In this document: piece by piece, positions 1-62,914 of the stretch
How positions within the stretch are numbered: position 1 is the stretch's first letter
Layout of the letters: every line of letters starts with the position of its first letter
Source of the DNA: Oscillospiraceae bacterium
GTDB taxonomy: Bacteria; Bacillota; Clostridia; Oscillospirales; Acutalibacteraceae
Length of the DNA stretch: 62,914 nucleotides
NCBI GenBank assembly: GCA_015066515.1
Contig: SVOH01000012.1
Span: 1-62,914 of the forward strand
Direction of reading: 5' to 3'
Program-made: the position numbers and the translations under genes
Notes under the pieces: generated by a model
Databases searched by the model: none
Seen by the model: the letters and a program-made list of their open reading frames with translations, nothing else
Told to the model about the DNA's origin: nothing

Positions 1-97
1 TTCCCTTATTTTCGCTCATAAGGGCAAAAACAAGGGAAAATACATAACAGTTGAGTTTGTAATTAACGAAAACCCCAGTAATATCAAGGTTTTTTAG
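1..97 (+). CDS. C-terminal end of an unknown protein (partial, start outside window)
   Basis: Frame 2 is open from the first base to a TAG at 95-97 and encodes about 31 residues, ending in GKYITVEFVINENPSNIKVF. This is Lys/Asn-rich with an alternating beta-like pattern. I do not recognise the family. The next open frame, the HAD fragment at 113, lies in the same reading frame just after this stop. The stretch could be the end of an independent gene or part of a disrupted locus. It is too short to assign a function. Confidence 0.4.
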   Translation, partial: SLIFAHKGKNKGKYITVEFVINENPSNIKVF

Positions 98-112
98 AGT
101 GTAGGACAGTTA

Positions 113-403
113 ATGTCTGATAAATTGGAATTTGTAATGACCTCAAGCGATTATTTGTTTAGAAAACCAAACAAGATTATGTTTGAAATTGCGTTAAAGA
201 AATCCCGACTTGATGCATCTGAAGTGTGGTACTGCGGTGATAATGTTATTGCAGATATCGAATCGGCGTCACAACTCGGTATTTTTCCTGTGTGGTACGA
301 TAATAACACTGATGCAAATATTGGTGATATAACTCCCAACTGCGAACATCTACATATTCATGAGTGGGACGAGTTGATAAATATTCTTTTAAATTGCAGG
401 TGA
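113..403 (+). pseudogene. HAD-superfamily hydrolase, C-terminal half only (truncated)
   Basis: The 96-residue product contains the second half of a HAD phosphatase. There is a motif III-like lysine region (FRKPNKIMFEIALKK, about residues 17-31) and a motif IV-like acidic loop (YCGDNVIADIESA, about 40-52), followed by GIFPVWYDN. The nucleophile motif DxDxT and the cap domain are absent, and the frame upstream is closed by TAG at 95-97. HAD enzymes normally need 200 or more residues, so this looks like a remnant. No good ribosome site precedes ATG 113. It sits 7 bp before the DUF218 gene. It could be a real short protein, but catalysis without the DxD motif is unlikely. Confidence 0.55.
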
Positions 404-410
404 GCATTTA

Positions 411-1007
411 ATGAATAAAATTTTTACCGACATTACAAACTATATATTTGTAAAGGACGAGCCGCGAAAGGTCGATGCAATATTTTTACCAGGCGGTTCG
501 CATCCCGAGCAGCCAGAATACGCCGCAGAATTATTCAAAAAAGATATAGCCCCTATTTTAATTGTGTCGGGTGGAATTAGTGTTAAGAAGCAAATGTTTG
601 ATGGTGTTAAATCAAAAGCGGATGTTTACAACAAAGAATACAAAACCGATTGTGAATTTTTGACTGACGTATTGAGTATTAACGGTGTTCCAATGTCGGC
701 AATTTATGGTGAGGATAAATCAGGTCATACAAGAGATAACGCTTTCTTTTCTAAAAGGGTTGTCGACGAAAACAATTTAAAAATTAAAACTGCAATCATT
801 GTATGCAAGGCATTTCATGCCCGTAGGTGTTTAATGCTTTACAGTCTTGCATTTCCTGATACAAAGTTTTATATTTGTCCTGTAGTATGCATGGGAATTA
901 CCAAAGATAATTGGTATAAAACCGAAAAGGGAATAGATCGTGTTTTTGGTGAACTTGCCCGTTGCGGAAATCAATTTCTTGGAGATATCAAGGAGAATTT
1001 ACTATGA
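411..1007 (+). CDS. YdcF/SanA-like DUF218 family protein
   Basis: The 198-residue protein has the DUF218 (YdcF-like) layout. A first strand and loop VDAIFLPGGSHPEQPEYAAELF (about 22-43) are followed by a second strand ending in VSGG. The segment GEDKSGHTRDNAFF (about 100-113) corresponds to the family's E-x-x-S-x-x-T-x-x-N signature, followed by a strand IIVCKAFHARRCLML. There is no signal peptide or membrane helix, so it is probably the cytosolic YdcF type and not the membrane-anchored SanA/ElyC type. The substrate is unknown; relatives bind nucleotide-type ligands or act in envelope metabolism. AGGTGAG precedes ATG 411. Its stop overlaps the next start (ATGA), indicating translational coupling. 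Confidence 0.8.
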   Translation: MNKIFTDITNYIFVKDEPRKVDAIFLPGGSHPEQPEYAAELFKKDIAPILIVSGGISVKKQMFDGVKSKADVYNKEYKTDCEFLTDVLSINGVPMSAIYGEDKSGHTRDNAFFSKRVVDENNLKIKTAIIVCKAFHARRCLMLYSLAFPDTKFYICPVVCMGITKDNWYKTEKGIDRVFGELARCGNQFLGDIKENLL

Positions 1008-1354
1008 TTCACAATATGAAACTATGGGGCGATGCTTTTCAAAGTATAGCTGACGGTAACAAGACAATTGAACTGCGACTTAATGACGAAAAGCGTCAGA
1101 AAATAAATATTGGTGATACCATTATTTTTAACTGCACAAAAAATAATGATGCAATAACTGCCAAAGTAAAAGCATTACACAAATTTGATGATTTTAAAGA
1201 GCTTTATGAGTGTTTACCGCTTGATAAATGCGGTTATTCAAAAGATGAGATTGAAACTGCCCATTATACCGATATGTATGATTATTATAGCGTAGAGCAA
1301 ATAGAAAAGTATGGTGTTTTGGGTATTGAACTATATGATATTACATTTAGTTAA
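1004..1354 (+). CDS. ASCH domain protein
   Basis: The 116-residue protein matches the ASCH (ASC-1 homology, PUA-like) fold. It starts MKLWGDAFQSIADGNKTIELRLNDEKRQ, where a Lys/Glu-Arg pair in the first helix and strand is typical, followed by INIGDTIIF. The C-terminus has YSVEQIEKYGVLGIELY. ASCH proteins are thought to bind RNA or nucleotides, and some hydrolyse modified nucleosides; the substrate here is unknown. I chose ATG 1004, not the upstream in-frame start at 962, because AAGGAG lies at the right distance and the start overlaps the stop of the DUF218 gene. It is the last gene of this short operon. Confidence 0.82.
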   Translation: MIHNMKLWGDAFQSIADGNKTIELRLNDEKRQKINIGDTIIFNCTKNNDAITAKVKALHKFDDFKELYECLPLDKCGYSKDEIETAHYTDMYDYYSVEQIEKYGVLGIELYDITFS

Positions 1355-1440
1355 AAATGCACATAAAAGTAAAATGCTTTTTGAAAAAATTGTCAAAATA
1401 AATGAAATTGTAAAAAATTGTTTATTTTTTAACAAAATAC

Positions 1441-1469
1441 TTGCAAATTTAAGTTAAATAGGGTAAAAT
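1441..1469 (+). promoter_or_regulatory. sigma-A promoter of gap
   Basis: TTGCAA at 1441-1446 and TAAAAT at 1464-1469 are separated by 17 bp. A strong AGGAGGT ribosome site (1488-1494) follows, 7 bp before the gap start. Confidence 0.75.
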
Positions 1470-1501
1470 ACCATATAGAAAATTTTTAGGAGGTAATTCC
1501 A

Positions 1502-2533
1502 ATGGTTAAAGTTGCTATTAACGGATTCGGCCGTATCGGTCGTCTCGCATTCCGTCAGATGTTTGGTGCTGAAGGCTACGATGTAGTAGCTATCAACGAC
1601 CTTACAAAGCCCTCAATGCTTGCAAATCTTTTAAAGTATGACACAGCACAGGGTGGTTACTGTGGTTACATCGGTGAAAATCTTCACACTGTAGCTGCTG
1701 ATGATGAGGCTGGTACCATCACAGTTGACGGCAAAACTCTCAAAATTTATGCTGAAAAAGACGCTAAGGATCTTCCTTGGGGCGAATTGGGTGTAGACGT
1801 AGTTCTCGAATGCACAGGCTTCTACTGCTCAAAAGAAAAGTCACAGGCTCACATTGATGCAGGTGCAAAAAAGGTTGTTATTTCTGCTCCAGCAGGTAAC
1901 GATCTCCCAACTATCGTTTACAGCGTAAACGAAAACACTCTTACTAAAGAAGACAACATCATTTCTGCTGCTTCTTGCACAACTAACTGCCTCGCTCCTA
2001 TGGCTAAGGCTCTTAACGATTATGCTGCAATCCAGAGCGGTATTATGAGCACAATCCACGCTTACACAGGCGACCAGATGATTCTTGACGGTCCTCACAG
2101 AAAGGGTGACCTTCGCCGTGCACGCGCTGGCGCTGCAAACATTGTTCCTAACAGCACAGGTGCTGCAAAGGCTATCGGTCTTGTAATTCCTGAGCTCAAC
2201 GGCAAGCTTATCGGTTCTGCACAGCGTGTTCCAGTTCCTACCGGTTCTACAACCATCCTTACAGCAGTTGTTAAGGGTGCTGACGTAACCAAGGAAGGCA
2301 TTAACGCTGCTATGAAGGCTGCTGCAAGTGATTCATTCGGTTACAACGAAGATCAAATCGTTTCTTCTGACGTAATCGGTATGCGTTACGGTTCACTCTT
2401 TGATGCTACTCAGACAATGGTATCAAAGGTTGGTGACGATCTCTATCAGGTACAGGTTGTTTCTTGGTATGACAACGAAAACAGCTACACAAGCCAGATG
2501 GTTCGTACAATTAAGTACTTCGCTGAAATCTAA
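1502..2533 (+). CDS. gap: Glyceraldehyde-3-phosphate dehydrogenase (phosphorylating)
   Basis: This enzyme converts glyceraldehyde 3-phosphate, phosphate and NAD+ to 1,3-bisphosphoglycerate in cytosolic glycolysis. The 343-residue length is normal. The N-terminus has the Rossmann motif NGFGRIGR (7-14), and Asp33 in IND indicates preference for NAD. The catalytic site ASCTTNC contains the nucleophile Cys159. The later segments HAYTGDQ and SWYDNENSY are typical. Codon choice is visibly more optimised (C-ending, AAG-rich) than in neighbouring genes, as expected of a highly expressed gene. It is a monocistronic unit with its own promoter, a strong ribosome site and a bidirectional terminator. Confidence 0.98.
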
Positions 2534-2552
2534 TTTAATATTTAGATAATTT

Positions 2553-2585
2553 AAATGCTCTGCTTTTTAAGCAGAGCATTTTTGT
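2553..2585. terminator. Bidirectional intrinsic terminator between gap and nfnB
   Basis: The sequence AAATGCTCTGCTT, a short T loop, then AAGCAGAGCATTT forms a stem followed by T-rich DNA on the plus strand. An A-rich left flank serves the convergent minus-strand operon. Confidence 0.85.
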
Positions 2586-2589
2586 TTAA

Positions 2590-3996
2590 TTATTTACTTA
2601 AATATTCATCTATAGCTTTTGCGGCGGTCTTACCGGCACCCATTGCAGATATTACCGTTGCTGCGCCCGTTACGGCGTCTCCGCCTGCATAAACGCCATC
2701 GCGAGTGGTTAGACCGTCTTCGGTAACTATAATACCACCACGGCAATTTACTTCAAGACCATCCGTCGTATTTTTGATAAGAGGGTTAGGGGAGGTGCCT
2801 ATTGATATAATTACCGTGTCAACGTCGATTGTAAATTCAGAGTTTTCTACGGGAACGGGTCGGCGTCTGCCTTTTTCGTCGGGTTCGCCCAACTCCATTT
2901 TTATGCATTTCATACCCGTAACAAAACCGTTTTTTTCGTCACGAGGGTTATCGGGGTTGTTATAGCCCAAAATCTCGGTTGGGTTGCAAAGCAGTTTAAA
3001 GATAATGCCTTCTTCCTTGGCGTGCTCAACCTCTTCCTTACGGGCAGGTAATTCATCCATAGAACGACGATAAACAATATACACCTGCTCAGCGCCTAAA
3101 CGCAGTGCAGTACGAGCCGCATCCATAGCAACATTGCCGCCACCAACAACTGCAACCTTACCACCCTTCATAATAGGGGTATCGGGGTTTTGCAAATATG
3201 ATTTCATAAGGTTGCTTCTTGTCAAGAATTCGTTAGCCGAGTAAACACCTTTAAGTGATTCGCCGGGTATTCCCATAAAGTTTGGTAGTCCCGCGCCCGA
3301 GCCTATAAACACCGCCTCGAAGCCGCTTTCAAAAAGCTCATCTATTGTAAGAGTTTTGCCGATTACAACGTTGGTCTGAATATTAACGCCAAGTTGTTTA
3401 AGTGTATCAACCTCTTTTGCGACAATTGATTTGGGAAGTCTAAATTCCGGAATGCCGTAAACCAAAACACCGCCCGCAGTGTGTAATGCCTCAAATACTG
3501 TAACCTCATAACCTTTTTTTGCAAGGTCGCCCGCACAGGTTAGTCCCGACGGACCCGAGCCCACGACCGCAACCTTATGACCGTTAGATTGGGGTTTTAC
3601 GGGTTGTTCTTTAGAGTTATTGTTATGCCAATCGGCAACAAAGCGTTCAAGTCTGCCAATGCCAACGGGTTCAAATTTAATGCCTAAGGTACATTTGCTT
3701 TCGCACTGATTTTCTTGCGGACATACTCTACCACAAACAGCAGGTAGGGAAGAAGAAAGCGAAATAACGTTATAAGCTCCTTCAAAATCACCGTCTTTTA
3801 TATGTGATATAAAGTTTGGTATATCAATATTTACAGGGCAACCGTTTACACAAGGCGCATTTTTGCAGTTAAGGCAACGTTGCGCTTCGGCAATGGCAAT
3901 TTCCTCGTTGTAGCCTAAAGCTACCTCATCAAAGTTGTGTGCGCGAACGGCGGGTTCTTGCGTTGGCATTTCGTGTTTTTTAGGATTAATAGCCAT
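2590..3996 (-). CDS. nfnB: NfnB-type large subunit of NADH-dependent ferredoxin:NADP+ oxidoreductase (GltA-like)
   Basis: The 468-residue flavoprotein is related to the small subunit of glutamate synthase. N-terminal cysteines Cys41, Cys44, Cys49 and Cys53 (CLNCKNAPCVNGC) and Cys88, Cys92, Cys98 and Cys102 bind two [4Fe-4S] clusters. An FAD-binding VAVVGSGPSGL follows near residue 145, then a second dinucleotide motif VAVVGGGNVAMDAA near 285 for NADP(H). The C-terminal GGD segment (VYAGGDAVTGAATV) completes the FAD site. No GltB-like glutamate synthase large subunit is adjacent. The partner is an FNR-like subunit encoded 9 bp upstream, which points to NfnAB. That complex couples ferredoxin and NADH oxidation to NADP+ reduction by electron bifurcation. 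A GltA role in glutamate synthesis is less likely. Confidence 0.88.
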   Translation of the reverse strand: MAINPKKHEMPTQEPAVRAHNFDEVALGYNEEIAIAEAQRCLNCKNAPCVNGCPVNIDIPNFISHIKDGDFEGAYNVISLSSSLPAVCGRVCPQENQCESKCTLGIKFEPVGIGRLERFVADWHNNNSKEQPVKPQSNGHKVAVVGSGPSGLTCAGDLAKKGYEVTVFEALHTAGGVLVYGIPEFRLPKSIVAKEVDTLKQLGVNIQTNVVIGKTLTIDELFESGFEAVFIGSGAGLPNFMGIPGESLKGVYSANEFLTRSNLMKSYLQNPDTPIMKGGKVAVVGGGNVAMDAARTALRLGAEQVYIVYRRSMDELPARKEEVEHAKEEGIIFKLLCNPTEILGYNNPDNPRDEKNGFVTGMKCIKMELGEPDEKGRRRPVPVENSEFTIDVDTVIISIGTSPNPLIKNTTDGLEVNCRGGIIVTEDGLTTRDGVYAGGDAVTGAATVISAMGAGKTAAKAIDEYLSK

Positions 3997-4005
3997 ATTA
4001 TCACC

Positions 4006-4854
4006 TTATGCCTTTCTAAATAGGTTACAGCTGTCTTCGTAAGCGTGCCGCTCAAATTCAGCATACATACGGCCTCTGGACATTGCTTCGTCAAAATCTA
4101 CCTGATATCCGTCAAAGTCAGGGCCATCTACACAAGCAAACTTTGTAACACGCTTGCCGTCAATATTCAGTGTCAATCGACAACCACCGCACATACCTGT
4201 ACCATCAATCATAATTGGGTTCATTGATACTGTTACAGGTGTGCCGTAAGGGCGCGCAGCTTCAACAACAAACTTCATCATAATAAGCGGACCAATGGTG
4301 ATTATCATATCAAACTGTTCGCCGTTTTTAAGCATATCGATTAGTGGTGCACAAACATTACCTTGTGTACCATATGAACCGTCATCGGTCATAATATGTA
4401 AGCTATCAGAGCAAGATTTGAATTCGTCTTCAAGTATTATCAAATCTTTATTTCTAAAGCCGATTATACTTGTAACCTCGGCGCCCTGATTGTGCAAGGC
4501 TTCTGCTATAGGCATAGCAATAGCGCAGCCAACTCCGCCACCGATAATACATACTTTTTTAAATTCATCTATATGAGTGGGCTCACCCAATGGACCGACA
4601 AAGTCTTTTATAAACTCGCCGGCAATTTTTTGATTAAGCTTGTTTGTTGTAGCGCCAACTATTTGAAATATAATTTTAACAGTACCTTTTTCTTTATTTA
4701 CTCCCGCAACAGTAAGGGGAATGCGTTCGCCATTTTCATCAACACGCAATATTATAAACTGACCCGGAAGCGCCTTGTTAGCTACAAGCGGAGCATATAT
4801 TTCCATTTGTGTAACAGCTGTGTTTAATATTTTTTTACTTACAATTTTATACAT
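4006..4854 (-). CDS. nfnA: NfnA-type small subunit (ferredoxin-NADP reductase-like, PyrK-like)
   Basis: The 282-residue protein has an N-terminal FAD-binding barrel (residues 1-95) with RIPLTVAG. An NAD-binding domain begins VCIIGGGVGCAIAMPIAEAL (102-121). A [2Fe-2S] site follows with Cys222, Cys225, Cys241 and nearby Asp217 (DGTGMCGGC). Established structural work on the Thermotoga enzyme describes three Cys plus one Asp as ligands, and the same residues can be seen here. It resembles PyrK and SudB, but its tight linkage with the GltA-like gene downstream supports NfnA. It is the first gene of the nfnAB operon, preceded by GAAGG at the correct spacing and a consensus promoter. Confidence 0.88.
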   Translation of the reverse strand: MYKIVSKKILNTAVTQMEIYAPLVANKALPGQFIILRVDENGERIPLTVAGVNKEKGTVKIIFQIVGATTNKLNQKIAGEFIKDFVGPLGEPTHIDEFKKVCIIGGGVGCAIAMPIAEALHNQGAEVTSIIGFRNKDLIILEDEFKSCSDSLHIMTDDGSYGTQGNVCAPLIDMLKNGEQFDMIITIGPLIMMKFVVEAARPYGTPVTVSMNPIMIDGTGMCGGCRLTLNIDGKRVTKFACVDGPDFDGYQVDFDEAMSRGRMYAEFERHAYEDSCNLFRKA

Positions 4855-4865
4855 TAAATAACCTT

Positions 4866-4880
4866 CAATCTTAAAGATTG
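4866..4880 (-). repeat. Inverted repeat in the nfnAB 5' leader (candidate operator)
   Basis: CAATCTT-A-AAGATTG is a perfect 7-bp inverted repeat with one central base. It is 4 bp downstream of the -10 element and 11 bp before the start codon of nfnA. No U-tract follows, so it is not a terminator. A binding site for a repressor is possible; which protein is unknown. Confidence 0.45.
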
Positions 4881-4884
4881 TAAT

Positions 4885-4913
4885 ATTATATTATAAATAC
4901 ACGTATATGTCAA
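4885..4913 (-). promoter_or_regulatory. sigma-A promoter of nfnAB
   Basis: On the minus strand, TTGACA (4908-4913) and TATAAT (4885-4890) are both consensus hexamers 17 bp apart. A perfect inverted repeat (4866-4880) lies at or just after the expected start of transcription. Confidence 0.85.
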
Positions 4914-4950
4914 CCGATACTCACTAAGAAATTTAGGCTGAAATTTATGA

Positions 4951-4976
4951 AAAAATGCCGCAAATGCGGCATTTTT
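4951..4976 (-). terminator. Intrinsic terminator after the P-type ATPase gene
   Basis: AAAAATGCCG-CAAATG-CGGCATTTTT lies immediately downstream of the ATPase stop codon on the minus strand. The stem contains the T-run. Confidence 0.8.
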
Positions 4977-4977
4977 A

Positions 4978-7560
4978 TTAAAATATTTTTTTTGCAATTA
5001 TTCGACTGAATAATTTTTTAATTTCGCATATGGGGATAATCGAAATTGAAAGAGCTAGACTTAGCAACAACTTTCCAAATGAAAGTACTTCTAATCCAAA
5101 AACATATCCAGCAGGAGTAATAACAAGGAATAAAGCGATAAACAGTACAAGAACTGTAGTGTAATTCATAAATTTATTACCTTTGAAATCTGCTTTAATA
5201 ATAGTATCATGTGTTTTAAGATTAAATGAATGGAAGATTTGAACCATTGAAAGTGTTGAAAAAGCCATTGTAGAACCGCCAATGGCGAAAGAAATAAGTG
5301 TTAATGCGGCAATTACAATTGCATCACATGCTATATTTATTGAAGCACCTTTACTAAATAAGTGGCCAGATAAAGCAATAGGTTTTTTTCGCATAACATC
5401 AAGCTCTGATTTTTCTGTTGTAAGTGATATAACTGAGGTAGAGTCGGTGAGTAAATTTATCCACAAAAGTTGTAATGCGGCAAGTGGTGGCATACCAAAG
5501 AAAAGCATACCTAGAATAAAAGCTAAAATTTCGCCAAAATTACAACTTAACAAATAAGATACAGATTTTTTTACGTTTTCAAACAGCCCACGGCTTTCGC
5601 AAATGGAGTTTACAACCGACATAAACTTTTTATTTTCAATAATTACATCAGCATTTCCCTTGGCAATATCAGTTCCGTAACTGCCAACGGAACAACCTAT
5701 ATCTGCAACACTCAATGCATCAGCATCTTCGGTACCGTTACCTGTAACTGCAACAATTTTCTCTTTTTTTTGCCAAGCATTTATTATGCGAATTTTATCT
5801 TCAGGACTAATTCTAGCATACACTGTGTATTTTTCAATTTGGTTACAAAGTTCGGTATCTGTTAATTCACTTAATTCAGTTCCACTAATTGCCTGAGAAT
5901 CATCTTGTAAAATGCCAATACGACGAGCAATCGTTTTTGCAGTGTCGATGTTATCGCCGGTCATCATAATTGTATTTATGCCCGCCATTTTACAAGTTTT
6001 TATGGCTTCAACGGTATCTGATTGTGGTGGATCATAAAGTGCTAGTAAACCCACAAAAGTTAATTCATTTTCGATTAATTCAGGATCAGGACTAGAGGGT
6101 ATTTCATCTAACTTTTTAATAGCAACGCAAATCGCACGGTATGAATCCTTCGTAAGATTTTTATATACCTCGTAAATTGTATCTTTGTTTTGTAAACTGC
6201 ATTTTTCGATTAACACTTCCAGTGCACCTTTGACGACTGCTACAGGGGTGCCACCAATCATATTAATACTTGTCATTGTTTTACGAGTACTGTCAAATGA
6301 TATTTGTGCTAATCTTGGAAATAGATTGCCAATATCTACTTTTGACATTGTTGTAAGCTTTTCGCAAGCGTTTTCGATTGCTTTTTCGGTTGAATCGTTT
6401 TCTAGCATTGAACACGAAACAGTTAATTGTAATGCAGAAAGAGCTTTTTCTGGTATGACATCTGCAGAGATGTCAATCAGTTCTTCGCCGTCGTATATAT
6501 AATTTAGTTCCATATTGTTTTTTGTAAGTATTCCTGTTTTGTCAACACAAAAAACTTCTGTTTGACCGAGTAACTCCAGTGCTTTAGTGTTTTTAATTAT
6601 AACACGATCATTTATCATTCGGTGAATACCTAACGCTATTACAATAGTGGATATTGCGGGTAAGCTCTCAGGCATTGCACAAATTCCAAGAGCAACTGCA
6701 TTAAGAAGAGAATTCACTGTAATACTTGCAAATGGTTCAGCAGTATTAAAATTTTGAATAATTCCGATTAAAAAAGCAATAACACAAATTATAAGTATTG
6801 CGGTATTGATTTTTTTCCCACTTTTGTTTAATGAATCTGTAATAGGTAGCGTTTCTGAATTTATTTGTCGATTTATATCGGTAATTTTACCTATCTCTGT
6901 TCGAAGACCTGTTTCAACTACGACCGCAGTTGCATTTCCGTGAACAACACTACAACCCGCAAACACCATATTTTTTCTTGCGGTTGATAACGTTATGTCT
7001 TCAAATATAGCATTTGCGTCTTTTTCAACAGGAATTATGTCTCCTGACAATACCGATTCATTGCAACGAAATGAATCGGTGGCAATAAGTCGCGCATCAG
7101 CCGTGATATAATCGCCTTCATTCAATATAATTATATCGCCAGGTACTAACAAATCAGAGGGAATAAATTGCTTTTTGTTATCACGAATTACTTCGACTTT
7201 AGGATTAGATGCATTTTGTATTTCATCAAGAGCTAAGTCACATTTGTAAAGATGAAATGCACTTATAAATGCATTGAGAAATACTATAGCGATAATGAGA
7301 ATTGGAAAATAAAAATTATTTGGATTGTAAATTAAATTTACAACGAAAGTTATAATGGCAACAGTAATCAAGAAGTATACAACTTTGTTTTTAAGTTGAG
7401 AGAAAAAGCGAGTTAATAAACTGTTTTTATGAGTTATAGCAGTAGTGTTTTTACCGTATATTTCAATGCGCTCATCAACTTCACTTGACCACAAGCCGTT
7501 TTCTTTATTCGTTTTAAGCTCACTTAACACATTTTCTATTTCAGAACTGTGCCAAATCAT
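4978..7560 (-). CDS. P2-type cation-transporting ATPase with atypical catalytic motifs
   Basis: The 860-residue protein has the SERCA/PMCA-like layout: an N-terminal cytosolic segment, M1-M2 near 58-105, an actuator domain, M3-M4 with AMPESLPA (295-302), P and N domains, then M5-M10. The phosphorylation site is DKTGILT (340-346, canonical DKTGTLT), with the Asp340 nucleophile kept. KGA (444-446) and TGDN (534-537) are conserved. Key deviations are SGDI (172-175) where TGES is expected, and TGNGTEDADAL (606-616) where TGDGVNDAPAL is expected. The dephosphorylation Glu is therefore Asp, and the first hinge Asp is Asn. M6 keeps NLLTD. The family exports Ca2+ or related cations, but activity here is uncertain. 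It lies 18 bp after glyA, probably co-transcribed. Confidence 0.85.
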   Translation of the reverse strand: MIWHSSEIENVLSELKTNKENGLWSSEVDERIEIYGKNTTAITHKNSLLTRFFSQLKNKVVYFLITVAIITFVVNLIYNPNNFYFPILIIAIVFLNAFISAFHLYKCDLALDEIQNASNPKVEVIRDNKKQFIPSDLLVPGDIIILNEGDYITADARLIATDSFRCNESVLSGDIIPVEKDANAIFEDITLSTARKNMVFAGCSVVHGNATAVVVETGLRTEIGKITDINRQINSETLPITDSLNKSGKKINTAILIICVIAFLIGIIQNFNTAEPFASITVNSLLNAVALGICAMPESLPAISTIVIALGIHRMINDRVIIKNTKALELLGQTEVFCVDKTGILTKNNMELNYIYDGEELIDISADVIPEKALSALQLTVSCSMLENDSTEKAIENACEKLTTMSKVDIGNLFPRLAQISFDSTRKTMTSINMIGGTPVAVVKGALEVLIEKCSLQNKDTIYEVYKNLTKDSYRAICVAIKKLDEIPSSPDPELIENELTFVGLLALYDPPQSDTVEAIKTCKMAGINTIMMTGDNIDTAKTIARRIGILQDDSQAISGTELSELTDTELCNQIEKYTVYARISPEDKIRIINAWQKKEKIVAVTGNGTEDADALSVADIGCSVGSYGTDIAKGNADVIIENKKFMSVVNSICESRGLFENVKKSVSYLLSCNFGEILAFILGMLFFGMPPLAALQLLWINLLTDSTSVISLTTEKSELDVMRKKPIALSGHLFSKGASINIACDAIVIAALTLISFAIGGSTMAFSTLSMVQIFHSFNLKTHDTIIKADFKGNKFMNYTTVLVLFIALFLVITPAGYVFGLEVLSFGKLLLSLALSISIIPICEIKKLFSRIIAKKIF

Positions 7561-7578
7561 ATTATCACTCCGTTAAAA

Positions 7579-8820
7579 TTAGTCATTATATATAGGGAAC
7601 TGTGCGCAAAGAGCCTGAACCTCAGCGGTAATACGCTCTTTATTTGCGTCAAAATCGGTGATAATATCTTTGATCCAGTCAGCAATAAGAAGCATTTCTT
7701 TTTCCTTAAAACCACGTGCTGTAACGGCAGGGGTACCAATACGCAAACCGCTTGTAACAAACGGGCTGTTAGGATCGTTTGGAATTGTGTTTTTATTTGC
7801 GGTAATGTGAACCTCGTCAAGACGGTGTTCAAGCTCTTTACCGGTAATATCAAAGTTAGTAAGCTTTAAAAGCATAAGATGATTATCGGTGCCGTCTGAT
7901 ACCAACTCAATACCATTTTTCTTGAGCGCATCGGCAAGTGTAGCGGCATTTTTTACAATTTGAGTTTGATATGCCTTAAATTCGTCGGTAAGCGCTTCGC
8001 CAAGAGCCACAGCTTTTGCCGCAATTATATGCATCAATGGACCGCCCTGTGTACCGGGGAATACTGCCTTGTCAATTTGTTTTGCAAGCTCTTCACGGCA
8101 CAAAATCATACCACCACGTGGGCCACGAAGTGTTTTGTGTGTGGTTGTTGTTACTACGTCAGCATAAGGAACAGGGGACGGGTGAAGACCTGCAGCTACA
8201 AGACCTGCAATATGTGCCATATCTACCATAAGGTAAGCGCCGACCTCGTCAGCGATTTCGCGGAACTTTTTAAAATCAATTGTTCTTGAGTATGCGCTGG
8301 CACCCGCAATTATCATTTTTGGTCTACATTCTAAAGCAATTTTACGAACATTTTCATAGTCAATTGCTTCGGTAGTGTCATCAACACCGTAAGGTACAAT
8401 ATTAAAATATTTGCCCGAAATATTAACAGGTGAACCGTGAGAAAGGTGACCACCTTGCTGCAAATTCATACCCATAACGGTATCGCCCGGCTCTAGCAAG
8501 GCAAAGAAAACCGCCAAATTTGCGTTTGCGCCGCTGTGTGGCTGAACGTTTGCGTGCTCTGCACCAAAGAGCTTTTTAGCACGCTCGCGAGCAATATCTT
8601 CAACAACGTCAACGCACTGACAGCCGCCATAATAACGTTTTGTGGGGTAGCCTTCAGCATATTTATTTGTAAGCACTCCGCCTGCGGCAAGAAGCACTGC
8701 CTTGGATACAATATTTTCAGAAGCGATAAGCTCTATATTGCCTTGTTGACGGTTTAGCTCTGCGTCACAAGCGGCAAAAACCTCGCTGTCATAATTTTTA
8801 AGTTCGTCAAAAAAGTTCAT
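7579..8820 (-). CDS. glyA: Serine hydroxymethyltransferase
   Basis: This PLP enzyme interconverts serine plus tetrahydrofolate with glycine plus methylene-tetrahydrofolate in the cytosol. The 413-residue protein is full length. The PLP-lysine motif [16 protein letters not shown] (about residues 221-236) is intact. The N-terminal [12 protein letters not shown] and the segment [14 protein letters not shown] are family signatures. It begins with ATG 8820 after AAGGAG and is transcribed from a consensus promoter at 8871-8899. The P-type ATPase follows in the same direction. Confidence 0.97.
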
Positions 8821-8870
8821 ATTTATTCTCCTTTGTTTTGGTAATATAATACACCATTATAATCTTTAAT

Positions 8871-8899
8871 ATTTTACCACTATTTATATTATTTGTCAA
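8871..8899 (-). promoter_or_regulatory. sigma-A promoter of glyA
   Basis: On the minus strand, TTGACA (8894-8899) and TAAAAT (8871-8876) are separated by 17 bp. Confidence 0.8.
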
Positions 8900-8915
8900 T
8901 AAAATACAAAAATAA

Positions 8916-8939
8916 TACAGGGGATTTAAATCCCCTGTA
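8916..8939 (-). terminator. Intrinsic terminator of tdk
   Basis: A perfect 24-bp palindrome (TACAGGGGATTT and its complement) starts 4 bp after the tdk stop. On the minus strand it is followed by a T-rich stretch (ATTATTTTTGTATTTT). It separates tdk from glyA. Confidence 0.8.
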
Positions 8940-8942
8940 AAA

Positions 8943-9575
8943 CTATTTGTTTATCAACTTTTGCCAGCACGACCAGCACATACTCTTATATTTTTCGTTG
9001 CCGCCGATTTCGACCTGTGCACCGTCTGTAACTATATTGCCATTACCGTCAAAACGCGCGTTTACAATTGCCTTTTTACCACATTCGCAAATTGATTTTA
9101 CTTCGGTGATACTGTCGGCAATTTCAAAAAGACGCTTACTGCCGGGAAATAGCTTTGTTCTAAAATCGGAACGCAGTCCAAAGCAAATAACCGGAATATT
9201 TTCATTTTCGGCAATATATTTTAATTGGTCAATTTGGTCTTCAGTGAAGAATTGACATTCGTCACATATAATAACGTCAATTTTTTGCGTTTTAACAACG
9301 GTATCATTTATTACAATGTCGGCGCTTGCGGTTTTAAAAAGCTCGGTAATATCGTCTTTATCTTTAATGACGTTAGCGGGTGCTTCTAAACCTATTCTTG
9401 ATTTAACAACCGTTACAATTTTTCCGCTTTCGTCAATGTAATCGTCACGGGTATCGGTTTGAGGCTTTATGAGCCAAACACTGTGATTTTTTTCAAGATA
9501 ATTAAATCTTGTCATAAGTGCATTAGCGGTTTTTGAGGACCCCATTGCACCAAATTTGAAATAAAGCTTTGACAT
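8943..9575 (-). CDS. tdk: Thymidine kinase (type II)
   Basis: This enzyme phosphorylates thymidine with ATP for nucleotide salvage. The 210-residue protein has a P-loop GAMGSSKT (about 9-16), the Walker B-type DECQFF (about 103-108), and a lasso-domain substrate segment near FRTKLFPGS. Zn-binding cysteine pairs lie at CECGKK and near the C-terminus at CWSC. The C-terminal half carries the type II pattern in full. It is transcribed alone from its own promoter, divergent from the HTH/ADP-ribosylglycohydrolase gene. Confidence 0.93.
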   Translation of the reverse strand: MSKLYFKFGAMGSSKTANALMTRFNYLEKNHSVWLIKPQTDTRDDYIDESGKIVTVVKSRIGLEAPANVIKDKDDITELFKTASADIVINDTVVKTQKIDVIICDECQFFTEDQIDQLKYIAENENIPVICFGLRSDFRTKLFPGSKRLFEIADSITEVKSICECGKKAIVNARFDGNGNIVTDGAQVEIGGNEKYKSMCWSCWQKLINK

Positions 9576-9605
9576 TTTTACAGCCCCTTTATGTTTATTG
9601 TTGTA

Positions 9606-9634
9606 ATTATACTATATAAATCTATATTTAACAA
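9606..9634 (-). promoter_or_regulatory. sigma-A promoter of tdk
   Basis: On the minus strand, TTGTTA (9629-9634) and TATAAT (9606-9611) are 17 bp apart. Confidence 0.7.
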
Positions 9635-9645
9635 GTCTTTTTAAA

Positions 9646-9672
9646 GCAACTTGCGGTTGCGTAATGTGCAAC
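9646..9672. repeat. Three alternating GCAAC/GTTGC half-sites (candidate operator)
   Basis: GCAAC (9646-9650), GTTGC (9656-9660) and GCAAC (9668-9672) form two overlapping inverted pairs with spacers of 5 and 7 bp. They lie in the tdk/HTH intergenic region, just upstream of the promoter for the HTH-ADP-ribosylglycohydrolase gene. Autoregulation by that HTH domain is a reasonable guess. Confidence 0.35.
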
Positions 9673-9682
9673 TTAAAATTTC

Positions 9683-9711
9683 TTGATTGTTTAATTGTTT
9701 TGTGTTAAATT
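9683..9711 (+). promoter_or_regulatory. Probable promoter of the HTH-ADP-ribosylglycohydrolase operon
   Basis: TTGATT (9683-9688) and TAAATT (9706-9711) are 17 bp apart. The ribosome site GGAGG (9719-9723) follows closely, so the 5' leader would be very short. Confidence 0.55.
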
Positions 9712-9731
9712 TTCATTTGGAGGCGAATGCT

Positions 9732-11309
9732 ATGTCATTAAATAATATGATCGGTAAATTAAGAAATCAGGCCAATTTATCGCAAGAGCAATTTGCAGAG
9801 CTTTTTGGTGTTACACGTCAATCGGTGCAAAAGTGGGAAAGCGGTAGCTCAATGCCCGAACTTGATAAGCTAATAAAAATTGCAAAGCACTTTGATATTA
9901 CGATTGATTCATTAGTTTTTGATAGTGATACGCGTATTACTGAGGAATTAACGTGTGTAAAAGAATTAAAACCCAAGTACGAAAATATGCACGTTTGGGA
10001 AGCATATTATGTAAATCTTAATACAGAATATCAACAGTCGATAGAGGAAGGACTCGATATTTCTCAATATGAGGATTTATTTAAAACTGTTGCTTTGCTT
10101 CCTCGAAATGATACAAAGAAAAAACTTGCCGATATTTTGTTTGAAATTGTTAGAGATGCTAAAATTGTTGATGGATACAAATACGATGAACCCTCAACTT
10201 TAGATGAAATAAAAGAGCTAAGGATCGACAACCATCAGTTGCCTAAACTTGACAAAAATAAACTTAAGAATAAAATTCACGGTGCTTGGATGGGTAGAGT
10301 GTGTGGTTGTCTTTTGGGTAAAACGGTTGAAGGTATTAGAACAGATGAATTGATACCCGTTCTAAAAAATTCTAACAATTATCCAATGCATAGGTATATT
10401 AGACGTAGTGATATTGATTTTAAAATGGTAGAAAACTATAGATTCCGTTTTGAAAAACGTCCTTTTGCCGACGAAATGAATGGTATGCCCGTTGACGACG
10501 ATACAAACTACGTTGTATTAGCACAAAAGCTTATTGATAAGTACGGTAAAGAATTTACCGACTATGATATGTCACGTATATGGTTAGAGCTACAACCAAA
10601 AGATGCGTATTGTACTGCCGAGCGCGTTGCTTTTTGTAATTTTGTAAAAGGCTTTGAGCCACCGCAGTCAGCTATATACAAAAATCCATATCGAGAGTGG
10701 ATTGGCGCGCAAATTAGAGGTGACTATTTTGGTTATATTTCACCTGGTAATCCAGAATTTGCTGCCGAAATGGCATTTAGAGATGCATCGATTTCTCACA
10801 TAAAAAACGGTATTTACGGTGAAATGTTTGTGGCTGCTATGATAGCGGCTGCGGCAGTAACAAGCAATATTAAAGAAATAATTTTAAGCGGTCTTTCACA
10901 AATACCTAAAACATCAAGACTATATGAAGCGATTAATAATGTTATTTGTCAGTATGATAATGGAAAATCACAAAAGGATTGCTTTGCAGATATTCATAAC
11001 AAATTTGATGAATTTACATCACACGGTTGGTGTCATACTATTTCAAATGCAATGATTGTTGCCGCATCGTTACTTTATGGTAATGGTGATTTTGGTAAAT
11101 CAATATGTATGGCTGTTGAAACAGGCTTTGATACTGATTGTAACGGTGCAACGGTTGGCTCAATACTAGGTATGGCGAATGGTATTAGTTCAATTGATGA
11201 TGTTTGGAAAAAACCAATTAATAATAAGCTTCATACTTCAATTTTTGGTGTTGGTACTGTAAATATTACGGATGTAGTCGAGCTTACAATGAAGCATATT
11301 GAATTATAG
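9732..11309 (+). CDS. HTH (XRE-type) domain fused to ADP-ribosylglycohydrolase-family domain
   Basis: From ATG 9732 (GGAGG 8 bp upstream) the protein has 525 residues; an in-frame start at 9687 lacks a ribosome site. Residues 5-62 form a Cro/C1-type HTH (NLSQEQFAELFGVTRQSVQKWESG). A linker of about 120 residues follows. Residues about 180-525 form an ADP-ribosylglycohydrolase (DraG/ARH) domain: GAWMGRVCGCLLGKTVEG (184-201), an acidic metal-site motif DDDTNY (255-260), and the C-terminal metal motif GFDTDCNGATVGS (465-477). Family members remove ADP-ribose from proteins, nucleic acids or small molecules with two Mg2+. A regulator that both binds DNA and senses or hydrolyses an ADP-ribose-like ligand is plausible. 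A ribokinase-like gene follows after 9 bp. Confidence 0.87.
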   Translation: MSLNNMIGKLRNQANLSQEQFAELFGVTRQSVQKWESGSSMPELDKLIKIAKHFDITIDSLVFDSDTRITEELTCVKELKPKYENMHVWEAYYVNLNTEYQQSIEEGLDISQYEDLFKTVALLPRNDTKKKLADILFEIVRDAKIVDGYKYDEPSTLDEIKELRIDNHQLPKLDKNKLKNKIHGAWMGRVCGCLLGKTVEGIRTDELIPVLKNSNNYPMHRYIRRSDIDFKMVENYRFRFEKRPFADEMNGMPVDDDTNYVVLAQKLIDKYGKEFTDYDMSRIWLELQPKDAYCTAERVAFCNFVKGFEPPQSAIYKNPYREWIGAQIRGDYFGYISPGNPEFAAEMAFRDASISHIKNGIYGEMFVAAMIAAAAVTSNIKEIILSGLSQIPKTSRLYEAINNVICQYDNGKSQKDCFADIHNKFDEFTSHGWCHTISNAMIVAASLLYGNGDFGKSICMAVETGFDTDCNGATVGSILGMANGISSIDDVWKKPINNKLHTSIFGVGTVNITDVVELTMKHIEL

Positions 11310-11318
11310 GAGTTTGAT

Positions 11319-12188
11319 ATGAAAATATATAATCTTGGTTCGCTTAATATTGATTATGTTTATTCAGTCGAACATATTGTAAACCCTAAAGAAACTATTG
11401 CTTCAAATAATTTAAATAAATTTGCAGGAGGGAAAGGACTTAATCAATCTATTGCGTTATCTCGTGCAGGATGCAACGTTATACACGGCGGAATCATTGG
11501 CAATGATGGTGCGTTTCTAAAAGAGGTATTAATAAAAGATAATGTTGATACTTCACATATTATAATGCTTGATAAGTCTACTGGTCACGCAATTATTCAG
11601 GTTGACAAAAATGGTCAAAACAGTATTTTGCTTTATTCCGGAACAAATCATTTAATTGATAGGGAATATGTGAAAAATTTTTTAAAAGATTCTCAAGAAG
11701 ATGATATCTTGCTTTTACAAAATGAAACAAGTGCACTTGAATATGCTTTTGAAATTGCAAAGAATAATAAAATTCAGATTGCCTTAAACCCGTCACCTTA
11801 TTCTGAAAATTTAAAGAATCTGCCTTTACAGTATGTAAACTGGTGGTTTTGCAACGAGGTTGAAGCAAGTGAATTGTTTGGCAGCAGTGATATAGATGTA
11901 ATAAAAAATAAGTTTATATCTCAGTATCCAATTAGTAATCTAATTCTAACGTTAGGTGAGAATGGCAGTATATTTATTAATCAAAATAATTTTATAAGGC
12001 AGATTGCATATAAAACGAATGTTGTAGATACTACTTCTGCAGGTGATACCTTTACAGGTTATTTTTTAGGAGCAATTTCACAAAATAAAACCGTTAAAGA
12101 TGCTATGGAAATTGCATCAAAAGCTGCATCAATTACTGTATCCAGAAATGGCGCAGCGACTTCAATTCCTTATATAACAGAAATTTAA
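11319..12188 (+). CDS. PfkB/ribokinase-family carbohydrate kinase
   Basis: The 289-residue protein carries the PfkB family signatures. The N-terminal substrate loop is GGKGLNQSIALSRAG (about 35-49). The C-terminal ATP and catalytic motif DTTSAGDTFTGYF contains the catalytic Asp of AGD. The whole reads like ribokinase, which phosphorylates ribose at O5, but other pentoses or nucleosides are possible. It is the second gene of a two-gene operon with the HTH-ADP-ribosylglycohydrolase (9-bp gap). This suggests that the glycohydrolase releases a ribosyl product that the kinase then phosphorylates. That pathway link is inference. GGAG precedes ATG 11319. Confidence 0.88.
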   Translation: MKIYNLGSLNIDYVYSVEHIVNPKETIASNNLNKFAGGKGLNQSIALSRAGCNVIHGGIIGNDGAFLKEVLIKDNVDTSHIIMLDKSTGHAIIQVDKNGQNSILLYSGTNHLIDREYVKNFLKDSQEDDILLLQNETSALEYAFEIAKNNKIQIALNPSPYSENLKNLPLQYVNWWFCNEVEASELFGSSDIDVIKNKFISQYPISNLILTLGENGSIFINQNNFIRQIAYKTNVVDTTSAGDTFTGYFLGAISQNKTVKDAMEIASKAASITVSRNGAATSIPYITEI

Positions 12189-12190
12189 AA

Positions 12191-12222
12191 AACAGGAACT
12201 CCAAAACGGAGTTCCTGTTTTT
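12191..12222. terminator. Bidirectional intrinsic terminator between the kinase gene and ddh
   Basis: AACAGGAACTCC and GGAGTTCCTGTT (12191-12202 and 12208-12219) pair perfectly across a 5-base loop. A T-run follows on the plus strand, and an A-run on the left serves ddh. Confidence 0.88.
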
Positions 12223-13200
12223 TTATAACATAGACTTTCTTAATTCTTCGCTACTTAGTGGTGATAAATCTGCGGGAGCAATGTCAAACACAGTTTTGCA
12301 GCCGTATTGACCACGATTATAAAGTTTATTTATAGCCCTCGCATATGCAACAAGTACGCTTGCGGTAAATTCGGGATTAGAGTCAAGCTTGAGGTTATAT
12401 TCTATTACGTGATTATTTTCGTGATTAATGCCTGTTTTGCCGGTTCTAATCACAAATCCACCGTGTGGAATACCAGAGTGATCACGACTTAGTTCTTCTT
12501 CACTAATAAAATGTACTATTGTATCATAATCTGCAAAGTAGTTCGGCATTGTTTTAATTTCGCTTTCAATACGCGCTTTATCAGCACCATCTTCAGCCAC
12601 TACAAAACATTCACGTAAATGCTTTTGACGTGTGTTAAGTTCTGGTTCCGAACCACTTCTTACTGCACTTAATGCTTCATCAATCGGTACAGTGTATTGC
12701 TTTGCATCTTTAACTCCGTCAATGCGACGTATTGCATCGGAGTGACCTTGGCTAACACCTTTGCCCCAAAATGTATAATCCTTACCGTCAGGTAAAATGG
12801 CAGAAGCGTAAAGTCGATTAATTGAAAACATACCTGGGTCCCAACCGCCAGAAATGAGTGCGGTGTGATTAGTCTCTGATGCTGCGGCATCAACTCTTGT
12901 AAAATGCTCAGGTATTTTTGCGTGTGTATCGAAACTATCGACTACATTAAAGTTTTTGGCAAGTTCAGGTGTCATTTTTGGTAGATCGGTAGCGCTACCG
13001 CCACAAATTATAACAACGTCGATATCATTTTTGTGCTTTAAAATATCATCGACATGATAAACTTTGGTACCACTAATAGTTTTAACTGTTTCGGGTGCGC
13101 GTCGTGTAAATACACCACATAGCTCAGTATCAGATGAATTGATCACTGCCGCTTCAACACCGCGACCTAAATTACCATAACCGTAAATTGCAATTTTCAT
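12223..13200 (-). CDS. ddh: meso-Diaminopimelate D-dehydrogenase
   Basis: This NADPH enzyme makes meso-diaminopimelate in one step from tetrahydrodipicolinate and ammonia, the shortcut branch of lysine and peptidoglycan precursor synthesis. The 325-residue protein has an N-terminal NADP motif IYGYGNLGRGVEAA (about 4-17) and the family segments GGWDPGMFS and GKGVSQGHSDAIRRIDGVKD. The C-terminus has PHGGFVIRTG. It lies 17 bp downstream of dapA, is preceded by AAGAAGG, and shares the lysine riboswitch control of that gene. DapA plus Ddh supports use of the dehydrogenase route. Confidence 0.95.
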   Translation of the reverse strand: MKIAIYGYGNLGRGVEAAVINSSDTELCGVFTRRAPETVKTISGTKVYHVDDILKHKNDIDVVIICGGSATDLPKMTPELAKNFNVVDSFDTHAKIPEHFTRVDAAASETNHTALISGGWDPGMFSINRLYASAILPDGKDYTFWGKGVSQGHSDAIRRIDGVKDAKQYTVPIDEALSAVRSGSEPELNTRQKHLRECFVVAEDGADKARIESEIKTMPNYFADYDTIVHFISEEELSRDHSGIPHGGFVIRTGKTGINHENNHVIEYNLKLDSNPEFTASVLVAYARAINKLYNRGQYGCKTVFDIAPADLSPLSSEELRKSML

Positions 13201-13217
13201 AAAAGAAACCTTCTTAG

Positions 13218-14105
13218 CTAAAATTTAATTTCTACGTTTTTCATATCAGAAAGTAAACGTTTTTCGTTTGCATCTTCCATAGGTGTAAGGGGAAGACGTA
13301 GGAAGTTATCACAATAACCCATAGCTGACATTGCCGCTTTTACAGGTATAGGATTGACTTCACAGAAAAGCGAATCAATAAGTGGCAAATATTTAAGCTG
13401 CATATCGAGTGCTTTTTTACATTCTCCATTTAAATAAGCATGGCACATTTGAGATGTTTCTCGCGGCAAAAGATTAGATAGTACGGAAATAACCCCCTTA
13501 CCGCCGAGTGACATAACAGGTATTATTTGGTCATCATTTCCGGAATAAATGTCAAGTTCATCTCCGCAAAGTCGTGAAATAGCAGCTACTTGAGATATAT
13601 CACCGCTAGCTTCCTTAATAGCAACAATATTCGGGTGCTTTGCAAGGGCCGCGCATGTTTCGGGTTTTAGATTACAGCCAGTTCTACTTGGAACATTGTA
13701 AAGAATACACGGTTTTGTACTAGCGTCAGCAACGGCAGAAAAGGATTTTATAAGTCCGTTTTGGGTTGATTTATTATAGTATGGAGTAACAAGGAGCATA
13801 GCATCTGCGCCAACTTCACAAGCGTATTTTGTCAGTGAAATTGCATAAGCGATGTCGTTAGAACCTGTACCGGCAATAACCGGTACTCTACCTGCTACTG
13901 TTTCAACACAAAACTTAATAGCCTCTTTATGCTCCGCATCTGTAAGAGTTGAACCTTCACCGGTTGTACCGGCAACAACAATAGCATCAATACCTTCTTC
14001 AATTTGCCAATTAATTAGCTTGCTAAATGCTTCAAAATCGATGCCTTTTTCATTAAGTGGTGTTACAATTGCAGTTGCTGCACCTGTAAAAATTGTGTTT
14101 TTCAT
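13218..14105 (-). CDS. dapA: 4-Hydroxy-tetrahydrodipicolinate synthase
   Basis: DapA condenses pyruvate with aspartate semialdehyde, the first committed step to lysine and diaminopimelate. The 295-residue form starting MKNTIFTGAATAIVTPL has standard length. The frame extends upstream to 14222, but that part runs through the riboswitch and terminator, so ATG 14105 with GGAGG just before it is the true start. Visible signatures are GTTGEGSTLT (about 45-54), the active-site Tyr in LYNVPSRTG, and the Schiff-base Lys in IKEASGD. The gene is first in a dapA-ddh operon controlled by a lysine riboswitch. Confidence 0.96.
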   Translation of the reverse strand: MKNTIFTGAATAIVTPLNEKGIDFEAFSKLINWQIEEGIDAIVVAGTTGEGSTLTDAEHKEAIKFCVETVAGRVPVIAGTGSNDIAYAISLTKYACEVGADAMLLVTPYYNKSTQNGLIKSFSAVADASTKPCILYNVPSRTGCNLKPETCAALAKHPNIVAIKEASGDISQVAAISRLCGDELDIYSGNDDQIIPVMSLGGKGVISVLSNLLPRETSQMCHAYLNGECKKALDMQLKYLPLIDSLFCEVNPIPVKAAMSAMGYCDNFLRLPLTPMEDANEKRLLSDMKNVEIKF

Positions 14106-14116
14106 TTTATTTCCTC

Positions 14117-14154
14117 CAAAAAAATAAGATAGTAGCAAATAAAATGCAACTATC
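14117..14154 (-). terminator. Riboswitch-controlled terminator of dapA
   Basis: On the minus strand, GATAGT-TGCA pairs with TGC-TACTATC (14128-14154) and is followed by TTATTTTTTT (14117-14127). The T-run directly abuts the dapA ribosome site GGAGG. It can end transcription when lysine is bound, and the stem lies close enough to affect ribosome access as well. Confidence 0.8.
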
Positions 14155-14188
14155 CTCCGAAAATCATATAAACATATTAGTATTTCAG

Positions 14189-14349
14189 AATGAATAGCAC
14201 TCCGCATTTTATGCGACAGCAAAATAGATGTTATCTAAGTTGCCAGCAAGGTGTATGCCACAACACCCACTTCGGCATCAGCCCCTTTTTCGTGCGATTT
14301 TGGCAATCTTATTTGCACGATACTTTTGACATAATGCACCTCTATCATT
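14189..14349 (-). ncRNA. Lysine riboswitch (L box) aptamer upstream of dapA
   Basis: Read on the minus strand, the leader has the L-box conserved blocks in order: GATAGAGGTGC, AAAAGTAT, GAAAAAGGGGC, GCCGAAGTG, TTGCTGGCAAC, and GCGGAGTGCTAT. The closing P1 stem pairs AATGATAG (14342-14349) with CTATTCATT (14189-14197) with one bulge. The expected transcription start is 2-3 bases upstream of the aptamer. Lysine binding is expected to favour the terminator at 14117-14154 and turn off dapA-ddh. Confidence 0.95.
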
Positions 14350-14357
14350 TGGGTGAA

Positions 14358-14386
14358 AGTATAACATATGAATATTCATTTGTCAA
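14358..14386 (-). promoter_or_regulatory. sigma-A promoter of the dapA riboswitch leader
   Basis: On the minus strand, TTGACA (14381-14386) and TATACT (14358-14363) are 17 bp apart. The spacer contains a perfect 12-bp palindrome ATGAATATTCAT (14368-14379). Confidence 0.85.
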
Positions 14387-14443
14387 TAAAAAATTTGAAT
14401 ATGCATATATTCATAAAATAGTGAATATTTTTTCTATTTTACC

Positions 14444-14472
14444 TTGAAAAAAAAGTTGTATTGTTGTATAAT
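14444..14472 (+). promoter_or_regulatory. sigma-A promoter of the nusB operon
   Basis: TTGAAA (14444-14449) and TATAAT (14467-14472) are 17 bp apart and lie 40 bp before the nusB start. The 406-bp region between dapA and nusB (14106-14512) otherwise holds only the lysine riboswitch, its terminator and its promoter. Confidence 0.8.
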
Positions 14473-14512
14473 ATCATAGAATATTTATAAATATTTCAAA
14501 GGTTGGTGTATT

Positions 14513-14908
14513 ATGACTCGCAAACAAGCACGAGAAGAAGCATTTATTTTAATTTTTGAAAAAAGTTTAAATGATAACGCATTAGAGGAAATACTTTCTC
14601 TTGCGGAAGAGGTTCGTGATATTAAAGCGGACGAATATGTTAAAAAAGTTTTTTTTGGTGTATTTGACTATTTAGACGATATTGATACGATTATATCAAA
14701 AAACTCAGTTGGTTGGAGCATTAAACGTATTACCAAAACTGCTCTTGCTTTACTGCGGCTAGCAATATATGAGATTTGCTATTATGATGAAATTCCTGTT
14801 TCGGTTTCAATTAATGAAGCCGTTGAACTAGCTAAAAAATATGCAACAAAAGAGGATGCTTCGTTTATAAATGGTATTCTTTCAACTGTTGCAAAAAGTG
14901 CGGAATAA
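14513..14908 (+). CDS. nusB: Transcription antitermination factor NusB
   Basis: The 131-residue all-helical protein is full length. It starts TRKQAREEAFILIFEKS, the usual N-terminal helix with a conserved Arg/Ala pattern. It ends with PVSVSINEAVELAKKYATKEDASFINGIL, the best-conserved part of the family. NusB binds boxA RNA with NusE (S10) and supports rRNA antitermination. It is the first gene of a long operon, and its stop overlaps the xseA start. Confidence 0.96.
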   Translation: MTRKQAREEAFILIFEKSLNDNALEEILSLAEEVRDIKADEYVKKVFFGVFDYLDDIDTIISKNSVGWSIKRITKTALALLRLAIYEICYYDEIPVSVSINEAVELAKKYATKEDASFINGILSTVAKSAE

Positions 14909-16110
14909 TGCTTAATACAATAACGGTTTCACAGCTTAATAATTATGTTAAATCGCTTATAGAAAACGATGTAAGGCTTACCTTCATAAACGTAAGCGGG
15001 GAAATATCGAATTTTAAAAATCATTTTTCAAGTGGACATTGGTACTTTACTCTTAAGGATGCCAATGCCACTATACGTTGCGTTATGTTTCGCAGCAGTG
15101 CGTCACGTGTTAATTTTGATGTGAATGATGGTATGGCTGTAATTTTAAAAGGGAAGGTTTCTCTTTATGAAAAAGACGGTCAATATCAATTTTATGCCGA
15201 GGAAATGCATACTTTAGGTCAGGGCGATTTGGCTTTACAGTTTAAGCAAGTCAAGGAAAAATTGGAACAAGAGGGTTTGTTTGACGCCAAAAGTAAACGT
15301 CCACTTGTGAAATTTCCAAAACGTATAGCTGTTATTACGTCTGATACAGGTGCTGCTGTTCGTGATATTTTAAACGTTACAGCGAATCGTTATCCAGCGT
15401 GTGAGATTATAATCTGTCCTGTTTTGGTACAAGGTGAAATGGCAGCTCGTGATATGATTAATACTCTTGAACGCGTATATTCGCTGGAAGAAATTGATGC
15501 TATTATTATTGGTCGTGGCGGTGGTAGCGCAGAGGATTTGCATTGCTTTAACGATGAGACTTTGGCTCGTAAAATTTATGAATCTCCATTTCCTGTTATT
15601 TCAGCGGTAGGTCATGAAACTGACTTTACAATCTGTGATTTTGTAGCAGATGTTCGTGCATCAACACCGTCACATGCAGCTGAGCTGGCTGTACCTGATT
15701 GTCAGGAAATAAAAAAGCATCTAAACAATATAACTAGTTTGTTAAATAGCAGAATTTCATTTAAATACAATTCTAAACTAAATATCTTGAATTCTATAAA
15801 TTCAACTGTAAATGTTTTGAATTTTGAAAGAAAGATTCAAAACAAACAAATTGATGTTGATCGTCTTTCTGATAAAATAATTAATCAAATGAAATTTTCT
15901 TTACAGTTATTCGTTAACAAAACAGCAAATATTACATCACGTATTGATGCGCTTAGTCCTTTAAAAATTATTGCGCGCGGATTTACAACTGTAAAAAAAT
16001 GTGATGAATATATAACAGATATTAGTAAAATTGATGTTGACGATATTATTACCGTTAAATTTATTGACGGTGATATTGACTGTATTGTTACAGAAAAAAA
16101 CGTTAATTAG
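14908..16110 (+). CDS. xseA: Exodeoxyribonuclease VII large subunit
   Basis: The 400-residue subunit has an N-terminal OB-fold (VSGEISNFK and HWYFTLKDANATIRCVMFR, about 25-70). The catalytic region has GRGGGSAEDLHCFNDE (about 205-220) and VGHETDFTICDFVADVRASTPSHAAE. A coiled-coil tail follows and usually holds XseB. With XseB it degrades single-stranded DNA from both ends. ATG 14908 shares one base with the nusB stop codon. Confidence 0.96.
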   Translation: MLNTITVSQLNNYVKSLIENDVRLTFINVSGEISNFKNHFSSGHWYFTLKDANATIRCVMFRSSASRVNFDVNDGMAVILKGKVSLYEKDGQYQFYAEEMHTLGQGDLALQFKQVKEKLEQEGLFDAKSKRPLVKFPKRIAVITSDTGAAVRDILNVTANRYPACEIIICPVLVQGEMAARDMINTLERVYSLEEIDAIIIGRGGGSAEDLHCFNDETLARKIYESPFPVISAVGHETDFTICDFVADVRASTPSHAAELAVPDCQEIKKHLNNITSLLNSRISFKYNSKLNILNSINSTVNVLNFERKIQNKQIDVDRLSDKIINQMKFSLQLFVNKTANITSRIDALSPLKIIARGFTTVKKCDEYITDISKIDVDDIITVKFIDGDIDCIVTEKNVN

Positions 16111-16121
16111 AGGTAATGTTT

Positions 16122-16337
16122 ATGCTTTCAAAAGATTTTGATTTTGAAAAATCAATAAAAGAACTAGAAATTATTGCTAACAGTCTTGAAAATGAAAAAA
16201 TTTCTCTTGATGAGTCTATTTCACTTTTTGAAAAGGGTGTAAAGCTTTCTAGGGACTGTTCTGAATATTTAGAAAATGCCAAGCAAAAAATTATTTCGCT
16301 TACCGAAGCTCAAGAGGAGAGTAATAAAGATGTTTGA
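16122..16337 (+). CDS. xseB: Exodeoxyribonuclease VII small subunit
   Basis: The 71-residue helical protein has the XseB pattern: FEKSIKELEIIANSLENEKISLDESISLFEKGVKL. An in-frame ATG at 16116 lies only 2 bp after GAGG, so ATG 16122 (8 bp) is the better start. It overlaps the ispA start by 8 bp. XseB packs on the XseA coiled coil. Confidence 0.93.
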   Translation: MLSKDFDFEKSIKELEIIANSLENEKISLDESISLFEKGVKLSRDCSEYLENAKQKIISLTEAQEESNKDV

Positions 16338-17205
16338 TACTATACTAAAGGATTATCAAGCTAAAATTGAAGCACGTTTTGATATAATTCTATCAGAAAA
16401 TGGGCAGTTATATGATGAGGTACTATCTGCATGTAGATATGCAACACTAAATGGTGGTAAGCGAATAAGACCAATATTGTTATTAGAATTTTATAAGCTG
16501 TGTGGTTGTGATGATGACTGTGCTTATAATTTTGCATGCGCGTTAGAGATGATACATTCGTATTCTCTTGTTCATGATGATCTTCCGTGTATGGATAATG
16601 ACGATATACGCCGCGGCAAACCCTCTTGTCATAAAGCTTTTGGTGAAAGTACAGCGCTTTTATGTGGTGACGCATTGCTTACTGAAGCTTTTTCTATTGC
16701 TTCCAAAACGCTAGGTATTGATTCTGAACGTGTTGTTAAAGCATTATCTCATTTAGCTTCGTCTGCTGGTGTGAACGGAATGATTGGCGGGCAGGTAATT
16801 GATATGTCTGACAATACAGGCGCTGACGATGACGTTCTATTTGAAATGTATCGTCTTAAAACAGGTGCGCTACTTAAAACCGCCTGTGCAATTGGGTGTA
16901 TATTAGCAGGTGTCAATGACGATTTAATTGCAGTTGCTGAAAAATTTGGCGAAAAGGTTGGCATTGCATTTCAAATAATAGATGATATTCTTGATGAAGT
17001 AAGCGATACCAAGACCTTAGGTAAAACGGTTGGTAGTGATGCAAAAAACAACAAGGATACAATTGTTGTACGGTTGGGTGTTGAGTACTGCCGTGATCTT
17101 GCTAAAAAATATACTGATGAGGCCTATGATTGTTTAAATCAGTTTGATGGTGATACGACAGTTCTTAAGGAACTTGCTGCATATTTGTTAGAACGCAACT
17201 ATTAA
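16330..17205 (+). CDS. ispA: Farnesyl/geranyl diphosphate synthase (IspA family)
   Basis: This enzyme condenses IPP with allylic diphosphates to give farnesyl (or geranylgeranyl) diphosphate for undecaprenyl and quinone-type lipids. The 291-residue protein has GGKRIRP (about 43-49), the first Asp-rich motif DDLPCMDNDD (about 80-89), and the second motif DDILD near 219. I chose ATG 16330 because AGGAG precedes it by the correct distance; the frame is open from 16276. It sits between xseB and dxs, a common clostridial order that puts two isoprenoid genes together. Confidence 0.94.
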   Translation: MFDTILKDYQAKIEARFDIILSENGQLYDEVLSACRYATLNGGKRIRPILLLEFYKLCGCDDDCAYNFACALEMIHSYSLVHDDLPCMDNDDIRRGKPSCHKAFGESTALLCGDALLTEAFSIASKTLGIDSERVVKALSHLASSAGVNGMIGGQVIDMSDNTGADDDVLFEMYRLKTGALLKTACAIGCILAGVNDDLIAVAEKFGEKVGIAFQIIDDILDEVSDTKTLGKTVGSDAKNNKDTIVVRLGVEYCRDLAKKYTDEAYDCLNQFDGDTTVLKELAAYLLERNY

Positions 17206-17218
17206 AGGATGTTTAAAT

Positions 17219-19042
17219 TTGATTTACAAAATTTTAAATAACATTGATTCTCCGGATAATGTAAAAAAACTTAATAAAGGAGAATTGAATTTACTGTGCG
17301 ATGAGATACGTAACGAAATAATTAACGTTGTTTCAAAAAATGGTGGACATCTGGCATCTTCACTAGGTGCCGTTGAGCTTACCGTGGCCCTGCATCGTGT
17401 TTTTTCATCTCCAAAGGATGCAATAATTTTTGATGTCGGTCATCAATCATATGCTCATAAACTGCTTACCGGTCGTTTTGATAAATTCAGCACTCTTCGA
17501 AAAGAGGATGGGATTTCGGGATTTATGCGTCCGGCAGAGAGCGAGCACGATCCTTTTGTAACGGGACACAGCAGTAACTCTATTTCTGCCGCATATGGTA
17601 TATATAAAGCAAAATCAATGCTGGATGGCGGCACAGCGATTGCTGTTATCGGTGACGGTGCAATGACAGGCGGTATGGCATATGAAGCCCTAAATAATGC
17701 AGGCGGTAAAAAAGGAAATTTTATAGTTATACTTAACGATAATAAAATGTCCATTTCTAAAAATGTTGGTGCTATGCCACGGGCTTTTACCAAAATGCGT
17801 AATCGTAAAGGTTATCATAAAATGAAGTTCGTAGTAAGCACACTGCTTCTAAAAATTCCACTTGTTGGTAAACCGTTATATAATTTTGTTTTTTCTATTA
17901 AAGAAGCTTTTAAAAGTGTTGTTTATAAAAATAACATATTTACAAGTCTTGGTTTTAATTATTTGGGACCCGTAAATGGTCATGACATAGAAGCTATGGA
18001 AAGGCTTTTTACAATTGCAAAAAGCTATAATATGCCAACTCTTGTTCATGTTGTAACAACAAAAGGAAAAGGATATTATTTTGCTGAAAATAATCCAAAT
18101 GATTATCATGGTGTATCATCCTTTAACATTGATAAAGGTAAGGATGTTAAAAATATAAAAACATATTCTGACATCGCAGGAGAGACTCTATGTGAATTAG
18201 CTGCAAAAAATAAGCGTGTTTGTGCTATTACTGCTGCAATGACGGAAGGAACAGGACTTAAAAATTTTGCTATAAAATACAAGTCAAGATTTTTTGATGT
18301 AGGTATTGCCGAACAGCATGCGGTAACATTTGCCGCCGGTTTAGCATCAGGTGGTATGATTCCATATTTTGCTGTGTATTCATCTTTTCTACAGCGTGGT
18401 TATGATCAGGTATTACACGATGCAGCAATTGCTAATGTACCAATTAAACTTTTGGTTGATAGAGCTGGAATAGTTGGCGACGACGGCGAGAGTCATCAAG
18501 GTTTATTTGATGTTGCGTATTTGTCTACAATACCAAATGTTAATATTTATTCACCGTGTTTTTATAATGAACTTAAGAAAACGATTGAGGATGTATCTGT
18601 TAAGAAAGAAATCAGTGTGGTTCGTTATCCACGTGGAATTGAAAATAATAATTATGATGGTTCGATTAGTGGCGATTACACGATTATTTCACAAAACAGT
18701 AAAAAGGTTATTGTGACTTATGGTAGAATTTTCTCTAATGCTTTAGAGGCAATAAAGAGGCTTTGCAATGTAGATTTAATTAAACTTAATAAAATTCATC
18801 CCATTGAAGAAGAAATAATTCGAATACTTAACGGTTACGATCAAATCTATTTCTTTGAAGAGGGCATTTTTTCTGGTGGTGTAGCTGAGAACATTGGTTG
18901 TCGCTTGTTAAATAACGGGTATCGTGGTAAGTATATTGTAAATGCTGTAAACGATGAATTTGTTGGTGCATCGACAATTGAGTCAGCTCTTAAAAAATAT
19001 AAACTTGATACTGAGTCAATGGTAGAAATTGTAGGTAAATAA
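17219..19042 (+). CDS. dxs: 1-Deoxy-D-xylulose-5-phosphate synthase
   Basis: This thiamine-diphosphate enzyme joins pyruvate and glyceraldehyde 3-phosphate in the first step of the MEP isoprenoid pathway. The 607-residue protein has SLGAVELTVALH, the TPP/Mg2+ motif GDGAMTGGMAYEALNNAG, the catalytic Glu region GIAEQHAVTFAAGLA, and DRAGIVGDDGESHQG. It appears to start with TTG at 17219, 10-11 bp after AAGGA, with no better ATG in frame. It is followed without a gap by tlyA. Confidence 0.95.
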   Translation: MIYKILNNIDSPDNVKKLNKGELNLLCDEIRNEIINVVSKNGGHLASSLGAVELTVALHRVFSSPKDAIIFDVGHQSYAHKLLTGRFDKFSTLRKEDGISGFMRPAESEHDPFVTGHSSNSISAAYGIYKAKSMLDGGTAIAVIGDGAMTGGMAYEALNNAGGKKGNFIVILNDNKMSISKNVGAMPRAFTKMRNRKGYHKMKFVVSTLLLKIPLVGKPLYNFVFSIKEAFKSVVYKNNIFTSLGFNYLGPVNGHDIEAMERLFTIAKSYNMPTLVHVVTTKGKGYYFAENNPNDYHGVSSFNIDKGKDVKNIKTYSDIAGETLCELAAKNKRVCAITAAMTEGTGLKNFAIKYKSRFFDVGIAEQHAVTFAAGLASGGMIPYFAVYSSFLQRGYDQVLHDAAIANVPIKLLVDRAGIVGDDGESHQGLFDVAYLSTIPNVNIYSPCFYNELKKTIEDVSVKKEISVVRYPRGIENNNYDGSISGDYTIISQNSKKVIVTYGRIFSNALEAIKRLCNVDLIKLNKIHPIEEEIIRILNGYDQIYFFEEGIFSGGVAENIGCRLLNNGYRGKYIVNAVNDEFVGASTIESALKKYKLDTESMVEIVGK

Positions 19043-19851
19043 TGGGAAAAGAAAGATTAGATTGTGCTTTGGTAAATAGAGGTTTTGCAGAAAGTCGTGA
19101 AAAAGCAAAGGCAATTATTATGTCTGGAATTGTTTATGTTAACAATCAAAAATGTGATAAAGCCGGTGATACTGTTAAACCTGATGATAATATTGAAGTT
19201 CGTGGAGAAACACTTAAGTATGTAAGCCGCGGTGGCTTAAAGCTTGAAAAGGCGATGAAAAGTTTTAATATATCACTTAACGACCGTATATGCGCGGATA
19301 TAGGCGCTTCAACAGGTGGTTTCACTGACTGTATGCTTCAAAATGGCGCAAAAAAGGTTTTTTCAATTGATGTCGGTTATGGTCAGCTTGCTTGGAAACT
19401 GAGAACCGATGAGCGTGTGGTAAATCTAGAGCGTACTAACTTTAGATACGTTACACGTGAACAAGTGCCTGATGAATTGGATTTTGCTTCAGTGGACGTA
19501 TCGTTTATATCACTTTCACTTATTATTCCTGTTATGCGCACGCTACTGCGTGATGGCGGTAGAGCAGTATGTTTAATAAAGCCACAGTTTGAAGCAGGTA
19601 AAGAAAATGTTGGTAAAAAAGGTGTAGTTCGTGATAAATCTGTTCATATCGCTGTTATAGAAAAAATTATTAACATTATTATCGATAATAAATTTTCACT
19701 TTTAGGACTAGATTTTTCACCAATTAAAGGTCCAGAAGGAAATATTGAGTATCTATGTTATATACAAAAAGATGATGAACCATTAACTACTGATTATAGT
19801 GCAGTCGATGTTGTTGAAGCATCGTATAATGCGTTAAAGGAGGGTGTGTAA
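19042..19851 (+). CDS. tlyA: TlyA-family rRNA (cytidine-2'-O)-methyltransferase
   Basis: The 269-residue protein has an N-terminal S4 RNA-binding domain (about 1-60, ERLDCALVNRGFAESREKAKAI) and a Rossmann SAM domain with ADIGASTGGFTDCML (about 87-101). The FtsJ-like catalytic residues include the Lys in LIKPQFE. Characterised TlyA enzymes methylate 16S and 23S rRNA cytidines; older annotation calls them hemolysin. The start overlaps the dxs stop by one base, and nadK starts at its last base. Confidence 0.93.
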   Translation: MGKERLDCALVNRGFAESREKAKAIIMSGIVYVNNQKCDKAGDTVKPDDNIEVRGETLKYVSRGGLKLEKAMKSFNISLNDRICADIGASTGGFTDCMLQNGAKKVFSIDVGYGQLAWKLRTDERVVNLERTNFRYVTREQVPDELDFASVDVSFISLSLIIPVMRTLLRDGGRAVCLIKPQFEAGKENVGKKGVVRDKSVHIAVIEKIINIIIDNKFSLLGLDFSPIKGPEGNIEYLCYIQKDDEPLTTDYSAVDVVEASYNALKEGV

Positions 19852-20702
19852 TGATAGTAGCTGTAATTCCAAATCTTGATAAACGAGGCTCGTCAGAAAC
19901 GGTAGAAAAAATGTCAGCTTTTTTAAAAGATTGTGGCATTACTGCCTATTTGCCCGATGATATTTGTTGTGCAGGTTATGAGCACGCTCCGATAGATGAA
20001 CTTTATAAAATTGCCGATATCATAATAACTATTGGCGGTGACGGCACCATTATTCGTTTTGCAAAGCGTGCTGCACTTGATGGTAAAGCAGTGCTTGGAA
20101 TTAATGCGGGCAGGGTTGGTTATCTCGCTAACATTGAACAAAATGAGTATAATCTTTTGTCTAAACTTTCCACTGGCGAATATACCATTGAGGAACGAAT
20201 GATGTTAAACATTACTGTTAAAGAAAATGGTAATGTTGTTGGTGAATATGAGGCCCTAAATGATGCTGTTATCAGTAGTGGATATCTTTCGCGCATAATA
20301 GATGTCACAGCTTCAGTTGATGGTGGTGACGTCATAACTTATCACGCTGACGGTTTAATTGCTGCAACGCCGACCGGTTCTACGGCATATTCAATGTCAG
20401 CCGGAGGCCCCGTAATTGATCCTACAATGAAATGCGTATGTCTTACTCCAATTTGCTCACATTCATTGGCAGCAAAGCCGATCTTGATTAGTGGAGAAAA
20501 AGAAATTAAATTAAAAGCATATTCAAAAAAGAGAACTGATATATTCTTATCTGTCGATGGCCGTAAGGTTGTACCAATTAAGCCGTTTACCGAAATATAT
20601 ATTTCAAACTCAAAAAATTCGGTAAAACTTGTCAGAATAAACGATCGTTCTTTTTATAAAACTCTTTCCCTTAAATTTAGAGATGCTAGGAGCAGTAAAT
20701 AA
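19851..20702 (+). CDS. nadK: NAD kinase
   Basis: NadK phosphorylates NAD to NADP with ATP or polyphosphate. The 283-residue protein has the conserved GGDGT motif (TIGGDGTIIRFAKRA, about 60-74), NAGRVGYLA, and the NE/D-type segment ALNDAVISSG. The glycine-rich TPTGSTAYSMSAGGPV (about 178-193) is also present. It sits within the tlyA-nadK-argR-recN block, one of the most conserved clusters in Firmicutes. Confidence 0.95.
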   Translation: MIVAVIPNLDKRGSSETVEKMSAFLKDCGITAYLPDDICCAGYEHAPIDELYKIADIIITIGGDGTIIRFAKRAALDGKAVLGINAGRVGYLANIEQNEYNLLSKLSTGEYTIEERMMLNITVKENGNVVGEYEALNDAVISSGYLSRIIDVTASVDGGDVITYHADGLIAATPTGSTAYSMSAGGPVIDPTMKCVCLTPICSHSLAAKPILISGEKEIKLKAYSKKRTDIFLSVDGRKVVPIKPFTEIYISNSKNSVKLVRINDRSFYKTLSLKFRDARSSK

Positions 20703-21154
20703 TGAAAAGAAAAAGACAACAAAAAATTCTTGAATTAATTACAAATAACATTGTGCTTACTCAGGATGATTTGCAAAATTTATTACTAAATGAAGGCTTT
20801 GAAGTTACACAATCAACCGTATCTCGTGACATCAAGGAACTTAGATTAATAAAGGGTCATGATTCGTCAGGAAATTATCGTTATGTTAGTAGCGAATTGC
20901 GTGATACAAATAAGCAGGCTTTTTCTCATTTTAGAGATATTTTCTCGCGATATACAAAAAGTGTTGATTTTTCACTTAATGATGTTGTTATTAAATGTGT
21001 TTCTGGAATGGCTTCCAGTGTGTGTGTAGCACTTGATGCTATGTATAGCGATATGATGCTTGGCACAATAGCAGGTGATGATACTGTATTTGTGGTAACT
21101 CGTAGTGAAGCACAGGCAGCACAGCTTACTAATGAACTAAAAAAAATGATGTAA
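20702..21154 (+). CDS. argR: Arginine repressor ArgR/AhrC
   Basis: The 150-residue protein has an N-terminal winged helix (KILELITNNIVLTQDDLQNLL with TQSTVSRDIKELRL, about 8-58). The C-terminal arginine-binding oligomerisation domain has GTIAGDDTVFVV (about 120-131). It binds ARG boxes with L-arginine as corepressor. It starts at the last base of the nadK stop. Confidence 0.95.
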   Translation: MKRKRQQKILELITNNIVLTQDDLQNLLLNEGFEVTQSTVSRDIKELRLIKGHDSSGNYRYVSSELRDTNKQAFSHFRDIFSRYTKSVDFSLNDVVIKCVSGMASSVCVALDAMYSDMMLGTIAGDDTVFVVTRSEAQAAQLTNELKKMM

Positions 21155-21164
21155 GGTATTTAAT

Positions 21165-22826
21165 ATGATAAAATCTTTGCATATAGATAATATAGCGGTA
21201 ATAGAAAGCACCGATATTGATTTTGAAAATGGATTTAATGTACTTACGGGTGAAACAGGTGCCGGTAAATCAATAATAATAGATGCTATAAACGCCGTTT
21301 TAGGTGAGCGTACATCTAAAGACTTAATTAGAACAGGTTGCGATAGAGCGGTTGTTTCTGCTTTGTTTTGTAATTTGTCTTTGTCTGCTAAAAGTAATCT
21401 TTTAGGTAATGGCTTTGATGTAGATGATGATGGAAATCTTCTTATAACACGTATTATTACAAATACAGGTGGCTCAATAAAGATTAACGGTAGAGCTGCT
21501 ACTGCTTCAATTCTTAAAGAAATTTCTAAAGATTTAATTAATATTCACGGCCAACATGATAATCAAAAACTACTTAACCCCGATAATTATTATTTATACC
21601 TAGATCTTTTGGCTAATAATATCAACGAGTACAATAACTATAAAACCGAGTTCGATTATTTTAACAAAATACGTCGTGAACTTAATTCGCAAGAAACAGA
21701 TGAAGGCGAAAAGCAACGAAGAATTGATATATTACAGTATCAAATCAAAGAACTTGAGGATGCGAATATTACTGTAGGTGAATTAGAAGAAATCAGAAAA
21801 AAACTTACCATTGCAGAAAATTATGAAAAAACAATGTCGGTACTTACTGAAGCTTCATACTGCTTAGATGGTAGTGATAATTTTGATGGTGCTATATCAC
21901 TTGTTCGTAACGCTCAAAAATATATTGGTTCAGCAAAGAGTGCTGATTTTGATGCTGTTTTTAATAGGTTAGGAGTTGCACTTGAAAATTTATATGATAT
22001 TTCTGCCGAAATTCGTAATTTTACCGATAATGAAGAACTTCGTGATTTAGATCCCGAAAAATTGCGTGAAAGGCTTGACACATTACGTCGCCTTATGTTA
22101 AAATACGGCGGCGATGAAGAGAAAATGCTATCTTTTCTTGAAAATGCAAAATGTGAACTTGACACTATAATATGTTCGGATAAGCGCATAGAAGAATTAT
22201 CGCATCAACTTGACGAATCTACTGAAAGATTAATTTCGTATGGTGAAGAATTAACATCTACACGAATAAAAGCTGCTGAAAGTTTTTCTAAGCGTGTTAG
22301 TGATGTATTATCTGGTCTTGATATGCCAAACGTAAAATTTATCGTGAATGTTATTCAAGACAGATATACACGTTATGGATGTAATACCGTAGAATTTTTA
22401 ATCAGTACGAATGCGGGAGAAGAAGTTAAACCTTTACATAAAATTGCTTCAGGTGGCGAACTTTCGCGAACAATGCTTGCCATTAAAAGTGTTCTTGCTG
22501 ATAAGGATGACGTTGACACATTGATTTTTGATGAAATTGATACGGGGATTAGTGGTAGAGCTGCCGATAAAGTTGGATTGCAACTTCAAAAGGTTTCATA
22601 TAATCGACAAGTAATATGTGTTACACATTTAGCGCAAATCGCCGCATATGCTGATAATCATTTACTTATCGAAAAAAGTTTTAAAAATGATAAGACATAT
22701 ACAAATGTAATTTCGCTTGATAACGAACAAAAAATCAGTGAAATAGCACGCATAATGTCGGGAACAAAAATTACTGAAAATTTATATAATTCAGCAAAAG
22801 AATTACTTGATAGGAGTAAAAAATAA
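21165..22826 (+). CDS. recN: DNA repair protein RecN
   Basis: This SMC-like ATPase acts in double-strand break repair. The 553-residue protein has an N-terminal Walker A motif GETGAGKS (about 29-36) and QHDNQKLL. Two coiled-coil arms occupy the centre (about 150-380). The signature LHKIASGGELSRTMLAIK and Walker B LIFDEIDTGISGRAADKVG lie near 425-470. Length is normal. AGGTATTT precedes ATG 21165, and tyrS begins 1 bp after its stop. Confidence 0.95.
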   Translation: MIKSLHIDNIAVIESTDIDFENGFNVLTGETGAGKSIIIDAINAVLGERTSKDLIRTGCDRAVVSALFCNLSLSAKSNLLGNGFDVDDDGNLLITRIITNTGGSIKINGRAATASILKEISKDLINIHGQHDNQKLLNPDNYYLYLDLLANNINEYNNYKTEFDYFNKIRRELNSQETDEGEKQRRIDILQYQIKELEDANITVGELEEIRKKLTIAENYEKTMSVLTEASYCLDGSDNFDGAISLVRNAQKYIGSAKSADFDAVFNRLGVALENLYDISAEIRNFTDNEELRDLDPEKLRERLDTLRRLMLKYGGDEEKMLSFLENAKCELDTIICSDKRIEELSHQLDESTERLISYGEELTSTRIKAAESFSKRVSDVLSGLDMPNVKFIVNVIQDRYTRYGCNTVEFLISTNAGEEVKPLHKIASGGELSRTMLAIKSVLADKDDVDTLIFDEIDTGISGRAADKVGLQLQKVSYNRQVICVTHLAQIAAYADNHLLIEKSFKNDKTYTNVISLDNEQKISEIARIMSGTKITENLYNSAKELLDRSKK

Positions 22827-22827
22827 A

Positions 22828-24051
22828 ATGGGTATTTATGAAGAACTTATAGCCCGCGGACTTATAGCGCAGGTTACAGACGAAAAAGAAATAAGAGAAA
22901 TGGTAAACAACGGTAAGGCAACCTTTTATATTGGTTTCGACCCTACCGCTGACAGTCTTCACGTTGGTCATTTTATGGCACTTTGCCTTATGAAGCGTTT
23001 GCAGATGGCAGGTAATAAGCCTGTTGTTCTTATAGGTGGTGGTACTGCATATATAGGTGACCCATCGGGTAGAACCGATATGCGCAGCATGATGACTGCC
23101 GAAACAATTCAGCACAACTGCGACTGCTTTAAAAAGCAGATGGAACGCTTTATAGAATTTGGTGACGATAAAGCAATTATGGTTAACAATGCTGATTGGC
23201 TTTTGGGTCTTAACTACATTGATATGCTTCGCGAGGTTGGTGCGCATTTCTCGGTAAATAATATGCTTCGCGCCCGTTGCTACGAGCAGCGTATGGAAAA
23301 GGGTCTTTCTTTCCTTGAATTTAACTATATGATAATGCAGTCTTATGACTTTTATCATTTGTTTAACGAATATGGCTGCAATATGCAGTTCGGCGGTGAT
23401 GACCAGTGGTCTAATATGCTTGGCGGTACCGAGCTTATTCGTAAAAAGCTTGGCAAAGACGCACACGCAATGACCATTACCTTGCTTCTTAATTCAGAAG
23501 GCAAAAAGATGGGTAAAACCGTTGGTGGCGCTGTTTGGCTTGATCCAAACAAGACCTCTCCGTATGATTTTTATCAATATTGGCGTAACGTAGGTGATGC
23601 TGATGTTTTAAAATGCATTCGTATGTTAACATTTTTACCACTTGAAAAAATTGATGAAATGGATTCCTGGGAAGGTAGTCAGCTTAATACTGCTAAAGAA
23701 ATTTTGGCATACGAGCTTACCAAACTAGTACACGGTGAAGAGGAAGCAAATAAAGCACAAGAAACTGCACGTGCTGTTTTTGCTGGTGCAGGCTCACACG
23801 AAAATATGCCTACCGTAACTCTTACTAATGATGATTTTACTGATGGTAAAATTGGTCTTCTTTCTGTAATGGTTAAGGGCGGAATGGCTGCGTCCAACGG
23901 CGAAGCACGTCGTCTTGTTACACAGGGCGGTGTATCTGTTGGTGACGAAAAGGCTACCAATCCGTCACAGTCCTTCGCACCCGCTGATTTTGCTGATGGC
24001 ATTATCGTTAAAAAGGGTAAGAAAGTAATCATTAAGTTTGTGGTTGAATAA
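22828..24051 (+). CDS. tyrS: Tyrosyl-tRNA synthetase
   Basis: This class I synthetase charges tRNA-Tyr. From ATG 22828 (AGGAG 10 bp upstream, overlapping the recN end) it has 407 residues. HIGH is DSLHVGHF near 43-50, KMSKS is KKMGKT near 230, and the C-terminal S4-like domain has GEARRLVTQGGVSVG. Codon use is stronger than in recN, as expected of a translation gene. It is not preceded by a T-box; it is read through from the operon. A small unknown gene starts on its stop codon. Confidence 0.96.
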   Translation: MGIYEELIARGLIAQVTDEKEIREMVNNGKATFYIGFDPTADSLHVGHFMALCLMKRLQMAGNKPVVLIGGGTAYIGDPSGRTDMRSMMTAETIQHNCDCFKKQMERFIEFGDDKAIMVNNADWLLGLNYIDMLREVGAHFSVNNMLRARCYEQRMEKGLSFLEFNYMIMQSYDFYHLFNEYGCNMQFGGDDQWSNMLGGTELIRKKLGKDAHAMTITLLLNSEGKKMGKTVGGAVWLDPNKTSPYDFYQYWRNVGDADVLKCIRMLTFLPLEKIDEMDSWEGSQLNTAKEILAYELTKLVHGEEEANKAQETARAVFAGAGSHENMPTVTLTNDDFTDGKIGLLSVMVKGGMAASNGEARRLVTQGGVSVGDEKATNPSQSFAPADFADGIIVKKGKKVIIKFVVE

Positions 24052-24371
24052 TGGGACTTTTTAAGAAAAAGAACAAAAACGAGCAGTTGCTTAAAACCTT
24101 TGACGGTAGAGAAGTGAAATACGTAACCAAACGTGTGCAACACAATGACGGCACTGTAACCTATGATATTGTAGGCAAAGCCGGTAGAATTGCTGTTGTT
24201 GACGGTAATATTCGTATTATTTGTGGATTAATGGACGTTTTTACATGCTCTGTAGCTGACTCAAAATACTATTTGCTTATGAGTGGAGATGGAGTTACTG
24301 TTGAGGGACAAAACGCCGTAACTGGCGAATATGACACTGTAACAGCCTATTATACATATTATAGAAAATAA
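24051..24371 (+). CDS. Small protein of unknown function, translationally coupled to tyrS
   Basis: The 106-residue protein starts MGLFKKKNKNEQLLKTFDGREV. Its remainder is beta-rich with alternating hydrophobics (GRIAVVDGNIRIICGLMDVFTCSV). There are no membrane helices and no signal peptide, and I recognise no family. It resembles a small beta-barrel or PH-like fold only loosely. The start overlaps the tyrS stop by one base, which supports real expression, and a strong terminator follows directly. Confidence 0.7.
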   Translation: MGLFKKKNKNEQLLKTFDGREVKYVTKRVQHNDGTVTYDIVGKAGRIAVVDGNIRIICGLMDVFTCSVADSKYYLLMSGDGVTVEGQNAVTGEYDTVTAYYTYYRK

Positions 24372-24418
24372 AACCAAAAAAGAACACTTGGCTTAATCCA
24401 AGTGTTCTTTTTTGGTTT
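24371..24418. terminator. Bidirectional terminator ending the nusB-tyrS and ior operons
   Basis: AAACCAAAAAAGAACACTTGG and its complement pair over 21 bp (24371-24391 and 24398-24418) around a CTTAAT loop. The stem contains A- and T-runs on both sides, so it works in both directions. Confidence 0.9.
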
Positions 24419-24426
24419 TATATATT

Positions 24427-24858
24427 TTATAATTTTGCAACGTCGGCATCAGTTATAAGATGGAAACCTGCGTTTTCAAGTGCTGACTCGGCGGCTGCAT
24501 TATCAGCTACACGAAGAACCACATAAGCGTGCTTTTCGGTACGTGACATAAATGCATATAAATATTCCATATTGATATTATTTTCATCAAGCACATTAAG
24601 CGCCATTGAAAGTTTACCGGGAGCATCGCCAATTTTAACACCTACAACGTCGGTAGTTTTGATGAGGTAACCCTCATCAGCGAGAGTTTTAAGTGCTGTG
24701 TCGTTATCGTTTACAATAAGACGAAGAATACCAAAATCTTGCGTATCGGCGATTGAAAGCGCCCGAATATTTACGTTGTGCTTTGCAAGTGTATCGGTAA
24801 TGTCAACCAAAGTACCTTGCTTGTTTTCTACAAATACGGTTAACTGCTTAAGTGACAT
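24427..24858 (-). CDS. Tandem ACT-domain amino-acid-binding protein
   Basis: The 143-residue protein consists of two ACT domains. The first is LKQLTVFVENKQGTLVDITDTLAKHNVNIRALSI (about 3-36) and the second VGVKIGDAPGKLSMALNVLDENNINMEYLYAF (about 72-103). ACT domains bind amino acids and give allosteric control. It is the last gene of the aryl-pyruvate operon, directly after paaK. Genes of this type often follow phenylacetate-CoA ligases in anaerobes. It probably senses an aromatic amino acid, but the ligand is not shown by the sequence. Confidence 0.85.
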   Translation of the reverse strand: MSLKQLTVFVENKQGTLVDITDTLAKHNVNIRALSIADTQDFGILRLIVNDNDTALKTLADEGYLIKTTDVVGVKIGDAPGKLSMALNVLDENNINMEYLYAFMSRTEKHAYVVLRVADNAAAESALENAGFHLITDADVAKL

Positions 24859-24876
24859 AAGTTTATGCTCCTTTCA

Positions 24877-26190
24877 TTAATCGTGTAATTTACGTTTATC
24901 AATAACGCGCACTGCTTTACCTTCACTTCTGGTAATGCTCTTTGGTGCTACAAGGTGAACGGCAGGGTTAATGCCAAGCATTGTCTTCATAGCGTTTGCA
25001 AGTGATTTTTCAAGCGCTGTAATGCCGCCAACGGTATCGGTAAACTGGTCGGGATTCATTTCAACATTAACCTCAAAGGTATCGGTATTGTTAACGCGAT
25101 CAAGCACAATTTGATAGTTTGGCTGATAACCCTCGTTAAGCAAAACGGTTTCAATTTGACTTGGAAATACGTTAACACCGCGAATAATCATCATATCATC
25201 GCTTCTGCCCATTGGCTTACACATTTTAATAAATGTACGACCGCAGGAACACTCTTTACGTGTAAGCACACAAATATCACGTGTGCGGTAACGGAGTAGG
25301 GGGAATGCCTCTTTGTCAAGAGAGGTAAATACAAGCTCGCCCTTGCTGCCTTCGGGTAAAACCGCACCGGTGTCAGGGTCAATAATTTCAGCGAGGAAAT
25401 GGTCCTCGTTAATGTGCATACCTGTTTGTTCTTCACATTCAAAAGATACTCCGGGACCACTTGTTTCGGTAAGACCGTAAATGTCATATGCCTTAATACC
25501 TAAAGTGTTTTGAATGTTTTGACGCATTTCTTCGGTCCAAGGCTCTGCACCGAATATACCGGCTTTTAGCGGAATAGTGTCAGCTGTGTAGCCCTTTTCG
25601 GTGAGTGACTCGCCAAGATATGCCGCATAAGACGGTGTGCAACAAAGAATTGTTGCATTAAGGTCGGTCATAAATTGAATTTGGCGTTCAGTGTTGCCTG
25701 ATGACATTGGTAAGGTAAGACAACCAACCTTGTGTGAGCCACCGTTAAGACCGGGACCGCCTGTAAACAGACCATAACCATAAGCAACTTGTACTACATC
25801 TTCGTTTGTACCACCCGCTGCAACAATTGCACGTGCACAGCAGTCTTCCCACAAATCTATGTCGTGTTGTGTATAAAAAGCAACAACGCGTCGGCCCGTG
25901 GTGCCAGATGTTGACTGAATACGTACACATTCGTTGAGTGGCTTTGCAAGCAGTCCATAAGGATAAGCATCACGCAAATCTGCCTTTGTTAAAAAGGGGA
26001 GCAGATGCAAATCTTCAATTCCGTGGATATCTTCGGGTTTTACACCTTTTTTATCCATCAAATCGCGGTAGTAAGGCACATTTTCATAAACATGCTTTAC
26101 CTGCTTTACCAATTTTTCTGATTGAAGCTTTTTGATGTCCTCGACGGGCATAGTTTCAATTTCTTTTTGGTAGTAACGTTTTTCTTCCAT
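24877..26190 (-). CDS. paaK: Phenylacetate-CoA ligase family protein (AMP-forming)
   Basis: The 437-residue adenylate-forming enzyme activates arylacetates to CoA thioesters. Signatures are the P-loop RIQSTSGTTGRRVVAFYT (about 89-106), the core motif YGLTETSGPG (about 237-246), ELVFTSLDKEAFPLLRYRTRD, and the hinge DDMMIIRGVNVFP. The C-terminal lysine motif appears as SITRSEGKAVRVIDKR. I chose ATG 26190 over the in-frame GTG 26202, because the AAAGGTG ribosome site covers the latter. It lies between iorB and the ACT gene, the classical clostridial and archaeal arrangement for aromatic amino-acid oxidation or arylacetate assimilation. Confidence 0.92.
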   Translation of the reverse strand: MEEKRYYQKEIETMPVEDIKKLQSEKLVKQVKHVYENVPYYRDLMDKKGVKPEDIHGIEDLHLLPFLTKADLRDAYPYGLLAKPLNECVRIQSTSGTTGRRVVAFYTQHDIDLWEDCCARAIVAAGGTNEDVVQVAYGYGLFTGGPGLNGGSHKVGCLTLPMSSGNTERQIQFMTDLNATILCCTPSYAAYLGESLTEKGYTADTIPLKAGIFGAEPWTEEMRQNIQNTLGIKAYDIYGLTETSGPGVSFECEEQTGMHINEDHFLAEIIDPDTGAVLPEGSKGELVFTSLDKEAFPLLRYRTRDICVLTRKECSCGRTFIKMCKPMGRSDDMMIIRGVNVFPSQIETVLLNEGYQPNYQIVLDRVNNTDTFEVNVEMNPDQFTDTVGGITALEKSLANAMKTMLGINPAVHLVAPKSITRSEGKAVRVIDKRKLHD

Positions 26191-26210
26191 TTGAAACAAC
26201 ACCTTTCAGT

Positions 26211-26783
26211 TCAAGAATTAAATCCAAGGTCAAAGGCCTTTTTATTCATTTCGACAAATTTTGGAGCAACGGTATTTTCAATAGCGGTAATCCATTTATC
26301 ATAAGAAATACCAAACTGCTTTGCAACCTTACCCATAAGTACTATATTAACGGCTTTTGATGAGCCAGCCTGTTCTGCAAGGCTTAAGGCGTCAAGCGCT
26401 TCTACCTTTAAACCTTTGGCGGTAAGTTCGTTAAGAACTTCGGCAGGATATTCTGCAGCGCCGATAATTACAGGCATAGGATCGATCTGTTGTGTATTTA
26501 CAACGATTAGACCATTTTTGTTTAAATATTTAGCGTAGCGTGCTGCCTCTAATTTTTCAAAAGATATTATATAGTCGGCTTCACCCTCGGTGATAATAGG
26601 TGAGTAAACCTTTTCGCCAAAACGAACGTAGGTTACAACACTGCCACCACGCTGGCTCATACCGTGAACCTCGCTTACTTTTACGTCATAGCCTTCATCA
26701 ATAAGCAAGCGACCAAGTAATTTAGAGGCAAGCAAACTTCCTTGCCCGCCAACGCCGACAATCATAACATTAGTAGTTTTCAT
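26211..26783 (-). CDS. iorB: Indolepyruvate:ferredoxin oxidoreductase, beta subunit
   Basis: The 190-residue protein is the gamma-domain type subunit of 2-oxoacid:ferredoxin oxidoreductases. Its motifs are GVGGQGSLLASKLLGRLLI (about 11-29) and VHGMSQRGGSVVTYVRFG (about 39-56). With IorA it decarboxylates aryl pyruvates to aryl-acetyl-CoA, reducing ferredoxin, or runs in reverse. It follows iorA with a 16-bp gap. AGGAGG precedes ATG 26783. Confidence 0.94.
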   Translation of the reverse strand: MKTTNVMIVGVGGQGSLLASKLLGRLLIDEGYDVKVSEVHGMSQRGGSVVTYVRFGEKVYSPIITEGEADYIISFEKLEAARYAKYLNKNGLIVVNTQQIDPMPVIIGAAEYPAEVLNELTAKGLKVEALDALSLAEQAGSSKAVNIVLMGKVAKQFGISYDKWITAIENTVAPKFVEMNKKAFDLGFNS

Positions 26784-26799
26784 TGTTACTTACCTCCTT

Positions 26800-28527
26800 T
26801 TAATTTATAGCATCAAATGCACATAGTTGTTTACAAACACCACAACCAACGCATAGGGTATTATCAATAACTGCTTTTCCATTTTTCATACTTATTGCAG
26901 GGCAACCAAGACTCATACAACGCTTGCAGGATTTGCATTTATCGGCATCAACATTGAGTGACGGTAAAATTTTAACCGACTTTAAGAGTACACAAGGACG
27001 ACGAGAAATAATAACCGATGGTTCTTCTGCTGTGAGCTCTTCTTTTATTGCAGTGTCACACTCTTTAAGGTTATACGGGTCAACCACACGAACGCGATTT
27101 ATACCGAGTGCCTTACAAAGCGCTTCCAGATTAACCTTAGCCGCAACCTCGCCCTTAATGTTATAGCCTGTTGTTGGGTTTTGCTGGTGTCCTGTCATAC
27201 CAGTTATTGAGTTATCAAGTATAATTACAGTAGAATTTGTAGCATTATATGCCACATTAACAAGACCTGTCATACCTGAGTGCATAAAGGTTGAGTCGCC
27301 AATAACAGCAACACTTTTGCCTTCGGTAGCTTCGCCACGTGCTGCATTAAAGCCGTGAAGACCTGAAATTGACGCACCCATACAAAGCGTAGTATCAAGC
27401 GCATTGAGCGGAGGAACTGCACCAAGTGTGTAACAACCAATATCACCGTGAACGGTAATTTTGTTTTTAGCAAGTGTATAAAACATGCCGCGGTGTGGGC
27501 ATCCTGCGCACATCATAGGCGGTCTGTTTGGAACAGGGGAGTCAGCGCTAACACTTTGTTTAGCTTTAACACCAAATGCATCAGCAATAGTCTTTTGCGA
27601 AAATTCGCCTAAAATCGAGAACATTTCTTTGCCGACAACGTCGATGCCAAGTGATTTAACATGATTTTCGATAATTGGGTCAAGCTCTTCTATAACATAG
27701 AGCTTTTTAACCTTGCTTGCAAAATCCTTAATTGCATTTACGGGTAGTGGATTTGGCATACCAATTTTTAAAATGCTTACAGTATCACCAAAAACTTCTT
27801 TTACATATTGATAAGAGCAACCCGAGGTGATAATGCCTATTTCATCACTGCTACCGTATTCAACGGTGTTATAAATGCAGTTTTCAGCAAATTCTTGCAA
27901 TTTAAGGGTGCGTTCCTCAACAAACGGATGACGCTTTATAGCATTGCCCGGCATCATAATATATTTTGCGGGATTCTTTTCATAATCTTTAAGAACTGCA
28001 GGGATAGCATCAGTTATCTCAACAACTGATTGGCTATGCGCAATACGTGTACACATACGCAAAATAACGGGAGTATCAAACTGTTCTGAAAGCTCAAACG
28101 CCGTTTTTGCAAAGGTGTAAGCCTCTTGCGAATCAGCAGGCTCAAGCATTGGCACCTTTGATGCAATTGCATAATGACGAGAATCTTGCTCGTTTTGTGA
28201 AGAGTGCATAGCAGGGTCATCGGCAACGCAAATTACCATACCACCATTTACGCCCGTATATGATAATGTAAATAATGGATCTGCGGCAACATTAAGACCA
28301 ACATGCTTCATAGCGCACGCGCTACGAGCGCCTGCAAGTGATGCACCAAATGCAACTTCGCAGGCAACCTTTTCGTTAGGTGCCCATTCACTATGTAAAT
28401 CATCGTACTTTGATAAAAATTCAGTAATTTCGGTTGACGGTGTACCAGGATAGCTTGATACAACACCAAGTCCACCGTCGTGAAGACCTGCGGCTACCGC
28501 TTGATTACCAATAAGTAATTTTTTCAT
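26800..28527 (-). CDS. iorA: Indolepyruvate:ferredoxin oxidoreductase, alpha subunit
   Basis: The 575-residue subunit has an N-terminal pyruvate-oxidoreductase-type domain (GNQAVAAGLHDGG, SSYPGTPSTEI). A ThDP-binding domain follows with GDIGCYTLGAVPPLN and GDSTFMHSGMTGLVNVAYN. Two C-terminal ferredoxin clusters complete it (CKSCKRCMSLGCP and CVGCGVCKQLC). The architecture matches IorA, not pyruvate oxidoreductase. Substrates are aryl pyruvates such as phenyl-, hydroxyphenyl- or indolepyruvate. It is the second gene of the operon. Ferredoxin produced or used here links naturally to the NfnAB complex elsewhere in the window. Confidence 0.95.
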   Translation of the reverse strand: MKKLLIGNQAVAAGLHDGGLGVVSSYPGTPSTEITEFLSKYDDLHSEWAPNEKVACEVAFGASLAGARSACAMKHVGLNVAADPLFTLSYTGVNGGMVICVADDPAMHSSQNEQDSRHYAIASKVPMLEPADSQEAYTFAKTAFELSEQFDTPVILRMCTRIAHSQSVVEITDAIPAVLKDYEKNPAKYIMMPGNAIKRHPFVEERTLKLQEFAENCIYNTVEYGSSDEIGIITSGCSYQYVKEVFGDTVSILKIGMPNPLPVNAIKDFASKVKKLYVIEELDPIIENHVKSLGIDVVGKEMFSILGEFSQKTIADAFGVKAKQSVSADSPVPNRPPMMCAGCPHRGMFYTLAKNKITVHGDIGCYTLGAVPPLNALDTTLCMGASISGLHGFNAARGEATEGKSVAVIGDSTFMHSGMTGLVNVAYNATNSTVIILDNSITGMTGHQQNPTTGYNIKGEVAAKVNLEALCKALGINRVRVVDPYNLKECDTAIKEELTAEEPSVIISRRPCVLLKSVKILPSLNVDADKCKSCKRCMSLGCPAISMKNGKAVIDNTLCVGCGVCKQLCAFDAIN

Positions 28528-28546
28528 AAATATTAAAACCTTTCAA

Positions 28547-30184
28547 TTAAGATTTGTTTTGTGAATCAACAATTCCCTCGGCGCCATACATTTTACGGAG
28601 CTTTGGTTTTTCAATTTTACCGGTAGGATTACGCGGAACATCGGCAAAAATAATTTTGCGCGGACGTTTATAACGTGGAAGTGACATACAAAATTCGTTT
28701 ATTTCTTCTTCGGTACATGTCATACCGTCTTTAATTTGAATTATAGCAGTTGCAATTTCACCTAAGCGACTGTCCGGAAGACCTATTACAGCAACATCCA
28801 TAATTTTTTGGTGTGCGGCTAAGAAGTTTTCGATTTGAACAGGGTATAGGTTTTCGCCACCTGTAATAATAACATCTTTTTTACGGTCAACAAGATAAAT
28901 AAATCCGTCTTCGTCTTCCATAGCCATATCACCGGTATATAGCCAACCGTCTTTGAGTGTATCGGCTGTGGCCTTTTCGTCATGGTAATAACAAACCATA
29001 ACACCTGGTCCTTTAAGACAAAGTTCGCCAACATCGCCTTGGTTTACTGTGTTTCCGTCAGGATCGACAATTTTAATCTCCCAACCGTAGCCAGCAACAC
29101 CGATGGCACCAACTTTGTGTACGTTTTCGACACCAAGATGTACAGCACCCGGTCCAATAGACTCAGATAAACCATAGTTAGTATCATATTGATGATTAGG
29201 GAAATATTCTAGCCAACGTTTAATAAGACTTTGCGGTACTGGTTGCGCGCCAATGTGCATTAAGCGCCAATTAGAAAAGTCAAATTCATCAAGGCTTATT
29301 TCGCCACTGTCAAGTGCGTTTAAAATATCCTGTGCCCAAGGTACAAGTAACCAAACTATTGAACATTTTTCTTGTGCGGCAGCACTTAATATATTTCGTG
29401 CCTGTGTTCCTTTAAGTATTACAGCTTTAGACCCTGTAATAAGGCTACCAAACCAATGCATTTTAGCACCAGTATGATAAAGCGGTGGGATGCAAAGGAA
29501 ACAGTCATCCTTGGTTTGTCCGTGATGCGCTTGTTCCACACGGCAAGAGTGAATAAGGCTACGATGTTTATGTAATATCGCTTTTGGAAAACCTGTTGTG
29601 CCTGATGAAAAATATATTGCCGCATCGTCATCTTCGGTAAGGGTGCATTCAGGAAATATAGAAGATGATTCGCTTGTTAAATCGTTATAATCATCGGCAA
29701 AAGCAGGGCAACTTGAACCAAAATAAATAAGATTACATTTTTTAGAAATTTTATCAGCGACTCCCTCAACACGACCAATAAATTCGGTACCAAAAATAAG
29801 TACATCAGCCTCTGCAAGCTCCAAGCAATAATCAATTTCGTCAGACGAATATCTAAAATTAAGTGGTACTGCCAAAGCACCAGCTTTTAATATACCAAAA
29901 TAAATAGGTAACCAGTCGATACAATTCATTAATAGAATAGCTACCTTTTTGCCTTTACCAATACCATTTTGGTTTAGCATATTTGCCAGTCTGTTAGATT
30001 TTTCGTTAAATACTGACCACGAAATTTCACGTCTGTAATAATCAACTCTTGGTGTTGGTTCAACCAAGTCAAACTCATGCCAAGTGCGGCGGCGCGTTTC
30101 TGGTTGGTCAGGGTTAATTTCGACAAGTGCAATGTCATTTGCATATTTTTTTGCATTGTCTTCAAGTAGGTGAACAATAGTCAT
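28547..30184 (-). CDS. AMP-forming acyl/aryl-CoA synthetase (ANL superfamily)
   Basis: The 545-residue enzyme activates a carboxylate to an acyl-adenylate and then to a CoA thioester. Signatures are AIYFSSGTTGFPKAILHKH (about 188-206), YGLSESIGPG near 322, GWLYTGDMAMEDEDGFIYLVDRKKD (about 422-446), and the C-terminal lysine PTGKIEKPKLRKM. It is the promoter-proximal gene of the ior operon. A second ligase (PaaK-like) sits at the distal end, so the operon has two activating enzymes, perhaps for different acids. The substrate is unknown; an arylacetate, arylpropionate or branched acid are candidates. The ribosome site before ATG 30184 is AGGAAT-like. Confidence 0.88.
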   Translation of the reverse strand: MTIVHLLEDNAKKYANDIALVEINPDQPETRRRTWHEFDLVEPTPRVDYYRREISWSVFNEKSNRLANMLNQNGIGKGKKVAILLMNCIDWLPIYFGILKAGALAVPLNFRYSSDEIDYCLELAEADVLIFGTEFIGRVEGVADKISKKCNLIYFGSSCPAFADDYNDLTSESSSIFPECTLTEDDDAAIYFSSGTTGFPKAILHKHRSLIHSCRVEQAHHGQTKDDCFLCIPPLYHTGAKMHWFGSLITGSKAVILKGTQARNILSAAAQEKCSIVWLLVPWAQDILNALDSGEISLDEFDFSNWRLMHIGAQPVPQSLIKRWLEYFPNHQYDTNYGLSESIGPGAVHLGVENVHKVGAIGVAGYGWEIKIVDPDGNTVNQGDVGELCLKGPGVMVCYYHDEKATADTLKDGWLYTGDMAMEDEDGFIYLVDRKKDVIITGGENLYPVQIENFLAAHQKIMDVAVIGLPDSRLGEIATAIIQIKDGMTCTEEEINEFCMSLPRYKRPRKIIFADVPRNPTGKIEKPKLRKMYGAEGIVDSQNKS

Positions 30185-30221
30185 AAAAACATTCCTTAAT
30201 TTTTAAAAAACTTTTGGTAAC

Positions 30222-30250
30222 ATTTTACCACTTTAAAGTGATAATGTCAA
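30222..30250 (-). promoter_or_regulatory. sigma-A promoter of the acyl-CoA synthetase/ior/paaK operon with operator palindrome
   Basis: On the minus strand, TTGACA (30245-30250) and TAAAAT (30222-30227) are 17 bp apart. The spacer contains the perfect palindrome CACTTTAAAGTG (30229-30240). A related palindrome lies in the same position of the facing promoter. Confidence 0.85.
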
Positions 30251-30290
30251 CCGAATTATTTGTGAAAATTAGATATTTTTAAATTTCTAC

Positions 30291-30319
30291 TTGACAAATC
30301 CGCTTTAAAGCGTTAAAGT
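30291..30319 (+). promoter_or_regulatory. sigma-A promoter of the symporter gene with operator palindrome
   Basis: TTGACA (30291-30296) and TAAAGT (30314-30319) are 17 bp apart. The spacer contains the perfect palindrome CGCTTTAAAGCG (30301-30312), which shares the core CTTTAAAG with the opposite promoter, 72 bp centre to centre. Confidence 0.85.
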
Positions 30320-30361
30320 AATAAAGTCGGAAGCAAAAAAATTTGAAAGGTGAGATGATTT

Positions 30362-31903
30362 ATGACAACTGCACAGATAACAATACCCATGCTTATTGTA
30401 TTTTTTGCAGTAATGATTTTTGTGGGTTTATATTGCCGTAAGCATTCTACAAGCGTTGATGGATTTGTCCTTGGTGGACGTTCTGTTGGTCCTTGGCTTA
30501 CAGCATTCGCTTTTGGAACATCATATTTTTCTGCTGTAATATTTGTAGGCTATGCTGGGCAATTTGGTTGGAATTTTGGTTTAGCTTCTACTTGGATTGG
30601 TATGGGTAATGCATTTATCGGTTCGTTACTTGCATGGCTTGTTTTGGGTAAGCGTACACGTACTATGACACAAAGCTTAGGTTCCAAAACTATGCCTGAT
30701 TTTTTTGAAAAACGTTACAATTCAAATAGGTTAAAAATATTTGCATCATTTATAATCTTTGTGTTTTTGATTCCGTATACAGCATCGCTTTATAATGGTT
30801 TATCTTCATTGTTTAATAATGTTTTTGATATAGATTATTGGGTTGTTGTTGTAATAATGGCGGTTTTGACCGGTATATATGTTATTTTTGGTGGTTATAT
30901 GGCAACTGCTATAAATGATTTTATACAAGGCATAATAATGCTTGTAGGAATAGTAGCCGTAATTTTAGCCGTACTTAATGACAACGGTGGATTATCTCAA
31001 GCTGTTAATTCGCTGAGTGAAACTGCCGGAAAGGAATATACGTCCTTGTTTGGACCAAATCCTGTATTCTTGTTCTTTGTTGTGATGCTTACGTCACTTG
31101 GTACTTGGGGACTACCGCAAATGGTTGGCAAATTCTATTCTATCAAAGATGATGGTGCAGTTAAAAAAGGTACAATAATTTCAACTGTATTTGCTGTAAT
31201 TGTGGCGGGTGGTTGTTATTTCTTAGGTGGATTTGGCAAACTGTATCAAGAAGAAGTTATGCTAACGGCGGTTTCCGAAAATGGTAAATTGATGTATGAT
31301 GGTATTATTCCAATTATGCTTTCTAAATTACCATCTGTTATTATTGCAGTTGTAATTGTCCTAGTGTTATCTGCATCAATGTCAACCCTGTCATCTTTGG
31401 TTTTAACATCATCGTCTACTTTAACTCTTGATGTTATTAAACCTAAGGTTGCTAAGAAAAAAGAATTTACCGAAAAAAAGAGCGTATTTGTTATGCGTTT
31501 ACTTATAGTGTTTTTTATAGCACTGTCTGCAGTAATAGCAATTTTAAAAGATACTATATGGAAAGATTCTGCATTTATAGCACAGATGATGGGTGTATCT
31601 TGGGGTGCTCTTGCGGGTGCGTTTTTGGCTCCTTTTATATATGGTCTTTTCTGGAAAAAAGGTACTCGTGCAGCTGTAGCAAGTTGTTTCGTTTTTGGTA
31701 CAGGAATCGAAATAATTCAGTTGTGTATAAGTATGGGTTGGATTTCTTTTAGTGGTAAAATACTTGGTTTTGTATTTACCAATTCGCTATATTCAGGTGT
31801 GTTTGCTATGGTGGGCGGACTTATAATTTTCCCAATTATTAGTCTACTTACTAAAAAAAGTAATGTTGAAAATGTTAATGAAATTTTCGAGTGTATAAAA
31901 TGA
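30362..31903 (+). CDS. Sodium:solute symporter (SSS family)
   Basis: The 513-residue membrane protein has about 13 hydrophobic helices. SSS-family features include GRSVGPWLTAFAFGTSYFSAVIFVGYAG (about 39-66), the repeat-core region GMGNAFIGSLLAW, and GTWGLPQMVGKFYSIKDDGAVK, similar to the conserved GxxPQ segment of the family. It would couple inward Na+ flow to uptake of a solute. The divergent arylacetate/ior operon and the shared promoter palindromes suggest an aromatic acid or related organic acid as substrate; that is inference. A clear ribosome site (AAAGGTGAG) precedes ATG 30362. Confidence 0.9.
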   Translation: MTTAQITIPMLIVFFAVMIFVGLYCRKHSTSVDGFVLGGRSVGPWLTAFAFGTSYFSAVIFVGYAGQFGWNFGLASTWIGMGNAFIGSLLAWLVLGKRTRTMTQSLGSKTMPDFFEKRYNSNRLKIFASFIIFVFLIPYTASLYNGLSSLFNNVFDIDYWVVVVIMAVLTGIYVIFGGYMATAINDFIQGIIMLVGIVAVILAVLNDNGGLSQAVNSLSETAGKEYTSLFGPNPVFLFFVVMLTSLGTWGLPQMVGKFYSIKDDGAVKKGTIISTVFAVIVAGGCYFLGGFGKLYQEEVMLTAVSENGKLMYDGIIPIMLSKLPSVIIAVVIVLVLSASMSTLSSLVLTSSSTLTLDVIKPKVAKKKEFTEKKSVFVMRLLIVFFIALSAVIAILKDTIWKDSAFIAQMMGVSWGALAGAFLAPFIYGLFWKKGTRAAVASCFVFGTGIEIIQLCISMGWISFSGKILGFVFTNSLYSGVFAMVGGLIIFPIISLLTKKSNVENVNEIFECIK

Positions 31904-31930
31904 CGAATAAATAGTATTTATGTTGTCAAA

Positions 31931-31965
31931 AAATAAAGAGCGTGAAAGATTCACGCTCTTTATTT
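31931..31965. terminator. Bidirectional terminator between the symporter and ABC transporter genes
   Basis: AAATAAAGAGCGTGAA and TTCACGCTCTTTATTT pair perfectly over 16 bp across an AGA loop. The convergent genes stop on both sides. Confidence 0.9.
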
Positions 31966-31967
31966 CT

Positions 31968-34900
31968 TTATTCACTTCTTAAAGCTGTTACAGGATCTTT
32001 TTTGGCTGCACTTCGCGAGGGAATTATACCTGAAATAAGTGTTAGGCAAACACTTATTATTACAAGTATTACTGCAGCACCAAAAGGTAATATTGCATTT
32101 AAAGTTGAAATACCTGTTAATGCATGTAGGATAAGATTGATAGGTATACAAAGTAAATACGTAATTATTATTCCAAGTAAACCAGAAGCAAATCCAACAA
32201 TTACAGTCTCTGCATTAAATAGACCTGATACGTCGCGTTTTGATGCACCTATTGCACGAAGTATACCTATTTCTTTTGTACGTTCTTGAACAGATATTAA
32301 TGTTATTACACCTATCATAATAGATGAAACTATTAGTGATATTGCAACAAATGCAATAAGAACGTATGTTATGGAATTTATTATAGTTGTTATTGAAGAC
32401 ATCATTATACCTAAATAATCGGTATACTTAATTTGTTTAAGTTCTTCTACGTTATTATTGTATTCCTTAATTGATTCTGTAATTATGTCTTTGTTTTCAA
32501 AACTTGATGCATAAATGTTTATTGAGGCAGGGGAGTCGAGTGATATATGACCCATATCAATTAAATTTTGCTCATAACTGCTCGTTGAAAATTCCATTAC
32601 CTCATCATAATATTTTGCGCATTGCTCAACAGTATATTGTGGTAGCTCATTATTAAATGCAAAAAGCAATTGTTGAGGACTCATTGAAGAAAGTTGAGTT
32701 GCTACGTTTGTTGCATATTGTGTTTTTATGCTTTCACGAAGCATTTCAGTAAACATCTCGTTAAATTCTTCGTCGTTCATATTAGTAAGATATTCAGATA
32801 TCTCATCTTTTGAAACATTAACCTGCTGACTAATACCGTTAAGCATCATTTCTTCCATATCAGGTCTTGTCATACCATTCATTGTAGCTGCAACCTGTTG
32901 CTGTAAAAAATCGTCGCTAGGTATACAATTAATTGCAATATATTTTGCAATTTTTTCTGAATCGTTGAGTGAATCTATATACTCGCGGAAAGATGTTTCT
33001 TTTTCGATGTCAGTAAGTGTTCCTGTTGACGATTCAAACGGAAGACCGCTTATAACATCTATATTTTCCGATTTGAGTTGAGCTTTAATAATGTCGCTAC
33101 CGTCTGCTTGATTAATAATATGCTTTGTTAATAAATTTGTATACGCAATGCTACCTGTAAGCATTGTAGTATCGGCATCTTCTTTTGGCTTAATAATACC
33201 TGTTATCTTAAGTGACATTGCATTGTCGTATAAATAACGTAAGCCGGCATCGGTTTTTCTTAAATCAGTATATCTTCCGCTTGTTTCGTCATATCTATAG
33301 CAATCGGAATTTAAGATGCTTTTATATTCGGTACTACATATTTCTTCATATGACCATTTTCTTGATTCTTTTTCTTCAAGTTTTGTTCCATTAATTGCAG
33401 AATTTGAAAGCTCGTCAATTTCTTCGCTTGAGATAAGACCTAAAGCATACAAAACAAGATCATCAATTTCATTGTTTTCATCAAGAACCAATACAACTTC
33501 ATTATATCCATTTGGCCATGCACCATATACAACATCATATTGCTCTAAAATTAAGTCGTTTATTGGTGCACCATTTTTTCCCGGTAATAATTCTTGCCAC
33601 AAAGTAGAGCCGAGAGACGACATTGACGACATTGAAGAAGCAGGTGACATTTGTTGTAAGGTATTTAGTGATGACATATCTATACCGATATATTTTTGCA
33701 TTAGTTCACCAAGAATTTGTTCAAGGTTAGAATGAAGAATATCTCCATCAACATTTTCGGTATATATCTGCATATCTAAATCATATGAATACTGTATGCC
33801 GTTTACAGCTGTAGATAGATCGCTTTCTTCATCCTTGATGTTTTCTTCAAGATATGATTTAAAAGCTTTTAAATCGTTTTTGCTTTCCTCAATGCTGTTC
33901 ATAGCATTTATCATATCGTAAAGTGCGGGTTTTTCGTATACGGCATCATTTTCGTGTTGAGACTTCTCTGCAGTTATATTCATAAATGTATCCATTAATG
34001 TTGTCATATCAATAGTAGAAGCCTCAAGTGTTAGAGGATAGACTGATAGTGTATTTTCTTGAACTGTATTAATATATACTGTCATACCATGTGATATTGC
34101 CAGTATTAGCGCAATACCTATAATACCAATTGAACCTGCAAATGATGTTAATATTGTTCTGCCTTTTTTTGTTATTAAGTTTTTAAGCGATAACATAAAT
34201 GAAGTACCAAAAGACATAGAAGGTTTTTTAGATTTTATTTGATTTTCGTTTCTTTTGGTATCTAGATTTGCTTCATCATTTGTTTCGGTATCATTTAAAG
34301 GTGATGAGTCATGTGTAATAACTCCGTCAAGCATTTTTATAATACGTGAAGAATATTTGTTTGCAAGATCAGGATTATGTGTTACCATTATAATCAGTTT
34401 CTTTTTAGAAATTTCTTTAAGTATTTCCATAACCTGAACACTTGTTTCTGTGTCAAGAGCACCGGTTGGCTCGTCTGCCAAAATTATATCGGGATTATTT
34501 ACAAGCGCACGTGCAATTGCAACACGTTGCATTTGTCCGCCTGACATTTCTCCCGGTTTTTTGTTTAACTGATCACCAAGTCCAACATCCTCTAGAGCTT
34601 TTTTTGCTCTCGATTTTCTTTCATGCTTAGAAACACCTGACAAAGTAAGTGCTAATTCAACGTTTTGAAGTACTGTTTGATGAGGAATTAAATTATAGCT
34701 TTGAAACACAAATCCAATTGAATGATTTCTATACGTGTCCCAATCTGCATCGCAATATTCTTTGGTAGAACGTCCAGATATTATTAGGTCTCCGTCGGTG
34801 TAACGGTCTAGACCACCGATAATGTTAAGCAGTGTCGTCTTTCCGCAACCAGACGGGCCGAGTATTGAAACAAATTCATTACTTCTAAATTCTATATCAA

Positions 34901-34970
34901 TACCTTTTAATGCTTCAACCTGGGTATCTCCCATGCTATAATTTTTTGTGATTTTATTTAGCCTAAGCAT
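31968..34970 (-). CDS. Fused ABC transporter: ATPase plus FtsX-type permease (MacB-like)
   Basis: From ATG 34970 (AAGGAA upstream) the protein has 1000 residues; an in-frame start at 35015 lacks a ribosome site. Residues 1-230 are an ABC ATPase (Walker [13 protein letters not shown], signature [15 protein letters not shown], Walker [13 protein letters not shown]). After a charged linker comes one membrane helix (about 275-300). A very large extracytoplasmic domain of about 550 residues follows, then three C-terminal helices of the FtsX type. This is the mechanotransmission/exporter class (type VII) with both halves in one chain. Substrates in relatives are peptides, lipoproteins or toxic compounds. 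It is monocistronic between two terminator-bounded units. Confidence 0.88.
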
Positions 34971-35059
34971 GTGTATATTCCTTTCATTTCTTTTATATTT
35001 TCTATTATATACCATTAATGTCTAAAATTGTTAACAAAATTAAAAATTTTACATACTAT

Positions 35060-35088
35060 TTGATTATTTCATTATTATATGATATAAT
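35060..35088 (+). promoter_or_regulatory. sigma-A promoter of the class A PBP gene
   Basis: TTGATT (35060-35065) and TATAAT (35083-35088) are 17 bp apart. AAGGAGG lies before the start at 35115. Confidence 0.75.
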
Positions 35089-35114
35089 AATTTTCAAAAT
35101 TAAGGAGGAATAAT

Positions 35115-37454
35115 ATGGAAAAAGCGTTTAAATATTTTTGTATAATTATTTCGGCAATTATTATTCTTTCATCTGTTGGTATGGTTTTTGCTGCATCATT
35201 TAGCAAAGAAAAAGAACAAGATTTTTTAGCTTGTAAAGAAATTGTTGATAATATAAAAAATTACAAGCTTAATATGACCTCAATTATATATGTTAAAAAT
35301 AGCAATAATGAATGGGAAGAATATCAACGAATTCACGGTGAGGAAAATCGTATTTGGGTTGATATTGATAATATTCCAAAACAATTAATCGATGCTTTTA
35401 TTTCAATAGAAGACCAACGCTTTTATAGTCATTCGGGCATTGACTGGAAAAGAACAACAGGCGCCTTTCTGAACTATCTTCCGTTTATTGATTTATATTC
35501 CTCTAATCAGGGAGGTTCAACCTTAACACAACAGTTAATAAAAAATATAACGTACGATAAAGATAAAAGTGCTATAAGAAAGGTGCGAGAGATAGCTCGC
35601 GCATTTCTTATAGAAAAAATGATAGATAAAACAACTATTTTAGAAGCTTATTTAAATACAATTTCACTGGGTAATGGTATTTGCGGTGTTCAGGTTGCAT
35701 CAAATTATTATTTTAACAAAGATGTTAACGATTTAACGCTTGTAGAATGTGCGGCACTTGCGGCAATAACAAAAAATCCAAGTGCATATAACCCAATGAC
35801 TAAACCTGAAGGGAATAAAGAAAGACGCGAAGATGTTCTTTTTAAAATGTATGAGCTTAACAAAATCTCTGAAAAGGAATATGTTGACGCGCTTACAGAC
35901 GATGTTGTTATTGATAAAACTCAGCAACAGGATTTTGAAATACCGATTAATAATTACTTTGTAGACGCATTAATTAGTGATGTAGTAGATGATTTGAGTG
36001 CTAAATATAACTGTAGTACAGACACCGCCTCTGCAATGCTTTATAACGGTGGTTATAAAATTTATGCAACTATTGACACTAAAATTCAAAGTACAATAGA
36101 AAATGTGTACCTTAATCAAAATAAATATTTTTCACAAAAATCTTCAAAAAATAAGGGTATTAATGTTCAGTCGGCTATGACAATTATGGATTATAATGGA
36201 AATATTTTAGGTATTGTAGGCGGTGTTGGTGAAAAGACTGTAAATCGTGGACTTAATCGTGCTATTGATTCGCCGCGACAGCCGGGTTCTACAATGAAGC
36301 CTATTGGCGTATATGTACAGGCGATTGAAAACGGATATACTTCCTATTCAACTATGATTGAGGATAAGCCTCTTGAAAAATATTACAAAGACGGTAAAAA
36401 AGGTCCAAAAGAATGGTACGGATATTATGCCGGAAATATGACTATTGCAAAAGCGCTTGAGCGTTCTGCTAATACAATACCTTGTTGGATTTTAAAAGAT
36501 AATATTGGTATTGATAATTCATATGATTTTTTGACGAAAAAGATTGGATTAAAACATCTTATTCCTGCCGATAAAAACATTGCATCCTTAGCTTTAGGCG
36601 GATGTCAATATGGTGTTACAACAACAGAATCAGCTGCCGCATATGCCATATTTGGTAATGGTGGTAAGTATTATGAGCCTACAACATATTTCGAAATTTT
36701 AGACATAAACGATAACGTTGTTTTGCAACAAAATGATGGTCAACAAGTTATTAAAGAAACTACGGCAACCGTGATGAATAAAATGTTACAAAATGTTGTT
36801 TATGGTTCGCAGGGTACCGGCAAAGGAATCGCTAGTTACAGTAAAATGAAAGCATATTCAAAAACGGGTACGTCAAGCGAGTCAAGAGATTTATGGATGG
36901 TGGCCGGAACTCCATATTATGTAGGTAGTGTTTGGTATGGATTTGATAATCCTGAAAACATACACAATGGCGGCGCAGCAGCAAAGGTTTGGCGTGATAT
37001 TATGTATGAAATTCATAAGGACCTCGATTTTAAAGAATTTGAATTTAGCAGCGATGTAATTGAAGCAAAATATTGTAATATTACAGGTAAATTAGCTGTT
37101 CCATCTTGCTATAGTAAATCCACTGGTTATTATGTTCCTGGAGTTCAAATTGAAAGCTGCAAAGGTGGTCATCCAAAGCCTGAACCTGAACCCGAAGAGG
37201 AAGCAACATCTTCAGAGGAAATGAATAATGAGTCGACTTCATCTGAGACTTCGAGTTCCGAGTTATCCTCGAGTGAAACACCGCCTGAAAGTGAGGACAC
37301 AACTACTTCTGAAGAAGACGAAACATCTTCTGATGCTTCGTCATCAGAAAACACCGAATCCAACGAAAATCCAAGCGAAGTTTCTAATGTAAATGACACA
37401 TCAAAAGTTAATAACTCGTCTTTGAAAATTGACATTAATAATATATTAAATTAG
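35115..37454 (+). CDS. Class A penicillin-binding protein (transglycosylase/transpeptidase, PBP1A-like)
   Basis: This enzyme polymerises and crosslinks peptidoglycan. The 779-residue protein has an N-terminal membrane anchor (about 7-28). A GT51 domain has IEDQRFYSHSG with catalytic Glu99, GGSTLTQQLIKN and RKVREIARAFLIEK. The transpeptidase domain has STMK with Ser392, SAN near 457 and KTGTS with Lys583. The C-terminal tail from about residue 685 is low complexity, rich in Ser, Thr and Glu, and probably wall-spanning. All catalytic motifs are intact. A TPR/YwqG gene follows after 28 bp. Confidence 0.94.
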   Translation: MEKAFKYFCIIISAIIILSSVGMVFAASFSKEKEQDFLACKEIVDNIKNYKLNMTSIIYVKNSNNEWEEYQRIHGEENRIWVDIDNIPKQLIDAFISIEDQRFYSHSGIDWKRTTGAFLNYLPFIDLYSSNQGGSTLTQQLIKNITYDKDKSAIRKVREIARAFLIEKMIDKTTILEAYLNTISLGNGICGVQVASNYYFNKDVNDLTLVECAALAAITKNPSAYNPMTKPEGNKERREDVLFKMYELNKISEKEYVDALTDDVVIDKTQQQDFEIPINNYFVDALISDVVDDLSAKYNCSTDTASAMLYNGGYKIYATIDTKIQSTIENVYLNQNKYFSQKSSKNKGINVQSAMTIMDYNGNILGIVGGVGEKTVNRGLNRAIDSPRQPGSTMKPIGVYVQAIENGYTSYSTMIEDKPLEKYYKDGKKGPKEWYGYYAGNMTIAKALERSANTIPCWILKDNIGIDNSYDFLTKKIGLKHLIPADKNIASLALGGCQYGVTTTESAAAYAIFGNGGKYYEPTTYFEILDINDNVVLQQNDGQQVIKETTATVMNKMLQNVVYGSQGTGKGIASYSKMKAYSKTGTSSESRDLWMVAGTPYYVGSVWYGFDNPENIHNGGAAAKVWRDIMYEIHKDLDFKEFEFSSDVIEAKYCNITGKLAVPSCYSKSTGYYVPGVQIESCKGGHPKPEPEPEEEATSSEEMNNESTSSETSSSELSSSETPPESEDTTTSEEDETSSDASSSENTESNENPSEVSNVNDTSKVNNSSLKIDINNILN

Positions 37455-37482
37455 AATATCAAAATTTTAAGGATGTCTGTTT

Positions 37483-39033
37483 ATGAAAAAATTTTTTACT
37501 GTATTGGTTACACTTTTTGTGATTGGTGTCATTGTTTTTTTATTTGTCCGTTCTATTGACGCAGATAGCGTTGATGCTTATGATCTTTTAAAGATTTTTT
37601 CTTCCATAATCGGTATAATTTCGGTATCGTTGGGTGTATATCGTAAGCATAAAAACAACAGTCTTAGCACCTATGAAAATAAATATTCAGAATATTTGCA
37701 AGGTGCGTTTGAAACTAACAAATCTTTAAAAAAAGAACTGCTGCGCTCAATTAGAGATTATGAAAATAACGACAATCAAAAGGCTATCAAAAATCTGGCA
37801 GCGCTTTATAAAAAGACGGATTACCACAAAGAGCGTGAAGTTATTTTATTTTTTATGGCGCTTTGTATGGAAGATTGTGGAAATCATAATGATGCAATAT
37901 CATATTACAAACACTTACTTGAAATCAATCCCTTTAACAGCACGGCTCTCAGTAATCTAACGGTGCTTTATCGCAAGATAGGTAATTATGACGAGGCGCT
38001 AAAATGCGGCAAGCGCGCTATTGATTTTGATATAAAAAATGCTAACGCTTATCACAATGTAGCATCTATTTATTTTCATAAATACGAATTTAAAGAGGCT
38101 AAGGAGTATGCTCATAAAGCACTTGATGTTCAAGCAAATCTAAAGGTTGCCGCTAGTCTTCTTGCAATTGTATATTCTTTGGAAAAAAATTTCCCTCAAG
38201 CGCAAAAATATACTCACATTGCTGTAACTTCAGGCGAAGACCCTGAAAAATTAAAGACAGCAATTGAAAAATATCAAGTTAGCTATTCATCGTTAATAAA
38301 TATCAAAAACAATGTCCAACGCTGGACAGATCATACAGGTGAGCCTGCTATAAGTTTTACTCTTGATGGTTCGGATAGTAAAAGTATCATAGGCGGCAAG
38401 ATAAATGAAAATGCGCCTATTGGTAGTGATGGAAGACCTTTGCGTTTGCTCGCGGCAATTTTTTGTTCGGAATTGCCGCCTAACACTTCATTTCCACCAA
38501 AAGGTGTTATCCGCTTTTATATAGCAAACGATGACCTGTATGGTGCTGATTTTGAAATACCTACATATCAAAAAAATTTTCGTGTGTTATATGACCCCGA
38601 TGAATATAAGTTTATAACAGTAGAATACGGCGGCAATGATGATGAATTTGCCGTTTGCGGTAGTCATAGAGTTAAATTTAACTATATATCCAAAGATCCT
38701 CTCACGTTTTGTGATTACCGTTTTGATGATAATTTTGAAAGCGCTGTGTCAAATGGCATCGTTACGCCCGAGTGTCGTGATGACGATGACTTTATGGAAG
38801 CTATTGGAAGTGATGCAAATAAATTGGGTGGATATCCGATGTTCACGCAGTACGACCCACGCGAAAATAAGGAAGAATTACAAAAATATGATGTCCTTTT
38901 GTTTCAGCTTTCAAGTGATTATTCTGGTAAGGTAATGTTTGGTGACGGTGGTATATGTAATTTCTTTATACCGCGTGAAAAGCTTAAGCAACTTGATTTT
39001 ACCGACGTACTTTACAATTGGGATTGTTATTAG
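37483..39033 (+). CDS. Membrane-anchored TPR protein with C-terminal YwqG-like (DUF1963) domain
   Basis: The 516-residue protein has an N-terminal membrane helix (about 4-23) and possibly a second (about 34-53). TPR repeats cover about 85-245 (for example AISYYKHLLEINPFNSTALSNL and AYHNVASIYFHKYEFKEAKEYA). The C-terminal 230 residues resemble YwqG/DUF1963: LRLLAAIFCSELPPN, GVIRFYIANDDLYGADF, LGGYPMFTQYDPRE, VLLFQLSSDY and MFGDGGICNFFIP. YwqG-like domains have no firmly known biochemical role. The fusion with TPRs suggests a protein-interaction function. It shares a unit with the PBP gene and ends at a strong terminator. Confidence 0.82.
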   Translation: MKKFFTVLVTLFVIGVIVFLFVRSIDADSVDAYDLLKIFSSIIGIISVSLGVYRKHKNNSLSTYENKYSEYLQGAFETNKSLKKELLRSIRDYENNDNQKAIKNLAALYKKTDYHKEREVILFFMALCMEDCGNHNDAISYYKHLLEINPFNSTALSNLTVLYRKIGNYDEALKCGKRAIDFDIKNANAYHNVASIYFHKYEFKEAKEYAHKALDVQANLKVAASLLAIVYSLEKNFPQAQKYTHIAVTSGEDPEKLKTAIEKYQVSYSSLINIKNNVQRWTDHTGEPAISFTLDGSDSKSIIGGKINENAPIGSDGRPLRLLAAIFCSELPPNTSFPPKGVIRFYIANDDLYGADFEIPTYQKNFRVLYDPDEYKFITVEYGGNDDEFAVCGSHRVKFNYISKDPLTFCDYRFDDNFESAVSNGIVTPECRDDDDFMEAIGSDANKLGGYPMFTQYDPRENKEELQKYDVLLFQLSSDYSGKVMFGDGGICNFFIPREKLKQLDFTDVLYNWDCY

Positions 39034-39043
39034 TTCTTAATAA

Positions 39044-39083
39044 AACGAGGTATTTATAAATTTGTAAATACCTCGTTAATTTT
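39044..39083 (+). terminator. Intrinsic terminator after the TPR/YwqG gene
   Basis: AACGAGGTATTTA (39044-39056) and TAAATACCTCGTT (39065-39077) pair over 13 bp and are followed by TAATTTTTG. Confidence 0.85.
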
Positions 39084-39095
39084 TGTAAAAAAACA

Positions 39096-39124
39096 TTGCT
39101 CAAATTTTAATATTATGATATAAT
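39096..39124 (+). promoter_or_regulatory. sigma-A promoter of the ruvC operon
   Basis: TTGCTC (39096-39101) and TATAAT (39119-39124) are 17 bp apart, 52 bp before the ruvC start. Confidence 0.7.
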
Positions 39125-39175
39125 AAGCTAAATATTGGGATATTATGCCGTTTTGAGAATTGCGAGGTGAAAATT

Positions 39176-39676
39176 ATGCGTATTTTGGGTATAGATCCAG
39201 GTTATGCGACAATTGGATACGGAATAATTGAATACGATAATTTTCGTTTTAAGGTAATATCATACGGCGCTATTACTACAACCCCTGAAAAGCTTTTTCC
39301 AGACAGACTATGTGATATTTACAATGATGTTATTACACTTGTAAAAACATATAAACCTGTTTGTTTATCAATTGAAAAATTGTATTTTAATACAAATACT
39401 ACTACGGCAATTGATGTTGCACAGGCTAGAGGAGTTGTTTTGCTTGCAGCACGCAATAACAATTTAGATATTTACGAATATACCCCTCTTCAGGTAAAGC
39501 AGTCGATTACTGGATATGGCAGAGCAGAAAAACATCAGGTAATGGAAATGGTAAAAAATCTTTTAAAATTAAATGCAGTCCCTAAACCCGACGATACAGC
39601 CGATGCGCTGGCGCTAGCAATTTGTCACGGGCATACATCAGGCAGTGTATACAATAAATATAAGGATGTAAGATAA
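39176..39676 (+). CDS. ruvC: Holliday junction resolvase RuvC
   Basis: RuvC cleaves Holliday junctions bound by RuvAB. The 166-residue protein has the acidic catalytic residues of the RNase H fold: Asp in GIDPG (residue 6), Glu in SIEKLYF, and the pair in DDTADALALA. I chose ATG 39176 because GAGGTG lies 8 bp upstream and covers the alternative GTG at 39167. It heads a ruvC-ruvA-ruvB cluster and a long downstream operon. Confidence 0.96.
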   Translation: MRILGIDPGYATIGYGIIEYDNFRFKVISYGAITTTPEKLFPDRLCDIYNDVITLVKTYKPVCLSIEKLYFNTNTTTAIDVAQARGVVLLAARNNNLDIYEYTPLQVKQSITGYGRAEKHQVMEMVKNLLKLNAVPKPDDTADALALAICHGHTSGSVYNKYKDVR

Positions 39677-39677
39677 A

Positions 39678-40283
39678 ATGATTGCTACTTTAAACGGTAA
39701 ATTGATAATTAAAGAATTAAACTATGTAGTTGTTGAATGTGGCGGTGTAGGTATTAAATGTTTTGTTACTCAAAATACCCATACAACAATTGGTAATATT
39801 GGTGAAAATGTTTTTTTGTATACCTATCTTGTTGTACGCGAGGATGCATTGGATCTGTATGGATTTTCTGATAGTGACGAACTTGAAGTTTTTAAGTTAA
39901 TTACTTCTGTAAGTGGCGTAGGCTCTAAAATTGGTCTTGCTATACTTTCTGAATTTGCATCAGATAAAATTATGCTGTATATTGCAAGCGGTGATGCAAA
40001 ATCTCTTACCGCAGCATCGGGTGTTGGTATAAAACTGGCGCAAAGAATTATTTTAGAGCTTAAAGATAGGGTTGGAAGTATTTCGGTTGGAAATACAGCT
40101 ATCGACTTTAAGGCTGTTGGTAATGCAAATGCCAATCTTTCATCAAAAGAAGCTATTGAAGCACTTGTATCTTTGGGTTATTCACAAAGCGAAGCATCGC
40201 TTGCTGTTGGTAAACTTGACCCATCTCTTGATACAAACGATCTTATTAAATTAGCACTTAAATCATTGGCAAGGGGGCTTTAA
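39678..40283 (+). CDS. ruvA: Holliday junction DNA helicase subunit RuvA
   Basis: The 201-residue protein has an N-terminal OB domain (IATLNGKLI to LDLYGFSD). Two helix-hairpin-helix motifs include SVSGVGSKIGLAIL and AASGVGIKLAQRIILELKD. The C-terminal domain (KEAIEALVSLGYSQSEAS) contacts RuvB. It starts 1 bp after ruvC and precedes ruvB by 3 bp. Confidence 0.96.
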   Translation: MIATLNGKLIIKELNYVVVECGGVGIKCFVTQNTHTTIGNIGENVFLYTYLVVREDALDLYGFSDSDELEVFKLITSVSGVGSKIGLAILSEFASDKIMLYIASGDAKSLTAASGVGIKLAQRIILELKDRVGSISVGNTAIDFKAVGNANANLSSKEAIEALVSLGYSQSEASLAVGKLDPSLDTNDLIKLALKSLARGL

Positions 40284-40286
40284 TTT

Positions 40287-41324
40287 ATGATTGAGCAAGA
40301 AATGGATTTTGAAAACCGTATTGTTTCACCTGAATATTCTGTTAATGATGACGATACAGAACTTTCCTTGCGTCCTAAAACATTAGATGATTATGTTGGT
40401 CAAGATAAGGCTAAGGATAACTTAAGCATATATATTAAAGCGGCGCGCCAAAGGAACGAATCACTTGATCACGTATTGCTTTATGGACCTCCAGGGCTTG
40501 GTAAGACAACATTGTCGGGTATTATTGCTCGTGAGATGGGTGTTAACTTAAGAGTTACATCCGGTCCGGCTATAGAAAAACAAGGTGATTTAGTTGCCAT
40601 TTTAACTTCACTTAATGAGGGCGATGTTTTATTTATTGATGAGATTCATCGTCTTTCAAGAAATGTCGAAGAAATTTTGTATCCTGCAATGGAAGACTTT
40701 TCGCTTGATATAATTCTTGGAAAAGGTCCGTCTGCACGTTCTATAAGGCTTGACGTTCCTCACTTTACATTGGTAGGTGCTACTACTCGCTCGGGTCAGC
40801 TTACAGCACCTTTGCGTGACCGTTTTGGTGTTTTGCTTCGTCTTGAGCTATATACGCCCGAACAGTTAGGACAAATCGTTAAACGCTCTGCAGGAATATT
40901 AGGAATTCCTATTGATGATGAGGGAGCGCTTGAAATCGCATCCCGTTCTCGTGGTACACCTCGTATTGCTAATCGTCTTCTTAAAAGAGTTAGAGACATT
41001 GCTCAAATAGAATTTGATGGTGTAATTAATGTTGAGGTAGCTCAAAGTGCACTTGCACGATTTGAAATTGATGAATTAGGACTTGATGATTTTGATCGTA
41101 AAATGCTTACCGCTATTATAAATAACTATAGCGGTGGACCGGTTGGTTTAGATACCTTGGCTGCGGCTGTTGGTGAAGAAGCAATTACTATTGAAGACGT
41201 GTATGAACCATATCTTATGCAAATAGGTTTTTTAACTCGTACACCTCGTGGTAGATGTGTTACGCAGCAGGCATATGATCACCTTGGAGTAAAGAATAAT
41301 AACTCACAACAATCACTTTTATAA
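40287..41324 (+). CDS. ruvB: Holliday junction branch-migration motor RuvB
   Basis: The 345-residue AAA+ ATPase drives branch migration. Walker A is [10 protein letters not shown] (about 65-74), Walker B is LFIDEIHRL, and sensor and arginine-finger parts are in [18 protein letters not shown]. The C-terminal winged helix has [15 protein letters not shown]. It is intact and of normal length, immediately after ruvA. Confidence 0.97.
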
Positions 41325-41335
41325 AGGAATTATAA

Positions 41336-42199
41336 ATGAGAACATTTGAAAATTTTAATGATTACGAATTAATTGACGCGGATAACGGTGAACGACTTGA
41401 GCGTTGGGGCGATATAATACTCATAAGACCTGATCCACAAATTATTTGGAATGAAGGTCACCGTGATTCTCGTTGGAATAACGCTCATGCGGTATATCAT
41501 CGGTCAAATAGTGGCGGTGGTTATTGGGAAACACTAAGAAAGGTTCCTGACGTTTGGAGTATTAACTACAATGATCTAACATTTAGACTAAAACCAATGG
41601 GTTTTAAACATACAGGTCTTTTTCCCGAACAAGCAGTTAACTGGTCTCTTGCGCATAAGCTGATTAAGCAGGCAAATAGAGAAGTTTCAGTACTGAATTT
41701 ATTTGCATATACCGGCGGTGCTACGATAGCGTGTCTAAGTGCCGGTGCAAAAGTCACACACGTAGATGCGTCAAAAGGAATGGTTAGTTGGGCAAAAGAA
41801 AATGCCGTTGCAAGCGGTCTAGATAATAAGCCTGTTAGATGGCTTGTCGATGATTGTATGAAATTCGTTAAGCGCGAAATTAGACGTGGTAACAAGTATG
41901 ACGCTATCATTATGGATCCGCCGTCATATGGCAGAGGACCAAACGGTGAAGTTTGGAAATTAGAACAACAATTATCAGAATTTCTTACCGATGTTGGTAA
42001 GCTTATAAGTGATGATCCGATTTTTTTCTTTCTTAATTCGTATACAGGTGGATTATCTCCGACAATTTTAAATTATATGGTTAAAAGTTGTATAGCGCCT
42101 AAAAATATTGGTACGGTTTTTACAGAAGAAATAGGTATTAAAGTTACAAAACGTGATGTAGTTTTACCTTGCGGTAATACTACAATTTGGATGAAATAA
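41336..42199 (+). CDS. Class I SAM-dependent methyltransferase (RlmI/RlmK-like)
   Basis: The 287-residue protein has a SAM-binding Rossmann fold with VLNLFAYTGGATIACLSAGA (about 118-137) and an acidic loop VTHVDASKGMV. The DPPSYGRG motif (about 198-205) resembles the NPPY-type catalytic loop of rRNA base methyltransferases. It lacks the N-terminal PUA domain of full RlmI. The target is probably RNA, but it could be another small substrate. It sits after ruvB, and its stop is contiguous with the ecfA1 start. Confidence 0.85.
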   Translation: MRTFENFNDYELIDADNGERLERWGDIILIRPDPQIIWNEGHRDSRWNNAHAVYHRSNSGGGYWETLRKVPDVWSINYNDLTFRLKPMGFKHTGLFPEQAVNWSLAHKLIKQANREVSVLNLFAYTGGATIACLSAGAKVTHVDASKGMVSWAKENAVASGLDNKPVRWLVDDCMKFVKREIRRGNKYDAIIMDPPSYGRGPNGEVWKLEQQLSEFLTDVGKLISDDPIFFFLNSYTGGLSPTILNYMVKSCIAPKNIGTVFTEEIGIKVTKRDVVLPCGNTTIWMK

Positions 42200-43051
42200 A
42201 TGGATAATATTATTGAAGTAAAGAATGTTACATTTGAATATGAAGATGGCTCGCAAAAAGATATTGTATTAAACAACTTCAGTCTTGATATTAAACGTGG
42301 TGATTTTACAGTTGTTTTAGGGCACAATGGTTCAGGAAAATCAACACTTGCAAAACTACTCAACGGATTGTACAAACCCACAAGTGGACAGGTTTTGGTT
42401 GATGGCATATCCACTACTGACGAAGTAACAGAAATTGAAATTAAGCGTCGAGTAGGTCTTGTTTTCCAAAATCCTGATAATCAATTAGTGGCATCAATTG
42501 TAGAAGAGGATGTTGCCTTTGGCCCGGAAAATTTAGGTCATTCTTCTGATTTAATTAGACAAGAAGTTGATGAAGCACTTAAAGCTGTTGATATGTATGA
42601 ATTTAGAAATTCTACACCACACAGACTTTCCGGTGGTCAAAAGCAACGAGTTGCAATAGCCGGTATTATTGCAATGAAACCTGATTGTATTGTTCTTGAT
42701 GAGCCGACGGCTATGCTTGATCCAAAGGGTAGAGCAGAAATTATTTCTACAATAAAAAAACTGAATCGTGAATATGGTATTACAATTGTTTTAATAACTC
42801 ATTTTATGGAAGAGGCGGTAGATGCTGACCGTGTCATTGTTATGGATAATGGTAATATCGTTGCCGATTCAACACCCAAAAATATATTTAATAATATTGA
42901 CTTATTAAAACAGGTTGGACTTGATGTTCCACAGACCACAGAATTGCTTTTTAGATTAAAGCAAGGTGGTATGAATATTACAACAGATGTTATTTCTATA
43001 GAAGAATCAGCAAAAAAAATATATAATGCGATTCATTTGGAGGAAATTTAA
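42200..43051 (+). CDS. ecfA1: ECF transporter ATPase EcfA1
   Basis: The 283-residue ABC ATPase powers an energy-coupling-factor vitamin or metal transporter. Walker A is GHNGSGKST, the Q-loop region is VFQNPDNQLVASIVEEDVAFGPENLG, the signature is LSGGQKQRVAIAG, and Walker B is CIVLDEPTAMLDP. The sequence after the Q-loop is typical of EcfA. It is followed at once by ecfA2, ecfT and truA, the common Firmicutes order. No substrate-binding S component lies in the window, so the module is probably shared by several S proteins. Confidence 0.95.
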   Translation: MDNIIEVKNVTFEYEDGSQKDIVLNNFSLDIKRGDFTVVLGHNGSGKSTLAKLLNGLYKPTSGQVLVDGISTTDEVTEIEIKRRVGLVFQNPDNQLVASIVEEDVAFGPENLGHSSDLIRQEVDEALKAVDMYEFRNSTPHRLSGGQKQRVAIAGIIAMKPDCIVLDEPTAMLDPKGRAEIISTIKKLNREYGITIVLITHFMEEAVDADRVIVMDNGNIVADSTPKNIFNNIDLLKQVGLDVPQTTELLFRLKQGGMNITTDVISIEESAKKIYNAIHLEEI

Positions 43052-43918
43052 TTGTCTATACTTGAGGTTAAAAATTTAACTCACACCTATGATGGTAACA
43101 CACCATTTATGCACGATGCTGTTAAAAATGTAAGTTTTAGTATTGAAAAGGGTGAAGTGGTTGGTATTATTGGACACACAGGCTCTGGTAAATCAACACT
43201 TGTTCAGCACCTTAACGGTTTATTAAAGGCAAGTGCCGGTGATGTTCTTTTGGACGGTGTAAATATATGGGATAATCCAAAAAATATACGTTCTATTCGT
43301 TCACGTGTAGGACTTGTTTTTCAATATCCTGAATATCAATTATTTGAAGATAGTGTTTATAAGGATATTGCCTTTGGACCTAAAAATATGGGTCTTTCGG
43401 AAGATGAAATTAGTGCTCGAATAAAAGAAATATGTGAGCTTGTTGGTATTAAGCAAGAATATCTAGAAAAATCACCGTTTGATTTATCGGGTGGCGAAAA
43501 ACGCCGTGTTGCAATAGCCGGTGTAATGGCTATGAAGCCGGAAATAATCATTTTTGATGAACCAGTTGCAGGCCTTGATCCAAAGGGAAGAAACGATGTT
43601 ATAAAGATGATCTCTGATTACAGTAAAAAATATGGTTCTACCGTACTGATTATTTCTCATAATATGGAAGATATGGCATTGATTGCAGACAAATTATTGG
43701 TAATGAATAAAGGTGAATTAGCGCTTTTTGATACAACAGAAAATGTGTTTAAACAATATGAATTTTTAAAAAGCATTGGTCTTAACGTTCCTATTGTTAC
43801 GCAAGTTATGCTTATTCTTAAAGAAATGGGTGTTAACTTGCCTGATAATATTTTTACTGTAGATAGAGCTGTAGAACACCTCCTGAATATTTCAAATGGA
43901 GGTAATTGCGATGCTTAA
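43052..43918 (+). CDS. ecfA2: ECF transporter ATPase EcfA2
   Basis: The 288-residue ABC ATPase pairs with EcfA1. It has Walker A GHTGSGKST, VFQYPEYQLFEDSVYKDIAFGPKNMG, signature LSGGEKRRVAIAG and Walker B IIFDEPVAGLDP. It starts with TTG at 43052 directly after the ecfA1 stop, with GGAGG 10-11 bp upstream inside ecfA1. Its end overlaps the ecfT start by 8 bp. Confidence 0.94.
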   Translation: MSILEVKNLTHTYDGNTPFMHDAVKNVSFSIEKGEVVGIIGHTGSGKSTLVQHLNGLLKASAGDVLLDGVNIWDNPKNIRSIRSRVGLVFQYPEYQLFEDSVYKDIAFGPKNMGLSEDEISARIKEICELVGIKQEYLEKSPFDLSGGEKRRVAIAGVMAMKPEIIIFDEPVAGLDPKGRNDVIKMISDYSKKYGSTVLIISHNMEDMALIADKLLVMNKGELALFDTTENVFKQYEFLKSIGLNVPIVTQVMLILKEMGVNLPDNIFTVDRAVEHLLNISNGGNCDA

Positions 43919-44720
43919 GGATATCACATTTGGTCAATATTTTGAAAGCAATTCTTTTGTTCACAAGCTTGATCCAAGATCTAAATTATTATTGCTAATA
44001 TTAATTATCGTTTCAATTTTTGTTGCTCAAAATGCATTTGCACTTTCTGTAGTTGCTATATTTATAATATTAAGTGTTTTTCTTTCTAAAATACCGATTA
44101 AAATGTATTTGAAAAACATTAAAGCAATTTTACCAATAATTATCTTTACGATGATAATTAATCTTTTTTATAATGCGTCAGGTACTATTTTAATTTCTTT
44201 TTGGAAATTAACGATTACAACTGGATCAATTTATCGTGCATTATATATGTCGGCTAGAATTTTACTACTTATTATATCAAGTGCTGAGTTAACCTATACA
44301 ACTACACCAAATGAATTAACCGATGCTATTGAAAAATTATTGGCGCCTTTACGTTTTGTAGGACTTAAAAACGCTGTCCATACACTTGCTATGATGATGA
44401 CAATAGCATTACGTTTTATACCAACTTTAATTGAAGAAACTCAAAAAATTATGAATGCACAAAAAGCTCGTGGTGCAGATCTTGAAAACGGTAAGCTTAT
44501 AGAACGTATAAAGGCTCTAGTACCTATTTTGATACCTTTGTTGATTTCGTCTGTACGTCGAGCATATGAACTCGCCGAAGCTATGGAATGTCGTTGTTAT
44601 AACGGCGGTGAAGGCAGAGTAAGAATGAAACAATTAAAATATTCTATTAGTGATTATATTTCGTTTGTAGTAGTTTTAGTTGTAATGGCTGTTGTTATTT
44701 TAATAAATATTTTTCTCTGA
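43911..44720 (+). CDS. ecfT: ECF transporter transmembrane protein EcfT
   Basis: The 269-residue protein has an N-terminal FVHKLDPRSKLLLLI motif and about five membrane helices. The coupling helices include MNAQKARGAD, the Ala-Arg-Gly motif that contacts the ATPases, and a second similar site SVRRAYELAEAMECRCY. It joins EcfA1, EcfA2 and variable S components in the membrane. I chose ATG 43911 because GGAGG lies 8 bp upstream; an in-frame start at 43896 has no ribosome site. Confidence 0.94.
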   Translation: MLKDITFGQYFESNSFVHKLDPRSKLLLLILIIVSIFVAQNAFALSVVAIFIILSVFLSKIPIKMYLKNIKAILPIIIFTMIINLFYNASGTILISFWKLTITTGSIYRALYMSARILLLIISSAELTYTTTPNELTDAIEKLLAPLRFVGLKNAVHTLAMMMTIALRFIPTLIEETQKIMNAQKARGADLENGKLIERIKALVPILIPLLISSVRRAYELAEAMECRCYNGGEGRVRMKQLKYSISDYISFVVVLVVMAVVILINIFL

Positions 44721-44732
44721 ATCGGTGATTTT

Positions 44733-45464
44733 ATGAAAAGGATGCTGCTTACAATTTCATATGATGGAACGGCTTATCATGGATGGCAGGTTCAACCAAA
44801 CGGTATAACAATACAGCAGACTTTACAGGATTGTGTAGAAAAGCTTTTAAAAAAACGTGTTTCGATTACAGGATGCAGCCGTACCGATGCCGGAGTTCAC
44901 GCTCGCAATTTTACATGTCATTTAGATTGTGAAGATAATTTACCAGAGAGCGCTTTTATACTTGGTTTAAATTCTCAACTTCCGAATGATATTTCGGTTT
45001 TAAGCTGTAGGGAAGTTCCATTAGATTTTCATGCCAGATATAATGCCAAGGGTAAAAAATATGTTTATTCAATGTATTGCGGCCCTAAAAATCCATTTGA
45101 TTCAAGATATAAATTGCATATACCCAAAATGCCAGATATAAATTTAATGAATGATTTTTGTCGTGGAATTGTGGGAACGCATGATTTTGCACCTTTTTCT
45201 TCTTCGAAAAGAACGGTTGAAGATACTGTTCGCACTATTACAAAGTGTGATGTTATAAAGAATGGTAATTATATTGATATAGAAATTGCCGGCGATGGGT
45301 TTTTATATAATATGGTTCGCATAATAGCCGGAACCGCTTTAGATGTTGGATATAAGCGATTAAAAACTGATTGCTATATTGATATTTTTAAAAGCGGGGA
45401 TCGCTCTTTATGTGGTAAAACTTTGCAACCACACGGTTTAGCACTTGTTAAAGTCTACTATTAA
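44733..45464 (+). CDS. truA: tRNA pseudouridine(38-40) synthase TruA
   Basis: The 243-residue enzyme makes pseudouridine in the tRNA anticodon arm. The catalytic Asp lies in GCSRTDAGVHARN (about 46-58), and the family segments YHGWQVQPNGITIQ and DGFLYNMVRIIAGT are present. Length is normal. Its place after ecfT is conserved in many Firmicutes. Confidence 0.96.
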   Translation: MKRMLLTISYDGTAYHGWQVQPNGITIQQTLQDCVEKLLKKRVSITGCSRTDAGVHARNFTCHLDCEDNLPESAFILGLNSQLPNDISVLSCREVPLDFHARYNAKGKKYVYSMYCGPKNPFDSRYKLHIPKMPDINLMNDFCRGIVGTHDFAPFSSSKRTVEDTVRTITKCDVIKNGNYIDIEIAGDGFLYNMVRIIAGTALDVGYKRLKTDCYIDIFKSGDRSLCGKTLQPHGLALVKVYY

Positions 45465-45479
45465 TTAAGGAGGTATTTT

Positions 45480-46751
45480 ATGGCAGATTATAAAAGAAAA
45501 AAAGTTAAAAAGTCTTTTACCAAAAAAAAGCCTCAAGAGATTAATAATGATATACAAATGAGACCAAAAAACAAAAAAAATATTGAGTCTATAGTTCCTC
45601 AAGAGGATATCAAGGTGGTTCGCGGTTCAAAATACGGTCGAAGTTTTAGAAACAAATTTTTAATTACTGTTGTAGCTGTTGTTGCGATTGTGTACTTTGT
45701 TTTATCCTTAATTTTACCTGTTAGTGTTTATGAAAATATTACAAATTCAATAGCACTCTTAGGTCATGGTAAATATCCAACGTACACATCAGGTAGTACT
45801 ATCATAAATAGTGTATCAAATGGTCAATATTATTATGTTTTAACAGATACATCTATTATTGCCTATTCTAACGGTGGAAAAATTATTTTTAATGAGCTTC
45901 ATGGATTTTCAAATCCTGTTTTATCCGTTTCTGAGACTCGGGCTATTGTGTATGATCAGGGTGGTGAAAATTTATACGTTTATAATTTGAGCGGTAAAAT
46001 TGATTCGCTTGATACCAAACAAGAAATAATTACCGCCAGCATTTCTAGAAATGGTGATTTTGCGGTTTCTACACATTCTGACAACTATACATCGGTCGTA
46101 AAGGTTTACGACAAAAATTTAGAAAATATTTATACGTGGAATTCTGCTAAAGATATTGTAAATAATGTTTTAGTTAACAATTCAGGCAATAGATTAGCTG
46201 TTACAACATTTAACGCTATAGCTGGTCAATATAATTCTAAAATGATTATTCTTGGTTTTGAATCAGCCGATCCGTTATACACCGTGGAACTTGAAAGTAC
46301 AGTAGCTTTATCACTGTTTAATACAGGCAAAGGTGTTTCTGTGATAACACCTAATAAGTATAAGTTTATTAATTGGAAAAAATTTACTATAAATGATATT
46401 GATATATCCGGTGAAATTAATTTAGTTCGTAAAGCTGAAAATGGTTTGCTTCTTGTTACTAATAGAGCAAACGATAGAAGCGATAATACAGTTCTTTTAG
46501 TTTCAAAAAAAGGTTTGCTTTCAAAAGAATTTAAAATTAACAATTTAATAACCGATATTCAATATTCAAAAAGCAGAGTTTACTATATTAGTGATACTTT
46601 GGTTAATATTTTAGATAATAATGGTAATGTTTTAAGATATGGCGATTGTGTATACGGAACACAAAAAATTTCTGTACTGTCTTCAAATTCTGTTGCTGTT
46701 ATTACCGATTCAGAAATATTTAAAACAAACATTGAAAAGGGAGTAGACTAA
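45480..46751 (+). CDS. Membrane-anchored DUF5711-like protein of unknown function
   Basis: The 423-residue protein has a very basic cytosolic N-terminus (about 1-55, KRKKVKKSFTKKKP), one membrane helix (about 58-80), and an extracytoplasmic part rich in beta strands. The pattern of short strands with Gly-Asn-Asp turns looks like a beta-propeller (for example ILDNNGNVLRYGD). It resembles the DUF5711 family seen in Clostridia by layout and length; this is my recognition, not a search. It sits between truA and cvpA. A scaffold or sensor role is possible. Confidence 0.7.
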   Translation: MADYKRKKVKKSFTKKKPQEINNDIQMRPKNKKNIESIVPQEDIKVVRGSKYGRSFRNKFLITVVAVVAIVYFVLSLILPVSVYENITNSIALLGHGKYPTYTSGSTIINSVSNGQYYYVLTDTSIIAYSNGGKIIFNELHGFSNPVLSVSETRAIVYDQGGENLYVYNLSGKIDSLDTKQEIITASISRNGDFAVSTHSDNYTSVVKVYDKNLENIYTWNSAKDIVNNVLVNNSGNRLAVTTFNAIAGQYNSKMIILGFESADPLYTVELESTVALSLFNTGKGVSVITPNKYKFINWKKFTINDIDISGEINLVRKAENGLLLVTNRANDRSDNTVLLVSKKGLLSKEFKINNLITDIQYSKSRVYYISDTLVNILDNNGNVLRYGDCVYGTQKISVLSSNSVAVITDSEIFKTNIEKGVD

Positions 46752-46752
46752 A

Positions 46753-47439
46753 ATGTCGATTATTCTTGATGCGATTATTGTACTTATTATAATTCTTTTT
46801 GTTTTTTTATCCGCAAAAAAAGGTTTTGTAAGAACACTTATTGAGGTAGTAGGCTTTATTGCCGCTATTACGATTGCTCTTTCACTCAGCACGCCTATAG
46901 CCAATTTTTTCTATGACAGTGCTGTACAACCAATTGTAACTAAAACTGTTGAATCCGTAGCAAATGATGGAAGTTCAAATGTTAATGAAGCAGTTGACGC
47001 TGTGTGGAACAAATTACCTGATTTTTTAACTGAAAGCAATTTTTTTAATCTTTCAAAAGATAAGCTTACTGATTCTATAAGTGGTAATGCCGATACAACT
47101 GAACTTGTCAGTTCGATAAATTCTTTTGTTAAACCTGCGGTTAGCAAATTAATTTCCGTTGCGGTATCTGTAATATTAGTTGTAGTTCTTTTATTTGTTG
47201 TTAGAGTTCTTGCTAAGATAGTTAATAAACTGTTTTCTTTCAGTTTAATAGGTGATATCAATAAGACCCTAGGCGGTATTCTTGGACTAATAAAGGGTGC
47301 AGCAGTATGTGTAATTTTCTGTATGGTTGTCGGCTTGATTTTATCGTTTACAAAAAACGGTTTTCTAATATTTACATATGATGCAATTAATTCATCATAT
47401 CTATTTAAATTTATAATGGGACTTTCACCATTCTTATAA
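46753..47439 (+). CDS. CvpA family membrane protein
   Basis: The 228-residue protein begins with the CvpA pattern: helix IILDAIIVLIIILFVFLSAKKGFVRTLIEVVGF (about 3-35). Further helices lie at about 134-160 and 175-205 (GGILGLIKGAAVCVIFCMVVGLIL). CvpA proteins are small inner-membrane proteins linked to colicin V production and envelope stress in other bacteria; the function is unclear. The middle part (about 55-125) is an extracytoplasmic insert. It starts 1 bp after the previous gene. Confidence 0.85.
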   Translation: MSIILDAIIVLIIILFVFLSAKKGFVRTLIEVVGFIAAITIALSLSTPIANFFYDSAVQPIVTKTVESVANDGSSNVNEAVDAVWNKLPDFLTESNFFNLSKDKLTDSISGNADTTELVSSINSFVKPAVSKLISVAVSVILVVVLLFVVRVLAKIVNKLFSFSLIGDINKTLGGILGLIKGAAVCVIFCMVVGLILSFTKNGFLIFTYDAINSSYLFKFIMGLSPFL

Positions 47440-47469
47440 TTTTTATGCATTCCCAAGGAGTATAACAAA

Positions 47470-49746
47470 ATGAAACTTTGTTCAAAATGTAAAAAAAGAC
47501 CTGCAGTTGTCTTTATGTCTAATCCGTTAACACCAAATGCTGAACCAGAGGGCTTGTGCCTGATGTGTGCAAAAGAGCTTGGTATAAAACCTGTAGATGA
47601 TATGCTAAAAAGTATGAATATTTCTGATGAAGATATAGAAATGATGAGTAATCAATTTTTGGATGTTATGTCGAATGATATGCAAATTGATGACGAAGCA
47701 TTAAATGACGAAACCTTTGATATGGGCACAGCACCGGCAATTCCTTTTTTAAAAAATATTTTTGGTGGTGCCAAAGAAGAAAACGCAGATAATAAATCAA
47801 AAGATAAAAACAAAACAGATAAAACTAAAAAGAAAAAACGTTTTTTAGAGCAATATTGTTATAATTTAACTCGTCGTGCCAGAGAAGGTAAGCTTGATAT
47901 TGTTGTAGGTCGTGATCGCGAACTTGATAGAATGTTGCAAATATTATCAAGACGCTCAAAAAATAATCCTTGTCTTATAGGTGAGCCCGGTGTTGGTAAA
48001 ACCGCCATTGTAGAAGGTCTTGCTATAAAAATTGTGAATGGTACAGCTCCTGCAAGACTTTTAGATAAAGAGATTCTTTTACTTGACTTGACTAGTCTTG
48101 TTGCGGGCACACAATTTCGTGGACAATTCGAAAGTAGGGTAAAGGGTCTTATTGAAGAAGTAAAAGATGCAGGAAATATTATTCTGTTTATTGATGAAAT
48201 CCATAATTTAGTTGGTGCCGGAGATTCTGCAGAAGGTTCAATGAATGCTGCAAATATTTTAAAGCCTGCACTTTCTCGAGGCGAAATTCAGGTAATTGGC
48301 GCTACTACCTTTAAGGAATATAGAAAGTATATCGAAAAGGATGCAGCACTTGAACGTCGTTTTCAGCCTGTAACGGTTGAGGAACCTTCAATTACCGATG
48401 CTATAAACGTAATGCTAGGAATTAAACCTTATTATGAAGGTTATCATACCGTTACAATTCCTGACAACATTGTAGAAAAGGCTGTATATTTATCTGAAAG
48501 ATATGTTACCGATAGATTTTTACCCGACAAAGCTATAGATCTTTTAGATGAAGCTTGTGCGTGCGCAAGCCTTGAAAATAGGGCTATTGATGAATTGTAT
48601 ATTGCAAATAAGAAGGTAGCTGAGTATTCAAAACAGTTAGACGAACTTACTGCCGAGGTTGAAAATCCTGATTATGAAAAACAGGCGATGATTAAGTCTA
48701 ATCTCGAAAAATACAAATCGCAAGCAGATAGTCTTTGCGAGGCGGCAGCAAATAATACTGTTACAGAGCGTCATCTTGCAACTGTAATTGAAATGTGGAC
48801 AGGTATTCCTGCATCTAAGATTGAAGAAAATGAGCTTTCAAAACTTGCTAGGCTTGAAGACGTGCTTAACGAGCATATAATCGGTCAAAAGGATGCAACA
48901 CGTCTCGTCGCTAATGCAGTAAAACGCTCGCGTGTAAAAACAAGTGCACTTCGTAGACCGGCATCATTTATTTTTGTTGGACCTACCGGTGTTGGTAAAA
49001 CGGCTCTTGTAAAAGCGCTTTCAGAACAGCTTTTTGATACGCCCGAAACGTTTATTCGTCTTGATATGTCTGAGTTTATGGAAAAACATTCTGTATCTCG
49101 TCTTATTGGCGCGCCTCCAGGATATGTTGGATATGATGAAGCAGGTCAGCTTACTGAAAAGGTTAGGCGTAAACCTTATTCGGTTATCTTAATTGATGAA
49201 ATTGAAAAAGCACATCCCGATGTGCTTAATATACTTTTGCAGATTCTTGATGAGGGTAGAGTAACTGACGCTCACGGTAGAACGGTAAACTTTGAAAATA
49301 CAATTATTGTAATGACATCGAATGCCGGGAGTGAACGTAATGATAATTTACTTGGTTTTGGTAAATCCATAACAGAAGCATCAAAAGAAAAAGCTTTAAA
49401 GGCTTTGCGTGAATTTTTACGTCCTGAATTTATTGCTCGTGTTGATGAAATTGTTGTATTTAATCCTCTTAGTGAAGAATCGTTACAAAATATTGCTAAA
49501 ATGATGCTCGATGAACTATCAACAGCGCTAAAGGAACGCGATATTTTATTTTCATATGACGAAAATGTTACTAAATATATTGCGCAAAAATGTGATGGTA
49601 CAAAAACCGGTGCGCGTGAGCTACGTAACATTATTCGTCGTGAAATTGAAACATCTGTTGTTGATATGATTGTGTCAGATAATGTTTCTAAATCGATAAC
49701 AGCAAATGTTTCAAACGGCAATTTATATATAAAATCAGGAAAGTGA
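47470..49746 (+). CDS. clpE: Clp protease ATPase with N-terminal zinc finger (ClpE-like)
   Basis: This AAA+ unfoldase is predicted to feed substrates to ClpP. The 758-residue protein lacks the double Clp-N domain of ClpC. It starts instead with a four-cysteine zinc motif (Cys4, Cys7, Cys30, Cys33), as in ClpE. D1 has Walker A GEPGVGKTAIVEG and LFIDEIHNLVGAG. A short middle domain follows. D2 has GPTGVGKTALVK and ILIDEIEKAHPDVLN. The segment LLGFGKS contains a hydrophobic-Gly-Phe tripeptide at the place of the ClpP-binding loop. ClpE-like is the best fit. No McsA or CtsR gene is adjacent. Confidence 0.87.
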   Translation: MKLCSKCKKRPAVVFMSNPLTPNAEPEGLCLMCAKELGIKPVDDMLKSMNISDEDIEMMSNQFLDVMSNDMQIDDEALNDETFDMGTAPAIPFLKNIFGGAKEENADNKSKDKNKTDKTKKKKRFLEQYCYNLTRRAREGKLDIVVGRDRELDRMLQILSRRSKNNPCLIGEPGVGKTAIVEGLAIKIVNGTAPARLLDKEILLLDLTSLVAGTQFRGQFESRVKGLIEEVKDAGNIILFIDEIHNLVGAGDSAEGSMNAANILKPALSRGEIQVIGATTFKEYRKYIEKDAALERRFQPVTVEEPSITDAINVMLGIKPYYEGYHTVTIPDNIVEKAVYLSERYVTDRFLPDKAIDLLDEACACASLENRAIDELYIANKKVAEYSKQLDELTAEVENPDYEKQAMIKSNLEKYKSQADSLCEAAANNTVTERHLATVIEMWTGIPASKIEENELSKLARLEDVLNEHIIGQKDATRLVANAVKRSRVKTSALRRPASFIFVGPTGVGKTALVKALSEQLFDTPETFIRLDMSEFMEKHSVSRLIGAPPGYVGYDEAGQLTEKVRRKPYSVILIDEIEKAHPDVLNILLQILDEGRVTDAHGRTVNFENTIIVMTSNAGSERNDNLLGFGKSITEASKEKALKALREFLRPEFIARVDEIVVFNPLSEESLQNIAKMMLDELSTALKERDILFSYDENVTKYIAQKCDGTKTGARELRNIIRREIETSVVDMIVSDNVSKSITANVSNGNLYIKSGK

Positions 49747-49753
49747 TTTTTAA

Positions 49754-50638
49754 ATGAGTTATAAATACCAATATAAATGGATTGATAAAAATTCAATTTC
49801 ACTTGTTGGGAAGACCGTTGCAATTTCAGGTGCCACTGGCGGCATTGGCACCTGTCTTTGTGATTATTTAGCATATCTTGGTGCAGATATTGTTTGTCTT
49901 GATCGAAATGCAAAAAAATCTAACGATTTGATATCAAGTTTAAAATTAAAATATCCACAATTAAATGCTATGCATATTTCGTTAGATCTTGAGGATTTTG
50001 ATAGGGTAAAAGAGGTAACAAAACAATTAAAAGATTACAAAGTAGATTTTCTTATTTTAAATGCTGGAGCGTACAAAATACCTAGGCATAAAAGTAGTAC
50101 GGGGTATAATAATGTTTTTCAGATTAACTTTATTTCGCCCTATTATTTAGCATGTGAGCTTGCTCAATCAATAAGTGAAAGAGGCGGTAGGGTAGTTGCT
50201 GTAAGCAGTATTGCCCATAATTATTCAAAAATTGATATAAACGACATTGATTTTTCTTCTCGTAATGCTGCAAGCAAGGTTTACGGCAACGCAAAGCGTT
50301 TTTTAACCTACTCACTTTTTGAGCATTTTTATAATGATGAAACTTTATCTATCGTTCATCCCGGAATTACTTTCACTAATATAACAAATCATTATCCTAA
50401 ATTAATTTTTGCGATTATAAAGTATCCGATGAAGATTATATTTATGAAACCAAAGAAAGCTGCTTTGTGCGTCTTGTATGGATTGTTTTGTGGATGTAGG
50501 TGTAATGAGTGGATTGGTCCTAAATATTTTAATATATGGGGTTTACCAAAACTTAAAAAATTAAATACAGCAACACAAGATGAAATCATAAATATACGTA
50601 ATAAGACCAATGAAATTATTGGTAAGTTGAACCAATAA
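49754..50638 (+). CDS. Short-chain dehydrogenase/reductase (SDR)
   Basis: The 294-residue protein has an N-terminal cofactor motif SGATGGIG (about 22-29), LILNAGAYKIP (the NAG motif), AVSSIAHN with the catalytic Ser, and YGNAK with the Tyr-Lys pair (about 176-180). The Asp after the second strand (CLDRN) suggests NAD as cofactor. It is closest to the retinol dehydrogenase-like SDRs; the substrate is unknown. It is the last gene of the ruvC operon, 7 bp after clpE, and ends at a terminator. Confidence 0.88.
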   Translation: MSYKYQYKWIDKNSISLVGKTVAISGATGGIGTCLCDYLAYLGADIVCLDRNAKKSNDLISSLKLKYPQLNAMHISLDLEDFDRVKEVTKQLKDYKVDFLILNAGAYKIPRHKSSTGYNNVFQINFISPYYLACELAQSISERGGRVVAVSSIAHNYSKIDINDIDFSSRNAASKVYGNAKRFLTYSLFEHFYNDETLSIVHPGITFTNITNHYPKLIFAIIKYPMKIIFMKPKKAALCVLYGLFCGCRCNEWIGPKYFNIWGLPKLKKLNTATQDEIINIRNKTNEIIGKLNQ

Positions 50639-50680
50639 CACAAACTCGATTATTTAACGGGTTTGTGTTATTATTTTTTA
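50637..50680 (+). terminator. Intrinsic terminator of the ruvC-SDR operon
   Basis: AACACAAACTCG (50637-50648) pairs with CGGGTTTGTGTT (50658-50669) with one G-T pair. ATTATTTTTTATTG follows. Confidence 0.82.
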
Positions 50681-50722
50681 TTGAAAATGTGTTTATTTTT
50701 AATAGTTTTTTACGTATAAATA

Positions 50723-50751
50723 TTGACATTTTGTGTATTTTGCAGTAAAAT
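50723..50751 (+). promoter_or_regulatory. sigma-A promoter of the dockerin repeat protein gene
   Basis: TTGACA (50723-50728) and TAAAAT (50746-50751) are 17 bp apart. GGAGG (50781-50785) precedes the GTG start. Confidence 0.82.
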
Positions 50752-50792
50752 TTTATTATCACTAAATAAATATTTCTGAAGGAGGAATTATA

Positions 50793-53700
50793 GTGAAAAG
50801 AATTTTAGCAATTATTTTGTCAATTGCAATTTTGGTTATGGCATTTCCTTTAAGTGTGTTTGCCGCAGAACCTGTAGTTGTAACTGACACATGGGACGGT
50901 ACAACTACCGAACCTACTCAAACCGATGTAGACGGCAATATTATTATTAATACTGCTGAAGAATTTGCATGGCTTGCTCTTGTTGGCGGTGATACTACCG
51001 TTGACAAAACATACAAAATTGCTGATGGTATTGAATCTTTTAACATGAATGGTTTTGTTGGCATTACAGCTGATTCTACCGCAACAGATGTTAAAAATGC
51101 TACTACCACAGGAAGCGAGTATGAATGGAATAATGATAGCGCTGTTTTTAAAGGTAATTTTAATGGTAATGGTATTACCATTTATAATATTGCCGGTAAT
51201 AAGGGTGTTGCATACGGTGGCTTATTTCCAAATATGATATGTGAGAAAGAATCATCACATACTATTGAAAACGTAACTGTTAAGGCATCTGCTTTTTATG
51301 GTTATCATTTTGCTGCCGGTCTTTTAGGTAATACAAATGGTCAGTTTATCGCTAATATAAATAAGTGTGCTATAGAAAATTGTTATTTGGCATATTATTC
51401 CGGAGATGGTGGCGGAAATAAGATTGCCGCTTCAATTGTTGGTATTAGTCAAAATGTTACCGTTAACATTTCTAATTGTTTAACAATTGATAATATTATT
51501 GAATCTGCTGTAAGTGATTATTCACTTAATATTAAGGGCGGTTTTATAGGTAACGCATCTACTTGGGCACCAGTTGCTTTTAAAATTACAAATTCAGTAT
51601 CTATTGGTACATCACCATATCCTACTGTAGTAGAATCAGGAACAATAGGTGACGATATTGTTGAAGCATCTTGGACAAATGTTTATACCGATGCTGAATG
51701 TGATGTAGCAGGTATTACAACACTTGATGTTGATAAAATGCAGGGTGATGCTGCAAAGGCAAATATGACTCTTGCTTGGAATATCGATTGGTTAACAGGT
51801 GAGGATGGAGCATATCCTTCTATTCACTATGGTGAACCTATTAAAGATCCATACGTTTGGGATGGTACATATGATGAACCAACCGAAACTGATGCCGAAG
51901 GCAACATTATAATTAACACTGTTCAAGAAATGGCATGGATTGCACTTAAAGGTGGTGCAGACACCGCTAATAAAAACTATAAAGTTGCTGATGACGTTGA
52001 GTACTTCAATATGAATGGTATGTCAGGTATAAAAGTTGATTCTACCATATCTCAGGTTGAAGAAGCAGGCGATGCACGTGTTTCGGCTAATCAATACTCA
52101 GCCGATCATAACTGGCGCTCTATAGAAGACAGCAACTCATGTGCATTCCAGGGTAACTTTGACGGTAACGGTGTAACTGTTTATAACATTTATTCGTATA
52201 TGTATGCAAACGCTGGTTTGTTCCCTTGCGTTGATCCTTCGACACAAGGTACAATTACTATTAAAAATGTAATGGTAACCGCTTCTTATGTTTCAGGTTA
52301 TCACTATGCCGGTGGTGTTGTAGGTCTTGCTAATGCAAATGCAGGTACGGGTAAAAATATTATATTTGAAAATTGCGCTGCTAAAAACACTCGTATTTAT
52401 GATATGAATAAGGGTGCCGGCCATCAAAGAACGGTTGGTACAATTGTTGGTGGTTTGTCTCACAACGGTACTACATTTGACAACTGTTTAGCTGTAAATA
52501 ACAAGCTTACTTCAACAGGTGTTGTTGGCGGTTTCTTTGGTAATACCTCTAACTTCGGTTCTAATGTTACCGTAAACAACTCGGTATCTGTTGGTTCAAA
52601 TGTTGTTCCAACTGCAAATGAAATTGAACTTGGCAGTAAGGTTGTAAACACAACATATACTAACGTTTATACCGATCAGTTAGCTTCTGCTGATGGTATA
52701 ACAACCCTTACAACCGATGAAATGCAAGGTTCTGCTGCTAAAAATAATATGGCTCTTGCTTGGAATATCGATTGGTTAGCGGGTGCTGAAGGTGAATATC
52801 CTTCAATTAACTTTGGCGAACCTATTCGTGATCCATATGTTTGGGATGGTACTTTTAAAGAACCAACCGAAACTGACGCTGAAGGTAATATCATTATTAA
52901 CACTGTTCAAGAGATGGCTTGGCTTGCACTACGTGGTGGTGAGGCAACGGCAAATAAAAATTATAAAGTTGCTGACGGTGTTAAATATTTTGATATGAAT
53001 GGTATGTCTGGTATTACACTTGACTCTACTGCAACGCAGGTTAAAGATGCAACAAAAAATAAAGATTACCTATGGGCAAATGATACAAATTACTTTATGG
53101 GTAATTTTGATGGTAACGGTTTAACTGTTTATAATATTAATGCCGCTGTTGGCGGTTCATATGCATACACTGGTTTGTTTACTGTTGTAAAACCTGAAAA
53201 TGATGCAAAAGAAGTTACAATTAAAAATGTGGCTGTTGCAGCATCGCATTTTGAGGGTTATCATTATACAGGCGGTATTGTTGGTTTTGCACAAAACCAA
53301 AGTGCAAATACAGGTTGCGTAAATGTTGATTCTTGCGCAACTAAAAACTGTTATTTTAATGATACAGTAAGAGCACACAACAGTACATCCGGTCTTATTA
53401 TTGGACAAATTAATCATAACTCTGGTAATGTAAGCAACTGCTTGGCAATCAATAATATTAGTGATGCTGCAAAAATCAAAGGCGGTATTGTAGGAACGTC
53501 CTCTGATTATGTGAGTACACAAAAAATAAGTGATTGTGTTGTAATTGGTTCACTTCCTTATTCAACAGTAGTTGAAGGTTCGGGTGGTAAGATCGGAACA
53601 AGAATCCAAGATGCAACCGTTACAAATGTATATACCGATCAAACATCTACCAATGCAAAATACACTACACTTGCAAACGATAAAATGCAAGGTGCTGTTG

Positions 53701-56420
53701 CATCCATTACTATGGATACTCTTGATGATTCTATTTGGTTCTTTAACAGCACAACATATCCCGAACTTCGTGTATTCCATAATATAACCGATGGTAAATG
53801 CATAGATTGTGGTCTTGAAGTTGCTGGTGATCCATGTACATCAGGTCATACACTTGAGTCAGTTGCAGCTATTGAGGCTACAAACTTCACAGATGGTCTT
53901 TTAGCGCACGATAAATGCTCTGTTTGTGGTAAAACATTTATTGACGGTGTAGAAAAATCTGCTGAAGAACTTGTTATTCCAATGCTTGCTAAAACATGGA
54001 ACGGCACTTTTGTAGAACCTACCACAACAGATGCTGATGGAAACATTGTAATTAATACTCCTGAAGAACTTGCTTGGGTAGCTCTTCGTGGTGGCGCAGC
54101 TACACAGGGTAAAAACTACATTGTTGCAAAGGATTCTGTATTTAACCTTAACGGTATGGATGGTATTACACCATTCTCAACTGTCGAAGATGTTAAAGCA
54201 GTTGGTAGTCCTAAAGCTAATGCTTATAGTTCTGTAAATGCATGGTGCTTTGAATCAGATGATTCTTCATCTACCTATGCTTTTGCAGGTAATTTTGATG
54301 GTAACGGACTTATAGTATATAATCTATTTACATCAAAAGGCCGTGGTGCTGCAGGTTTGTTCCCTGTAATTTATCCTGTTTCAGGCGGTTCAGTTACTAT
54401 TAAAAACGTTACAATAATGGCTTCACACATTGGTGCATATCATGAGGCAGCCGGTATCGTTGGTTATGCAAACGCACCTGATGGATCCACAAGTCTTTTA
54501 ATTGAGAATTGCGCTGTTAAGAATTGTTATATTTATGATAACGATGATACCAATACTGCTACAAGCAGAACAACCGCTACACTTGTTGGTCATTTACTAC
54601 ACACTTCGACAACAGTCAACAACTGTTTAGTAGTAGATAACGAGCTTTCTGCTCAAGGTATTATCGGTGGTTTATTTGGTAACTCATCTAACTATGGTGG
54701 CGCAAATACAGTTAAGAATGTTATTTCAATCGGAACTACTGTTCAGCCATTACAGGTTGGTGTTACAATTAACGATAAAATGAATAACACCACATATGTA
54801 AATGTTTATACTGATGAAGTTGCTTCTGCAGATGGTATTACAACCCTTACAACCGATGAAATGAAGGGTGCTGCGGCTGCCGATAATATGAACCTTAACT
54901 GGAATATTAATTGGGCAGTAGGTGCCGAAGGCGAATATCCAACAATTATTATTGACAATGCTTTCTATGATGAATGGGACGGTACATTTGTAGAACCTAC
55001 CAAGACCGATGCAGAGGGTAATATCATTATTAGTACTGCAGAAGAAATGGCTTGGGTTGCACTTAGAGGCGACGTTGCTACAACCGGTAAGAACTACAAA
55101 GTAGCTGATGGCATTAAGTACTTTAACATGAACGGTATGGCAGGTATTACACTTGATTCTACCGCTACTGATGTTAAAATTGCTACAAAAGACGATACTA
55201 AGTCATGGACATTCGCTGCTGATGGCAAGGTTGGCACATTCTACGGTAACTTTGATGGTAACGGTGTAATAGTTTATAATATTTATACTAAGTCAGGTCA
55301 GGGTTATGGCGGTTTGTTCCCAGCAATTAAACCACAGTCTGCCGATTGTTTAACTATTAAAAATGTTGCTGTTGTAGCTTCGTACATTGGTGGCTATCAT
55401 TACGCAGGCGGTATTATTGGTTTAGCTGATGCACCTGATACTAGCACAAAGCTTTCGATTGAAAACATTATTGTTAAAAACAGTTATATGTATGACAATA
55501 ACGACCAAAATCCTGCTACTCAAAGAACAGCTGGTGTTGTTGTAGGTAGTCTTACACATAATGCTGCTATAATAAACAATGTATTTGCAAGTGGCAATGA
55601 AATTTCAGCAAGTGGTATTGTTGGTGGCTTGTTTGGTAATTCTTCTGCCTATGCAGCTGCTTCAACAGTTTCAAATGTTGTTTCAATTGGTACTGGTGTT
55701 GAGCCCGTTTCAGTAGACGTTACAGTTTCAGAAAAGGTTGCTAATACTGTATATGAAAATGTTTATACCAATATCGCTTCAACAAATGACGCTGTTACTA
55801 CACTTACAATTGATGAGATGAATGGTACAAATCTAACACTCGACTGGAGTGGTTGGTTTGCTACAACCGGTCTTCCTGAAATTCGTGCATTCCATGATGT
55901 AACCTCCACCGATAATGGTGACGGTACACATAGTGATCTTTGCTCAGAATGCGGTCTTGGTGGATTTAGTACTCCACACTCCTTCAAGGATGGTTTGTGT
56001 GAGCTTTGTGGTGCTGAATGTACTCACGTTGCAGGCGAACCAGTAGTTGAAAACACTGTTAATGCTACTTGTATGGTCGAGGGCTCTTACGAGCTAGTTG
56101 TATACTGTTCAGTATGTGGTGTTGAAATTTCAAGAACTACTGAAACTATTGAAATTGATCCTAATGCTCATGCATTTGATAATGATGCAGATATAGATTG
56201 TAACAACGGTTGTGGATTTGTACGTGTATCTTACGGCGACAGTAATGGCGACGGTGAAATTAACAACAAGGATATTGCGGCTATAATGCAGTATATAAAT
56301 GGTTGGGAAGTTGAAATCGATGCTCTTGCTGCTGATGTTAACTGTGATGGAAAAATTAATAACAAAGACTATGCTTTGCTTATGCAGTATATAAATGATT
56401 GGGATGTTTCTATCGGTTAA
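50793..56420 (+). CDS. Very large secreted five-repeat protein with C-terminal type I dockerin
   Basis: The 1875-residue protein starts with GTG, 7 bp after GGAGG. Residues 1-24 are a signal peptide (hydrophobic core, cleavage near VFA-AEP). Five repeats of about 325 residues begin at Trp34, Trp356, Trp684, Trp1069 and Trp1395 (W-D/N-G-T-x-x-E-P-T-x-T-D). Each has a GNFxGNG motif and GLUG-like GYHxAGG segments, so a beta-solenoid is likely. Cys-rich linkers with CxxC pairs lie near residues 1000-1065 and 1705-1810. Residues 1815-1875 form a dockerin with two Ca-binding loops (GDSNGDGEINNKD and ADVNCDGKINNKD). No glycosidase catalytic domain is recognisable. It probably joins a cell-surface cohesin assembly as a binding or structural subunit. 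Confidence 0.9.
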   Translation: MKRILAIILSIAILVMAFPLSVFAAEPVVVTDTWDGTTTEPTQTDVDGNIIINTAEEFAWLALVGGDTTVDKTYKIADGIESFNMNGFVGITADSTATDVKNATTTGSEYEWNNDSAVFKGNFNGNGITIYNIAGNKGVAYGGLFPNMICEKESSHTIENVTVKASAFYGYHFAAGLLGNTNGQFIANINKCAIENCYLAYYSGDGGGNKIAASIVGISQNVTVNISNCLTIDNIIESAVSDYSLNIKGGFIGNASTWAPVAFKITNSVSIGTSPYPTVVESGTIGDDIVEASWTNVYTDAECDVAGITTLDVDKMQGDAAKANMTLAWNIDWLTGEDGAYPSIHYGEPIKDPYVWDGTYDEPTETDAEGNIIINTVQEMAWIALKGGADTANKNYKVADDVEYFNMNGMSGIKVDSTISQVEEAGDARVSANQYSADHNWRSIEDSNSCAFQGNFDGNGVTVYNIYSYMYANAGLFPCVDPSTQGTITIKNVMVTASYVSGYHYAGGVVGLANANAGTGKNIIFENCAAKNTRIYDMNKGAGHQRTVGTIVGGLSHNGTTFDNCLAVNNKLTSTGVVGGFFGNTSNFGSNVTVNNSVSVGSNVVPTANEIELGSKVVNTTYTNVYTDQLASADGITTLTTDEMQGSAAKNNMALAWNIDWLAGAEGEYPSINFGEPIRDPYVWDGTFKEPTETDAEGNIIINTVQEMAWLALRGGEATANKNYKVADGVKYFDMNGMSGITLDSTATQVKDATKNKDYLWANDTNYFMGNFDGNGLTVYNINAAVGGSYAYTGLFTVVKPENDAKEVTIKNVAVAASHFEGYHYTGGIVGFAQNQSANTGCVNVDSCATKNCYFNDTVRAHNSTSGLIIGQINHNSGNVSNCLAINNISDAAKIKGGIVGTSSDYVSTQKISDCVVIGSLPYSTVVEGSGGKIGTRIQDATVTNVYTDQTSTNAKYTTLANDKMQGAVASITMDTLDDSIWFFNSTTYPELRVFHNITDGKCIDCGLEVAGDPCTSGHTLESVAAIEATNFTDGLLAHDKCSVCGKTFIDGVEKSAEELVIPMLAKTWNGTFVEPTTTDADGNIVINTPEELAWVALRGGAATQGKNYIVAKDSVFNLNGMDGITPFSTVEDVKAVGSPKANAYSSVNAWCFESDDSSSTYAFAGNFDGNGLIVYNLFTSKGRGAAGLFPVIYPVSGGSVTIKNVTIMASHIGAYHEAAGIVGYANAPDGSTSLLIENCAVKNCYIYDNDDTNTATSRTTATLVGHLLHTSTTVNNCLVVDNELSAQGIIGGLFGNSSNYGGANTVKNVISIGTTVQPLQVGVTINDKMNNTTYVNVYTDEVASADGITTLTTDEMKGAAAADNMNLNWNINWAVGAEGEYPTIIIDNAFYDEWDGTFVEPTKTDAEGNIIISTAEEMAWVALRGDVATTGKNYKVADGIKYFNMNGMAGITLDSTATDVKIATKDDTKSWTFAADGKVGTFYGNFDGNGVIVYNIYTKSGQGYGGLFPAIKPQSADCLTIKNVAVVASYIGGYHYAGGIIGLADAPDTSTKLSIENIIVKNSYMYDNNDQNPATQRTAGVVVGSLTHNAAIINNVFASGNEISASGIVGGLFGNSSAYAAASTVSNVVSIGTGVEPVSVDVTVSEKVANTVYENVYTNIASTNDAVTTLTIDEMNGTNLTLDWSGWFATTGLPEIRAFHDVTSTDNGDGTHSDLCSECGLGGFSTPHSFKDGLCELCGAECTHVAGEPVVENTVNATCMVEGSYELVVYCSVCGVEISRTTETIEIDPNAHAFDNDADIDCNNGCGFVRVSYGDSNGDGEINNKDIAAIMQYINGWEVEIDALAADVNCDGKINNKDYALLMQYINDWDVSIG
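50892..55880 (+). repeat. Five tandem approximately 1-kb coding repeats
   Basis: Units begin at 50892, 51858, 52842, 53997 and 54975, giving periods of 966, 984, 1155 and 978 bp. The third unit is longer because it ends with a Cys-rich insert. Units share the motifs WDGTxxEPT, GNIIINT, AWxAL, MNGMxGI, GNFDGNG and TTLTTDEM. Units 2 and 3 are the most alike, with almost the same protein sequence at their starts. The array suggests internal duplication. Confidence 0.88.
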
Positions 56421-56434
56421 TTTCCAATGAAATT

Positions 56435-56468
56435 AAGACGCTTGCTTGAATATGCAAGCGTCTTTTTT
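56435..56468 (+). terminator. Intrinsic terminator after the dockerin protein gene
   Basis: AAGACGCTTGC (56435-56445) and GCAAGCGTCTT (56454-56464) pair perfectly over 11 bp, followed by a T-run. Confidence 0.88.
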
Positions 56469-56476
56469 ATAATTAA

Positions 56477-56513
56477 AAAGAAGATAAAGAATTGCCATTT
56501 CTTTATCTTCTTT
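56477..56513 (-). terminator. Intrinsic terminator after the beta-mannosidase gene
   Basis: AAAGAAGATAAAGAA (56477-56491) and TTCTTTATCTTCTTT (56499-56513) pair over 15 bp. They lie 5 bp beyond the mannosidase stop on the minus strand, with T-rich DNA downstream. Confidence 0.75.
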
Positions 56514-56518
56514 ATATT

Positions 56519-58930
56519 TTATCTTATGTCGTACACACTACGTAGCTTGATGGTTTTGGGTGTACCTTCAAGTATTTTTACAGTTTTACTACCTGCATTC
56601 ATATCAAAATAGTTGTCACTTAAAATAAAGTCACTGTCTGGCGAATCTATTTCAACCGATTTTGCATAGGCATCAGCATAAACCGTAATTTCATCTCCGT
56701 TTATTTCGTAACGAAGTTTTGGATCTGCAAAGTTAAAGTGTTTAGAAACTGTAAATAAAACCGTACCTTCGCTAATAACTTTACCATTATATATAAATGA
56801 AAAACTTAAATAATTATTTTCAACATCTGTTTTGTTAAAGTCGAGGTTATTTAACCAAAATGTATCCAATGCAGGAACGGTTATATTTTCGCTTCCGGAC
56901 TGTAATATTTTACTGTCAGCCGAACGAAGCTCCCATTTAACTTCACCACTAATATCATTGGTTGTTTCGTTTGCTACTACAATGCGTGCTTCTGTTGTAT
57001 AGTCATAGACATCGCGCTGCATTACAACGTAGGGGCGGGTTGTTGTTTCGCCGATTTCTGCACAGGATATCATAACAGGAGCAAAGAAACGCTTTGCAAC
57101 GTATTGTAATGCTTTGTATCTGCCATAATAGTCAATACTTGACCAAGATGCAACAGGCCAAATATCGTTAAGTTGCCAATAAAGCGCACCCATACATCTA
57201 CCACGATGACGGCGCATATGTTCGACACCATAACGTATTGCTTCTGCCTGCAATAGCTGTGATGCGTATAGCAATGTGCCAAAATCAGCGGGGTAGAGGA
57301 AGGTATCACCCAAATAGTTTAATATCTTTTTGTTGGCACCCTTACAACGCTGATGCATTTCAAAGGTACGACTAAAAATATTTCTTTCTTCGGGTAGTGT
57401 AAACGAATTCACCGTTTTTTCACATGGGAACGATTCAAAACCAAATTCGCTTAAATATCTGAAATAGTGGTTGCGATATTCAGTAAACGGTAGTCCTCCA
57501 TGCCAAACCTGCCAATAGTGACAGTCGCCTGTATTTTCGCCACGTATATCAACAAAACCACCACCGGAACTTGGGGAAGAAGAAATATAAGGAATATAGG
57601 GACATACCTTGTCAATGATTTTAGGTATCATGCGCTCAAATATTTTAATATAAACTCTCTTGCGCGTGTTTTGACATTCGTCGCGCCACCAATATTCAAT
57701 GCCTTCTTCTATCTCATTGTTACCTGAAATAACAGCTAACGAAGCATGATGACGAATTCTTGTAAAATTTTCGGTAATCTCCACTTCAATATTATCTTGA
57801 AAAGCTTGATAACCCGGTATTGCCATACAAGCAAACATAAGATCACAAAATACAACAAGTCCGTATTCATCACAAGCATCAAAAAAATAATCATGAGGGT
57901 ATATACCGCCACCCCAAACACGAATAGCGTTAAAATTACAGTCATGGCACTGTTTTATAAGGTTGTATGTGCGCTCTTTACTGTAACGTGACATTATATT
58001 ATCTTCGGGTATATAGTCAGCGCCCATTGCAAAGAAACGAATACCATTTACCTCGTGACAAAAGCTTTCGCCCCATTGATCTTTTTCTTGAATAAGCTTT
58101 AAAGTGCGCAAGCCTATACGTTTTGTGTTACTATCTACAACTTGTCCATTTTCTACAAGCTCAACATTAAAGGTATAAAGATTTTGATTACCAAAGCCGT
58201 TAGGCCACCAAAGCTGCGGGTTCTCGATTTTTGATTCACAGTTAGCGGGAATTGTAAATTCACATCCGCAAGGAGCAGTAACCTTTACAACAATTTCTGC
58301 AATACCGTCTTTTGTTTTAACACTTGGCAACACAAAAACTTCACCGTTTTCATGACGTTGCGTTATATGTATGTCGGTTATACGGTCACTATCAACGGTT
58401 AAAAGGTAAATATCTTTCCAAATACCTGCATCCGGTAGGCGAGGACCCCAGTCCCAACCAAGCATACAGCTTGCTTTACGAAGGTGTGCCATTCCATGAA
58501 GTGAGTCACCATTACCCGGAACCGGATCTTCTTTATATTTTTCACGCAAGAATTTATTAGGAGAGGCAAACAAAAGCTTAATATCGTTTTCGCCATCTTT
58601 AAGAACTTCGGTAACATCATATTCGTATGTTCGATGCATATTATCTGTGTGTGCAATATGTTTACCATTAATTGTAATATCACAAAGTGTATCAAGTCCA
58701 TCACAGTGCAACAAAACGGGTGATTTAGTCACTGTAAAATCAAACTTTCTCGAAAAGACAAAGTCGTTTTCAAGTATTGGTGTTGCTTCAAGCTCGTTAG
58801 TGCGATAATAAGGGTCGTCCATTAACTTATTATCAAGCAAAAATGAATATACAGAACCGGGAATATTTCCATCACAGTTATAACCGCCACCGGTCATATT
58901 CCATTTACCGTTTAGACTAAACTTTTTCAT
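56519..58930 (-). CDS. Beta-mannosidase, glycoside hydrolase family 2
   Basis: From ATG 58930 (AGAGG upstream) the enzyme has 803 residues; an in-frame start at 58963 has no ribosome site. Layout is GH2: sugar-binding jelly roll (about 1-180), immunoglobulin-like domain (about 180-280), TIM barrel (about 290-620) and C-terminal beta domains. The acid/base Glu406 lies in SGNNEIEEG and the nucleophile Glu495 in YLSEFGFES. RVWGGGIYPHDYFFDACDE is a typical barrel segment of mannosidases. No signal peptide is seen, so it acts in the cytosol on imported manno-oligosaccharides or N-glycan-derived mannosides. A divergent AraC-type regulator is adjacent. Confidence 0.92.
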   Translation of the reverse strand: MKKFSLNGKWNMTGGGYNCDGNIPGSVYSFLLDNKLMDDPYYRTNELEATPILENDFVFSRKFDFTVTKSPVLLHCDGLDTLCDITINGKHIAHTDNMHRTYEYDVTEVLKDGENDIKLLFASPNKFLREKYKEDPVPGNGDSLHGMAHLRKASCMLGWDWGPRLPDAGIWKDIYLLTVDSDRITDIHITQRHENGEVFVLPSVKTKDGIAEIVVKVTAPCGCEFTIPANCESKIENPQLWWPNGFGNQNLYTFNVELVENGQVVDSNTKRIGLRTLKLIQEKDQWGESFCHEVNGIRFFAMGADYIPEDNIMSRYSKERTYNLIKQCHDCNFNAIRVWGGGIYPHDYFFDACDEYGLVVFCDLMFACMAIPGYQAFQDNIEVEITENFTRIRHHASLAVISGNNEIEEGIEYWWRDECQNTRKRVYIKIFERMIPKIIDKVCPYIPYISSSPSSGGGFVDIRGENTGDCHYWQVWHGGLPFTEYRNHYFRYLSEFGFESFPCEKTVNSFTLPEERNIFSRTFEMHQRCKGANKKILNYLGDTFLYPADFGTLLYASQLLQAEAIRYGVEHMRRHRGRCMGALYWQLNDIWPVASWSSIDYYGRYKALQYVAKRFFAPVMISCAEIGETTTRPYVVMQRDVYDYTTEARIVVANETTNDISGEVKWELRSADSKILQSGSENITVPALDTFWLNNLDFNKTDVENNYLSFSFIYNGKVISEGTVLFTVSKHFNFADPKLRYEINGDEITVYADAYAKSVEIDSPDSDFILSDNYFDMNAGSKTVKILEGTPKTIKLRSVYDIR

Positions 58931-58967
58931 TATTAAAACCTCTTTTCCAAGTTTTACTTGCATTTAT

Positions 58968-58996
58968 ATTTTATTATGATATTATTAAAAATACAA
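58968..58996 (-). promoter_or_regulatory. Probable promoter of the beta-mannosidase gene
   Basis: On the minus strand, TTGTAT (58991-58996) and TAAAAT (58968-58973) are 17 bp apart. The promoter of the divergent AraC gene is not clear. Confidence 0.6.
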
Positions 58997-59046
58997 GCGA
59001 TTATTTAACTAATAATTTATATTATCTTACGATTTGAGGTGTAATA

Positions 59047-59826
59047 ATGGAGCTGAAAATTTTAGGAATAGATTTTCCTCACAAAAAAGGGGAGTTTTGC
59101 CAGAAGGCAAAATATCCTTTTTATACTGTTTGCTGTTTTTCTACACCATTTGTATATCTTAAAGACGGTGTTTTATATCAAGGCAATAAGGGTGATATTT
59201 TAATTAACACACCAGAAAATATTATTTTTCACGGTCCTGTTCCAAATAGTGAACATGGTTTTATAAACGATTGGATGCATATTGACGGGGACGATTTAAC
59301 AAGACTTTTGCAAAAATATGAACTACCGCTTAATACTGCTTTTAATGTTGGAGATAATTCTTTTTTTAGAAAATATATGAATCGATTAGCCAAAGAGTTT
59401 TCATCAAAAAAATCAGGATATGAGGATTTTATTGATTCGATTATTACACAACTTATTATTTCTTTGCATCGCGCCTATACCAAGACAAACTTTTATGATG
59501 AATCGTCTGAAAAAATATCAGTTGTAAAACAAGCAATAATTAAGAACCCTGGGGATAATTGGTCTTTAAAAAAAATGAGTGATTTATCGGGTTATTCAAT
59601 AAGTCGTTTCAGTGAGCTGTATAGTAATATATACGGTATTTCGCCGATTAATGACGTTTTGTTTCAAAGAATCGAGTTGGCAAAAAGATTGCTTGTTTCG
59701 GGTCAAGCATCGGTTTCATACGTTTCAAAAGCATGTGGATTTAATACTATAAATTATTTCTCTAAATTTTTCAAAAAAACTACCGGCTACAGTCCAAAAG
59801 AATATATGCATAAATTTAACGAATAG
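59047..59826 (+). CDS. AraC-family transcriptional regulator
   Basis: The 259-residue protein has an N-terminal cupin-like sensing domain (about 1-140) and a C-terminal double HTH (about 160-258). The HTH contains NWSLKKMSDLSGYSISRFSELYSNIYGISP and ASVSYVSKACGFNTINYFSKFFKKTTGYSPKEYM, the AraC signature. It is divergent from the beta-mannosidase gene with 116 bp between the start codons, so it probably controls that gene in response to a mannose-containing sugar. Its stop codon touches the stop of the element's recombinase gene. Confidence 0.92.
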   Translation: MELKILGIDFPHKKGEFCQKAKYPFYTVCCFSTPFVYLKDGVLYQGNKGDILINTPENIIFHGPVPNSEHGFINDWMHIDGDDLTRLLQKYELPLNTAFNVGDNSFFRKYMNRLAKEFSSKKSGYEDFIDSIITQLIISLHRAYTKTNFYDESSEKISVVKQAIIKNPGDNWSLKKMSDLSGYSISRFSELYSNIYGISPINDVLFQRIELAKRLLVSGQASVSYVSKACGFNTINYFSKFFKKTTGYSPKEYMHKFNE

Positions 59827-61038
59827 TTATACAAAAACAATAAAGACCCACCATAAAGGTGAGTCTTTATTATTTGGTGGAGGCGGGGGGAGTCGAACCC
59901 CCTGCTGTAATCCGGCGTCAATTTCCTTTAAGGTAATGGTTCGATTATCTCCGGAATAGTTGAAGGTCAATACTACCTTATCATCATATACAAAAACTGA
60001 GTTTAAAAAGATTTTGATCAAGCGCTTCTGACACTCGATGTCCGTATAATCCATATTGGTGAACTGATGCAGAAAATGCAGTATACGTTCTTTATTGAGT
60101 CCAAGGTTTTCTTTTAGGCGGGCTTCTGCTAAAGCAATTTTTATTTCGCCTTTCTGTTCCTCAAGCTCATCCATACGTCTCTTGGTGGCTTCATTGATAA
60201 TTCCTTGCTCAATAGCTCTCACCAAATTAGCAATGAATTTTTCAATATCTGCAAGAGCCTGTCTTAAAGACTCGGTATATGACGTTTCCGTATTTCGCTC
60301 CAAATAATACTGATACGTATTTTCAGCAATAAACTCAATCATATCTTCATCTTTTACAAGATTAATTATGTATTCTAATACAAGATTTTCAATCCATACT
60401 TGGCGAACCGGCTTTTTAGTACACAACTTTTTGCGCTGATTATGACAGTAGTAATAGTGATGACGGTTACCGGTTTTGCTTGTTCCGCTTACTCCTACCA
60501 TCATGGCACCACATTTACCGCAAAATAACTTTTCGGTTAGTAGATATTCTACTTTGGCGTTCTTGTGCGCGGCGGCACGTTGATTGTATTTTAACATTTC
60601 CTGGACCTTATAAAATGTTGCGGTATCCACGATAGGCGGAATAGCGTTCTCTAAACGCACTTCGTCTTTATAAGTATAAATACCGATATACTTTTCGTTT
60701 TTCAGCATAGTCCGCAAACTATTGTGAGTAAACGGTTTGCCCTTTAAGGTGCGGTGTCCTCTTGCATTTAATTCCCGTACTATTTGAGCAATGGTCTGTC
60801 CCTGGGCATAAAGATCAAATACAAGTTTAACGGTCGGCGCACTCTCGGGGTCAATGATAAACTTCTTGTCGGGATCGGTGAGGTATCCTAACGGTCTGTT
60901 TCCACCTGTGCTCTGTGCTTTTGCGGCGCTGGCGCGTTGACCTCTCTTGATATTTTGAGAGAGTTGTTCGGAATAATAAGCCGCCATACCTTCGATAACA
61001 GCTTCCAAAATAATACCTTCTGGTGTGTCAGGTATCAT
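59827..61038 (-). CDS. Large serine recombinase, C-terminal part (separated by a frameshift)
   Basis: The 403-residue frame holds most of a large serine integrase. It has the end of the catalytic domain and linker helix (IPDTPEGIILEAVIEGMAAYYSEQLSQNI), the recombinase domain (GNRPLGYLTDPDKKFIID and GRG-like helices), a zinc ribbon (CGKCG to YYYCHNQRKKLC, about 173-198), and a coiled coil (about 245-310). The first ATG is internal: the true beginning lies in the N-terminal fragment at 61059-61352. The last residues (QQGVRLPPPPPNNKD onward) are read from the ssrA fragment and flanking chromosome, so the C-terminus depends on the insertion site. Confidence 0.88.
   Translation of the reverse strand: MIPDTPEGIILEAVIEGMAAYYSEQLSQNIKRGQRASAAKAQSTGGNRPLGYLTDPDKKFIIDPESAPTVKLVFDLYAQGQTIAQIVRELNARGHRTLKGKPFTHNSLRTMLKNEKYIGIYTYKDEVRLENAIPPIVDTATFYKVQEMLKYNQRAAAHKNAKVEYLLTEKLFCGKCGAMMVGVSGTSKTGNRHHYYYCHNQRKKLCTKKPVRQVWIENLVLEYIINLVKDEDMIEFIAENTYQYYLERNTETSYTESLRQALADIEKFIANLVRAIEQGIINEATKRRMDELEEQKGEIKIALAEARLKENLGLNKERILHFLHQFTNMDYTDIECQKRLIKIFLNSVFVYDDKVVLTFNYSGDNRTITLKEIDAGLQQGVRLPPPPPNNKDSPLWWVFIVFV
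59839..59871. terminator. ssrA terminator, also serving the AraC gene
   Basis: AATAAAGACCCACC (59839-59852) and GGTGAGTCTTTATT (59858-59871) form a 14-bp stem with one G-T-type mismatch. On the minus strand TTGTTTTTGT follows. The stem starts 3 bases beyond the CCA end of the tmRNA fragment, as expected for the native ssrA terminator. Confidence 0.8.
59875..59905 (-). ncRNA. ssrA: 3'-terminal fragment of the tmRNA gene (ssrA), att junction of an integrated element
   Basis: On the minus strand the sequence reads as a tRNA-like 3' end: T-stem GGGGG (59898-59902), T-loop TTCGACT (59891-59897), CCCCC (59886-59890), 7-base acceptor strand CGCCTCC (59879-59885), discriminator A and CCA (59875-59877). 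The acceptor would pair with GGGGGCG, the usual tmRNA 5' end in this group. The rest of tmRNA is not present upstream; recombinase coding sequence is there instead. This is therefore the chromosomal 3' remnant left when an element integrated into ssrA. It lies inside the last 30 codons of the recombinase gene. Confidence 0.8.
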
Positions 61039-61058
61039 TTCGGCAACATAATAGATTT

Positions 61059-61352
61059 TTACACCGTTTTTTTTAGGTGATATTTGTTAAGTGCAATTTC
61101 TTCCTTGTTTCTGCCGATACGGTCAGTTTTCCATACTATCAGTGCATCAAACTTTTTGTTTGCAGCATCAGAAAGCATCAATTGGAATTGTTCGCGATTA
61201 TCGTTTCTGCCGGTCTGTGCTCGGTCGGCATATACATGAATTATTGTTAATCCGTGTTCAGCCGCATAGCGTTCAGCTTCCGCAACCTGACCTTCAATCG
61301 ACTGTTCACCTTGTCTATGACTCGAAAAACGGGCATAAACAACAGCGTTCAT
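61059..61352 (-). CDS. Large serine recombinase, N-terminal catalytic fragment (frameshifted)
   Basis: The 97-residue fragment is the N-terminus of a resolvase-type catalytic domain. The nucleophile Ser lies in YARFSSHRQ, followed by SIEGQVAEAERYA, YADRAQTGRNDNREQFQLML and LIVWKTDRIGRNKEE. It ends early in LKKTV after an A8 run (T8 on the plus strand at 61067-61074). One extra A would give LKKNGVKIYYVAEMIPDTPEG and continue into the C-terminal part. The fragment alone lacks DNA-binding domains. Whether this is an inactivating mutation, a sequencing error or a slippage site cannot be decided here. Confidence 0.87.
   Translation of the reverse strand: MNAVVYARFSSHRQGEQSIEGQVAEAERYAAEHGLTIIHVYADRAQTGRNDNREQFQLMLSDAANKKFDALIVWKTDRIGRNKEEIALNKYHLKKTV
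61067..61074 (-). other. A8 homopolymer at the recombinase frameshift
   Basis: The minus-strand sequence CTAAAAAAAACGG carries eight A residues. Adding one A joins the two recombinase frames exactly. Runs of this length are prone to replication, sequencing and transcription slippage. Confidence 0.85.
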
Positions 61353-61356
61353 TATA

Positions 61357-61971
61357 TTACTCCTTTACCGTTTCTAATCCCAAAGCCAGTCTGGCAGTAT
61401 TACGATCCTTTAAACTGGCTTTATCATATGCACGTGCAACCTCGGTTGCCCAAGCGGATAATTCGGGGATTTCGCATGAATCGTCGCCTGCCCACACTTC
61501 AAGAGGAACACCGGTTGCTTTTGTTAGTTTCAAGGCAATGTACAGAGGGGCGTACTTCATTCTGCGAGTAATGATTGATCGTAACTCTCTGTCAGTAAGC
61601 CCTGTTAATTTAACAAGGTCATCAAGCATTAGTTTCTTTAAATCGTAAGTGAGCTCAATAAAAATTTTGTAAAAAGGTTTTCCTTTTAAAGATTCGAAGA
61701 AAACTTCATTCATCTCTGTTCCGCAAACCAAATGCTCTACAGAAACATTAAGCTTTCTCGCGTATTTAACAACTTGGTCGATTTTTGGTGTGCGCTGATC
61801 AAGTTCATAACGGCTTAGGATCTGCTTTGAAGTTCCTAATTTTTTTGCAAATTCATCCTGTGTCATACCCATATCTTTACGAATTTCTCTGAGTCTTTCA
61901 CCAAAGGTGGAAGACGTTTTTTGGTCTTCGGATAAACTTTCGATAATATCTTGCATTCTCTTTTCGTTCAT
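61357..61971 (-). CDS. XRE-family transcriptional repressor of the element
   Basis: The 204-residue protein has a Cro/C1 HTH at about 22-80 (LREIRKDMGMTQDEFAKKLGTSKQILSRYELDQRTP). The C-terminal region of about 120 residues is helical with no recognised peptidase dyad. It is transcribed toward the recombinase gene (4-bp gap), with a good promoter (TATAAT) and AAGGAG before ATG 61971. The arrangement of repressor, integrase and divergent small genes is typical of integrative elements and phages. It probably represses the divergent promoter at 62081-62109. Confidence 0.86.
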   Translation of the reverse strand: MNEKRMQDIIESLSEDQKTSSTFGERLREIRKDMGMTQDEFAKKLGTSKQILSRYELDQRTPKIDQVVKYARKLNVSVEHLVCGTEMNEVFFESLKGKPFYKIFIELTYDLKKLMLDDLVKLTGLTDRELRSIITRRMKYAPLYIALKLTKATGVPLEVWAGDDSCEIPELSAWATEVARAYDKASLKDRNTARLALGLETVKE

Positions 61972-62003
61972 AATAACAACTCCTTTTTGACATCTACAAG
62001 CGT

Positions 62004-62032
62004 ATTATAGCATATCAAATCAACAAAATCAA
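62004..62032 (-). promoter_or_regulatory. sigma-A promoter of the XRE repressor/recombinase unit
   Basis: On the minus strand, TTGATT (62027-62032) and TATAAT (62004-62009) are 17 bp apart. Confidence 0.75.
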
Positions 62033-62079
62033 CACCAAATTGTTAAAACGCTGAATTTTATAAAAATAATCACCATACA

Positions 62080-62125
62080 GTTGACTTATAAAAGTGGATA
62101 TGGTAGTATAATAACAGAAGTCAAC
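62080..62125 (+). promoter_or_regulatory. Divergent element promoter flanked by inverted repeat (candidate operator)
   Basis: TTGACT (62081-62086) and TAGTAT (62104-62109) are 17 bp apart; an overlapping TATAAT lies at 62107-62112. GTTGACTT (62080-62087) and AAGTCAAC (62118-62125) form an 8-bp inverted repeat around the promoter. A second pair, AATCACCA upstream and TTGGTGATT downstream, encloses it. The XRE protein is the likely binder. Confidence 0.55.
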
Positions 62126-62168
62126 CGATTGGTGATTTTTAAAATTAACTACAACATACCGGTAATGT

Positions 62169-62366
62169 TTGAGTCAGGAGGTGATAAAAACTATTCCAGT
62201 TATTCGGATCGATCCGAAATCTATTCCCAGTATGGAGAAAAAATTACTGTGTGCCACGTTCTTGGAAGCGGTTATTCGTTTTTACAAGGATCCTAACAAC
62301 GAACTTGCTTTTCAAAGGTGGTGTGCAGAGAAAGGAGAAAATGCCTATGGATCAAAAGACGGCTGA
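62169..62366 (+). CDS. Small element-encoded protein of unknown function
   Basis: About 60-65 residues, with the core KTIPVIRIDPKSIPSMEKKL followed by LCATFLEAVIRFYKDPNNELAFQRW. The composition looks like a genuine helical small protein. The start is unclear: TTG 62169 gives 65 residues, while AGGAGGTG (62176-62183) overlaps an in-frame GTG at 62181. No ATG is in frame. The end overlaps the start of the next gene by 20 bp. I recognise no named family, but its place in front of an excisionase-like gene fits mobile element modules of Clostridia. Confidence 0.55.
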   Translation: MSQEVIKTIPVIRIDPKSIPSMEKKLLCATFLEAVIRFYKDPNNELAFQRWCAEKGENAYGSKDG

Positions 62367-62574
62367 TATGCTTCGAGAGAAATATCCCAATCATATCCCG
62401 TTGGAAGTAGCGTCAAAGTATTTGGGTGTATCGTCCAGACAATTGTCCAGGCTAATTGCGGAATGCAGAGAACCTTATTCGTTGCTTGGTGGCAATATCG
62501 GTACGAGACAGAAATATGTTCGTGTTTATACTGAACGGTTGATTGCTTATCTGCGCGGCGAACCACTAGATTAA
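62347..62574 (+). CDS. Excisionase-like HTH DNA-binding protein
   Basis: From ATG 62347 (AGGAG 9 bp upstream) the protein has 75 residues; an ATG at 62341 is only 3 bp from the ribosome site. A helix-turn-helix occupies about 17-40 (IPLEVASKYLGVSSRQLSRLIAE), followed by a wing (GTRQKYVRVYTERLIAYLRGE). This is the MerR/Xis-like layout of small excisionases or element regulators. It may direct excision together with the serine recombinase. Confidence 0.72.
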   Translation: MDQKTADMLREKYPNHIPLEVASKYLGVSSRQLSRLIAECREPYSLLGGNIGTRQKYVRVYTERLIAYLRGEPLD

Positions 62575-62638
62575 CAATCAGCAATAACCTTTCGTAAGAG
62601 AGATGTTTGTCATTCGGTAAAGCAATCAATATTAAATG

Positions 62639-62686
62639 TCAGGTGATATGAACGGGCTTTATGCTAATTCATATCACCTGATTTTG
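62639..62686 (+). terminator. Intrinsic terminator or leader hairpin before the last gene
   Basis: TCAGGTGATATGAA (62639-62652) and TTCATATCACCTGA (62668-62681) form a perfect 14-bp stem with a 15-base loop, followed by TTTTG. The short T-run makes it a weak terminator. It could also act as an attenuator for the gene at 62701. Confidence 0.55.
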
Positions 62687-62700
62687 TTAGGAGGTTTTAA

Positions 62701-62914
62701 ATGAAATTACACGATAATCAGCTTCGGCTGATACGGCATCTTATCCGTTTTAACACATTGGATTATCTAAGTTGCCTTGGGGTGTTAGATACAAAAAACA
62801 CGGGTAACAGAGTTGCTTTATCCTATACTTTTCGCCCACTTACAAAGAACGATTATATTGCTAAGAACAAGAACGGCATTGTATCAGTTCTTAAAAAAGG
62901 AAGAGATATTTTTC
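62701..62914 (+). CDS. Partial gene: winged-helix-like element protein (runs off the window)
   Basis: ATG 62701 follows TAGGAGG at good spacing, and the frame is open to the last base (71 codons seen). The protein begins MKLHDNQLRLIRHLIRFNTL and continues with DYLSCLGVLDTKNTGNRVALSY, which looks like an N-terminal winged helix of a replication- or mobilisation-type protein. Without the remainder I cannot name the family. It belongs to the integrated element. Confidence 0.6.
   Translation, partial: MKLHDNQLRLIRHLIRFNTLDYLSCLGVLDTKNTGNRVALSYTFRPLTKNDYIAKNKNGIVSVLKKGRDIF

Follow-up and report, generated by a model that had tools for sequence, protein, structure and literature searches.

Genes and features at the junction

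The window analysed here, 62,914 nucleotides from an Oscillospiraceae bacterium, is the whole of one contig (C18), and close to its right end host genes give way to genes of an element. On the host side lie a gene at 56519..58963 on the minus strand, which from its sequence we presume to be beta-mannosidase-like, and an AraC-family regulator at 59047..59826 on the plus strand (Pfam HTH_AraC), which borders an ssrA terminator. This terminator can be read in the sequence as a hairpin at 59839..59871 on the minus strand, 3 nt past a CCA end, as the initial annotation had proposed. The CCA closes a tRNA-like fragment on the same strand, which is real but measures 28 nt (59875..59902) and not the 31 nt first assigned to it. 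It consists of the T-arm, the acceptor strand and the CCA of a displaced ssrA 3' end.

The covariance model by itself gives the fragment a low score (19.5 bits, cut-off 47), and among the 12 matches listed only the intact ssrA on contig C39 of the same genome (G000:C39) lies above the cut-off. ARAGORN reported neither a tRNA nor a tmRNA over the window, and a lysine riboswitch is the sole Rfam match there at gathering thresholds. In sequence comparison the 28 nt are identical to the 3' end of the C39 gene. A 23-mer of the ssrA end, searched with up to 3 mismatches, occurs at two loci of the genome, in the window and on C39, and its reversed-pattern control at none. A chance T-arm was considered as well and is ruled out by the exact 28 nt, by the two loci of the 23-mer and by the break of synteny described below.

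The element side begins with a large serine recombinase of the A118/CcrB-like type. Its Resolvase, Recombinase and Zn ribbon domains, expected from the initial annotation, were all found by Pfam, distributed over two frames of the minus strand instead of one uninterrupted gene: a C-terminal part of 403 aa (59827..61038), whose frame reads across the ssrA fragment into the terminator, and the N-terminal resolvase domain of 97 aa in another frame (61059..61352). The frames part at a run of 8 A on the minus strand (61067..61074). In two close relatives the reading frame is open throughout, over 509 and 522 aa, and the frameshift in the run could be an assembly error. Next follows an XRE/HTH_3 repressor (61357..61971, minus strand), the helix-turn-helix of which was confirmed by Pfam; in another genome (G001) a 61% identical protein also adjoins the recombinase. 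The small plus-strand ORF at 62251..62574 had been called an excisionase-like HTH protein, a label for which no Pfam or NCBIfam match was obtained; it may encode an excisionase or a DNA-binding protein, and a similar ORF lies in the same block on contig C25. The last ORF (62701..62913, plus strand) is cut by the contig end and is an element gene whose homologues in C25 and G001, of 358 aa, occupy the corresponding position.

The second junction and the host block

An intact ssrA carrying the same 28-nt end had been postulated as the other junction, to the right of the window. Such a gene exists, on contig C39 and not further right: it occupies C39:2542-2887 on the minus strand, scores 170 bits with the covariance model, encodes the tag DNNKVALAA and lies beside smpB. 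The restored gene adjoins the opposite edge of the element, which runs from C39:2541 down to 1; this sequence past ssrA has no match to the same-genus genome G004 at that place.

The comparison with a related genome that had been suggested bears the insertion out. G004 keeps smpB, ssrA, the AraC gene and the mannosidase gene as one uninterrupted block, to one stretch of which C39:2542-18963 and window positions 31967-59902 are collinear, meeting at its ssrA 3' end. The neighbours correspond closely (SmpB 100% identical over 95 aa, AraC 84%, mannosidase 83%), and a similar hairpin stands behind the G004 ssrA. In the present genome this block is divided over C39 and the window, the break falling at the ssrA 3' end; the element therefore sits in ssrA, and the window holds its distal edge. 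The G004 site itself is not wholly empty: behind its ssrA it has a mini-insert of 189 nt.

The tested ends of C39 and the window share no exact overlap between 15 and 399 nt in length. The two are separate contigs, so that the whole element is unseen and several elements could lie between them. Two observations named beforehand as contrary to an insertion were a missing repeat of the ssrA end together with a complete, unrelated ssrA elsewhere, and the same recombinase tail in genomes without the tRNA-like sequence; the repeat is present, and such a tail was not met. These data support the inference, made initially from the window alone, of a mobile element inserted at the ssrA 3' end of this gut bacterium.

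Attachment sites of related recombinases

The group to which the recombinase belongs is widespread, and its apparent targets are the ends of tRNA and tmRNA genes. Relatives from the order Oscillospirales are inserted at the NCCA end of such genes, and on their own side the crossover falls within the 3' end of the recombinase gene. Of 31 recombinase ends, which include the near relatives L042, L060 and L061, 25 have GTTC at a distance of exactly 29 nt ahead of the CCA end, and the other six lack this spacing. On the restored side GAAC follows the CCA at +14 in 9 of the 32 tRNA and tmRNA genes of the recombinase regions, as on C39, where it lies 14 nt past the CCA of the restored ssrA; elsewhere between 0 and 39 in these 32 genes it occurs only at +31 (3 cases). 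Among 30 ssrA loci picked by tmRNA score, GAAC is found at +14/+15 in eight and at other positions from 0 to 40 in two. The restored-gene signature, the footprint of the group, occurs in 99 of 197 genomes sampled from the order, or about half, and a control with the motif placed 3 nt further in 10 of 197; some of the pattern matches (e.g. G224, G122) do not resemble tRNA ends.

Of 20 region sets, 11 show both ends within a single contig, nine at tRNA genes and two at tmRNA genes (G121, G093). In the remaining nine sets no matching gene was called upstream, and two of these end near a contig edge. Among the two-ended cases G265a and G093 are inexact, the CCA being missing from their recombinase side; in G093, moreover, GAAA, shifted by one base, replaces GAAC. 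G071 was left out of the counts because its signature upstream of the recombinase coincides with no tRNA call by ARAGORN or Rfam. No common motif was seen on the host side of the junctions.

Two complete phage records, those of Dulem virus 37 and Lelie, have an inverted, attP-like GTTC..GAAC pair inside the gene annotated as integrase, spanning 48 nt in the former and 47 nt in the latter. The 47-nt form was found in nine of 15 loci scanned (L239, L246, L040, L042, L044, L048, L049, L050, L059), some of which have no CCA core, while L049 has extra matches. It is absent from L240-L245, of which L242 has 48 nt. L240, a circular S. variabile plasmid, contains the left arm and no 47-nt arm pair, which speaks against a simple reading as the circular form. 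As a general rule, the sequence past the CCA is also not a conserved C-terminal recombinase tail in the circular form: the tails differ in two-arm records, and the first codon at C39 is TAA. L059 or IMG/VR records were likewise rejected as circles, with no end repeats in the 11 tested.

For serine integrases the distance between zinc-ribbon motif and crossover is described as 5 bp shorter in attB than in attP (PMC3783163). The T-loop GTTC of the targets is 5 nt closer than the GTTC of the recombinase side, in agreement with this rule. We therefore infer from the spacing that the zinc ribbon binds the T-loop.

Pairing of the arms was scored over the first 9 nt in 10 hand-chosen pairs, G265a and G121 excluded, and a sum as high as the observed one arose in 13 of 20000 shuffles. 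The score of G093 is 2, its arm being shifted by one, and in G287 the recombinase end and the ssrA arm do not pair. The window arm matches the C39 arm at 7/9 positions, two unrelated arms also at 7/9 and the tRNA-Lys arm at 6/9; since it fits unrelated arms equally, the pairing is no proof that the window recombinase made the C39 junction.

A probably edited copy and its possible origins

The window copy departs from the spacing of its relatives. Its recombinase-side GTTC lies 24 nt before the CCA end and not 29, the standard left half-site is missing, and the recombinase end carries the ssrA T-arm. The ssrA elements of G121 and G093, with both ends visible, have no ssrA T-arm on the recombinase side; the window junction is thus probably not the original product of the crossover. 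A sister copy with the standard left half-site was searched for, with 0 exact matches in viral contigs and only the window itself in 394 genomes.

The relatives suggest how such elements would insert. A recombinase of this family would join attP, inside the 3' end of its own gene, to the NCCA end of a tRNA or tmRNA gene, and from their geometry the crossover would fall in the acceptor strand just before the CCA. In the left attB half-site the role of the zinc-ribbon motif would fall to the target's T-loop GTTCR, whose distance from the crossover is 5 bp shorter than that of the attP motif. A single attP design at the recombinase gene's 3' end could thus address many tRNA genes as well as ssrA. 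In the window the recombinase-side half-site would then have been overwritten by the ssrA T-arm, probably through a short recombination or gene conversion at the shared GTTCGACT. Replacement of the attP half-site by the host T-arm would rebuild an attB-like site at the far edge and could thereby fix the element. With its half-site overwritten and its recombinase frameshifted, the element is probably fixed in place, and judging from its sequence the window represents an edited copy which has probably lost its mobility.

The same junction could have arisen in other ways. The ssrA fragment might be the remnant of a tyrosine-integrase island, formerly part of an array at this ssrA, with a later deletion joining the serine element to it at the shared GTTCGACT. 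In G042, indeed, ssrA is occupied by a 12.5-kb island: next to ssrA lies a Phage_integrase gene, and the displaced ssrA end resembles that of the window in length, with one additional C. The switch point in the window lies within sequence common to ssrA and the recombinase end of the closest relative, L057. No tyrosine integrase (Phage_integrase) was found among the ORFs of window 59827-62913 and C39:2-2441, which leave the middle of the element unseen, and at the C39 edge a serine-type arm stands directly behind ssrA; we regard such a remnant as rather unlikely. A different origin would be an attP that had captured the ssrA end earlier, the window junction then being its normal product. Identity blocks of this size are normal for many tDNA elements. 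The Dehalococcoides DsiB islands have a 20-bp ssrA repeat with the crossover placed in the T-loop (PMC3146451). However, the ssrA end occurs in none of the other recombinase ends compared, and the ssrA elements of G121 and G093 lack the T-arm on that side. Such an attP would resemble attL, while serine integrases are reported as inactive unaided on pairings other than attP x attB (PMC3783163). This makes an early capture quite improbable.

It is also conceivable that the edges on C39 and C18 belong to different elements of an array, and that the junction on C39 was made by another recombinase than that of C18. The contigs are unjoined, the 7/9 pairing of the arms does not discriminate, and L059 resembles a tandem junction. 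At E 1e-60 or better the only recombinase of this genome beyond the window copy is that of C25, which fits the tRNA-Lys arm at 9/9 positions and so leaves C18 for ssrA, although more distant recombinases may exist. We consider two different elements unlikely.

It is very likely, in our view, that the window and C39 hold the edges of one serine-recombinase element in ssrA, inserted by the NCCA/T-loop mechanism and now an edited, probably fixed copy. That gut Clostridia possess a large group of serine recombinases with the universal tRNA/tmRNA T-loop (GTTCR) as attB half-site and the NCCA end as crossover, and that the window illustrates how fixation occurs, we consider somewhat probable. If the spacing is a fixed rule, attachment sites could be located more easily in gut prophages and islands without known ends, and serine integrases would become available together with their matched attP and attB for insertion at tRNA genes. 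Such a rule would also offer a reason for the convergence of serine and tyrosine integrases on the same gene ends.

Comparison with known systems

The Islander paper of 2014 states that serine integrases were not known to target tRNA or tmRNA genes (PMC4383910). Our literature search, with most subscription papers outside its reach, found no serine recombinases using the tRNA T-loop. The view that serine integrases are less familiar at ssrA has nevertheless to be qualified, as a precedent is already described in Dehalococcoides (DsiB, PMC3146451). There, too, a CcrB-like serine recombinase inserts at ssrA, the 3' end of its gene overlaps the att site and an ssrA end, of 20 bp, is displaced. 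DsiB has a small companion recombinase, DsiA, whereas here a single recombinase is seen with the XRE repressor as its visible neighbour; the DsiB insertion point was placed in the T-loop, whereas in the relatives studied here the crossover lies near the CCA and tRNA genes are also targeted. The likeness is one of description; the match of the window recombinase to the NCBIfam CcrB model is far below the cut-off.

The integrase of Listeria phage A118 targets comK, which is neither a tRNA nor a tmRNA gene, in contrast to the element described here. Its sequence (PDB 4kis, 6dnw) matches residues 35-357 of the 403-aa part, and it shares the zinc-ribbon motif placed 5 bp closer in attB than in attP (PMC3783163). 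The recombinases of the Faecalibacterium prophages Toutatis and Lelie give a match at 35%; the Toutatis record reads into an apparent tRNA end, and the 47-nt pair of Lelie lies at the end of the recombinase gene. In the Faecalibacterium prophage paper, end repeats were identifiable only in tyrosine-integrase prophages (PMC5883640).

Exchange of the integrase gene tail is already known from streptococcal ICEs that insert into rumA by means of a single serine integrase, where on integration the integrase gene and its target swap 3' ends, as here (PMC4701971); rumA is a protein gene and is altered, whereas ssrA is restored. Islands of tyrosine integrases at ssrA (Islander, PMC4383910; G042) also leave a restored gene and a displaced fragment, but they use an unrelated recombinase, and in G042 the integrase adjoins the restored ssrA.

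The ssrA fragment at the element edge

The window spans all of one contig of a genome of 41 contigs (G000). The 3' end of ssrA, the tmRNA gene, is present there as its last 28 nt including CCA (59875-59902, minus strand). A terminator hairpin lies 3 nt past the fragment (59839-59871), followed by an AraC gene and then a beta-mannosidase-like gene. To the right of the fragment are a large serine recombinase with Resolvase, Recombinase and Zn-ribbon domains, an HTH_3 repressor and then, as far as the contig end, small ORFs read from the opposite strand. Two frames, of 97 aa and 403 aa, make up the recombinase and diverge at a run of eight A. In two close relatives the frame is open and without stops (509 aa on contig C25 of the same genome, 522 aa in genome G001).

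The window also contains a lysine riboswitch (14187-14352, minus strand, 83 bits) and an ORF of 1875 aa (50793-56420), the product of which we take from its sequence to be a secreted repeat protein with a dockerin-like repeat pair at its end.

The intact ssrA and the uninterrupted site

The single tmRNA match over the cut-off in G000, also found by ARAGORN, adjoins smpB on another contig (C39:2542-2887, minus strand, 170 bits). The 3' 23-mer of ssrA occurs at two places only in the genome, in this gene and in the window. In G004, a genome of the same genus, smpB, ssrA, AraC and mannosidase stand together. When the DNA is compared, C39:2542-18963 and window 31967-59902 align in order with neighbouring segments of a single G004 stretch, and the change from one contig to the other falls at the ssrA 3' end. 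The outer part, C39:1-2541, is without a match anywhere in the 40-kb G004 stretch, and the proteins it encodes would suit an element's cargo. Next to the restored ssrA, at C39:608-2441, are the genes for a trypsin-like protein and for one that resembles Nuc_deoxyrib_tr and TIR effectors, the Pfam match of the second being under its cut-off; these are possibly defence cargo. The connection between the two contigs is based on synteny and not on the flanking att half-site sequences (arms), which match at 7/9 positions, as two unrelated arms also do.

At its other boundary the host part of C39 has a tRNA-Lys (18886-18961) that carries the signature seen at ssrA (NCCA end with T-loop GTTC, then GAAC 14 nt after CCA; C39:18886-18979). 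The second recombinase of the genome (C25:45674-46849, frame open) matches the tRNA-Lys arm at 9/9 positions, and G000 therefore probably holds two elements of this NCCA/T-loop recombinase group.

Spacing and prevalence in the recombinase group

In the relatives GTTCG stands at the end of the recombinase frame, the distance between that G and the end of NCCA is 29 nt, and the sequence past NCCA on this side looks like a host terminator. The GTTC-to-CCA-end spacing is 29 in 25 of 31 recombinase ends and 26 in ten, those with a CCACCA end; any other spacing from 12 to 45 occurs in at most three. GAAC lies exactly 14 nt past CCA in 9 of the 32 tRNA/tmRNA genes of these regions, and elsewhere in positions 0-39 only at +31 (three cases). 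Both element ends are visible in 11 of the 20 region sets examined; the targets are tRNAs for Leu (3), Val (2), Pro (2), Arg and Lys, and tmRNA in genomes G121 and G093. Two of these 11 fit imperfectly: the recombinase side lacks CCA in both G265a and G093, and in G093 GAAA, one base further, takes the place of GAAC. For the remaining nine sets no matching gene was called in the DNA fetched. Of the 197 genomes searched in this order, 99 have the signature, compared with 10 for a control with the last motif moved by 3 nt and two for the reversed pattern; a few of the matches are unlike tRNA ends. The closest named relatives are Clostridia MAGs, including Oscillospiraceae and Agathobaculum.

Unintegrated sites and proposed mechanism

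Among unintegrated records an inverted GTTC...GAAC pair of 47 nt stands at the recombinase end in four loci (L040, L042, L044, L059) and in phage Lelie, where the core contains CCACC. Roseburia phage Shimadzu has the 47-nt spacing without CCA. In the complete, circular Dulem virus 37 the pair measures 48 nt and lies within the annotated integrase gene; in its middle stands CGCCTCCACCA, the sequence in which the ssrA of G000 ends. No pair of that kind was found in five further phage or plasmid loci. In the gut phage contig MT835488 the recombinase end abuts an intact tmRNA gene in opposite orientation.

The attP centre lies about 6 nt before the CCA end, so that the recombination partner would supply everything past the acceptor strand and the RNA gene would be restored. 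In tRNA and tmRNA the GTTC of the T-loop stands at a distance of 24 nt from the CCA end, which brings it 5 nt nearer to the centre than the attP GTTC. Rutherford and colleagues describe a zinc-ribbon motif displaced in attB by 5 bp toward the crossover (PMC3783163). From the agreement of these shifts we infer that the T-loop is the left half-site of attB. On the host side of the junctions no common motif was found among the recombinase ends and two-ended regions compared.

The odd half-site of the window copy

In the window GTTC lies 24 nt, not 29, from the CCA end, and all 28 nt belong to ssrA. At 29 nt the closest relative (L057, 80%) reads ...CAGCAGGGCGTTCGACTACCC.... G121 shares the last 30 nt of its ssrA with the C39 gene, and its recombinase side is standard. 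Relative to the crossover the half-site is on the recombinase side, and core recombination would therefore be unable to alter it. An event that took place afterwards, at the shared GTTCGACT, is thus the likeliest cause. In it ssrA may have been the donor of a gene conversion, or the recombinase side may have become fused to a remnant of ssrA that a tyrosine island like that of genome G042 had left behind. Either would leave an attB-like site at the element's far edge and, given also the frameshift in the recombinase, the element is probably unable to excise. A sister copy, which could test the reading of a later event, was found neither in viral contigs, searched for exact matches, nor in 394 genomes.

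Other ssrA loci

At the ssrA of G042 (L144, G042:C1) the tyrosine-integrase island measures 12.5 kb and includes an ORF of 2976 aa. Three loci carry a mini-insert of 189-205 nt directly behind ssrA (L142 of G004, 670-859; L016; L165): past the terminator the T-arm of the gene itself is repeated exactly in inverted orientation, and a second copy of the ssrA 3' end closes the insert. The inverted T-arm of the own variant occurs in 4 of 39 ssrA loci; 234 tests with other variants gave no match. In L147 (G044:C1, 536-2379) a distant serine recombinase is convergent with an intact ssrA, and the match stops 12 nt from the ssrA end.

Comparison with known systems

A tRNA-wide group of serine recombinases was not found described in the largely open-access literature searched. 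According to the Islander paper, no serine integrase was known to target tDNAs (PMC4383910); DsiB at tmRNA had, however, been described by then (PMC3146451). Exchange of the integrase 3' end is already published for the rumA ICEs (PMC4701971). DsiB of Dehalococcoides is likewise a serine recombinase at ssrA, and the 3' end of its own gene overlaps the att site (PMC3146451).
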